Source: Dehalococcoidia bacterium (lineage in GTDB: Bacteria; Chloroflexota; Dehalococcoidia; SM23-28-2; HRBIN24). From it: a DNA stretch of 35,787 nucleotides. Shown here piece by piece: positions 1 through 35,787 of the stretch (position 1 is the stretch's first letter; every line of letters starts with the position of its first letter). The translations under genes and the position numbers were made by a program. The notes beneath the pieces were generated by a model, which was not told where the DNA came from, searched no databases, and worked only from the letters and a program-made list of their open reading frames with translations. The stretch spans positions 1-35,787 of the forward strand of contig JANXAP010000019.1 of the NCBI GenBank assembly GCA_025062275.1. The letters are read 5' to 3'.

Positions 1-222
1 GCAGCGTCTGCCCTCCTGCGCCGCCTGCGCCAGCCGCGCCAGCCCCTCCTCCTGGTCACGATAGGTGAGGACGATGGCTTCCCCGCGAATGTGGGGTCGG
101 ACCACGTCCAGCACCGTGGCGAAGCCTGCCACCAGGTCGGCCTCCTGCAGCAGGCGGAGGGCCTTGAGGGTCAGGAACTCGGGGTCGCCCGGCCCAACGC
201 CTACGATGTAGACCGGCCTCAC
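1..222 (-). CDS. cbiE: Cobalt-precorrin-7 C5-methyltransferase CbiE (3'-truncated by window edge)
   Basis: Only the first 74 codons are inside the window. The visible N-terminus reads VYIVGVGPGDPEFLTLKALR, the SAM-binding GxGPGDPE loop of the tetrapyrrole methylase family, followed by LLQEADLVAGFATVLDVVRP; the resemblance is closest to CbiE (the N-terminal half of CobL). Known role: methylation at C5 of the corrin ring, with CbiT doing C15 methylation and decarboxylation. The GTG start overlaps the cobJ stop as GTGA and has an AGGAGGTGGAGG-type ribosome binding site, so it is the last visible gene of the B12 operon. CbiE and CbiT, often neighbours or fused, lie at a distance here, since cbiT is at 3536-4129. 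Another methylase of the family is possible because the diagnostic C-terminus is missing. Confidence 0.8.
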   Translation of the reverse strand, partial: MRPVYIVGVGPGDPEFLTLKALRLLQEADLVAGFATVLDVVRPHIRGEAIVLTYRDQEEGLARLAQAAQEGRRC

Positions 223-971
223 GCCTCCACCTCCTGTCGGTAGCCGCGGGGCGTCAGCATCACCCCGTCCCGGGCCAGCGTGCGCGAGCTGCCCACCACC
301 AACGTCGTCTCCATGTCCACCGTCGTCTCGTCCAGGGTGCCCAGAGTGGAGATGGCGACTGCCTGACCCGGCCGAAAGGCGCGGCGCACGACCCCTACGG
401 GCGTATCGGGGTGGCGGTAACGCAGCAGGATGCGCCGGGCCTCCCCCAGTTGCCAGGGACGCCCGCGGCTGCGGGGGTTGTAGATGACCACCACGAAGTC
501 GGCCATGGCCGCTGCCTCCAGGCGCCGGGCAATGACCTCCCAGGGGGTCAGGAGGTCGCTGAGGCTGACGACGGCGAAGTCGTGTCCGAGGGGCGCGCCC
601 AGCAGGGCGGCGCAGGCGGTCAGGGCGGGCACCCCAGGCACCACCTCCAGCGGCGGGCGGTGCTGGGGCGCGAGGGCCAGCCATGCCTCCAGGGCGGGCG
701 AGGCCATGCCATAGATGCCCGGGTCGCCGCTGGAGAGAAGGACCACCCGCTCTCCCTCGCCGGCCAGGGCCAGCGCCTTCCTCGCTCGCTCCACCTCCTG
801 GCCCAGTTCGAAGGGGATGGCCGTCTTGCCCGCCAGCAGCCCGGCCACCATCTCCAGGTAGGCGCGGTATCCCACCACGGCGGTAGCCTCCCCCAGTGCG
901 CGACGCGCCAGGGGGGTGAGGAGGCCCTCGGCGCCCGGACCTATCCCCACCACCCTCAGGCATCCCTTCAT
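219..971 (-). CDS. cobJ: Precorrin-3B C17-methyltransferase (CobJ/CbiH)
   Basis: A 250-residue SAM-dependent tetrapyrrole methylase. CobJ/CbiH methylates C17 and drives ring contraction of (cobalt-)precorrin-3. The sequence starts with VVGIGPGAEGLLTPLARRAL, followed by VVGYRAYLEMV, the GDPGIYGMA loop near residue 85, VVPGVPALTACAALLGAPLGHDFAVVSLSDLLTPWEVI, and VVIYNPRSRGRPWQL, all typical of the CobJ branch. Length matches the single-domain form; no CbiG or ferredoxin-like fusion is present. The ATG overlaps the cbiG stop as ATGA and has a GGAGGGAGG site upstream. With CbiX, CbiD and CbiG in the operon and no CobG seen, it most likely acts as the early-cobalt enzyme (CbiH); that is inference from neighbours. 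Confidence 0.93.
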   Translation of the reverse strand: MKGCLRVVGIGPGAEGLLTPLARRALGEATAVVGYRAYLEMVAGLLAGKTAIPFELGQEVERARKALALAGEGERVVLLSSGDPGIYGMASPALEAWLALAPQHRPPLEVVPGVPALTACAALLGAPLGHDFAVVSLSDLLTPWEVIARRLEAAAMADFVVVIYNPRSRGRPWQLGEARRILLRYRHPDTPVGVVRRAFRPGQAVAISTLGTLDETTVDMETTLVVGSSRTLARDGVMLTPRGYRQEVEA

Positions 972-2050
972 GCGTCTTCCTCCCTCCGCGCCACCGCCAC
1001 GGTGATGCGTCCGTCCTTGGTTCTGGGCACCAGCAGACGCGTAGCGCCGGCGGCAGCCAGGGCCGATGCCTCCGACACGGAGGGCAGGCCCAGCAGTCGC
1101 TCCGAGGCCGAGGGGGAGACGAATCCCGCCATTTCCCGCAGGCGGCGGGAGGGAAGCGGCAGCAGGGGGACGTCCAGCAGGGCGGCCGCCTCCGCTAGCC
1201 CCGGCTCGCCCGCCTTGGCCTCGGCAGTGGCCAGGCAGCGCAGCGACAGGGGAGACAGGCCGTTGTCTTCCAGGACCGAGCGAACGAAGGCGGCGATGCG
1301 ATGCCCCTCGACCCCGCGGCGGCAGCCTACTCCGGCTACCAGTGTCCGAGGTCGGTAGACCAGCGTCGGCGCGCCGTCGCGGACGGCAGCGGGCAGGAGA
1401 CGGTCGCTGACCACGATGCGCGGCGCGCCCAAGGCCATAGCCTCCTCCAGGCTGGAGACCTCGATAATGCCCGGGGGTGCTTCAGCCCAGGGCCTGCTAC
1501 CGACCTCCTGATAGAAGGTCACAGGGCCGCCGTTTATCAGCGCAGCGGCCACCGCCGTCAGCTCGCCTTCGTCTTCCAGTCGCCAGCCCCGGTCGGCCCC
1601 CAGCAGGTCCAGGGCCGGCAGTCCCAGGGCAGCGCTGGCGGAGGTGAGGACGGGGGTCGCGCCCAGGGCAGCGGCCACCTCCCGCGCCAGGGCCTCGCCG
1701 CCGCCCCGGTGACCGGACAGGAGGCACACGGCGAAGCGGCCCGCCTCGTCAACCGTGACGACCGCCGGGTCGCGGCCCTTCCCCGACAAAAACGGCGCTA
1801 CCAGGCGGACTGCGACCCCCACAGCCGTGAACAGCACCAGCGACGGATAGCGGGCGAAGAGGTCGGCCACCAGGGGCCGCAGAGGCAACTGGAAGGAACG
1901 GCAGGGGGCGTTGACCGTCCCTGCCCAGCGCTGCTCGACATAAAGCTCGACCCCGGACAGGCGACGCGCCAGCCGGCACGCCATGTCCGCCCCTCGGCGA
2001 GTGATGGCCACGGCAGCCACAGGCCGTCGGGCGAGGCCCTCAGCGTCCAT
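968..2050 (-). CDS. cbiG: Cobalt-precorrin-5A hydrolase CbiG
   Basis: A 360-residue CbiG. The enzyme opens the delta-lactone of cobalt-precorrin-5A and releases acetaldehyde, a hallmark step of the anaerobic (early cobalt) route. Visible parts: an N-terminal domain with VAAVAITRRGADMACRLARR, the conserved VTVDEAGRFAVCLLSGHRGG block near residues 95-115 (CbiG N-domain signature), a central linker domain, and a C-terminal CbiG_C domain with LATAEAKAGEPGLAEAA and GLPSVSEASALAAAG, ending in ITVAVARREEDA. The ATG start has a GGGAGGAAGG site and overlaps the end of cbiF by 11 bases; the stop overlaps cobJ by 4 bases, so translation is probably coupled. CbiG is a stand-alone protein here, not fused to CbiH. 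Confidence 0.93.
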   Translation of the reverse strand: MDAEGLARRPVAAVAITRRGADMACRLARRLSGVELYVEQRWAGTVNAPCRSFQLPLRPLVADLFARYPSLVLFTAVGVAVRLVAPFLSGKGRDPAVVTVDEAGRFAVCLLSGHRGGGEALAREVAAALGATPVLTSASAALGLPALDLLGADRGWRLEDEGELTAVAAALINGGPVTFYQEVGSRPWAEAPPGIIEVSSLEEAMALGAPRIVVSDRLLPAAVRDGAPTLVYRPRTLVAGVGCRRGVEGHRIAAFVRSVLEDNGLSPLSLRCLATAEAKAGEPGLAEAAALLDVPLLPLPSRRLREMAGFVSPSASERLLGLPSVSEASALAAAGATRLLVPRTKDGRITVAVARREEDA

Positions 2051-2828
2051 CCTTCCTCCCCCGTCGGAACAGGTGGCTGAAGGACGGGTCGTAGAGACTA
2101 GAGGTAGGCCCCTGAGGTCCCTTCAGGGCCGGGTCCAGGGCCTTCCCCACCAGCACGATGGCCTGTCGGGTGATGCCTGCCTCCCGTGCGAGGCGCGGCA
2201 TTTCGGACAGGGTCCCCCTCAACACCATCTCGTCGGGCCAGGATGCTCGGTACACGATAGCCGCCGGGGTATCGGGCGCGTAGCCGCCCTCCACCAGCGC
2301 GGCCACCGCTTCCCGAAGTCGCGCCGCTGACAGGAAGAGGGCCAGGGTGGAGCGATGGCGGGCCAGGGCGTGCAGGCCCTCTCCCTCGGGCATGGGCGTG
2401 CGCCCGGGCGCCCGCGTGACGATGACCGTCTGGGAGACGCCGGGAGCGGTCAGCTCCACCTTCAGGGCGGCGGCAGCAGCGAAGAGGGAGCTGACCCCCG
2501 GCACGATCTCGTATTCGATGCCCGCCTCGTCCAGGACTCGCATCTCTTCCAGCAGTGCGCCGTACAGGGACGGGTCGCCGCTGTGGAGCCGCGCCACCGT
2601 CTTCCCCTCGGCGGCCGCACCCGTCATCAGGGCCGCTATCTCCTCTCGCGTCAGGGAGGCGCTACCGTGGACCTGGGCGTCGGAGCGACAGAGGGCGACC
2701 ACATCAGGCGAGATGAGGGAGTCGGCCCAGATGACCACGTCGGCCTCCGCCAAGACTCGGACCGCCCGCACCGTAAGCAAGTCCGGGTCGCCCGGCCCGG
2801 CGCCCACGAAGTAGACCTTCCCCGTCAT
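2040..2828 (-). CDS. cbiF: (Cobalt-)precorrin-4 C11-methyltransferase CbiF/CobM
   Basis: A 262-residue tetrapyrrole methylase. The start KVYFVGAGPGDPDLLTVRAVRVL is the SAM-binding loop, and VIWADSLISPDVVALCR with HGSASLTREEIAALM is specific to the CbiF/CobM branch. The second SAM-contact region HSGDPSLYGALLEEM and IVPGVSSLFAAAAALKVELTAPGVSQTVIVTRAPGRTPMP follow. Known reaction: methyl transfer from SAM to C11 of (cobalt-)precorrin-4, just before the CbiG step, and cbiG is the next gene. Length is normal. The ATG has a GGAGG site 6 bases upstream and lies 3 bases after the cbiL stop. In this early-cobalt context the cobalt-containing substrate is more likely. Confidence 0.94.
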   Translation of the reverse strand: MTGKVYFVGAGPGDPDLLTVRAVRVLAEADVVIWADSLISPDVVALCRSDAQVHGSASLTREEIAALMTGAAAEGKTVARLHSGDPSLYGALLEEMRVLDEAGIEYEIVPGVSSLFAAAAALKVELTAPGVSQTVIVTRAPGRTPMPEGEGLHALARHRSTLALFLSAARLREAVAALVEGGYAPDTPAAIVYRASWPDEMVLRGTLSEMPRLAREAGITRQAIVLVGKALDPALKGPQGPTSSLYDPSFSHLFRRGRKDGR

Positions 2829-2831
2829 CCC

Positions 2832-3539
2832 CTACCTCCGCACGATGAGCAGCGAGAAGTAATCGCGCACCCGCCCGTCCACTGCCTCGGCGCCGTGCAA
2901 CACCTGCTCCTCGGGCATGGTGGCGCGGCGCACCAGGACGGCTCGCTCCAGCAGTCCCCGCGCTTCCAGCTCGCCGCGCACCACGTCCAGGACACGGTTC
3001 ACCTTCAGCAGCACGAGGGCATCGCTGGCGTCCAGGGCCGGCCCGATGGCCTGGGGGTGGTACAGGGCAGGCAGGACAGAGATGCGCTCGCGGCCGGCCG
3101 CCAGGGGGACGCCAGCGCGAGCGGCGGCGGCCGTCAGCGACGACACTCCCGGCACCACCTCCAGCGGCACCTGGGGATGCTCCCTGCGCAGGTGCTCGTA
3201 TACGTAGACGAAGGTGCTGTAGAGGAAGGGGTCTCCTTCGGTGAGGAAGGCGCAGTCCTGTCCCCGGGACAGTCGATCCAGCACCTGCGTCATAGGCCCC
3301 TGCCAGGTCTCGGTGGTGTGGGGGTGTGACATGGAGAAGGGGAAGGGCACCAGCTCTTTCCCCTCCAGGGGCACGGCGCCGGCAGCGATGGCCAGGGCCA
3401 TGCTGCCCTCGCCGGAGGTGGACTGGGGGTAGCAGACCACCGACACCTGCCGCAGGATGCGGGCGGCCTTCAGCGTCAGCAGCTCCGGGTCGCCCGGCCC
3501 CACGCCGATGCCGTAAAAGCGGCCCCATCTGCCGCTCAT
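2832..3539 (-). CDS. cbiL: (Cobalt-)precorrin-2 C20-methyltransferase CbiL/CobI
   Basis: A 235-residue SAM-dependent methylase that methylates C20 of (cobalt-)precorrin-2, the first committed ring methylation after metal insertion. Family features seen: FYGIGVGPGDPELLTLKAARIL at the N-terminus, VVCYPQSTSGEGSMALAIA (CobI/CbiL type), FLTEGDPFLYSTFVYVYEHL, VVPGVSSLTAAAARAGVPLA, and a C-terminal LLKVNRVLDVV. The ATG overlaps the cbiT stop as ATGA and has a GGAAGGAGG site. The upstream operon order cbiX, cbiD, cbiT, cbiL puts it in the same transcript as the sirohydrochlorin chelatase that would make its substrate. Confidence 0.94.
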   Translation of the reverse strand: MSGRWGRFYGIGVGPGDPELLTLKAARILRQVSVVCYPQSTSGEGSMALAIAAGAVPLEGKELVPFPFSMSHPHTTETWQGPMTQVLDRLSRGQDCAFLTEGDPFLYSTFVYVYEHLRREHPQVPLEVVPGVSSLTAAAARAGVPLAAGRERISVLPALYHPQAIGPALDASDALVLLKVNRVLDVVRGELEARGLLERAVLVRRATMPEEQVLHGAEAVDGRVRDYFSLLIVRR

Positions 3540-4129
3540 GGCTCCTCCTTCCAGGCCGAAACGATGAATACAGGGTTGAGGGCTTCAAGACCCGTAAGCC
3601 CCCCTAGCTCCCGCGAGCGCGCTACCTGGACGGCGGTCACTTGCCAGCGCAGCCCGAGGCAGGCGAGGGCCTCCCGTGCTCGCTCCAGGTTCTCCAGGGT
3701 GGCCAGGTCCACGACGATGCGCCCTCCCGCCCTCAGCCGTCGGGCGGCGCAGCCGAGGATGTCGGCCAGATGGCCACCGCTGCCCCCCACGAACACCGCG
3801 TCGGGGTCCGGGAGGCCGTCCAGGGCCTCGGGCGCTTGCCCTTCCACCACCGTCAGGTTGGGGCGGGGGAAGCGCTCCAGGTTGCGGCGCAGGGCAGCGA
3901 CGGCCTCGGCCCGTCGTTCCACAGCGTAGACGTGGCCCCGGTGGGCCACCAGCGCCGCCTCCAGGGCCAGGGAGCCGCTGCCCGCTCCCACGTCCCAGAC
4001 CAGCGAGTCGGGCTGGAGGCGCAGCTTGAACAGGGCCACCGCCCGCACCTCTTCCTTGGTCATCACCCCGGGCGGATGAGACTCCAGTGCCTCGTCGGGG
4101 ATGCCCAGGAAGGGCCGTTGGCCTCTCAT
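3536..4129 (-). CDS. cbiT: Cobalt-precorrin-6B C15-methyltransferase (decarboxylating) CbiT
   Basis: A 197-residue Rossmann-type methyltransferase. The N-terminal LGIPDEALESHPPGVMTKEEVRAVAL is the CbiT signature, followed by the SAM motif VWDVGAGSGSLALEAAL, VYAVERRAEAVAALRRNLERF, and DAVFVGGSGGHLADIL. CbiT methylates C15 and decarboxylates the C12 acetate chain. The open frame runs about 640 bases further upstream, but the ATG at 4129 is where family homology begins and it overlaps the cbiD stop as ATGA. The ribosome binding site is weak, so it probably depends on coupling to cbiD. It stands apart from cbiE, which lies at the far end of the visible operon. Confidence 0.93.
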   Translation of the reverse strand: MRGQRPFLGIPDEALESHPPGVMTKEEVRAVALFKLRLQPDSLVWDVGAGSGSLALEAALVAHRGHVYAVERRAEAVAALRRNLERFPRPNLTVVEGQAPEALDGLPDPDAVFVGGSGGHLADILGCAARRLRAGGRIVVDLATLENLERAREALACLGLRWQVTAVQVARSRELGGLTGLEALNPVFIVSAWKEEP

Positions 4130-5220
4130 CCCAGCTCTGCCCTCCCCAACAATCGCCCGTCCTGGTCGAAGCAGAGGCATTCCACAGCCAGCCTTCCGCC
4201 CACATAGGCGTGGGCGGCCTCGCACACCTTCTGGCACAGGAGGTCGAAATAGCCGGCCAGGCCGTGGGCCTGGACCAACTCCTGGGCATGGCGAGCGCTG
4301 GCTGCGCGGCGAACCGCCTCTACCAGGTTGGGCGGAGCGCCCAGGGCCAGGGCCAGCCCTGCCAGGAAGTCGGTGTCCACCTGGTTGCCCGCCACGTGAG
4401 TCACCATCTTCCCCTGGGCCACCTTGGACAGCTTGCCGATCATGCCCGCCAGGGTGACGCGACGGATCCCCCGCTGGACGGCCCGCCTGAGCCCGGGACC
4501 GAAGAAGATGCCGGCCTCCACGAAGGCCATGTCGGGCAGGTGGGAAAGAAGACGGCGGGCGAACTCCTCGCTCTGGGTGCCGGTGCTGAGGACTATGTGC
4601 TCCAGTCCGTTGGCGGCGGCCACGTCGATGGCCATCTCCACGCTGGCCCTCCAGGCAGCGGTGGAGAAGGGCACGACGATGCCGGTGGTGCCCAGGATGG
4701 ATATGCCCCCCACGATGCCCAGGCGGGCGTTGGTGGTCTTCTCGGCTATCTTCTCTCCCTCCGGGACCCATATCTCCACCGTCAGCCCGCGCTCTCGGGC
4801 CAGCGGCCCCAGACCTTCCAGAGCGGACTCGGTTATCATGCGTCGCGGCACGCGGGTGATGGCCGGCTCCCCTACGGGTATTCCCACCCCTGGCCGGGTG
4901 ACGGTGCCCACCCCGGGCCCGCCCCGGATGTGGACTTCGCCCGGCGGCTCGGCCCAGGAGACGGTGGCGCAGATCTCGGCGCCGTGGGTCACATCGGGGT
5001 CGTCCCCAGCGTCCTTCACTACCGAGCAGGTGACACGCCCGTTCCCCACCTCGACGCGGTGGACGTTCAGCGTAGCCTCCTGGCCCACGGGCAGGCGCAC
5101 CGTCACCTGCCGGGGTGCCTGGCCCGTGGCCAGGGCCATGGCGGCGGCCTTGGCAGCGGCAGCGGCGCAGGTCCCGGTGGTGTAGCCCCGGCGCAGGCCC
5201 CTGCGCCTCACCTGGGACAT
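4126..5220 (-). CDS. cbiD: Cobalt-precorrin-5B C1-methyltransferase CbiD
   Basis: A 364-residue CbiD, which methylates C1 in the anaerobic cobalamin route; CbiD is a marker for early cobalt insertion. Clear signature near the N-terminus: LRRGYTTGTCAAAAAKAAAMAL. Later blocks include VVKDAGDDPDVTHGAEI, TRPGVGIPVGEPAITRVPRRMI, GIVGGISILGTTGIVVPFS and HVAGNQVDTDFLAGLA, all typical of the family. The reading frame is open further upstream inside cbiX, but homology begins here. Two starts are possible: ATG at 5220, or GTG at 5211, which makes a GTGA overlap with the cbiX stop and has a GGAAGG site 9 bases upstream. The GTG fits the operon style better. Confidence 0.94.
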   Translation of the reverse strand: MSQVRRRGLRRGYTTGTCAAAAAKAAAMALATGQAPRQVTVRLPVGQEATLNVHRVEVGNGRVTCSVVKDAGDDPDVTHGAEICATVSWAEPPGEVHIRGGPGVGTVTRPGVGIPVGEPAITRVPRRMITESALEGLGPLARERGLTVEIWVPEGEKIAEKTTNARLGIVGGISILGTTGIVVPFSTAAWRASVEMAIDVAAANGLEHIVLSTGTQSEEFARRLLSHLPDMAFVEAGIFFGPGLRRAVQRGIRRVTLAGMIGKLSKVAQGKMVTHVAGNQVDTDFLAGLALALGAPPNLVEAVRRAASARHAQELVQAHGLAGYFDLLCQKVCEAAHAYVGGRLAVECLCFDQDGRLLGRAELG

Positions 5221-6002
5221 CCTTCCAGCACCTCCCTCACCCGCTCCCGAAGCATGACCGTCAGCTCCGGGTCCGGCCCCAGCGGCCCCGAAAGGAGTAT
5301 ACGCTTGCGGGGGTGACGACGCTGCAGGTCCTCCACGGCCGGAGCTATGTCCTGCTCCCATATCTTGCCCCGGAAGAAGAGGCAGGGGAAGACCAGCAGC
5401 GTGGCTACCTCCGGCAGCAGCGTCTCTGCCGCCTCGGCCAGCGCAGGCGGTCCGGGGCCCGACTGGGCCACCGCCGTCCGACACCCTCCGGCGATAGCCC
5501 TGGCTGCCGCTTCAGCCAGGTCCTGTGCCCAGCCCAGGTCGCCTCCGTTGTAGCGGGTGTAGGCCTTCACCAGCAGGAGGCCCCAGGGCCGTGGCTGCCC
5601 GTCCAGCAGTTTCGCGGCCCGTCGGGCCACCAGGGAGGCCAGCAGCGGGTGCCTGGCCAGTGGGCGTCCACTGTGGACCTGCAGGCCCGGCCAGAGCCGG
5701 GACAGCTGCTGGGCGACGCCGCATACCTCCTGGCGGTGCTGGCCCTCTCCCAGCAGCAGCGGCTGTACTACCAGGGCGTCCACCCCCTGGTCCAGCAGCG
5801 TGCGAGCGGCCTCGGACGGCGACGGCGACAGGGCCTCCAGATAGGCCACCGCCACCGGCAGTCCGCCCAGCCGCTGCGACAGGTCACGGGCCAGGGCCGC
5901 CGCTCCCCGGGGGGTCTCGTCGCCCCGACGGCTACCGTGGGCCAGCAGAATGACCCCCGGCCGCCTGCTCCTGGGGAGCGAAGGCCATGTGCAGGGGACC
6001 AA
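5208..6002 (-). CDS. cbiX: Sirohydrochlorin cobaltochelatase, CbiX-type
   Basis: A 264-residue class II chelatase that inserts Co2+ into sirohydrochlorin. The N-terminal half has ILLAHGSRRGDETPRGAAAL with the family catalytic His near residue 22, and LLLGEGQHRQEV with the second metal-site His. The C-terminal half is a second, diverged repeat: where two-domain CbiX proteins usually carry an RGSSD-like stretch, this has LLVKAYTRYNGGDLGWAQ, followed by LVFPCLFFRGKIWEQDIAP. The start codon is TTG with a strong GGGAGGT site just upstream. This start lies 71 bases inside the end of cbtA, the longest overlap in the operon. It sits between cobalt transport genes and cbiD, fitting cobalt delivery. 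A nickel or iron chelatase is less likely here. Confidence 0.88.
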   Translation of the reverse strand: MVPCTWPSLPRSRRPGVILLAHGSRRGDETPRGAAALARDLSQRLGGLPVAVAYLEALSPSPSEAARTLLDQGVDALVVQPLLLGEGQHRQEVCGVAQQLSRLWPGLQVHSGRPLARHPLLASLVARRAAKLLDGQPRPWGLLLVKAYTRYNGGDLGWAQDLAEAAARAIAGGCRTAVAQSGPGPPALAEAAETLLPEVATLLVFPCLFFRGKIWEQDIAPAVEDLQRRHPRKRILLSGPLGPDPELTVMLRERVREVLEGCPR

Positions 6003-6654
6003 AGCTACCTCCCACTACCAGCCAGAACAGGGCCAGTCCGCCAGCCGAAAGGGCCCGGAAGCGGGGTAACAGGTCGGACAGACTGGCAGGGACAGGATCG
6101 TCCGACCCCGGCACCAGGAAGTAGAGCAGCAGACAGGCGGCGGCATACAGGCCCAGGGCGATGGCCCATCTCTTGGGCGAGCCGCCCGCCCGGCCAAGTC
6201 GCCAGGCGACCAGCAACGCCGCTGCCGACAGCACCGTGAACAGCAGGTAGCTCGCCTGCCGCGAGCCCACCGTCGCCTCGTCGCCCACGCCGGGCGGGTT
6301 GGCCGGAAACTTGAGGAAGGGGAAGATGGCCACCGACCACAGCAGCCCCAGCGCCAGTGCCACGCCCCGCTGCCAGGCCCAGCGGCCCGGCAGGTGCCGC
6401 TCCAGCAGCGAGTAGGCCCCGGCGAAGATTAGGCCCCACGAGACCCCGTAAAGAAGGAAGCCGCCGAAGAGGCCCAGGCGCTGCACCGAGCGGGGGAAAA
6501 CCTCCTGCACCGGCCCCAGGGCTGCCTCCCGCCCGATGGCCTCCTGCAGCACCGGCTCCGTGGCCAGGAAGTGGTAAAGGGCCACCAGCATGCCGGCCAG
6601 GGCGCCGGCGCCCAACGCTGCCTTCAGGTTCTGGGCCAGAGTCGACGTGCCCAT
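5932..6654 (-). CDS. cbtA: Cobalt transporter subunit CbtA
   Basis: A 240-residue membrane protein of the CbtA family, a predicted cobalt transporter found next to B12 genes. About five hydrophobic segments are visible, near residues 12-32, 58-82, 92-110, 135-150 and 160-178, with a further one near 208-225. The family hallmark FPFLKFPANPPGVGDEATVGSRQ lies in a loop near residues 108-130. The N-terminal LAGMLVALYHFLATEPVLQEAI is also typical. It follows cbtB by 3 bases; the pair is thought to form one uptake system, with CbtB supplying a His-rich metal-binding tail. The transport role is a family prediction from riboswitch and operon context. Confidence 0.88.
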   Translation of the reverse strand: MGTSTLAQNLKAALGAGALAGMLVALYHFLATEPVLQEAIGREAALGPVQEVFPRSVQRLGLFGGFLLYGVSWGLIFAGAYSLLERHLPGRWAWQRGVALALGLLWSVAIFPFLKFPANPPGVGDEATVGSRQASYLLFTVLSAAALLVAWRLGRAGGSPKRWAIALGLYAAACLLLYFLVPGSDDPVPASLSDLLPRFRALSAGGLALFWLVVGGSFGPLHMAFAPQEQAAGGHSAGPR

Positions 6655-6657
6655 GGC

Positions 6658-6876
6658 CTAGTGGCAGGGGAACCCCGCCGTGTGACGGGCGTCGTGGAAC
6701 AGCTCGTGCAGCCAGTTGGAGCGAAGGGCCACCTCTCCCAGGAAGGCGCCCAGGGCCACCCCCTGGTCCATGCCTACGAGGTAGAGGCCCAGAAGCCCCA
6801 GCAGGATGGCCCCCCACGCCAGCCATGTCTCGGCCTGGGCCTCGCTCCACTCGCGCACCTGTACCAAGAGCCTCAT
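6658..6876 (-). CDS. cbtB: Cobalt transporter subunit CbtB
   Basis: A 72-residue protein with one membrane segment (about residues 20-42) and the C-terminal motif LHELFHDARHTAGFPCH, the conserved His-rich tail of CbtB that is presumed to bind cobalt. The start ATG overlaps the cbiC stop as ATGA and has an AAAGGAGGAGGG site. cbtA follows after 3 bases. Its position in a riboswitch-led B12 operon supports cobalt rather than another metal. The family assignment rests on the C-terminal motif plus the CbtA neighbour. Confidence 0.9.
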   Translation of the reverse strand: MRLLVQVREWSEAQAETWLAWGAILLGLLGLYLVGMDQGVALGAFLGEVALRSNWLHELFHDARHTAGFPCH

Positions 6877-7607
6877 GTCGTCCCTCCTCCTTTCGTGTTC
6901 GCTGCTCGTCCTCGCTCTCGAGAGGGCGACGTCCTCTCACCTCCTTCTAAGGCCAGGCCGGAGCGGGTCGTGCCGGCCCTGGCCATCCCTATCAGGGCGT
7001 TGACGATGGCGGCCGCCGCGCCGCCCCCGCCGCGGGAACCGACGATGGCGATGTAAGGCAGGGAACGCGCCATCAGCTCCTCTTTGGCCTCCGGGGCCAG
7101 CACCAGCCCCACGGGCGCCCCGATGACCAGGGCCGGCCGGGCCAGCCCCTCGTCCCACAGGTCGAGGAGCGCCAGCAGGGCAGTGGGAGCAGTGCCTACG
7201 GCGACCACGGCCCCCTCCACCGCTTCTCTCGAGAGCAGCATGGCCGCTGCCGAGCGGGTGATCCCCCGCCTCGAAGCCTCCTCCTCCGCACCGGCGGCAT
7301 CGAGGGCGCAGACCAGAGGGCAGCCGAGGCGGGATGCTCCCTGGCGGTCGATGCCTGCCAGGGTCACGTGGGAATCGGCCACGATGGGTGCGCCGGACCT
7401 CAGCGCCTGCACGCCTGTCTCGACTGCACCGGGCGAGAAGCGCAGTAGCGTCGGCAGCGCCGGGTCGCCCGTGGCGCGCAGCAGCTGCAGGGCGACCTCT
7501 TCCTCGGTCGGCGAAAGGGACAGGGGCGGCAGCAAGGAGCGGGCGACGGCCACCCCCCGCTGGTATATCTCCTGCGGCGATGCGCGATAACGGTCCAGCA
7601 GTCCCAC
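6873..7607 (-). CDS. cbiC: CbiC/CobH-like precorrin-8X methylmutase with altered active site
   Basis: A 244-residue member of the CbiC/CobH family, which moves a methyl group from C11 to C12 to give (cobalt-)hydrogenobyrinate. Family blocks: IYQRGVAVA, LLRFSPGAVETGVQALRSGAPIVAD, GITRSAAAMLL, APTALLALLDL, RPALVIGAPVGLV and LPYIAIVGSRGGGG. Several positions that I recall as near-invariant differ. The active-site His of the usual RxIHxxxD stretch is Arg44 (QLLRATGD), GNAPTAL reads GTAPTAL, and the RGRxGGS turn reads VGSRGGGG. A Gly/Arg/Thr-rich tail of about 35 residues follows the domain. GTG start with GAGGTGAGG site, 3 bases after the chelatase gene. It may be a slow or repurposed methylmutase; a second CbiC may exist elsewhere in the genome. 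Confidence 0.82.
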   Translation of the reverse strand: MGLLDRYRASPQEIYQRGVAVARSLLPPLSLSPTEEEVALQLLRATGDPALPTLLRFSPGAVETGVQALRSGAPIVADSHVTLAGIDRQGASRLGCPLVCALDAAGAEEEASRRGITRSAAAMLLSREAVEGAVVAVGTAPTALLALLDLWDEGLARPALVIGAPVGLVLAPEAKEELMARSLPYIAIVGSRGGGGAAAAIVNALIGMARAGTTRSGLALEGGERTSPSRERGRAANTKGGGTT

Positions 7608-7610
7608 GCC

Positions 7611-9509
7611 TCACCTCAGCACCAGGCGAATGGCCCTCGCCAGCGCCCTCCCGTCGGCGTCGGCCACGGGCACGCGAGGAGCGCCCAGGGCGCGGGCCAG
7701 CCCCTCCGTCAGCCCCAGCGAGAAGGGGGCGCCCCCTTCGGCGTCCAGGACCATCGCCTTGAACCCTCGCCGCCCCAGGGCCTCCGCCTGGGCGATAGCC
7801 TCCAGGTAGGGGTCGCCACCGTGCAGGGAGCGGTTGGCGCGCCCGTCGGTGGCCAGCACCAGCAGGCAGGGGGCACCCGGGTTGGCGCGGCGGTGTCTCT
7901 CCAGCAGCCAGGCCGCCCTGGCCAGCCCCGCCGCCAGGGGCGTGGCGCCGCCGGCAGGGAGGGACGCCAGCAGTCGTCGCGCCCGTTCCAGGCTGCCCGT
8001 GGGCGGCAGGAGCACTTCGGCGCCGCGACCGCGGGCGCAGACCAGGGCCACCCGGTCGCGCCGGCGGTAGGCGTCGGCCAGAAGCTCCAGGGCTGCTCCC
8101 TTTACGGCGGCCAGGCGCCGGCGGGCGGCCATGGAGCCGCTGGCGTCCACCACGAAGGTGAGCAGAGCCCCCACGCGACCCTCGCGCACCTTCATACGAA
8201 GGTCGCCGGGCTGCAGCCGTAGCCCCTGGCCAGGTAGGACACGGGCGCCCCTCTGGGCTGCCGCCCGGAGGGTGGCGTCCAGGGCCAGGTCAGCGACGCG
8301 GCCACGGGGCAGTCGGGCCGACACGTAGCGGCCGTGGCCCGGTATGCCCGTGACGGTGGCCCTCTTGCCGAGTCGTGGCGAGAGAGGCGGCTCGTCCTCC
8401 TTCATCAGCAGCGAGGGGGCCCTGGAAGGGGCAGGCGGCACCTGGCGTTCGCCTGTCTGTCCGCCTGCCTGTGGGGTGGGGGGATCGTCGCCAGCATCGG
8501 ACGGGGGCGGTGGCGGTGGTGGCGGGGAGGCTGGGGAAGGTCCTTCGGGCGGGCGCCCTCTGTGCAGCAGGGCCAGAGGCGCCACCGCCTCCACGTCCTC
8601 GAACCCCGCCTGGCGTCGGCCCTGGAGGGCGGCATGGGCCAGCGCGGCACGGTAGATGACGATGTCTGCCCGCATACCCTCCACGCCATGGGCGAGGCAG
8701 AGCCGGGCGATGCGCTCCAGCAGGCCGTCCTCGGCCGATACCTGCGGCAGGAGCGCCTGGGCCTCGGCCAGGCGACGGCGCAACGCCTCCTCCTCGTCCC
8801 GCCAGCGGGCGATGAAGCCGGCGGGGTCGCGGTCGAACTCCAGGCGCCTTCGCACCACCTCGGCCCGCAGGGCGGGGTCCGTCAGCTCCTCCACCTCTGT
8901 CGCCAGGCCGAAGCGGTCCAGGAGCTGGGGGCGTACCTCCCCCTCCTCAGGGTTCATGGTGCCTACCAGCACGAAGCGGGCCTGGTGGGAAAAGGACACA
9001 CCCTCTCGCTCGACGTAGTTGACGCCCATGGCGGCGGCGTCCAGCAGCACGTCCACCAGATGGTCGGGTAGCAGGTTCACTTCGTCTATGTACAGGACGC
9101 CGCGGTGGGCCTGCGCCAGCAGGCCGGGCTGGAAGCGCCGCTCGCCCTCCTTCAGGGCGGCCTCTATGTCGAGCGTGCCCAGGACCCGGTCCTCGGTGGC
9201 GCCCATGGGCAGGTCTACCAGTCGCGCCGGGCGGACTGAGGCTGGCGGCGGGGCGTCGCCCTGGCAGAGGCCGCAGAGGCCCTGGGGGGCCTGCGGGTGG
9301 CAGGAGAAGGGACAGCCGTCCACCACCTCGATGGGGGGAAGGACGCTGGCCAGCGCCCGAACCGCGGTGGACTTGGCCGTCCCCTTGTGGCCGCGGATCA
9401 GGACGCCGCCGATGCCCGGGTCTACTGCCGCCAGCAGCAGCGCCAGCTTCATGCGTTCCTGCCCGACGATGGCGGTGAAGGGGAAGGTCGGCCCCAGCTC
9501 AGCCCTCAT
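7611..9509 (-). CDS. ChlI-ChlD fused AAA+/VWA chelatase subunit, partner of CobN
   Basis: A 632-residue protein joining both ATPase subunits of a class I chelatase. Residues 1 to about 320 are a ChlI/BchI-type AAA+ domain: Walker A GHKGTAKS (about 40-48), a Cys-rich loop CPFSCHPQAPQGLCGLCQG (66-84), Walker B VLYIDEVNLL (138-147) and TMNPEEGEVRPQLLDRFGL. A Pro-rich linker with an eight-proline run follows. The C-terminal part is a VWA domain with an intact metal site, DASGS at 455-459 and LATDGRAN later. Known role: ATP-driven partner of a CobN/ChlH-type subunit. The ATG at 9509 overlaps cobN by 11 bases and has a GGAGG site. A magnesium chelatase is possible by sequence, but the CobN neighbour and riboswitch favour cobalt. 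Confidence 0.88.
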   Translation of the reverse strand: MRAELGPTFPFTAIVGQERMKLALLLAAVDPGIGGVLIRGHKGTAKSTAVRALASVLPPIEVVDGCPFSCHPQAPQGLCGLCQGDAPPPASVRPARLVDLPMGATEDRVLGTLDIEAALKEGERRFQPGLLAQAHRGVLYIDEVNLLPDHLVDVLLDAAAMGVNYVEREGVSFSHQARFVLVGTMNPEEGEVRPQLLDRFGLATEVEELTDPALRAEVVRRRLEFDRDPAGFIARWRDEEEALRRRLAEAQALLPQVSAEDGLLERIARLCLAHGVEGMRADIVIYRAALAHAALQGRRQAGFEDVEAVAPLALLHRGRPPEGPSPASPPPPPPPPSDAGDDPPTPQAGGQTGERQVPPAPSRAPSLLMKEDEPPLSPRLGKRATVTGIPGHGRYVSARLPRGRVADLALDATLRAAAQRGARVLPGQGLRLQPGDLRMKVREGRVGALLTFVVDASGSMAARRRLAAVKGAALELLADAYRRRDRVALVCARGRGAEVLLPPTGSLERARRLLASLPAGGATPLAAGLARAAWLLERHRRANPGAPCLLVLATDGRANRSLHGGDPYLEAIAQAEALGRRGFKAMVLDAEGGAPFSLGLTEGLARALGAPRVPVADADGRALARAIRLVLR

Positions 9510-12500
9510 GGGCCTCCTCCAGCAGCGCATCGGTCTCCAGATAGACCCGGCGCAGGGCGTCCAGCGTGTCCCGGGGCGGCGACTCCCACAGCCCCCGCGA
9601 TGCCGCCTCCAGGAGGCGGGCGGCGATGTCCCGCAACGCCCAGGGGTTGCTGCGACGGAAGAACTCCTGCATCTGGGGGTCCAGGGCGTAGGCCTGTGCT
9701 ACCTCGGCATACATCCAGTCCTCCACCACTCCAGCAGTGGCGTCGTACCCGAACAGGTAGTCCACGGTGGCAGCCAGCTCGAAGGCCCCTTTGTAGCCGT
9801 GGGACATCATGGCTCGGATCCACTTGGGGTTCACCACCCTCGTGCGGAAGACGCGCCGCGCCTCTTCGGCCAGGTCCCGTACCCGTGGCAGGGACGGGTC
9901 CGACGAGTCGCCGAAGTAGGCTCGGGGCCGGCGCCCCGTCAGGGCCTTCACGGTGGCCACCATGCCGCCGTGGTACTGGAGGTAGTCATCGGAATCGAAG
10001 ATGTCGTGCTCGCGGTTGTCCTGGTTCTTGGCTGCCACGGCGATGCGGGCGAACTGCTCTCGGAACTCCAGCGGGGCGCTCTCGCCCTGGCTACGACGCG
10101 AGTAGGCGTAGGACCCCCAGGCGATGTAGATGCTGGCCAGATCCTCCTCCGTGCGCCAGTTGCCTTCGTCCAGGGCGGCCAGGATCCCGGCCCCGTAGGT
10201 GCCGGGCTTGGAGCCGAAGATGCGGTACAGGGCGCGGGCACGGGCATCGGCCTCGGCATGGCCCGATGCCGTACGACGGGCTAGGTCCTGGCGATAGTGA
10301 CGGGCAACGTAGTTCATCTCGTCGGGCTCGTCCAGGGTCGCCACCGTCTCGATGGCTTCGTCCAAGAGGGCGATGAGGTTGGGGAAGGCGTCGCGGAAGA
10401 AGCCCGAGATGCGCAGGGTAACGTCGATGCGCGGGCGCCCCAGCTCCTCCAGGGGGATCACCTCCAGGCCGACGACGCGGCCGTCCTCCTCCCGCCAGCG
10501 GGGCCGCACGCCCAGCAGGGCCAGCGCCTGAGCGATGTCGTCGCCCTGGGTGCGCATGACGGCGGTGCCCCACACCACCAGCCCCACCATCTCCGGATAG
10601 CGGCCCTCTTCTCGCAGGTAGCGCTGCACCAGCCCCTCGGCCAGTGCCTTCCCCACTTCCCAGGCGAAGGGGGACGGCACCGAGCGCGGGTCGAGGGAGT
10701 AGAAGTTGCGTCCGGTGGGCAGGACGTTGGCCATGCCGCGGGTGGGCGAGCCGCTGGGGCCCGGAGGGACGAAGCCTCCCGCCAGCCCCCGCAGCAGGTT
10801 GCCTATCTCGTCGCTGGTGCGCTCCAGGTCGGGCACAAGCCGCCGACAGATGTGCTCCAGCGTCCTGGTCACTCCCTCGTGGACTAGGCCCAGCACCGAC
10901 TCCTGGGCCGAGGCGACCGAGGTCGCATCGAAGCCGCAGGCCTGGAGGGCCTGCAGTAGCCGACGGCAGAGGGCGTCCACCGCGGCCAGGACATCGCCTC
11001 GGGTGCGCAGGGGCATCTCCAGAGAGGCCAGGGCCGACGGCGCAGGGCCGTCATAGGGCAACCCCAGGTCGGAGCGCAGGTGGTGGTACGGGATGTCCAG
11101 CGCTTCGGCCACCGACCGACGCAGGGAGGGGACGTCACCGTTATCCAGCCGCGTCAGGGCCAGCAAGGTATCGATGAGGGCCTCGCCGCGGGGTGGCTCC
11201 CCCAGCACGTGCAGTCCGCCGCGGATGATGGCGTCCTTCAGCTCACAGATGTAGCCGTCCACGTGGAGGAGAAAGGAATCGAAGTCGTCGGGCTCTCGCT
11301 CCACTCCCAGGTCCCGGTGGAGGTTGGCCCGCTCCACCAGCTCCCAGATCTGCCGACGCACCAGGGGGAGTTTGGCCGGGTCCATGGCCTGGGCGCGGGC
11401 GTACTCGTCCATGAGCTGTTCCAGGCGGGCCAGGTCGCCGTAGGTGCCGGCGGCGGTCATGGGCGGCATCAGGTGGTCGACGATGACAGCGTGGGCACGG
11501 CGCTTGGCCTGTGCCCCCTCGCCCGGGTCGTTGACGATGAAGGGATAAAGGAGGGGCAGGTCGGGAAGGCAGGCGGTGGGATAGCAGGCTGGCGAGAGGC
11601 CGATGCCCTTGCCCGGCAGCCATTCCAGAGTGCCGTGCTTGCCCAGGTGTACCACGGCGTCGGCGCCGAAGCCGTCCCGCAGCCAGCGATAGAACGCCAG
11701 GTAGTGATGGGTAGGCGGCAGGTCGGGGCTGTGATAGACGGCCATGGGGTCCTCGCCGAAGCCCCGCGGCGGCTGCAGCCCGAGGTAGACGTTGCCCACC
11801 ACCAGGCCCGGAATGGCCAGGGCGCCTTCGGCGCAGTAGACCTGTCCGGGGGGCGCCCCCCATGCGCCCTGCATCTCCTGCTGCAGCGCCTCCGGCAGTC
11901 CCTGGAACCAGCGTCGGTATTCCTCCGCAGGCACCCGTCCTGGGGCGTGGGCCAGGTGCTCCTCCGTCAGGTGCTCTCGGTCGTAGCTGCCCGTGGCCAG
12001 CAAGCGGCGCATGAGCTGGTCGCCGTCTTCAGGGACCTCCGGCACCCTGTAGCCGGCCTCGCGCATGGCCATCAGGAGGCGGACGGCGGAAGCGGGGGTA
12101 TCCAGCCCCACGGCGTTGCCCGCTCGGGCGCTCCGGGTGGGGTAGTTGCTGAGGACGATGGCGACCCTCTTCTTGGAGTTGGGCTTACGGCGCAGGCGTG
12201 CCCAGCGCAGGGCCTGCTCGGCCACTATGCCCACCAGCGCGGGGTCGGGCACGGTGCGGGCCACCGTCACCCCCAGGCGCGGGTCGTGGCGCTCCTCCTT
12301 GAAGGCGATGGGCAGGGAGATGATGCGGCCGTCCAGCTCCGGCAGGGCCACGTTCATGGCCACGTCCAGGGGCGAGACCCCCACGGCGCTCTCCTCCCAC
12401 TCCCCTCGGGAGGAGGTGGCCAGGATCGCTTGGACGATAGGCACGTCCAGTGCGGCCAGGGCGTGAGCGGTCACGTCGGGATCGTCGCGGGCCAGGGCGA

Positions 12501-13263
12501 AGCTGAGGGTGGAGATGATGCAGTCCACCAGGGGCCGGCCGCCGTCGTCCAGCAGGTGGCGGCGCAGGGCCAGGGGCAGTTGCCCCGGAGCGGTGGCCTC
12601 GTCTCGCAGGCTGTAGCAGAAGACGGGCAGGACGTCGGCACCTCGCTCCTCCAGCGCCTGGACTAGGACATCGATGGCCTCGGTGTTGCCGCTCGCCCAC
12701 AGGGCCCGATAGAAGAGCACGCCTACCGCCGGACGTTCGCCTCGCCAGTACCGCCGACGGTATTCAGGCGAAGAGAGGACCTCAGCGACGCCCGGCCGGT
12801 AGACGCCGTCCCACGGCAGAGGGGTGGGAGGGCTGTGACCGTAGTCGGTGCCCAGGAGGCGGTCGCTGAGGAACAGCAGCAGCTGGCGCAGGTTCTCGGT
12901 GCCCCCGTGCACCAGGTACTCGTAGGCACGGGCCACCACCGCCGCCGGCACAGTGCTGGCCGCCTCCAGGGACGGGTCGCGGGTGGCCTCGCCAGGACAG
13001 GCGACGAGCGGAATGTGCCGCTCTCGACATAATGCAGAAAGGCGCTCCACCCCAGCCTCGAAGGCCCGCTTGCCGCCCAGCAGTCGCAGCAGCACCAGGG
13101 AGGCACGGGGGGCCACGGCGTCCATGAAGGAGTCCAGGGCCGCGGACGATGCCAGCTGGCGGACGTGCCGGGCCATCACGGGTGGGAAGTCGGGAGGAAG
13201 GCGGTCCAGGGCCCGCGCCAGGGCCTGCAGGTCGGTGTCGGCGGTCGTCAGGAAGACTATCAT
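9499..13263 (-). CDS. cobN: Cobaltochelatase large subunit CobN
   Basis: A 1254-residue CobN/ChlH-family protein, the porphyrin-binding subunit of class I chelatases that inserts Co2+ into hydrogenobyrinic acid diamide in the late-cobalt route. Signatures: VLFYRALWASGNTEAIDVLVQALEERG, VQAILATSSRGEW, VHLGKHGTLEWLPGKGIGLS, YPFIVNDPGEGAQAKRRAHAVIVDHLMPPMT, and near the C-terminus HGYKGAFELAATVDYLFGYDATAGVV. Length is normal. The frame is open further upstream into the riboswitch, but homology begins at ATG 13263 (MIVFLTTADTDLQALARAL). It is the first gene after the cobalamin riboswitch, so B12 should repress it. A GGGAG ribosome binding site lies about 10 bases upstream, inside a strong hairpin. 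Family members can handle other metals. Confidence 0.94.
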   Translation of the reverse strand: MIVFLTTADTDLQALARALDRLPPDFPPVMARHVRQLASSAALDSFMDAVAPRASLVLLRLLGGKRAFEAGVERLSALCRERHIPLVACPGEATRDPSLEAASTVPAAVVARAYEYLVHGGTENLRQLLLFLSDRLLGTDYGHSPPTPLPWDGVYRPGVAEVLSSPEYRRRYWRGERPAVGVLFYRALWASGNTEAIDVLVQALEERGADVLPVFCYSLRDEATAPGQLPLALRRHLLDDGGRPLVDCIISTLSFALARDDPDVTAHALAALDVPIVQAILATSSRGEWEESAVGVSPLDVAMNVALPELDGRIISLPIAFKEERHDPRLGVTVARTVPDPALVGIVAEQALRWARLRRKPNSKKRVAIVLSNYPTRSARAGNAVGLDTPASAVRLLMAMREAGYRVPEVPEDGDQLMRRLLATGSYDREHLTEEHLAHAPGRVPAEEYRRWFQGLPEALQQEMQGAWGAPPGQVYCAEGALAIPGLVVGNVYLGLQPPRGFGEDPMAVYHSPDLPPTHHYLAFYRWLRDGFGADAVVHLGKHGTLEWLPGKGIGLSPACYPTACLPDLPLLYPFIVNDPGEGAQAKRRAHAVIVDHLMPPMTAAGTYGDLARLEQLMDEYARAQAMDPAKLPLVRRQIWELVERANLHRDLGVEREPDDFDSFLLHVDGYICELKDAIIRGGLHVLGEPPRGEALIDTLLALTRLDNGDVPSLRRSVAEALDIPYHHLRSDLGLPYDGPAPSALASLEMPLRTRGDVLAAVDALCRRLLQALQACGFDATSVASAQESVLGLVHEGVTRTLEHICRRLVPDLERTSDEIGNLLRGLAGGFVPPGPSGSPTRGMANVLPTGRNFYSLDPRSVPSPFAWEVGKALAEGLVQRYLREEGRYPEMVGLVVWGTAVMRTQGDDIAQALALLGVRPRWREEDGRVVGLEVIPLEELGRPRIDVTLRISGFFRDAFPNLIALLDEAIETVATLDEPDEMNYVARHYRQDLARRTASGHAEADARARALYRIFGSKPGTYGAGILAALDEGNWRTEEDLASIYIAWGSYAYSRRSQGESAPLEFREQFARIAVAAKNQDNREHDIFDSDDYLQYHGGMVATVKALTGRRPRAYFGDSSDPSLPRVRDLAEEARRVFRTRVVNPKWIRAMMSHGYKGAFELAATVDYLFGYDATAGVVEDWMYAEVAQAYALDPQMQEFFRRSNPWALRDIAARLLEAASRGLWESPPRDTLDALRRVYLETDALLEEAHEG

Positions 13264-13265
13264 CA

Positions 13266-13297
13266 GTCCGCTTCTCCCACGCCTGGGGAGAGCGGAC
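13266..13297 (-). promoter_or_regulatory. Hairpin covering the cobN ribosome binding site
   Basis: On the minus strand the two arms, 13297-13286 and 13278-13266, pair over 12 base pairs, interrupted by one unpaired base at 13273, with a 7-base loop (13285-13279). The hairpin ends 2 bases before the cobN ATG and includes the only purine-rich GGGAG stretch near it. No U-run follows, so it looks like a translational block rather than an intrinsic terminator. It probably belongs to the expression platform of the riboswitch upstream. Confidence 0.65.
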
Positions 13298-13298
13298 A

Positions 13299-13351
13299 GG
13301 GAGGGCCCGACGGCCCACCTGGGCGCCCTCCCCGACGCGAGGAGGCTCGCG
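13299..13351 (-). promoter_or_regulatory. Two further hairpins between riboswitch and cobN
   Basis: Stem A is a 6-bp perfect stem with a 4-base loop (13351-13346 with 13341-13336). Stem B is an 8-bp perfect stem (13332-13325 with 13306-13299) that encloses a small GCCC/GGGC stem. Together with the start-site hairpin, nearly the entire 91-base leader is paired. Neither stem has a U-run. They may be alternative pairing partners that relay the riboswitch state. Confidence 0.45.
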
Positions 13352-13354
13352 CCC

Positions 13355-13514
13355 GTCTCCCGGGCAGGTCTCCTGGCTGACGGATCATCGCCCTCGGCGC
13401 CTTCCCATCCCTTTCGGGACAGTGGCCTTTGCCGGGGCTCCCCGCTCACAGTGGCGCGGCCGCGGAGGCTTTTACCCCTCTTCCCTGTTAGGCCCTTGCG
13501 GGCACCCGGGAGAC
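13355..13514 (-). promoter_or_regulatory. Cobalamin riboswitch (class I) controlling the cobN-cbiE operon
   Basis: On the minus strand a 160-base element shows the conserved cobalamin aptamer blocks in order: GGGTGCC, AACAGGGAA, GGGGTAAAAGCC, GCCACTGTGA, a second GCCACTG, GGGAAGGCGC, and the B12 box AGCCAGGAGACCTGCC at about 13361-13377. The closing P1 stem is a perfect 10 base pairs (13514-13505 with 13364-13355). It lies between a minus-strand promoter and cobN, so adenosylcobalamin (or another cobalamin) should turn down the entire operon, including cobalt uptake. It does not precede cobQ, which is on the other strand. Confidence 0.95.
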
Positions 13515-13539
13515 AGCTATGCGGTTGTCGGTCGCCCTC

Positions 13540-13568
13540 TTCTTAACATAGGCCGATGCCCCCGTCAA
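13540..13568 (-). promoter_or_regulatory. Sigma70-like promoter of the B12 operon
   Basis: On the minus strand TTGACG (13568-13563) is followed, after 16 or 17 bases, by TTAAGA (13546-13541) or TAAGAA (13545-13540). Transcription would begin near 13533, about 20 bases before the aptamer P1 stem. The position just upstream of the riboswitch supports the call. Confidence 0.65.
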
Positions 13569-13583
13569 GCCGCGCAGGCGTGA

Positions 13584-13589
13584 TAGCAT
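13584..13589 (+). promoter_or_regulatory. Possible -10 element of cobQ
   Basis: TAGCAT lies 8 bases before the cobQ ATG, with no good -35 hexamer at 16-18 bases and no clear ribosome binding site. If used, the transcript would begin at or within a few bases of the ATG (leaderless). The same TAGCAT followed by a purine and AGAG occurs in front of guaA, where a perfect TTGACA is also present. Confidence 0.35.
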
Positions 13590-13597
13590 AAGAGCCG

Positions 13598-15103
13598 ATG
13601 GGCGGCCGCTTGCTGATGGTCCAGGGCACCATGTCCCACGTGGGCAAGACCGTGCTGGTGGCCGCCCTTTGCCGCATATTCCTCCAGGACGGCCTCCGAG
13701 TGGCACCTTTCAAGGCCCAGAACATGGCCCTCAATTCCTTCGTCACCCCCGACGGACTGGAGATAGGCCGTGCCCAGGCCATGCAGGCCGAGGCTGCGGG
13801 CGTGCCCCCAGCGGTGGAGATGAACCCGGTCCTCCTCAAGCCCGAGGCCGACCACCGCAGCCAGGTGGTGGTCATGGGCCGGCCCATGGGTTCCTGCAGC
13901 GCCGCCGAGTATCACCGTCTGAAGCCCTCCCTTCTGCCGCTGGTGCTGGAGGCCCTGGAGCGGCTGCGCTCCCGCTACGACGTGGTGGTGATGGAAGGCG
14001 CGGGCAGTCCCGCCGAGGTGAACCTGAAGACCCACGACATCGTCAACATGGGCGTGGCGAGGCGAGTGGGCGCGCCGGTGTTGCTGGTGGGCGACATCGA
14101 CCGCGGCGGGGTCTTCGCCCAACTGGTGGGCACGGTGGAGCTGCTGGAGCCCGAGGAGCGGTCGCTGGTGAAGGCCCTGGTCATCAACAAGTTCCGCGGG
14201 GACAAGTCGCTTTTGCTGCCTGGCCTGCGCTTCCTCGAGGAACGAACGGGCCTGCCTGTGGCCGGAGTGGTGCCCTACGACCCGGGCCTCTCGCTGCCGG
14301 AAGAGGACTCGGTGGCCCTGGAAATGGTGCCCCGGCGGGCGGACGGCGTCCTGGACGTGGCCGCCGTGCGCCTGCCGCGCATCGCCAACTTCGACGACCT
14401 GGACCCCCTGCGCAGAGAGGCAGGGGTGGGCCTGCGCTTCGTCACCAGGGGCGACGAGCTGGGGAGCCCCGACCTGGTGGTGATCCCCGGAACGAAGACC
14501 ACCATCGCCGACCTTGAACAGATGCGGTCGAGCGGGATCGCCGAGGCCATAACGCGTGCAGTATCGGCAGGCACGGCCGTGGTAGGCATCTGCGGCGGCT
14601 TCCAGATGCTGGGGCTGGCAGTGCTGGACCCCCAGGGCGTGGAGAGCGACAGGGCTCAGGCCCGAGGGCTGGGCCTGCTCCCCGTCAGCACCGTCTTCCG
14701 TCCTGCCAAGACCACCCATCAGGTGGAGGCCCGAGTGGAGGCCGACCGCGGTCTGCTCGAGGGATGCCGAGGGATGGCGATACGGGGCTACGAGATCCAC
14801 ATGGGAGAGTCATGGGGCGAGGCCGATTCCCCCTTCCTGCTGGTCTCTCGCTCTGGCGAGGCGTGTCGCGTCCCCGATGGCGCCCTGAGCCGGGACGGCT
14901 GGCTGCTGGGCACCTACATTCATGGACTGTTCCACAACCGCGACCTGCGGCGGCGGCTCTTGCGCAATCTGGCCCGTCGCAAGGGGGTGTCCCTGCCCGA
15001 GTCCACCGAGGGGGAGGACGACCCCTACGACCGACTGGCAGCCCTGGTGCGCGCCCACCTGGACATGGGCCTCATATACCGTCTGCTGGGACTGGAGGGG
15101 TGA
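13598..15103 (+). CDS. cobQ: Cobyric acid synthase CobQ/CbiP
   Basis: A 501-residue glutamine-dependent amidotransferase that amidates four side chains of adenosylcobyrinate a,c-diamide. The N-terminal BioD-like ATP domain has the loop GTMSHVGKT (10-18), FKAQNMALNSFVTPDGLEIGRAQAMQAEAA and DIDRGGVFAQLVGT. The C-terminal class I GATase domain has the nucleophile Cys332 (VVGICGGFQMLG), GYEIHMGES and His442 (TYIHGLFHN). Length and motifs are complete. It diverges from the riboswitch-led operon and no riboswitch lies in front of it, so control differs. A TAGCAT -10-like element ends 8 bases before the ATG, so the mRNA may be nearly leaderless. The next gene starts in a GTGA overlap with its stop. 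Confidence 0.96.
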   Translation: MGGRLLMVQGTMSHVGKTVLVAALCRIFLQDGLRVAPFKAQNMALNSFVTPDGLEIGRAQAMQAEAAGVPPAVEMNPVLLKPEADHRSQVVVMGRPMGSCSAAEYHRLKPSLLPLVLEALERLRSRYDVVVMEGAGSPAEVNLKTHDIVNMGVARRVGAPVLLVGDIDRGGVFAQLVGTVELLEPEERSLVKALVINKFRGDKSLLLPGLRFLEERTGLPVAGVVPYDPGLSLPEEDSVALEMVPRRADGVLDVAAVRLPRIANFDDLDPLRREAGVGLRFVTRGDELGSPDLVVIPGTKTTIADLEQMRSSGIAEAITRAVSAGTAVVGICGGFQMLGLAVLDPQGVESDRAQARGLGLLPVSTVFRPAKTTHQVEARVEADRGLLEGCRGMAIRGYEIHMGESWGEADSPFLLVSRSGEACRVPDGALSRDGWLLGTYIHGLFHNRDLRRRLLRNLARRKGVSLPESTEGEDDPYDRLAALVRAHLDMGLIYRLLGLEG

Positions 15104-16389
15104 AGGTCAAGGCTCTGGCCCTGCCACTGCGGGCTCCCTCCTACTACGGCTGGTGGATGGCCCTGGTCGCCACGGGCGCCCTGGCGGTGGGCTCCGGGGT
15201 CTCCTTCTGGGCCTATGGCCTCTACTTCGAGCCTCTAGAGCGGGAGATGGGCTGGACCCGGACCGAGCTGTCGGGCGCCGTGGGCCTGACCTGGGCGCTG
15301 ACGGCCCTGTCCGGGCCTCTGGCAGGGTGGTGGGTGGACCGCTTGGGGGTGCGCTCGGCCTTCCTGGCGGGGACGGTGCCCACGGCCGTCACTTACTTCC
15401 TGCTGGCGGGCATCCGTTCCCTCTGGCAGTTCTACGCGCTGCTGCTGGCGGCGGCCGTTACCCGTGCCTGGCTGGGCAACGTGGTGGTCCAGGCGCTGGT
15501 ATCGCGCTGGTTCCGCTGGAGGCGGGGGCAGGCCATGAGCCTGGCCAGCTCCGGCCTCGGGCTGGGAGGATTCATCTTCACGCCGTTGCTGGTCTTCCTC
15601 ATCGAGGAATGGGGGTGGCGCCAGGCCTTCGCCTGCTCGGGCGTGATCCTACTGGCCTACTTCTTGCCTGTGGCCCTGTTCCTGGTCCGCGACAGCCCGG
15701 CCCACCTGGGACAGGAGGAGCCGCCGCCGTCGCGGCGGGCCGTGTCCTCGCCGGTGGCGGTCAGCGCCGTCAGCTACCGACTGTCGGAGGCAGTGCGGAC
15801 ACCGGTCTTCTGGTCCATAGCCTTCGGGCAGGGCCTGCTCTATATGGCCCAGCTTTCCTTCCTGATCCACGCTGTCCCCTTCCTGCGGTCGGAGGGTATA
15901 TCACCGGGAGGGGCGGCGGCACTGGTCTCGGCTATCACTGCCCTCTACACGACGCTACGCATCGCTCTGGGCGGGCTAACGGACCGCATTCCGCCGCGGC
16001 TGCTGGGAACGGGCATTGCCGTTCTACAGGCCTCGGCCCTGGGCCTGCTGCTCTGGCGCACGGCCCCGCCGACGCTGGCCGTGTTCGTGCCGGCGTGGGC
16101 GGTGGGACAGGCCAGCGGGGCGGTCATCGAGCCGTTGCTCATCGGTCGCTACTTCGGCACGGCCCACTTCGGCTCGGTGCTGGGGGCATCGGGCGTCGTC
16201 TCCAGCATGGGCTTTGCCCTGGGGCCGTTCCTGGCCAGCGTCCTCTACGACAGCCTGGGCGATTACGACGCGGCGCTGGCCCTGTTCATGGTCAGCTTCG
16301 GCCTTTCGGCCCTCTGCTTCCTGGCGGTGGGCCATCTCGGCAGGCGTCTGCAGTCGAGCGATGCAGCGGGGGCTCCGCGAGAGGCCTAA
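15100..16389 (+). CDS. Major facilitator superfamily transporter, substrate unknown
   Basis: A 429-residue integral membrane protein with about 12 hydrophobic segments in two halves. The first loop carries the MFS motif region GWWVDRLGVRSAFLAG, and the second half GGLTDRIPPRLLGTG. The N-terminal YYGWWMALVATGALAVGSGVSFWAYGLYFEPLEREMGWTRTELSGA resembles monocarboxylate/oxalate-formate-type MFS proteins. The GTG start overlaps the cobQ stop as GTGA, so it is very likely co-translated with cobQ. That suggests, but does not show, a link to corrinoid precursors or B12 export. The frame is open further upstream inside cobQ, but the hydrophobic protein begins here. Substrate cannot be read from the sequence. 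Confidence 0.85.
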   Translation: MKVKALALPLRAPSYYGWWMALVATGALAVGSGVSFWAYGLYFEPLEREMGWTRTELSGAVGLTWALTALSGPLAGWWVDRLGVRSAFLAGTVPTAVTYFLLAGIRSLWQFYALLLAAAVTRAWLGNVVVQALVSRWFRWRRGQAMSLASSGLGLGGFIFTPLLVFLIEEWGWRQAFACSGVILLAYFLPVALFLVRDSPAHLGQEEPPPSRRAVSSPVAVSAVSYRLSEAVRTPVFWSIAFGQGLLYMAQLSFLIHAVPFLRSEGISPGGAAALVSAITALYTTLRIALGGLTDRIPPRLLGTGIAVLQASALGLLLWRTAPPTLAVFVPAWAVGQASGAVIEPLLIGRYFGTAHFGSVLGASGVVSSMGFALGPFLASVLYDSLGDYDAALALFMVSFGLSALCFLAVGHLGRRLQSSDAAGAPREA

Positions 16390-16398
16390 AAAAGAAAT

Positions 16399-16752
16399 TG
16401 GTGGAGACGGAGGGGAGTCGAACCCCTCGTCCAGGGGAAGACCAACCCGGACCGGCTACAGGCTTAGCCAGCGCTTGGGTCTCGCCCGCCGTACCGCCGC
16501 TGGCAGCGTGCCGACGGGCCAGCCGATCGGTCTTAGGCCTCCCCTATCGGCGTCGGGGAGACAGCACCCCTGCTCTCTGGCGCCGTTCCCGGCCCGCAGG
16601 GGAGAGGCCGGGGCGACGCGCCGCCTAGCGCTTAGGCGGCGAGAGCGAGTTCGCGCTCGCCAGTTACTTTTTGCCACCTGTTTAACGAGGGCTGTGGCGA
16701 CCTCGGCCTGCTGTCCGGGCCCGACCTTCCCTGTCGAAACCCGCTCGTCCCC
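16399..16752 (-). ncRNA. ssrA: tmRNA (transfer-messenger RNA)
   Basis: A 354-base tmRNA. The 5' end GGGGACG pairs with the 3' CGTCTCC before discriminator A and an encoded CCA (16401-16399), forming the acceptor stem with one G-U pair. The T arm GGGGTTCGACTCCCC is at the 3' end. The tag frame (16661-16632) reads GERELALAA and then TAA, with Gly as the resume codon after an AAAAAGTAACT stretch that matches the usual region before the resume codon. Role: rescue of stalled ribosomes and tagging of the nascent protein for proteolysis. smpB, its protein partner, is the next gene upstream. A T-rich run lies just after the CCA and overlaps the stop codon of the convergent MFS gene, possibly part of a terminator. 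Confidence 0.95.
16632..16661 (-). other. tmRNA tag-peptide reading frame (GERELALAA)
   Basis: Nine codons and a TAA stop within ssrA encode G-E-R-E-L-A-L-A-A. The C-terminal LAA is the usual degradation signal. The first codon is GGC (Gly) rather than the more common GCA (Ala). The frame was fixed by the ending and by the conserved A-rich stretch before it; the other two frames give no sensible tag. Confidence 0.88.
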
Positions 16753-16765
16753 ACGCAGCAATTCT

Positions 16766-16795
16766 ATTGTAGCTCGCATCTGGACGCGCTGCCAA
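16766..16795 (-). promoter_or_regulatory. Promoter of ssrA
   Basis: On the minus strand TTGGCA (16795-16790), an 18-base spacer and TACAAT (16771-16766) form a good sigma70-type promoter. The -10 box ends 13 bases before the mature 5' end, leaving a short precursor leader for RNase P removal. Confidence 0.65.
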
Positions 16796-16824
16796 GCCGG
16801 CGGCGTCGGGCTTCCCGGCGGTCG

Positions 16825-17310
16825 CTAGGCGCGGCGGAGCAGGGCCTGGCGCATGCGCCGCTCCGCCTCCTTGCGGGCCAGCTCCTCGCGCTTGTCGTAC
16901 TTGCGCTTGCCCTTGGCCAGAGCGATCTCCAGCTTGGCCAATCCCCGACTGTTGATATAGAGCCGAAGGGGGACGATGGTCATCCCCTCGCCCTTGCGCA
17001 GGGCCTCCACCAGCTGGCGGATCTCGCGTCGGGTCAACAGCAGTCGCCGTTTGCGGGTGGGGTCATGGTTCCAGCGGCCGGCCGGCGGGTAGTGGGCGAT
17101 GTGGGCACCGACCAGCCACATCTCGCCGTTCTCCGGTCGCACGTAGGCGTCGCGCAGGTTCACGCGGCCCAGGCGGATGGACTTGATCTCGGTGCCGGTG
17201 AGCTGAATGCCCGCCTCGTAGGTCTTGACGATGTGATAGTCGTGATAGGCCTTGCGGTTGACGGTGATGGTCTTATCGCCCGCCGGCGGGGCCTTGTCTT
17301 TACTCGACAT
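16825..17310 (-). CDS. smpB: SsrA-binding protein SmpB
   Basis: A 161-residue SmpB, which binds tmRNA, takes the place of the anticodon arm in the stalled ribosome and allows tagging. Seen: ITVNRKAYHDYHIVKTYEAGIQLTGTEIKSIRLGRVNLRDAYV, the conserved beta-barrel core, then WLVGAHIAHY, HDPTRKRRLLLTRREI, and a basic C-terminal tail KGKRKYDKREELARKEAERRMR, which folds in the decoding centre. Length is normal. The ATG at 17310 is 4 bases after the ctpA stop, so it is probably transcribed with ctpA. ssrA lies 72 bases downstream with its own promoter inside that gap. Confidence 0.97.
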   Translation of the reverse strand: MSSKDKAPPAGDKTITVNRKAYHDYHIVKTYEAGIQLTGTEIKSIRLGRVNLRDAYVRPENGEMWLVGAHIAHYPPAGRWNHDPTRKRRLLLTRREIRQLVEALRKGEGMTIVPLRLYINSRGLAKLEIALAKGKRKYDKREELARKEAERRMRQALLRRA

Positions 17311-17314
17311 AACA

Positions 17315-18541
17315 TCAGCGCCCGGCCTGGGCGATGACCTGGCGGAGCTGGTTCACGGCCGTCTCCAGGGCCAGGTCGCGGTTGCCCTGCCCCTGGTCAG
17401 TGGGGACCTGGATGTCGGGGCTGACGCCCACCCCCTCGATGAGGTCGCCCCTGGGGGTGAGCCAGCGGGCTACCGTCACGTAGAGGGCGCCGCCGTCCGA
17501 CAGGTCGTGGAGCTGGTTCACCGTTGCCTTGCCGAAGGTCTTCTCGCCGACGAGGATGGCGCGGTTGTTGTCGCGGAGAGCCGCTGCCAGCACCTCAGCG
17601 CCGCTGGCCGACCCCGGCCCTACCAGTACCACCAGGGGAATGCCGGTGCCCTCGCCGCCCGGACGGGCCTCGAAGCTGCGCTCCTTGCCTCCACGCTCCA
17701 CCTCGGTCAGGATGGTGCCGCCGTCCAGGAACATGTCGGCGATGTTGATGGTGGCGTTGAGGGAGCCGCCCGGGTTGATGCGCAGGTCCAGCACCAGCCC
17801 CCGTGTCCCCTTGCTCTTCAGGTCTCGCAGGGCCTGGGCCAGGTCGGGCACCGTCTGCTCCGTTATCTGCTCGATCTGGACCAGGGCGATGTCCGGCAGC
17901 TGACGGCCGGTGCTGTCCGTCACCGGCCGCACCGTCACCGTCGGCACCACGATGCGGTCACGAACGACGGTTATCCGCTCGACCTTGCCGTCCCGGTGCT
18001 GGACCGTGAGGGTGACGGAGGTGCCCCTGGGGCCGCGGATGCGTCGCACCGCCTGGGATACGCTCCAGCCGGCGGTGGACTCGCCGTCCACTTCCAGGAG
18101 GCGGTCGCCTGGGCGTATGCCTGCCTTCTCGGCTGGCGAGCCGCTGAAGGGGGCAACGATGACGATGTCGCCGCTGAGGGGGTCCTGTTCCACCCTGGCG
18201 CCGATTCCCTCGAAGGTCCCGGTGATGATGTCGATGCCCGATTCCTTGCTCTCGGGGTCGATGTAGAGAGTGTGGGGGTCGCCCAGGGCCTTGAGCATGC
18301 CGTCGATGGCGCTGGTGCGCAGGAGGTCGGGCGTCACCTTGTCGGGGTCGACATAACGTTCCTTCAGGATCTGGTATATCTCCTGCAGGACACGGAAGTC
18401 GGGGGCCTCCGTGGGGGCTGCTGTTTGGGGCTGGGCCTGCCCGCCTCTGCTTTCGCCCAGGGCATAGCCCACCACCCCGCCCATGACGGGCAGGGCCGCC
18501 ACCAGCAGGGCCAGGAGAAGGACTCGCCACCGCGGACGCAT
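17315..18541 (-). CDS. ctpA: S41-family C-terminal processing peptidase (CtpA-like)
   Basis: A 408-residue secreted or membrane-anchored serine protease. Residues 6-27 form a hydrophobic signal or anchor segment, followed by a Gln/Thr/Pro-rich linker. A helical part (YQILKERYVDPDKV) precedes a PDZ domain at about 105-195 with GIGARVE and AGIRPGDRLLEVDG. The peptidase core holds catalytic Ser313 (GPGSASGAEV) and Lys338 (EKTFGKAT), 25 residues apart as in the family. Known role: degradation or trimming of protein C-termini outside the cytoplasm. The ATG at 18541 is followed by smpB after 4 bases, so the two may share a transcript; the LAA-tagged products of trans-translation are one possible but unproven link. 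Confidence 0.93.
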   Translation of the reverse strand: MRPRWRVLLLALLVAALPVMGGVVGYALGESRGGQAQPQTAAPTEAPDFRVLQEIYQILKERYVDPDKVTPDLLRTSAIDGMLKALGDPHTLYIDPESKESGIDIITGTFEGIGARVEQDPLSGDIVIVAPFSGSPAEKAGIRPGDRLLEVDGESTAGWSVSQAVRRIRGPRGTSVTLTVQHRDGKVERITVVRDRIVVPTVTVRPVTDSTGRQLPDIALVQIEQITEQTVPDLAQALRDLKSKGTRGLVLDLRINPGGSLNATINIADMFLDGGTILTEVERGGKERSFEARPGGEGTGIPLVVLVGPGSASGAEVLAAALRDNNRAILVGEKTFGKATVNQLHDLSDGGALYVTVARWLTPRGDLIEGVGVSPDIQVPTDQGQGNRDLALETAVNQLRQVIAQAGR

Positions 18542-18574
18542 TGCCGCCCCCCGCTCGCCCGACTTCTCGAGACC

Positions 18575-18603
18575 AGTCTATCATTGGCCAGCTATGGGGA
18601 CAA
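18575..18603 (-). promoter_or_regulatory. Candidate promoter of ctpA-smpB
   Basis: On the minus strand TTGTCC (18603-18598), a 17-base spacer and TAGACT (18580-18575). The -10 box is 33 bases from the ctpA ATG. Match is moderate, but spacing is ideal and the site lies in the divergent gap with the PTPS gene. Confidence 0.5.
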
Positions 18604-18651
18604 CGGAGACGCGGCCAGCGCGCTCCTGGCTGGCCGGGAGGCTGCTGGTGG

Positions 18652-18657
18652 TATAGT
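18652..18657 (+). promoter_or_regulatory. Candidate -10 element of the PTPS-family gene
   Basis: TATAGT, five of six bases as in TATAAT, lies 24 bases before the ATG at 18682. No clear -35 hexamer is seen at the expected distance. A GAGGG site precedes the ATG by 8 bases. Confidence 0.4.
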
Positions 18658-18681
18658 CTTCTTGAGGCAGAGGGCGGCACA

Positions 18682-19200
18682 ATGCTACATAACGGACATA
18701 GTGCGAACCAAAGCCCTTATCGCATCGTCGTCTCCCGTGGCGCCCTCGGCTTCGCCGCGGCCCACTTCGCCACCTTTGCCGGCCAGGCGGAGCCGCTGCA
18801 CGGCCACAACTACGCCGTCAGCGTGGAAGTGGAAGGAGATCTGACAGCCGATGCCTGGGTGCTGGACTTCGGGGAGCTGAAGGCCGTGGCGGCAGCCCTG
18901 TGTCGGCGGCTGGACCACCGCTTCATCCTGCCCACGCGCAACCCCCGCCTGCAGGTGAGAGAGACGCACGACGGCTACGAGGTCCGTTTCGGGCAGCGTC
19001 TGTATCTGTTCCCCGGGGAGGATGTGGTGGCGTTGCCGGTGGAGAACTCCACTGCCGAATGCCTGGCGCGCTACCTGGCGGAAGAGATGGCGCGGGAGCT
19101 GCAGGCTCGGGGCCACGTCCACCTGCGCATGCTGCGGGTGGAGGTCGAGGAAGGGCCGGGCCAGTCGGCGTCGTATACCATGTGCCTGCAAGAGGGATGA
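18682..19200 (+). CDS. 6-pyruvoyl-tetrahydropterin synthase family enzyme, probable PTPS-III type
   Basis: A 172-residue tunnel-fold protein of the QueD/PTPS family. Zinc ligands are His28 (GFAAAH), His40 and His42 (HGHNY); the catalytic His79 is in RRLDHR and ENSTAE carries the pterin-side Glu. The nucleophilic Cys found four residues before HGH in QueD (CxxxHGH) is Ala36 here, and Glu37 gives ExxHGH. From the literature on PTPS-III, a Glu in place of Cys marks enzymes that turn dihydroneopterin triphosphate into 6-hydroxymethyl-dihydropterin, replacing FolB in folate synthesis. About 35 extra residues (about 85-120) lie between LDH and ENSTAE, against the 120-residue QueD. The ATG at 18682 was chosen for its GAGGG site. 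QueD (queuosine) is less likely because the Cys is missing. Confidence 0.78.
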   Translation: MLHNGHSANQSPYRIVVSRGALGFAAAHFATFAGQAEPLHGHNYAVSVEVEGDLTADAWVLDFGELKAVAAALCRRLDHRFILPTRNPRLQVRETHDGYEVRFGQRLYLFPGEDVVALPVENSTAECLARYLAEEMARELQARGHVHLRMLRVEVEEGPGQSASYTMCLQEG

Positions 19201-19233
19201 GGGGCCCAGAGTTATGTCGAGCGGGAGGGCGTC

Positions 19234-20655
19234 ATGTCCGACTTGCTGTTCCGCCCCGCGCATGAGCTGGCCGCGCTGGTGCGCAGCCGCCAGCTCTCGC
19301 CAGTGGAGCTGATGGAGGCCTGCCTGGATCGCATCCGCCGCCTCGACCCGGTAATAAGGGCCTTCATCACCCTGAGGGCCGATGAGGCCCTGGCCGAGGC
19401 GCGTCAGATGGCCGACCGCATCGCTCGCGGCGAGGAGGTGGGGGTCCTGGCCGGCCTGCCTCTGGGCGTCAAGGACCTGGAAGACGTGGCTGGCCTGCCC
19501 ACCACCTACGGCTCCCTTCCCTTCCGCGACAACGTGGCCCGCAGGGACTCGGTGCAGGTGGAAAGGCTCAAGCGGGCCGGGGCCATCGTGGTGGGCAAGA
19601 CCAGCACCCCCGAGTTCGGCTACACCTTCTTCTGCCGCAACCTGCTGATAGGGGCTACCCTGAACCCCTGGAACCTGGAGCGGACCTCGGGCGGCTCGAG
19701 CGGCGGCTCGGCGGCGGCCATCGCCTCTGGCATGGTGCCGCTGGCCACCGCTTCCGACGGCGGCGGCTCCATCCGCATTCCGGCTGCCTACACGGGCTGC
19801 TTCGGCATCAAGCCCCAGTTCGGACGGGTGCCCATGGGGCCTTTCGAGGTGGTGCCCTGGAGCGGCCTGGCCTGTTACGGCCCCATTACCCGCACCGTCA
19901 CCGACGCGGCCCTTTACCTGGACGCGGTCGTGGGCGATCACCCGTCGGATCCCCATTCGCTGCCGCACCCGGGGTATTCTTATGTCGAGCTACTCAGGAG
20001 ACCCTTGCCTCGCCTGCGCATTGCCTGGAGCCCCACCCTGGGCTACGCCGTGGTGCAGCCCGACGTGCTGCGAGTGGCCGAGTCCGCTGCCCGCGTCTTT
20101 CAGGAGCTGGGGCACGAGGTGGAGGAGGTGGAAGAGGTCTTTCCCGACCCGGCCTGGGCCTGGGGCATTGTCGACGGGGGCGCCCTCTGGATGCGCATCG
20201 CCGACAAGCTGGAGTCCCATCGCGACCAGTTCGGTCGCGGCTTCCTGGCGGTGGCCGAGCGAGGGCGGCAGGTCACCCAGGAGCAGTATTACCGGGCGCA
20301 AACGGTACGGGCCCAGCTGGTGAACCGCCTCTGGCAGCTGTTCGAGCGCTACGACCTGCTGCTCACGCCCACCACTGCCACCGAAGCAGTCGACGCCCAC
20401 GGCCGCCTGAGCATGGAGATCGCTGGCCGGCCCATAGAGAACCCCATATCTTATGTCGCCTTCACCTACCCCTTCAATCTGTCGGGGCACCCAGCCGCCA
20501 CGGTGCGGGCGGGCTTCAGCGAGGCCGGCCTGCCGGTGGGGCTGCAGATAGTCGGCCCGAGGCTGCGGGAGGACCTGGTGCTGCAGGCGGCCCACGCCTT
20601 CGAGCAGGCCCGTCCCTGGGCCGATCACTGGCCCAGGGAGCTGCCGTCGGCCTGA
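19234..20655 (+). CDS. Amidase signature family hydrolase
   Basis: A 473-residue amidase of the GatA/fatty-acid-amide-hydrolase superfamily. The Ser-Ser-Lys triad is visible: Lys in [13 protein letters not shown] (about residue 79), the cis-Ser in [17 protein letters not shown], and the nucleophile region in the Gly/Ser-rich [17 protein letters not shown]. The C-terminal part ends with [36 protein letters not shown], typical of the family. It hydrolyses amide bonds; the substrate cannot be told. No gatB or gatC lies nearby, so it is probably a stand-alone amidase and not GatA of the amidotransferase. The ATG has a GGGAGG site and begins 33 bases after the PTPS gene, so the two may be co-transcribed. 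Confidence 0.9.
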
Positions 20656-20662
20656 GCGTGCC

Positions 20663-20845
20663 TCAGAGGATACGTCTCACGGCGTTGAAGGCCATCCCCA
20701 CCAGCCAGACTATGGCCACCACCAGGAAAATGAAGAAGAGCACCCTGGCGATGAAAGCGGCCACCCCGGCGATAACGGCGAAGCCCAGCACGCCGGCCAG
20801 GATGGCCACCAGCAGAAAGACGATGGCCCAGAACAGGAAAGCCAC
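20663..20845 (-). CDS. Small DUF1328-type membrane protein
   Basis: A 60-residue, almost wholly hydrophobic peptide with two membrane segments (about residues 3-22 and 33-52). The pattern [18 protein letters not shown], then a Gly/Ala stretch and [14 protein letters not shown], matches the DUF1328 (YtjA-like) family of uncharacterised membrane proteins. The frame is open upstream to 20914, but the GTG at 20845 was chosen because GGAGGTGA sits 6 bases before it and the family normally begins here. It is convergent with the amidase gene, 7 bases away. Function unknown. Confidence 0.72.
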
Positions 20846-20927
20846 CTCCTCACCTCCGTCCGTCACGTATAGGCCCAGGTTAGACGAGGGGGGCGCCGCG
20901 CGCAAAGGGGTCATCGGGAGGCGGCGG

Positions 20928-20955
20928 TTGACAGGGGGCGGGGGCCGCCTATGAT
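20928..20955 (+). promoter_or_regulatory. Near-consensus promoter of the Cys-rich unknown gene
   Basis: A perfect TTGACA (20928-20933), a 16-base GC-rich spacer and TATGAT (20950-20955, five of six) form a strong sigma70-type promoter. Transcription would begin near 20961, at the edge of a 14-base palindrome. Confidence 0.72.
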
Positions 20956-20962
20956 AAGAGAT

Positions 20963-20976
20963 GCGGAGGCCTCCGC
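20963..20976 (+). repeat. 14-base perfect palindrome at the transcription start
   Basis: GCGGAGGCCTCCGC is a perfect inverted repeat starting about 2 bases after the predicted start of transcription and 12 bases before the ATG at 20989. As DNA it could be an operator; as RNA it could form a 5-bp hairpin with a 4-base loop. No matching regulator is encoded next to it. Confidence 0.5.
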
Positions 20977-20988
20977 GGGCGTGCCGTC

Positions 20989-21534
20989 ATGCAGATAGAC
21001 TGGCAGCGGACCATCAACGAGATCCTCGCCAACAAGCTGTCGTGCCCCCGCTGTGGGGCGCTGACCGATGAGATGTACATCGGCTACATGCGCGCCCCCG
21101 AGGCTGCTCACTGGGCGCCCCTTTGCGAGGGCTGCAACAAGGAGGAATACTGCGACGCCCGCAAGCTGGTCACCCTCTGCGAGGAGTGCGCCCGCGCCGT
21201 GCGCCTGCGGGGCCGCAAGGTCGACCAGTACGGCATGATGGTGGCCCTGCTGGAGGAGTGCCGCCGCCAGCTGGAGGAGTCGCTGGACTACCTCAGCGAG
21301 TACTGGCGCGAAGACCTGGACATAGACCCGGAGGAGATGGACAAGCGCCTGGAGGACGTGGACCCCGACCTATTCCGCGAGGAGGACGCCTGGCGCCGCT
21401 ACCTGGAGGAGCAGTATCTCAAGCTGCACCGCTGGTTCAGGCAGCACGGCTATCGGATTCCCAACCCGGGCTGGCGTTCCGAATACGTGGAAGAGGTCAT
21501 ATCCCTGGGTTACACCACCCTCCTGGGCGACTGA
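20989..21534 (+). CDS. Cys-rich (probable zinc-binding) protein of unknown function
   Basis: I do not recognise the family. The 181-residue protein has seven Cys in the first 67 residues: CPRC (19-22), CEGC (46-49), Cys55 and CEEC (64-67), with His41 nearby. This is consistent with one or two zinc ribbon or treble-clef sites. Residues about 85-150 are very acidic and probably helical (LLEECRRQLEESLDYLSEYW, EEMDKRLEDVDPDLFREED), followed by an Arg/Tyr-rich part and a Gly/Asp end. No signal peptide or membrane segment. It has its own near-consensus promoter and a palindrome in the leader. The ribosome binding site is weak. A nucleic-acid or ribosome-binding role is possible, but nothing in the sequence shows it. 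Confidence 0.7.
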   Translation: MQIDWQRTINEILANKLSCPRCGALTDEMYIGYMRAPEAAHWAPLCEGCNKEEYCDARKLVTLCEECARAVRLRGRKVDQYGMMVALLEECRRQLEESLDYLSEYWREDLDIDPEEMDKRLEDVDPDLFREEDAWRRYLEEQYLKLHRWFRQHGYRIPNPGWRSEYVEEVISLGYTTLLGD

Positions 21535-21564
21535 GCGCCTCTCCCTCGCCTCGCGTCGCCCTGC

Positions 21565-22083
21565 ATGGTCACCGTCCTGGTGCTTTTCGACTCTCGCGGC
21601 GGTCTGGTGGAGCAGCTAGCTGAGGCCGTGGCCGAGGGCGTGCGTTCCGTCCAGGGTGTTCGCCTGCTCTACCGCCGTCTGGACGAGGCCAGCGTCGACG
21701 AACTGAAGGACTGTCATGGCCTCATCCTCGGCTCCCCCAACTGGAGCGGCGTCACCGGCAAGCTGAAGGAGTGGTTCGACCACTCTGGCGACCTCTGGGA
21801 GACGGGCGAACTGGCAGGGAGAGTGGGGGCCGCCTTCACTGCCGGATACTCCCGCTCGGGCGGCATCGAGGCTACCCTCCTGCAACTCCTGCACCTGCTC
21901 TTCGCTCACGGCATGGTGGTGGTGGGCCTCCCGTGGTCGGAGCGGATGCGTCTCTCGGGGTCCTACTACGGCGCCACCGCCCACGGCCAGGTCACCGATG
22001 ACGACCGCGAGCAGGCGCGCGCCCTGGGACGGCGGGTGGCAGAGCTGACGCTGCGCCTGTGGAGAGAGCGGGCCGAGGCCTAG
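21565..22083 (+). CDS. Flavodoxin-like NAD(P)H:quinone/FMN reductase family protein (WrbA-like)
   Basis: A 172-residue flavodoxin-fold protein. The N-terminal VTVLVLFDSRGGLVEQLAEAVAEGV is the FMN-phosphate loop region, GLILGSPNWSGVTGKLKEWFDHSGDLW resembles the WrbA/flavodoxin isoalloxazine-binding stretch, and GRVGAAFTAGYSRSGGIEATLLQLLHLLFAHGMVVVGLPW is typical of NAD(P)H-dependent quinone reductases of this group. It probably binds FMN and reduces quinones or flavins in the cytoplasm; the exact substrate is unknown. The ATG at 21565 lies 30 bases after the Cys-rich gene with no clear ribosome binding site. Its TAG stop shares a CTAG palindrome with the stop of hflX on the other strand. Confidence 0.85.
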   Translation: MVTVLVLFDSRGGLVEQLAEAVAEGVRSVQGVRLLYRRLDEASVDELKDCHGLILGSPNWSGVTGKLKEWFDHSGDLWETGELAGRVGAAFTAGYSRSGGIEATLLQLLHLLFAHGMVVVGLPWSERMRLSGSYYGATAHGQVTDDDREQARALGRRVAELTLRLWRERAEA

Positions 22084-23294
22084 CGACCGCCGCGGCCCCA
22101 GGCCGTGACCCTGCGGGCGCTATCCAGGGTGCCTTTACGTTCCTGGGCGAGGGCTGTCTCGACCTGGCGCAGCAGTTCGTCCAGGCCCCAGCCCCGCAGG
22201 GCTGAGACCAGCACCGCCCGTGGCTGCCAGGAGCGCAGGTGGGGGAGGAGGTCCGTGACCTCCTCCAGCCCGGCGATGGGGCGGCCGTCCTTGCGCTGCA
22301 GGCGGTCCACCTTGTTCAGCACGGCGATGCGCGCCTTGCCCTGCAGCCCCAGCTCGGCCAGCGTCTTCTCCACTGCGTCGGCCTGCTCGGCTGCCCTGGG
22401 GTGCGTTATGTCGATAACGTGCAGGAGGAGGTCGGCGTCCTCCAGCTCCTCCAGGGTTGCACGGAAGGCTGCCACCAGCTGGGGCGGTAGTTTGTTGATG
22501 AACCCCACGGTGTCCGTCAGCAGGAAGAAGCCGCCGCCGGGCAGCCTCACCCGCCGAGTGAGGGGGTCCAGGGTGGCGAAGAGCTGGTCGGCTACCAGCA
22601 CGTCAGCCCCCGAAAGGGCGCGCATGAGGGTGCTCTTGCCAGCGTTGGTATAGCCTACCAGCGACACCAGGGGGAGGTCCTCCCGGGCGCGACGGCGCCG
22701 GTGCAGGGCGCGGTGCTGACGTACCTCCTCCAGCTCGCGCCGCAGGTGCTGGATACGGCGCTTGATGAGCCGGCGGTCCGTCTCCAGCTGCGTCTCTCCC
22801 GGGCCGCGGGTGCCGATGCCGCCCCCGAGGCGCTCCAGGTGGGACCACTGCCCACGCAGGCGGGGCAACAGGTATTCGTGCTGGGCCAATTCTACCTGCA
22901 GCCGTCCCTCCCGCGTGCGGGCGTGCTGGGCGAAGATGTCCAGGATGAGGGCTGTGCGGTCCAGCACCTTTACCTGGAGGGCCTTCTCCAGGTTGCGTTG
23001 CTGGACGGGCGAAAGCTCGTCGTCGAATATGACCAGGTCGTACTGGAGGGACGTCCGCAGGGAAACTATCTCCTGCAACTTGCCGCGGCCCACGTAGTAG
23101 GCCGGGTCGGGGCGCTCCAGCCGCTGGACTACCCTGCCCACCACCCGGGCACCGGCAGTGTCGGCCAGGAGGGCCAGCTCCTCCAGGGAGCTGGCGGCGT
23201 CCCAGCCGTCGCGGCGGCTGCCGTTCTTGGGCTCTGCCGCCACCAGCAGGGCACGCTCGGGCGGGCTGACGGTCTCGTGCAGCCTGCGGCCTAT
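22080..23294 (-). CDS. hflX: Ribosome-associated GTPase HflX, apparent non-canonical start
   Basis: HflX is a GTPase that splits stalled or stress-inactivated ribosomes. Seen: SLEELALLADTAGARVVGRVVQRLERPDPAYYVGRGKLQEI (N-domain), DLVIFDDELSPVQQRNLEKAL, the glycine-rich GGGIGTRGPGETQLETDRR, and the G domain with GYTNAGKST, DTVGFINKLP and NKVDRL. The first canonical codon, GTG at 23243, has no ribosome binding site and would drop the conserved family N-terminus PPERALLV encoded just upstream in frame. That upstream frame contains ATA (23294-23292) 3 to 4 bases after a strong AGGAGGGAGGAT site, and CTG at 23282, but no ATG, GTG or TTG before a stop. I place the start at the ATA; it could be an unusual start or a sequence error. 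Confidence 0.9.
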   Translation of the reverse strand: MGRRLHETVSPPERALLVAAEPKNGSRRDGWDAASSLEELALLADTAGARVVGRVVQRLERPDPAYYVGRGKLQEIVSLRTSLQYDLVIFDDELSPVQQRNLEKALQVKVLDRTALILDIFAQHARTREGRLQVELAQHEYLLPRLRGQWSHLERLGGGIGTRGPGETQLETDRRLIKRRIQHLRRELEEVRQHRALHRRRRAREDLPLVSLVGYTNAGKSTLMRALSGADVLVADQLFATLDPLTRRVRLPGGGFFLLTDTVGFINKLPPQLVAAFRATLEELEDADLLLHVIDITHPRAAEQADAVEKTLAELGLQGKARIAVLNKVDRLQRKDGRPIAGLEEVTDLLPHLRSWQPRAVLVSALRGWGLDELLRQVETALAQERKGTLDSARRVTAWGRGGR

Positions 23295-23329
23295 GCTATC
23301 CTCCCTCCTCCTTATCGTGCTCCTTTATC

Positions 23330-23335
23330 AGTATA
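23330..23335 (-). promoter_or_regulatory. Candidate -10 element of hflX
   Basis: TATACT on the minus strand, five of six bases as in TATAAT, lies 36 bases before the proposed hflX start, with a weak TGACCG -35 at 18 bases. An AGGAGGAGGGAGG ribosome binding region follows. Confidence 0.4.
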
Positions 23336-23359
23336 AGCCATCCCTCGGCGGGCCGGTCA

Positions 23360-24538
23360 TCACAGGATAGGTCTCTCGCCCCGAGCCAGCCTCTCCATGC
23401 GGCGGAGGCCCTCTTCCAGGTCTTCGTCGGGAACGGTGAGGGAGAGGCGGATATAGCCCTCGCCGCTGGGGCCGTAACCGACGCCAGGGGTGACCACCAC
23501 CGCTGCCTCCTCCAGCAGCCGGGTCGTATAGCTCACTGAAGTCTCGTCCTCGGGCACCCGCGCCCAGAGGTACAGGGAGGCGGGGCTGGGGTCCACCCTC
23601 AGCCCCAGGCCGCGCAACGCTTCGACCAGCCGGTCGCGGCGTCGCTGGTACACCCGGTTGTGCTCCTCGATGCAGTCCTGGGGACCTTCTAGGGCGGCGA
23701 TGGCCATGCGCTGGATGGCCTGCGGTATGCCCGAGTCCAGGTTGGACTTGACATCCCGCAGGGCCCGGATCAGCTCGGCATTGCCCACTGCCATGCCGAT
23801 GCGCCAGCCAGTCATGTTATAGGTCTTGGAAAAGGAGTGGAACTCGATGCCTACCTCCTTGGCCCCCTCGACCTGGAGGAAGCTGGGCGGGCGGTAGCCA
23901 TCGAAGGCCACCTCGGTGTAAGGGCCGTCGTGGCATATGGCCAGGCCGTAGCGGCGGGCGAATTCCACCGCCCGGCGGAAGAAGGCGAGGTCGGCCACGG
24001 CGCCCGTGGGGTTGTTGGGGTAGTTGAGCCAAAGAACCTTCGCCCGTCGAGCCACCTCCGGGGGCACCTCGTCCAGGTCGGGCAGAAAGCCGTTTTCTGC
24101 CCGCAGGGGCAGGTAGTAAGGCTCGCCGCCGGCCAGCACCGTTCCCATCGAGTAGACCGGATAGCCGGGATCGGGCACCAGCGCCACGTCCCCAGGGTCT
24201 ATCAGGCAGAGGGCGATGTGGCCGATGCCCTCCTTGGAGCCTATGAGAGGCAACACCTCGGTATCGGGGTCCAGTTCCACCCCGAACCTGCGCCGGTACC
24301 AGCGGGCGATGGCCTGTCGTAGCTCCGGCAGCCCCTCGGTCTCGGGATAGCGGTGGTTGGCGGGGTCGCGGGCCGCCTCCAGCAGGGCATCGAGGATATG
24401 CTGAGGCGTTGGCAGGTCGGGGTCCCCTATGGCGAAGGAGACGACCCGAATGCCCTGAGACCGCTTCTCGGCTATCTTGCGGCTGATCTCGACGAAGAGG
24501 TAGGGCGGCAGCTTGTCCAGGCGGCGCGAGAGCCTCAA
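23360..24538 (-). CDS. dapL: LL-diaminopimelate aminotransferase
   Basis: A 392-residue PLP-dependent fold-type I aminotransferase. DapL converts tetrahydrodipicolinate directly to LL-diaminopimelate, bypassing the acylated intermediates of lysine and peptidoglycan synthesis. Seen: KLPPYLFVEISRKIAEKRSQGIRVVSFAIGDPDLPTP, YPETEGLPELRQAIARWY, IGSKEGIGHIALCLIDPGD, PDPGYPVYSMG, NYPNNPTGA, and the PLP Lys238 in HSFSKTYNMTGWRIG. The GSKEGI, PGYPVY and SKTYNMTGWR blocks favour DapL over aspartate or alanine aminotransferases. The start is TTG with a GGGAGGAAGG site. dapF, which uses the product, lies two genes upstream, supporting the call. A general class I aminotransferase remains possible. Confidence 0.88.
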   Translation of the reverse strand: MRLSRRLDKLPPYLFVEISRKIAEKRSQGIRVVSFAIGDPDLPTPQHILDALLEAARDPANHRYPETEGLPELRQAIARWYRRRFGVELDPDTEVLPLIGSKEGIGHIALCLIDPGDVALVPDPGYPVYSMGTVLAGGEPYYLPLRAENGFLPDLDEVPPEVARRAKVLWLNYPNNPTGAVADLAFFRRAVEFARRYGLAICHDGPYTEVAFDGYRPPSFLQVEGAKEVGIEFHSFSKTYNMTGWRIGMAVGNAELIRALRDVKSNLDSGIPQAIQRMAIAALEGPQDCIEEHNRVYQRRRDRLVEALRGLGLRVDPSPASLYLWARVPEDETSVSYTTRLLEEAAVVVTPGVGYGPSGEGYIRLSLTVPDEDLEEGLRRMERLARGERPIL

Positions 24539-24550
24539 GGGCCTTCCTCC

Positions 24551-24922
24551 CTAGGCGATGATGGGGTGCTCCTCAGCGAAGATGACGATGGAGCGCTCGA
24601 AATCGATGAACCGCCGCTCGTCCTCGGCCAGCTCCTCGACGGCGCGGCGCCCCTCCTCCGACTGCAGGACAGCAGCGAAGCCGTCCAGGCTGTCCAGCCA
24701 GATCTCGGCTACGCCGTCGAAAGGCTCCAGGTCGCAGCCCCGCTGTCTGTTGAGCTCGCGCACGAACGGGCTGTCGAGGGTGTGGACCTGCACATATCGC
24801 CGGATGCCCAGGACGGCGGCGTTCTTCTTCACCAGGGGGGCATGCACCTCCCGCCAGTGCTTCTGGAACTCTGCCAGGGTCATGCCCGGCCGACGGTGCA
24901 TGCAGTATACCAGCTTGATCAC
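24551..24922 (-). CDS. EthD-domain protein (dimeric alpha-beta barrel)
   Basis: A 123-residue protein with an EthD-like fold: VIKLVYCMHRRPGMTLAEFQKHWREVHAPLV is the EthD signature, with the conserved W-x-x-x-H-x-P, followed by RRYVQVHTL, GVAEIWLDSLDGFAAVLQSEEGRRAVEELAEDERRFIDF and a final beta-strand. The family forms dimeric ferredoxin-like barrels; EthD itself supports ether degradation, and others are monooxygenase- or dehydratase-like. Substrate unknown. The GTG at 24922 was chosen because GGAAGGAGG lies just before it; the frame is open for 25 more codons upstream. dapL follows after 12 bases, so they are probably co-transcribed. The 147 bases between it and dapF hold no convincing promoter. 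Confidence 0.8.
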   Translation of the reverse strand: MIKLVYCMHRRPGMTLAEFQKHWREVHAPLVKKNAAVLGIRRYVQVHTLDSPFVRELNRQRGCDLEPFDGVAEIWLDSLDGFAAVLQSEEGRRAVEELAEDERRFIDFERSIVIFAEEHPIIA

Positions 24923-25069
24923 CTCATACCTCCTTCCTTCATACGCGCAGGGGTCGGGAGGCCGCAGATGGCTCGCCATGGTCGGTGGCGGTATCACCCC
25001 CCTGCGCCGGGTTTCGGTGACAGAGACGGGGTCAGCGCTGCCATGGCGTCGTGCATCCCCGGCCGGGCA

Positions 25070-25912
25070 CTATCGTCCCAGCCATCTGCCCTCGAACAAC
25101 CATTCGGCGGGCCCGCTCAGGTAGGCCTCGCCCTGGCCGTCCCACTGGATGGTCAAGGGGCCTCCCGGCAGCCTCACGCTGACCGTGTCGTCCACCAGGC
25201 CATGCAGGCGGGCGGCCACCACAGCGGCGGTGGCGCCGGAGCCACAGGCCAGCGTCGGCCCTGCCCCTCGCTCCCACACCCGCAGTTCCATGCTTTTCCT
25301 GTCCAGCACTCGGGCCACGCCGAGGTTGACACGCCGCGGAAACAGCGGGTGATGTTCCACCGCCGGCCCCACCTGTTCCAGGGGGAAGTCTTCCACCGGC
25401 CTGTCCAGGAAATGGACGGCGTGGGGATTCCCCAGCGAGAGACAGGTGAGGGAGAGGCGCCAGCCCTTCACCTCCAGGGGCAGGTCCAGCAGGGGGCCGG
25501 GGCCCTCGGCCAGGACGGGCACCTCCGACGGTGAGAAGCGGGGGATGCCCATGCCCACCCGAACGCGCCGCACCTGGCTGCCTTCCATCTCCACCCAGGC
25601 GGGGAGGACGCCGGCGGCCGTTTCCACCGTCAGGCGACCGTCGCGGGGTCTGGCCAGGCCCGTCTCCACGGCGTAGCGCACCAGGCATCTGATCCCGTTG
25701 CCGCACATCTCGGCCTCGGAGCCATCGGGGTTGAAGATGCGCATGCGCACATCGGCCTCCCGGGAGGGCAGCACGAGGATCACGCCGTCGGCGCCGATGC
25801 CGAAGTGGCGGTCGCACAGGGTGCGGGCCAGGGAGGGCCAGTCCCGGTCCTCCAGCTCCGGCTGCAGCAATACGAAGTCGTTGCCGGTGCCGTGCATCTT
25901 CACGAAGCGCAC
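25070..25912 (-). CDS. dapF: Diaminopimelate epimerase DapF
   Basis: A 280-residue cofactor-free epimerase that turns LL- into meso-diaminopimelate for lysine and peptidoglycan. The two catalytic cysteines are present: Cys70 in EMCGNGIRC and Cys223 in LACGSGATAA. N-terminal FVKMHGTGNDFVLL and central SLGNPHAVHF are standard. The GTG at 25912 (VRFVKMHG) has GGAGG 7 bases upstream; an earlier in-frame start at 25936 would add eight residues without family support. The gene overlaps the end of miaA by 13 bases. Together with dapL downstream it supports the aminotransferase route to diaminopimelate. Confidence 0.96.
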   Translation of the reverse strand: MRFVKMHGTGNDFVLLQPELEDRDWPSLARTLCDRHFGIGADGVILVLPSREADVRMRIFNPDGSEAEMCGNGIRCLVRYAVETGLARPRDGRLTVETAAGVLPAWVEMEGSQVRRVRVGMGIPRFSPSEVPVLAEGPGPLLDLPLEVKGWRLSLTCLSLGNPHAVHFLDRPVEDFPLEQVGPAVEHHPLFPRRVNLGVARVLDRKSMELRVWERGAGPTLACGSGATAAVVAARLHGLVDDTVSVRLPGGPLTIQWDGQGEAYLSGPAEWLFEGRWLGR

Positions 25913-26871
25913 GGCACAGCCTCCTCTCGCGCCCACAGGAACTCCTCTACCAGGCGCGAAGCCTTCTCTATCAGCTGGGGATCTTCGGCCCGCAGCCAGT
26001 GGATACGAGGATCGTTGCGGCGGAACCAGTTCTCCTGATGACGGACGAGACGATGGGTGCCGGCCTTGATACGCTCAATCGCCTCCGCCAGCGTCAGCTC
26101 CCCGCGCAGGTACTGGCAGATCTCCCTGTAGCCGATGCTGCTCATGGCTGGCAAATCGGGCGTGAGGCCCCGGGCCAGCAGCCCGCGCACCTCGTCCACC
26201 AGGCCGCGGCGCACCATCTCCTCCACCCGCTGGTCGATGCGGCGATACAGCTCTCGTCTCGGCAGCCACAGGCCTATGGTCAGGTGGCGGAAAGGTGCAC
26301 CGGCGCGGCGTCGCTGTTCGGAGAAGGGGCGGCCCGTGGCCTCCATCACCTCGAGGGCACGAACCACCCGCCGCAGGTTGCGGGGATCGACGAAGGCCGT
26401 GGCCGCAGGGTCGCGGCCGGCCAGCTCGGCGTAGAGGGATTCTACGCCCTCTCGTCGCGCCCGCTCCTCCAGTTGGCGGCGCAGCTCTGGCTGTGGCGGC
26501 ACCTTGGGCACCGTCCATCCCTCCAGCAGCGCCCAGACATACTGGCCCGTGCCGCCCACCAGAATGGGCAACCTGTCCCGGCTCCAGATGTCCTCCAGGG
26601 CCTCCCGGGCCAGCTCCAGCCAGCGTCCCAGGCTGAAAGGCTCGTCGGGACGGACGATGTCGAACAGGTGGTGGGGCACCTTGTCCCGCTCCTCGGGAGC
26701 GGGCTTGGCGGTGCCGATGTCCATACCCACATAGACTTGACGCGAGTCGGCGTTGATAACCTCGCCCTGGAAGCGGAGGGCCAGGGCAATGGCGAGCGCG
26801 CTCTTGCCGGTGGCCGTAGGGCCGACGATGGCGACGAGGGAGCAGGGTCGAGCCTCGTGCCTAGCGGTCAT
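25900..26871 (-). CDS. miaA: tRNA dimethylallyltransferase MiaA
   Basis: A 323-residue enzyme that adds a dimethylallyl group to N6 of A37 in tRNAs that read codons starting with U. Seen: P-loop GPTATGKSALAIALA, INADSRQVYVGMDIGTAKP, HHLFDIVRPDEPFSLGRW, LVGGTGQYVWALLEGW, DPRNLRRVVRALEV, SSIGYREICQYLRGE and the C-terminal GTHRLVRHQENWFRRNDPRIHWL. All parts are complete. The ATG overlaps the end of the upstream oxidoreductase gene by 11 bases, and its own end overlaps dapF, so translation is probably coupled through this stretch. Confidence 0.97.
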   Translation of the reverse strand: MTARHEARPCSLVAIVGPTATGKSALAIALALRFQGEVINADSRQVYVGMDIGTAKPAPEERDKVPHHLFDIVRPDEPFSLGRWLELAREALEDIWSRDRLPILVGGTGQYVWALLEGWTVPKVPPQPELRRQLEERARREGVESLYAELAGRDPAATAFVDPRNLRRVVRALEVMEATGRPFSEQRRRAGAPFRHLTIGLWLPRRELYRRIDQRVEEMVRRGLVDEVRGLLARGLTPDLPAMSSIGYREICQYLRGELTLAEAIERIKAGTHRLVRHQENWFRRNDPRIHWLRAEDPQLIEKASRLVEEFLWAREEAVPCAS

Positions 26872-27232
26872 CGGTCAGGGGCACCTCTATGGCCACGTCC
26901 ACACCGCTATAGTAGCGCTCGAACTCGCGGGCCGTGTAGCGGGCCTTGAACCGCTCGATCACGTCGTGGACGATGGCGGGGTCCCGGTGCACCTTCGCCG
27001 TGGCGCTGATGGACTCTCCGCCCGCCTGCACCTGCACCTGCGGACGGGCCTCCAGGTTGCGGAACCAGGGGCTGCGGGAGCCGCGAATCGGCAGCAGCCA
27101 CAGGCAGTCCCGCTGCTCGTCCAGGACGAACCACACCGGCAGCACGATATCGCGGCCGCTGCGGCGCCCCTTGACAGCTATGTTTATCTCCCTGCCGTTG
27201 CGCAGGCGCCGGAGCATCGCCTCCCCCGCCAT
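26861..27232 (-). CDS. Small PNPOx/F420-type split-barrel oxidoreductase-like protein
   Basis: A 123-residue protein. The pattern VKGRRSGRDIVLPVWFVLDEQRDCLWLLPIRGSRSPWFRNLEARPQVQVQAGGESISATAKV resembles the split beta-barrel flavin/F420 proteins (deazaflavin-dependent nitroreductase-like or pyridoxamine-phosphate-oxidase-like), where GRxSGxxxxxPxWFV and WxRNLxAxPxV are typical. Cofactor (FMN, F420 or haem) and substrate cannot be decided. The ATG at 27232 was chosen for its GGGAGGTGA site; a longer open frame upstream overlaps tpiA and lacks support. It lies 5 bases after tpiA and overlaps miaA by 11 bases, so it is part of the same operon. Confidence 0.72.
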   Translation of the reverse strand: MAGEAMLRRLRNGREINIAVKGRRSGRDIVLPVWFVLDEQRDCLWLLPIRGSRSPWFRNLEARPQVQVQAGGESISATAKVHRDPAIVHDVIERFKARYTAREFERYYSGVDVAIEVPLTDDR

Positions 27233-27237
27233 GGCCC

Positions 27238-28005
27238 TCACCTCCCGCCTTTCTTGGCCTGCGCCGTCGCCTGCACTATCTGGACGAAGGCGTCGGCCTT
27301 GAGGCTCGCTCCTCCCACCAGGGCGCCGTCCACATCCTGCAGGGAGACGAACTCGGCTATGTTGGCCGGACTGACGCTCCCGCCGTACAGGATACGCGTC
27401 TCCTCCGCCGCCCGCTCCCCCAGGTAGCGGGCGATGAGCTGCCGCACGAAGGCTATGGCCTCCGCTGCCTGGTGAGCGGTGGCGGCCACGCCGGTGCCGA
27501 TGGCCCATACCGGCTCGTAGGCTACCACCAGGCCGTCGGCGCGGCCGAGGCCCTCCAGGGCGGAGCGCGTCTGCCGCTCCAGGACGGCATGGGTATGCCC
27601 TCTCGCCCGCTCCTGCAAGGTCTCGCCGACGCAGAGGATGGGCCTCAGCCCCTGGGCCAGGGCTGCCTCCAGCTTGCGACGAACGGCCTCGTCGGACTCC
27701 CCGAACACATGCCTCCGCTCCGAGTGACCGATGATGACGTACTGCACGGCCTCGGCCAGCATGGCCGGGCCCACCTCGCCGGTGGCAGCCACGTCGTCTT
27801 CCCAGTGGGTGTCCTGAGCGCCGAGGCCTATGCTGGAGCCGGCGAGCACGTCCCGCACAGGCAGTATGTGGAGAAAGGTCGGGCAGACGACCACCTCCAC
27901 CCCGAGCAGGCCCTGCAGCCCATCGCGCAGGGAAGAGGCGAGGGCCCGGGCGCTATCGAGGCGCAGGTGGCACTTCCAGTTGCCGGCGACGAGGGGCGTT
28001 CGCAT
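27238..28005 (-). CDS. tpiA: Triosephosphate isomerase
   Basis: A 255-residue TIM-barrel isomerase interconverting glyceraldehyde-3-phosphate and dihydroxyacetone phosphate. The catalytic residues are present: Lys11 (VAGNWKCH), His94 (VIIGHSERRHVFGE) and Glu164 (VAYEPVWAIGTG). The phosphate-binding ILYGGSVSPANI and DGALVGGASLK are in place. The usual NWKMN reads NWKCH, a mild change outside the key Asn and Lys. The ATG lies 1 base after the apgM stop, in a glycolytic gene set with pgk and apgM. Confidence 0.97.
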   Translation of the reverse strand: MRTPLVAGNWKCHLRLDSARALASSLRDGLQGLLGVEVVVCPTFLHILPVRDVLAGSSIGLGAQDTHWEDDVAATGEVGPAMLAEAVQYVIIGHSERRHVFGESDEAVRRKLEAALAQGLRPILCVGETLQERARGHTHAVLERQTRSALEGLGRADGLVVAYEPVWAIGTGVAATAHQAAEAIAFVRQLIARYLGERAAEETRILYGGSVSPANIAEFVSLQDVDGALVGGASLKADAFVQIVQATAQAKKGGR

Positions 28006-28006
28006 C

Positions 28007-29209
28007 TCAGGCCCCGAACTTGAGGAGACGGCGGGCGTGGGCCAAGGCCAGTGGCATGACCTCCACCGCCGGGAAGGTGCCCAGGATGCCCCGCTGCAGC
28101 GCTACCTCGTTGAAGGCGTCGCAATCGTCGGCCCGGGCCCAGCGTGCCCGCATCATGAAGGGCACCGGGTGCCATGAGTGGCCCCCCAGCACCGCGGGCG
28201 TCGAGTGGTCGCCGGTGACGATGAGCACGTCGGGGTCCAGGTCCAGCAGGGCGGGGATGGCCCGGTCGGCTGCCTCGATGGCCTCCACCTTGCGGTCGAA
28301 GTCTCCGTCCTCCCCGGCTGTGTCGGTGGCCTTGTAGTGGAGGAAGAAGTAGTCGAACTGGTGCCAGTGCTCGCGTGCCGAGGCGATGGCGTCCTCCAGC
28401 CGCGGCCCCGAGGGCAATGGTTGCATGCCCACCAGTTTGCCAAGGCCGCGATACATGGGGTAGTAGGCCACCGCTGCTGCCCTCAGGCGAAAGACCTCCT
28501 GCACCGTGGGCCAGTGGGGGCGCACCGCGAATCCCCTCAACAGCAGCATATTGGCCGGTGCCTCGTCCCGCAGGCGGCGGGCCGCCTCCGCCACGAAGCG
28601 GTTGACCAGGGAAGCGGTGCGTTCTCCCTCGGGCGAGGTGGCCGTGGCTGGCGGCACCTTCACCCCCTCTCGCTGAGGGTCCGTGTCGGACACGCGGTCC
28701 GAGAGGCCCTGGCCTCGCAGCACCACCAGGAAGCGGTGCTCTCGCACCGGCTTCACCAGGACCTGCACGCCGTCAACCTCTATGCCCTGGAGCCTGGACA
28801 CCAGCTGGGCGCATCGCTCGGTGTCGATGCGCCCAGCCCGGCGGTCGGTTATGATGCCGGCCTCGTCCACGGTGCAGAAGTTGCCGCGGGCGGCCACGTC
28901 GCCCGGCCGCAGGTCGAAGTCTATGCCCAGGGCCTCCAGCACCCCACGTCCTACCTGGAACTTCAGGGGGTCGTAGCCGAAGAGGGCCAGGTGCCCGGGG
29001 CCGCTCCCGGGCGTGATGCCGGGGGCCACCGGCACTGTGAGGCCGCACATGCTCTCGCGGGCCAGGCGGTCCAGGTTGGGCGTGTAGGCCGTCTCCAGCT
29101 CCGTGCGCCCCGTCTCGGGGTGAGGGAGGCCTCCCAGACCGTCCATCACCAGGAGCACGATCTTGGTATCGGCCTCGGTGCTGAGCTGTCGCGCCAGTTC
29201 GAGATCCAT
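28007..29209 (-). CDS. apgM: Cofactor-independent phosphoglycerate mutase, archaeal-type ApgM
   Basis: A 400-residue member of the alkaline-phosphatase superfamily that interconverts 3- and 2-phosphoglycerate without 2,3-bisphosphoglycerate. Metal-site motifs: KIVLLVMDGLGGLPHPETGRTELETAYTPNLDRLA at the N-terminus, PGSGPGHLALFGYDP, RGNFCTVD, FFLHYKATDTAGEDGDFDRKVEAIEAAD and IVTGDHSTPAVLGGHSWHPVPFM. The shape matches archaeal ApgM rather than GpmI (about 510 residues). The start is ATG 29209, with AGGTGG 5 bases before it; a GTG at 29218 is also in frame but has no ribosome binding site. It lies between the dehydrogenase gene and tpiA in the glycolytic set. Confidence 0.93.
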   Translation of the reverse strand: MDLELARQLSTEADTKIVLLVMDGLGGLPHPETGRTELETAYTPNLDRLARESMCGLTVPVAPGITPGSGPGHLALFGYDPLKFQVGRGVLEALGIDFDLRPGDVAARGNFCTVDEAGIITDRRAGRIDTERCAQLVSRLQGIEVDGVQVLVKPVREHRFLVVLRGQGLSDRVSDTDPQREGVKVPPATATSPEGERTASLVNRFVAEAARRLRDEAPANMLLLRGFAVRPHWPTVQEVFRLRAAAVAYYPMYRGLGKLVGMQPLPSGPRLEDAIASAREHWHQFDYFFLHYKATDTAGEDGDFDRKVEAIEAADRAIPALLDLDPDVLIVTGDHSTPAVLGGHSWHPVPFMMRARWARADDCDAFNEVALQRGILGTFPAVEVMPLALAHARRLLKFGA

Positions 29210-29247
29210 GTCAGCCACCTACCGATTATGGGACATGGGCGCGGTCG

Positions 29248-30123
29248 CTAGCCAGCGTCGGGGCGGGCCAGCTCGGTGACGGAGGCCCAGTCGCGCTCGC
29301 CCCACCCCCGGGCCAGGGCGGCCAGCAAGCGGTCGCGCAGCAGGCTGGCGACGGGCAGGGGCAGCGCCTTCTCCTCTCCCGCCGCCAGGGCCAGCTTCAC
29401 GTCCTTCAGGCCGTGGCGCAGCCTGAAGCCCGCCGGCTCGAAGCGTCGCTCGGCCACCAGGCGGCCGTAGTTGGCGTAGAGGGGGGAACGGAAGACCCGC
29501 TCGGCCACCAGTTGCAGGAACAGGCCCGGGTCCACCCCGTGCAGGCCCACCAGGGCGGAGGCCTCGCCCATGGCCTCGATGGCGGCAGCGATGAGCATGT
29601 TGCCGGCCAGCTTGACGACGTTGGCCGCCGCCGGGTCTTCGCCCACTACCGTGTAGCCGGCGGCCATGGCCTCCAGCAGCGGCCGACAGCGCTCGATGTG
29701 CTCCCGGCCGCCGCTGGCCACGATCCACATGGCGCGGGCGGCCGCTGCCTCGGGCCTCCCGAAGACCGGGGCGGCCACATAGCCCTGGCCCCGTCCGGCG
29801 TGGGCCTGGGCCAGCCGTCGCGAGGTCTCGACGCCGATGGTGCTCATGGAGAGGTGCACGGCGCCCGCTGGCAGGGCGTCCATGGCACCTTCGGGCCCCA
29901 GCAGCGTCGCTTCCACCGCTGCGTCATCGGCCAGCATGGTCACCAGCACCTCGGCGTCCCTGGCTGCCTCGGCCGGGGTGCGGGCCACCTCGGCCCCCTC
30001 CGAGGCCAGCTCCTGGGCGCGGGCCAGGGTGCGGTTGTAGGCCCGCACCTGGTGCCCGGCGGCCAGCAGGTTGCGGGCCATGGGCATGCCCATGTTGCCC
30101 AGCCCGATGAAGCCTACGCGCAT
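29248..30123 (-). CDS. NAD(P)-dependent beta-hydroxyacid dehydrogenase (3-hydroxyisobutyrate dehydrogenase family)
   Basis: A 291-residue two-domain dehydrogenase. The N-terminal Rossmann loop is VGFIGLGNMGMPMARNLLAAGHQV, then AYNRT; the substrate loop reads HLSMSTIGVETSRRLA (DxSTxxP-like, with Met for Asp), the domain-linking part YVAAPVFGRPEAAAARAMWIVASGG, and the catalytic Lys is in NVVKLAGNMLIAA. The NRT after the second strand suggests NADP+. Substrate is unknown: 3-hydroxyisobutyrate, tartronate semialdehyde, succinic semialdehyde and other beta-hydroxyacids are handled by the family. The glycolytic neighbours (pgk, apgM) might suggest tartronate semialdehyde or glycerate metabolism, but this is a guess. 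The ATG is 11 bases after pgk. Confidence 0.88.
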   Translation of the reverse strand: MRVGFIGLGNMGMPMARNLLAAGHQVRAYNRTLARAQELASEGAEVARTPAEAARDAEVLVTMLADDAAVEATLLGPEGAMDALPAGAVHLSMSTIGVETSRRLAQAHAGRGQGYVAAPVFGRPEAAAARAMWIVASGGREHIERCRPLLEAMAAGYTVVGEDPAAANVVKLAGNMLIAAAIEAMGEASALVGLHGVDPGLFLQLVAERVFRSPLYANYGRLVAERRFEPAGFRLRHGLKDVKLALAAGEEKALPLPVASLLRDRLLAALARGWGERDWASVTELARPDAG

Positions 30124-30134
30124 GGCGCACCCCC

Positions 30135-31319
30135 TCAGGCGTCCAGCAGGGCAGCGATTCCGGGCAGCTCCCGCCCCTCGAGGAATTCCAGGGTGGCACC
30201 GCCGCCGGTGGAGACGTGGGTGAAGCGGTCGGCCAGGCCCAGAGATTCCACGACGGCCGCCGTCTCGCCGCCACCGACGATGGTAACGGCATCCCGCAGG
30301 CCGGCTATGATGCCCGCCAGCCGCCTCGAGCCACGAGCGAAGGGCTCCAGCTCCATGATGCCCATAGGCCCGTTCCAGACCACCGTGCGGCAGTCCTCCA
30401 GGGCGCGCGCGAACACGTCCAGGGTCGTGTCGCCGATGTCGACGATGTGCCAGCCCTCAGGGACCTCCTTCACCGACACGCGACGGGTCTGGGCATCGGC
30501 CGCCACCCGCTCGGCGACAGTCACGTCGCTGGGCAGGAGCAGGCGCACGCCCCGCTCCCGCGCCTCGTCCATGATTCGCCGGGCCTCGTCGAGATAGTCG
30601 TCCTCCACCAGGGAAGCGCCCACCGGGAACCCCTCAGCCTTGAGGAAGGTATTGGCCATGCCGCCCCCCAGCAGCAGACGGTCTGCCCGCCGCAGAAGGT
30701 TGTGCAGCACCCCTATTTTGGTGCTGATCTTCGCCCCACCGATGACGGCGGCGTAGGGCCGCTCCGGCTCCAGCGCCCTCGAAAGGTGGGCTATCTCCCG
30801 CTCCATCAGCAGACCCGCCACCGCCGGCACATAGGCGGCCACACCGGCGGTGGAGGCATGGGCTCGGTGAGCGGCAGCGAAGGCGTCATTGACGTAGACG
30901 TCGGCCAGGCGTGCGAGGGCGCGGGCGTATTCGGGGTCGTTCTTCTCCTCCTCGGGATGAAAGCGGACGTTCTCCAGCAGCAGGACGTCGCCCTCGCCCA
31001 GGGAGGCGACCAGTTCCTCCACCTCCCGCCCCACGCAACAGGGTGCCAGGGGCACTGTCCTCCCCAGCAGCTCCGAGAGGCGTCGGGCTACTGGCGCGAG
31101 GCTAAGGCTCTCGTCGCGACCCTTGGGCCGTCCCAGGTGGGAGCAGAGGACGATGCGCGCCCTCTGCTCCTGCAGGTGACGGATGGTAGGGAGGGAGGCG
31201 CGGATGCGGGAATCGTCCAGCACGCGGTGGTCGGACTGGTCCAGGGGGACGTTGAAGTCCACCCTCACCAGCACCCGCTTACCGCGCACGTCTATATCGC
31301 GCACGCTCTTCTTCGCCAC
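30135..31319 (-). CDS. pgk: Phosphoglycerate kinase
   Basis: A 394-residue glycolytic kinase making ATP from 1,3-bisphosphoglycerate. Seen: KRVLVRVDFNVPLDQ, SDHRVLDDSRIRASLPTI, LCSHLGRPKGRDESLSLAPVA, LLENVRFHPEEEKNDPEYARALA, YVNDAFAAAHRAHASTAGVA, YAAVIGGAKISTKIGVL, LLLGGGMANTFL and, at the C-terminus, TIVGGGETAAVV and STGGGATLEFLEG. Length is normal. The GTG start (VAKKSVRDIDV) has GGCGGAGG 5 bases upstream. It begins 28 bases after the penicillin-acylase-like gene and leads the run dehydrogenase, apgM, tpiA. Confidence 0.98.
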   Translation of the reverse strand: MAKKSVRDIDVRGKRVLVRVDFNVPLDQSDHRVLDDSRIRASLPTIRHLQEQRARIVLCSHLGRPKGRDESLSLAPVARRLSELLGRTVPLAPCCVGREVEELVASLGEGDVLLLENVRFHPEEEKNDPEYARALARLADVYVNDAFAAAHRAHASTAGVAAYVPAVAGLLMEREIAHLSRALEPERPYAAVIGGAKISTKIGVLHNLLRRADRLLLGGGMANTFLKAEGFPVGASLVEDDYLDEARRIMDEARERGVRLLLPSDVTVAERVAADAQTRRVSVKEVPEGWHIVDIGDTTLDVFARALEDCRTVVWNGPMGIMELEPFARGSRRLAGIIAGLRDAVTIVGGGETAAVVESLGLADRFTHVSTGGGATLEFLEGRELPGIAALLDA

Positions 31320-31347
31320 TTTCGCCTCCGCCAGGGGGTGTAAAGGG

Positions 31348-33717
31348 TCACGGGGTGAGGTGCAGGCGAGACTCTACGTGCTTCTCCACCTGCTCCCGGT
31401 CCCAGGGCATGGGATGATATTCGCCCTGGAGCCAGAGCTGGAGCTGGTCCGTGTAGTGGCGACTGGCGGGGTTGCCCGACTGACCTCCGGGGATGACCCC
31501 GAGGCTGCGGTTGAAGTCGGCCAGGTCGACGATCATGCGCCAGGAGGCAGCGAAGCTGACCACCTCGTAGCCATCGTAGGGCAGATACGCGGCCTGGGCC
31601 ACGGTATTGGCATCACCGCCCACCGGGTAGGGGCCGCGGTTGAAGATGGGCGCCAGCGCCCGCACCTGCCCCAGGGGGTGCCGCAGCACGAGGCGGTGGA
31701 GCCGGCCCCATTGCCAGCGGGTCATGTCGTCGCCCAGGCGACGGCGCAGATCGCGCACGGCGTCCACCAGCGCCTGTTCGGCCACTTCCCGCCAGGTGCG
31801 GCCGGGGAACCAGTCGGGCCGCTCCTGCATCTTGCGCAGCAGCCAGGAAGCGGAGTCGATGAAGAAGTGGCCGGCGTCGCGTAGGGGGTGCACCGGCCGA
31901 CCCAGGAGGAAATCGGCCATGGCGCCCACCTTTTCCTCCAGCGCCCTCTTCACCAGGTGGACGAAGAAGGCCTGCACGATGGCGGCAGCGATGCTCTCCG
32001 GATGCAGGGAGCCGTCCCAGGCCCCCACGAAGGTCTGGGCCCGGCGTGCCCAGGGGTCTCGCGGCTCGAGGGACAGGATGAGCTTTGCCAGCTCCTGCCC
32101 CGGCAGCGACTGCAGGTCGGTCTGGAGGGCACGAAAGTCCTCGCTGGACAGGGCCTGTCGCGACGTAAGCACCTGGACGATGCGCTCGATGCGGGGGCTG
32201 TCCACATACTCGGCGCTGAGAAAGTGGGGGTAGTCGTCGTCCACCACCTTGTTGTTGGCTGTGGCCAGCCAGTGGGAGGGAGGGTTGAAGCTGTGGGGCA
32301 ACTCCTCGAAAGGCAGGTAGCCCTCCCATTCGTACTCGCCCGTCCAGCCCGGTGCCGGCGCCAGCCCCAGCCCCTTTCTGCGCACGGGCACCAGTCCGGC
32401 CATCTGGTAACCGATGTTGCCGTCTACGTCGGCGTATACAAAATTGAGGACGCTGGAGACCCATCCTCTCAGGGCTGACCGGAACCCCTCCCAGTCCTCG
32501 GCCTGCATCAGCGCCAGGAGGCCCCCGGCGAAGTCCCTCTCCTCCAGACAGACGCTGCGCAGCGCCAGCGGCCTGTCCACCCCGGGCAGGCAGGGGCTGA
32601 TGATGGGGCCATGACGGGTGACGAGCACCTCCTCCACCACCGGCTCTTCGCGCCCCCGCACCCGTATCTCCTCCCTCACCACCTCCCCCTGCTCCCAGCG
32701 CCCCTGGAACTGATAACGGGACGGGTCCGAAGGATCCAACCGCTCGATATACAGGTCGTCCTGGTCCACCATGGCCGCCGTCACGCCCCAGGCGATGCGC
32801 TGGTTGTGACCGATGATGATGGCTGGCAGCCCGGGAAGGCAGACCCCTGCCGCGCGCAGTCCCGGGGCCTCGAGATGCGCTTCGTACCATATGCAGGGAA
32901 TGCTCAGGGGCAGGTGGGGGTCGTTGGCCAGCAGTGGCTTCCCCGTCACCGACTTGCTGCCATCCACCACCCAGTTGTTGCTGAGGCCGCCGCCCACCAC
33001 TGCCAGCGCCAGCTCGCGGAACTCCCGACGTAGATCCGGGCCAGGGGAGCGGGAGGGTGACCCAGGGGGCAGCACCAGTGGCTTGCCCAGGGGGTACTGG
33101 GGCTCCAGTTCGGCCAACGTTTCGGGACCGAAGCGCTCCAGCAGCCAGGCCCTGAGCACCTCTCGGTCCCAGTTGCCGGACAGCGTCCAGGCTATGAAGC
33201 GCCCGATGGCGGTGGAGTCGGCGACCTGCCATGGCTGGGGGCGGTATCGCAGCACCAGGCACTCCACCGGAAGGGTGCCCGAGGCGAGCCAGGCGTTGAC
33301 GCCGGCGGCGAAGGCCTCCAGTGCCTCCCTCACCTGGGGCTGCAGTCGGTCCACGTCACGGCGGGCGACGCGGCCGATGCCCACCCGCCGCATCAGGCGG
33401 TCGTATTCCAGGGCCGCCTCGCCCATCACCTCGGCCAGGGTGCCGGTGGCGAGCCGACGGTAGAAGTCCAGTTGCCAGAGCCTGTCCCGGGCCTGCAGGT
33501 AGCCCAGGACGAAGAAGAGGTCCCAGAGGTTCCTGGCGTAGATGTGGGGCACTCCCCAGCGGTCGCGCAGCACCTCCACTGGCTCCCGCAGGCCCACCAG
33601 CCTGAGCTGTCGACGGCCTGCGGGCTGGCGCCCGCTCAGCAGGCGGTAGGCCAGGGCTGCCGCCCCTACGCCCACGGCGGCTAGCAGGGCGGCTCCCCTC
33701 AACCTACGCAACGCCAT
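31348..33717 (-). CDS. Penicillin acylase family N-terminal nucleophile hydrolase
   Basis: A 789-residue Ntn hydrolase precursor, with a hydrophobic segment at about residues 8-27 that would export or anchor it. An alpha-chain region with EVLRDRWGVPHIYARNLWDLFFVLGYLQARDRLWQLDFYRR is typical. The expected self-cleavage site and new N-terminal Ser of the beta chain is Ser246 in GGGLSNNWVVDGSKSVTGKPLLANDPHL. Later NYVGWGVT-like IGHNQRIAWGVTAAMVDQDDLY and HSFNPPSHWLATANNKVV follow. It hydrolyses amide bonds; physiological substrates of the family include acyl-homoserine lactones, but none is shown here. The ATG at 33717 is preceded by AGGTG; a GTG at 33726 is also possible. It is divergent from guaA and first in the pgk run. 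Confidence 0.9.
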   Translation of the reverse strand: MALRRLRGAALLAAVGVGAAALAYRLLSGRQPAGRRQLRLVGLREPVEVLRDRWGVPHIYARNLWDLFFVLGYLQARDRLWQLDFYRRLATGTLAEVMGEAALEYDRLMRRVGIGRVARRDVDRLQPQVREALEAFAAGVNAWLASGTLPVECLVLRYRPQPWQVADSTAIGRFIAWTLSGNWDREVLRAWLLERFGPETLAELEPQYPLGKPLVLPPGSPSRSPGPDLRREFRELALAVVGGGLSNNWVVDGSKSVTGKPLLANDPHLPLSIPCIWYEAHLEAPGLRAAGVCLPGLPAIIIGHNQRIAWGVTAAMVDQDDLYIERLDPSDPSRYQFQGRWEQGEVVREEIRVRGREEPVVEEVLVTRHGPIISPCLPGVDRPLALRSVCLEERDFAGGLLALMQAEDWEGFRSALRGWVSSVLNFVYADVDGNIGYQMAGLVPVRRKGLGLAPAPGWTGEYEWEGYLPFEELPHSFNPPSHWLATANNKVVDDDYPHFLSAEYVDSPRIERIVQVLTSRQALSSEDFRALQTDLQSLPGQELAKLILSLEPRDPWARRAQTFVGAWDGSLHPESIAAAIVQAFFVHLVKRALEEKVGAMADFLLGRPVHPLRDAGHFFIDSASWLLRKMQERPDWFPGRTWREVAEQALVDAVRDLRRRLGDDMTRWQWGRLHRLVLRHPLGQVRALAPIFNRGPYPVGGDANTVAQAAYLPYDGYEVVSFAASWRMIVDLADFNRSLGVIPGGQSGNPASRHYTDQLQLWLQGEYHPMPWDREQVEKHVESRLHLTP

Positions 33718-33764
33718 GACGGGCACCTGCAGGAGCGAGCATTACTGCTAACCAGTTTTGCTGA

Positions 33765-33793
33765 TTGACAGGTTGCGCCGACGCCGCTAGCAT
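33765..33793 (+). promoter_or_regulatory. Promoter of guaA
   Basis: A perfect TTGACA (33765-33770), a 17-base spacer and TAGCAT (33788-33793) make a strong sigma70-type promoter. Transcription would start near 33800, so in-frame codons before that, such as TTG 33765 or ATG 33792, cannot be the start of guaA. Confidence 0.7.
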
Positions 33794-33812
33794 GAGAGTC
33801 AAACGAGCCGTT

Positions 33813-35480
33813 ATGACCCGGCCGGTCCCGCCCCCCAGCCACCGCCTGTCCGCCTCCGACGACGTGGAGGTCTCTACCTATCTGGAGATCGCCCGCGAGC
33901 GGGAGGGCCACGCTCCGGCTCCCGGGCCGTCGGAGCGGCGTCGGCAGCCCGAGACGGTAGTCGTCCTGGACTTCGGCTCCCAGTATAGCATGCTCATCGC
34001 CCGCAGGGTGCGAGAATGCAACGTCTACTGCGAGCTGGTGCCGCCCGACACCCCCTGGGACGAGATAGCGCGCCTCTCGCCGCGGGGCTTCATCCTCTCG
34101 GGTGGCCCTGCATCGGTATACGATGAAGGTGCCCCCCTGGCGCCCCACTACGTCTTCGGGTCGGGCCTGCCGGTGCTGGGCATCTGTTACGGCATGCAAT
34201 TGCTGGCCCACCAGCTCGGGGGCCGCGTAGCCCCCTCTCAACGACGCGAATACGGCCTGTCGCTGTTGCAGGTGGACGATCCCTCCTCCCCCCTCTTCGC
34301 GGGGCTGCCCACATCCTTCCCCGTCTGGATGTCCCACGGCGACCAGGTGACGGAGCTGCCGCCGGGATTCCGTGCTCTGGCCCATTCGGACAACTCCCCC
34401 GTGGCGGTCATGGCCGATGACTCGCGTATGTTCGGCCTCCAGTTCCATCCCGAGGTGGTGCACACGCCTCTGGGCAAGGAGATCATCCGCAACTTCCTCT
34501 ACCGTGTCTGCGGCTGTCGTGGCGACTGGACACCGGGCAACTTCATCGCCGAGGCGGTGGAGCGCGTACGGGAGACGGTGGGCGGCAGCCGCGTCCTCTG
34601 CGCCCTTTCGGGCGGGGTGGACTCGGCGGTGACGGCTGCCCTGGTGCACCGGGCCGTGGGCGACCAGCTCACCTGCATCTTCGTCAACAATGGCCTCCTG
34701 CGGCGAGAGGAGCCGGAGCGGGTTCAGGACACCTTCCGCCGCCACCTCGGCATTCCGCTGGTCTACGTGGACGCTACCCGCACTTTCTTGGAGCGGCTGC
34801 GGGGAGTGACGGACCCGGAGGAGAAGCGAAAAGTCATCGGCGAGACCTTTATCCGCGTGTTCGAGGCCGAGGCTGGCAAGCTGGGCGAATTCGAGTTCAT
34901 TGCCCAGGGCACCACCTACCCCGACGTTATCGAGAGCGCTGCCGGCTCCGGCGCCGCCGCCAAGATCAAGACCCACCACAACGTGGGCGGCCTGCCCAAG
35001 GAGATGAGCTTCCGCCTGCTGGAGCCCCTGCGCTACCTGTTCAAGGACGAGGTGCGGCGGGTGGGGCTGGAGCTGGGCCTGCCCGAGGAGATGGTCTACC
35101 GCCAGCCCTTCCCCGGCCCGGGGCTGGCCATCCGCGTCATCGGCGAGGTGACGGAGGAGAAGCTGGAGCTGCTGCGGGCCTGCGACTGGATCGTGATGGA
35201 CGAGATCAAGCGGGCGGGCCTCTACCGGCAGCTCTGGCAGTCCTTCGCCGTGCTGACCGACACGCGCTCGGTGGGGGTCATGGGCGACTACCGCACCTAC
35301 GGCTACGTGGTGGCGGTGCGGGCGGTGACGGCCGAGGACGCCATGACGGCCGACTGGGCGCGCCTGCCCTACGACGTGCTGGCGCGCATCTCTTCGCGCA
35401 TTGTCAACGAGGTGCCGGGCGTGAACCGCGTCGTCTACGACATCACCTCCAAGCCCCCCGGCACCATCGAGTGGGAGTGA
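33813..35480 (+). CDS. guaA: GMP synthase (glutamine-hydrolysing) GuaA, with N-terminal extension
   Basis: A 555-residue enzyme that aminates XMP to GMP using glutamine and ATP. The class I GATase domain has [20 protein letters not shown] (about 50-69), nucleophile Cys125 ([16 protein letters not shown]) and His212/Glu214 (QFHPEVVHT). The ATP-pyrophosphatase domain has the P-loop LSGGVDSAV (265-273). The C-terminal dimerisation part has [16 protein letters not shown] and ends in KPPGTIEWE. About 47 residues precede the normal family start (ETVVVLDFG). The ATG at 33813 is the first start after the predicted transcription start, with almost no leader and no ribosome binding site; GTG at 33864 is another option and would shorten the extension to about 30 residues. 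Confidence 0.96.
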
Positions 35481-35569
35481 CCGGCTCGCGCCGCGGCCTG
35501 GCGGGGCCTGAGGCTGTGTTGCGGGGGCTGGCCAGGCCGGTGGCTCGCCTTGCGGCCGTGGGGTGACCG

Positions 35570-35787
35570 ATGGCAGACCCCCTCTCGCCCGCTTCCCTCC
35601 CCGGCGTGGTGGTGCGGCCCATGTTCGGGGCCAGGTGCTTCCTGGCGCCCAACGGCCGCATGTTCGCCTTCGTCGATGACGACCGCCTCTTCCTGCGGCT
35701 GAGCGGGCCCGAGTACGAGCGCCTGCTGGCCGCGGGCGGCGAGCCTTTTATGCTCCGGCCGGGCGTGCCCTTCGGGCGGTGGGCCTC
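35570..35787 (+). CDS. TfoX N-terminal domain protein (3'-truncated by window edge)
   Basis: 72 codons lie inside the window. The stretch VVRPMFGARCFLAPNGRMFAFVDDDRLFLRLSGPEYERLLAAGGEPFML follows the TfoX_N pattern (KMFGGxGxxxxGxxFAxxxxDxLYLK, then FxAAGxxPF). TfoX/Sxy proteins regulate competence in some gammaproteobacteria; stand-alone TfoX_N proteins in other phyla have unknown roles. The ATG at 35570 lies 90 bases after guaA; the gap has no clear promoter or terminator and the ribosome binding site is weak. Confidence 0.72.
   Translation, partial: MADPLSPASLPGVVVRPMFGARCFLAPNGRMFAFVDDDRLFLRLSGPEYERLLAAGGEPFMLRPGVPFGRWA

Follow-up and report, generated by a model that had tools for sequence, protein, structure and literature searches.

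A CbiC homologue with arginine in place of the catalytic histidine in a conserved B12 gene cluster of Chloroflexota

The methylmutase CobH is described as moving a methyl group from C11 to C12 of precorrin-8 (PMC7242693). A CobH-like domain also occurs in CoaR, a cyanobacterial cobalt sensor, where it is described as binding a tetrapyrrole (PMC7689651; PDB titles), and a Cys-His-Cys cobalt site is reported at the CoaR C-terminus (PMC7689651). In all eight distinct solved enzyme sequences that were aligned here a His stands at the catalytic position, and in CobH itself (1f2v/1i1h, aligned to the Myxococcota CbiC L028) the motif reads RMVH. This residue, His43 near ring C, was reportedly termed strictly conserved by Shipman et al. 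in 2001, who are said to have proposed that it protonates the ring-C nitrogen. How the last corrin-forming step is understood to work depends on this one His, yet among the 67 CbiC-containing Chloroflexota genomes sampled it is absent from 19, two of them more deeply remodelled. One of these two is the source of the window analysed here, i.e. the entire contig JANXAP010000019.1 (35,787 nucleotides) of a Dehalococcoidia genome of 1.8 Mb (95.2% complete).

Roughly the first 13.4 kb of the window are taken up by a B12 gene cluster on the minus strand. It comprises the 5' part of cbiE (1-207), cut by the contig end, where CbiE profile positions 1-66 match at 13-207 with 40.6 bits (cut-off 92.9; below it, as expected of a fragment); cbiH (219-971; TIGR01466, 296.2 bits); cbiG (968-2050; PF01890, PF11760 and PF11761); cbiF (2040-2828; TIGR01465, 339.5 bits); cbiL (2832-3539; TIGR01467, 230.7 bits); cbiT (3536-4240, start estimated, ORF to 4771; TIGR02469, 129.8 bits); cbiD (4126-5220, start estimated from the sister gene, ORF to 5484; TIGR00312, 424.8 bits); cbiX (5208-6002; PF01903, 100.1 bits); the cobalt transporter subunit gene cbtA (5932-6654; PF09490, 133.1 bits); a gene recognized by eye (6658-6876), whose start overlaps the cbiC stop and whose 72-aa product with a His-rich C-terminal end we take to be CbtB-like; cbiC (6873-7607); a gene for a ChlI/ChlD-type cobaltochelatase subunit (7611-9530; TIGR02442, 733.9 bits, cut-off 779.45); and cobN (9499-13449; PF02514, 1420.9 bits). 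The cbiA/cobB gene for cobyrinate a,c-diamide synthase faces away on the plus strand (13598-15103; PF07685, PF01656). The oxygen-independent set is present in the window (cbiD and cbiG with cbiH, cbiF, cbiL, cbiT and the cut cbiE), and cbiE passes the family cut-off both in a sister-genus genome, G093, and in a congeneric one, G108. CobS, CbiB and B12-binding proteins are encoded elsewhere in the source genome (G000). The precorrin-6 reductase CbiJ/CobK was found in none of four genomes searched (G000, G093, G108 and the same-family genome G034), three of which hold the oxygen-independent cluster, while the control search was positive in 3 of 14 named genomes; the pathway is thus not fully accounted for. 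A CbiX-type early chelatase (5208-6002) and a CobN plus ChlI/ChlD-type chelatase (7611-13449) are found in one and the same cluster, together with CbtA and the CbtB-like protein.

The cbiC reading frame is unbroken (minus strand, GTG start, 244 aa) and encodes a homologue of the precorrin-8X / cobalt-precorrin-8 methylmutases, matching PF02570 with 193.7 bits over profile positions 1-195 of 196 (curated Pfam cut-off 22.5 bits). An AlphaFold model based on a three-row alignment (mean pLDDT 75.8; residues 214-244 below 50) takes the CobH fold, with a Z score of 20.9 and an rmsd of 2.5 over 178 positions aligned with 1f2v (model residues 27-210); across the solved CobH/CbiC enzymes Z ranges from 19.4 to 20.9. 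Frame and fold are hence intact, as had been stated in an initial annotation made from the sequence alone. The same annotation had proposed to look for a second, canonical cbiC, and a family search of the 95.2% complete genome returned a single CbiC. Residues from about 214 to 244 (window 6873-6966) form an Arg/Gly-rich C-terminal tail of some 30 residues, modelled with low confidence, which the sister gene does not have. Against the NCBIfam equivalog models for canonical methylmutases the window protein reaches 158.6 bits at best (cut-off 276). Four of five His-type controls, three from Chloroflexota and one from Ilyobacter, also fall below the cut-off and only that from Acidiphilium passes (330.2), so the cut-off test does not discriminate and missing it was rejected as proof of divergence. 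In the best scores with these models the two Arg types are the lowest of nine CbiC domains (153.8 and 132.9 bits), compared with 160.0 and 169.1 for two Tyr types and 174.6-193.5 for three Chloroflexota His types. By homology the window protein is a member of the CbiC family, but it lacks residues that characterize the canonical His-type enzyme, and the Arg type is best filed as a variant within this known family.

With the CobH/CbiC enzymes of known structure (1f2v, 3e7d, 2afr, 1v9c, 4au1) the window protein shares full-length homology, fold, operon slot and single copy. It differs from them in having Arg for the catalytic His and in the replacement of Ser18, Arg41, Met81, Asn139 and Ser195. 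In phmmer alignments the catalytic His of the solved chains (3e7d, 4au1, 4fdv, 5n0g, 1v9c, 2afr, 1ou0) falls on Arg44 (His43 of CobH), encoded on the minus strand at 7476-7478 by CGC, one base from CAC, just as the initial annotation had read it. The two further changes it had listed are equally real: Thr139 (7191-7193) occupies the place of the GNAPTAL Asn, and the Ser of RGGS, in the altered RGRxGGS motif, falls on Gly195 (7023-7025). Its list was incomplete, however, missing Gly for Ser18 (7554-7556), Gln for Arg41 (7485-7487) and Val for Met81 (7365-7370, with the preceding His80). The Arg of the RxxH motif itself is therefore replaced as well, by Gln41 in the window and by His41 in the sister protein.

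Conservation was counted over 67 relatives (48 His-type and 19 Tyr-type proteins), 66 from Chloroflexota and one, L028, from Myxococcota. Left out were L077 (a fragment; tree and columns), L023 and L024 (each an incomplete additional match in a His-type genome) and duplicate loci; the column counts include L028 and omit L077, the 48-genome His census given below includes L077 and omits L028. Five columns with a conservation of 95% or more in these relatives, i.e. Ser18 (66/67), Arg41 (67/67, His and Tyr types), Met81 (67/67), Asn139 (65/67) and Ser195 (64/67), are altered in both Arg types in addition to His44, to Gly and Gly, Gln and His, Val and Val, Thr and Thr, and Gly and Gly in window and sister protein, respectively. 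Among 27 columns that reach 95% conservation or more when His and Tyr types are taken together, the two Arg types depart at 5 and 6, whereas the other 67 relatives depart at 4 at most (of 28; median 0). Outside the relative set the five columns are less strict, with Lys41 in 1ou0 and Asp139 in Deinococcus deserti, both with His at position 44, and Thr139 is also seen in two Tyr-type proteins. Asp78, Glu173, Lys175 and the GG of RGGS are retained in the Arg types. His80 is the sole His of the window protein and is present in the sister protein, too. In sequence, the Arg type has been altered more profoundly than the Tyr types.

Position 44 was compared in 67 sampled Chloroflexota genomes with CbiC, drawn from two sets that overlap by three genomes: 22 of 294 genomes of the class had a PF02570 match, and at least 48 of 400 genomes of the phylum had one to the window protein, with up to seven candidates scored per genome in the latter set. 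The residue is His in 48 genomes, Tyr in 17, which encode 19 such proteins, and Arg in two. When the 19 His-less genomes, several of them drafts with 81-90% completeness, were searched in full for the family, 21 CbiC matches came up; each was one of the Tyr or Arg proteins already counted, and none was of the His type. Judging from this sample, the His is not universal in Chloroflexota CbiC; a search at title/abstract level found no literature report of a His-less CbiC. Like the window protein, the Tyr types lack the active-site His, showed no His-type copy alongside in the searched genomes and mostly lie near B12-gene motifs, a short CbiD, CbiX or chelatase motif occurring at 15 of 19 loci (either strand; unverified matches, without control); ORFs inspected by eye at L013, L015, L030, L036 and L038 agree with neighbouring cbiD, cbiX or chelatase motifs. 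In contrast to the window protein they keep Arg41 and Met81 (19/19 each) and mostly Asn139 (17) and Ser195 (16). The initial annotation suggested that the enzyme may use another base or do another reaction; the changes are more numerous than those it listed and fall on positions that are also altered in CoaR. The missing His by itself is weakened as an argument for a different reaction because Tyr takes its place in 17 other Chloroflexota genomes, as the sole CbiC type found there.

In a tree of 69 rows with the trait column removed, the Arg pair forms one clade (100/100) within an unresolved fork that also holds nine Tyr and two His proteins, and the Tyr types fall into two groups of 9 and 10. 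Neither a single Tyr clade (p-AU 0.448) nor a single Tyr plus Arg clade (p-AU 0.073) is rejected. The idea that the Arg types are nested inside one His-less clade is not upheld by the free tree, where they join the mixed Tyr/His fork. A first contig scan returned no relatives outside Chloroflexota; a second scan with the Arg-type alignment returned G093 and one Myxococcota protein with His. The window protein also matched 193 plasmid records, and all six of these that were examined keep the His.

The second Arg type is encoded in G093, a sister-genus MAG (JAUQPQ010000014.1, Chloroflexota). Its CbiC is 63% identical to that of the window and has Gly18, His41, Arg44, Val81, Thr139 and Gly195, so that four of the five replacements other than at position 44 are identical; among the 45 columns with 90% conservation or more in His types, the two Arg types agree at 39, seven shared replacements included. 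Arg44 is encoded by AGG in G093 versus CGC in the window. The genes run chelatase-cbiC-cbtB-cbtA-cbiX-cbiD-cbiT-cbiL-cbiF-cbiG-cbiH just as in the window, and in G093 cbiE, a cobO-like gene and cbiA come next, with a protein like the window's CbtB-like one directly following cbiC (eight genes aligned to the window's, cbiE identified by profile, and the chelatase end, cbtB, cobO and cbiA named by eye). A sequencing or assembly error, or contamination, is what one might suspect in MAG data where CGC is one base from CAC. The same Arg via AGG in an independent genome, accompanied by four further shared replacements and a conserved gene order, can hardly be reconciled with it, and for practical purposes JAUQPQ010000014.1 refutes this explanation. 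The initial annotation had favoured a real divergent subgroup over a read error and named close relatives with His as what would speak against it; independent genus, different codon, synteny and purifying selection now bear it out, and CbiC occurs in 2 of 25 genomes of the order (source genome and G093), both with Arg.

Low incidence in the order could also be read as decay, with B12 synthesis being lost and cbiC on its way out. Of the 25 genomes of the order, just those 2 showed CbiC and 3 showed CbiD. In G034, a genome of the same family with 99% completeness, neither CbiC nor CbiD was found, but it keeps CobS, CbiB and B12-binding proteins like a corrinoid salvager. Between the window and G093, however, dN/dS is 0.18 for cbiC and 0.11-0.26 for eight operon neighbours, values that are rough because dS is 1.06-2.29 and near saturation, and both frames and replacement residues are conserved between the genera. 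Within the genus, nine cluster genes compared between the window and G108 (cbiC not among them, the chelatase over 313 of 639 residues) have dN/dS of 0.11-0.35 at dS of 0.52-0.93 and no stops. An assembly gap accounts for the missing cbiC of G108, where one contig starts within cbtB and the match to the chelatase ends 3 bases away from the edge of a contig. Intact frames and constraint on the cluster genes indicate that the B12 pathway is maintained; a cbiC pseudogene is rejected by the conserved residues and by the constraint between and within genera, and decay at the level of the order is very unlikely to account for the Arg type.

CoaR offers a parallel to the Arg-type pattern. At the covered positions it has Gln41, Leu44, Val81, Tyr139 and Gly195; it shares with the window protein the loss of the His and of Asn139 and is identical to it at Gln41, Val81 and Gly195 (9ikt, 9ika, 8x33, 9ipl). 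Altogether it is altered at 8 of 25 covered columns, including all four covered Arg-type columns other than the His (hypergeometric P 0.0055, computed after the pattern had been seen), and the window model matches CoaR 9ikt with Z 17.8. The tetrapyrrole domain of CoaR and the window protein have thus lost catalytic positions alike. In contrast, CoaR is a MerR-family regulator with Leu44, whereas Pfam shows CbiC alone and no MerR DNA-binding domain in the window protein, which is encoded in a biosynthetic operon and lacks a Cys-His-Cys site, its tail (208-244) being without Cys or His. Overall identity to CoaR (42.1%, against 42.8% for a His-type relative) does not single out the Arg types, and a horizontal relation was rejected. 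The parallel may mean that the same catalytic constraint was lost, or that the same pocket was refitted convergently.

An intact gene that lacks the His in a well-preserved B12 cluster implies that the His is dispensable or that the protein's job has changed. From the available evidence we infer that the Arg-type CbiC has probably retained its activity in the C11-to-C12 methyl shift of cobalt-precorrin-8, its active site having been rebuilt. Since the pathway is maintained and no other CbiC was found, cobyrinate is most likely still its product. Besides the single match per Arg-type genome and the lack of a His-type copy in the 19 His-less genomes, this reading is favoured by the cluster order kept in a second genus, by the presence of CobS, CbiB and B12-binding proteins, by a cbiC dN/dS within the range of its neighbours, by Tyr in place of His in 17 of 67 genomes with B12-gene motifs at most of the loci, and by the kept fold and the close agreement between both Arg types. 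Several results speak against it: the Arg types depart at more near-invariant columns than any other relative and score lowest of nine CbiC domains, their altered columns coincide with those of CoaR, a sensor and no catalyst, CbiJ/CobK was not found in the four genomes, dS is near saturation, and the cbiC of G108 is lost in an assembly gap.

Mechanistically, the Arg type would act within the oxygen-independent route of its host (CbiL, H, F, G, D, T, E), with RxxH turned into Q/HxxR and Ser18, Met81, Asn139 and Ser195 replaced in the putatively rebuilt active site. The methyl shift would be a [1,5]-sigmatropic rearrangement, so that the protein would mainly have to bind and fix the right tautomer; since cobalt would already sit on the ring nitrogens, the proton proposed to pass from His43 to the ring-C nitrogen in the aerobic route, where the ring is metal-free, may be unneeded. 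Arg44, or Tyr in the wider group, may serve via hydrogen bonding or charge, and His80, adjoining the changed Val81 in both Arg types, is a candidate replacement acid/base. Cobalt alone would not explain the loss, as 48 of the 67 genomes keep the His, if their route is cobalt-bound as well.

Two other readings accept the gene as functional and give the protein a different task. It might be a pseudo-mutase, comparable to the CobH-like domain of CoaR, that binds a corrinoid, be it an intermediate or the product, and serves as a carrier, scaffold or sensor while another protein does the methyl shift. The joint loss of the His and the four covered columns in CoaR and the fold match to 9ikt point in this direction; the failure to find a His-type CbiC in either Arg-type genome, the kept operon slot, the missing MerR domain and the ordinary identity to CoaR do not, and we know of no alternative methylmutase for the C11-to-C12 shift, which makes such a role unlikely. 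Equally doubtful is the more specific proposal of a corrinoid-binding pseudo-mutase as the sole CbiC of a living B12 operon, with the shift left to an undiscovered enzyme or to chemistry without the catalytic His. The replacement of five near-invariant positions along with the His would also suit an altered reaction, on a different substrate or tautomer or leading to a non-standard corrinoid. Yet cbiH, cbiG, cbiF, cbiL, cbiT, cbiD, cbiX, cobN and cbiA pass the expected family cut-offs (which speak for families, not for active sites) and the genome also has CbiA, CbiB and CobS for the later steps, and we regard an altered reaction as improbable. Retained methylmutase activity is accordingly the reading that we prefer.

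The natural Tyr and Arg variants are direct reagents for asking whether the His is catalytic on the cobalt-bound substrate, the Arg types also showing where the enzyme fold nears the sensor state of CoaR. Our results further highlight that homology-based annotation hides the loss of a catalytic His. For enzymologists the broader Tyr-type group is perhaps more useful; its loci are L013, L015, L020, L030, L036, L038, L039, L041, L042, L043, L046, L047, L048, L051, L059, L060, L064, L076 and L078. At L036 a single frame (1161-2921, minus strand; 587 aa) joins a CbiX-like start to a Tyr-type CbiC and suggests a CbiX-CbiC fusion, and other Tyr-type CbiCs likewise lie in unusually long frames, e.g. 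of 786 and 1113 aa.
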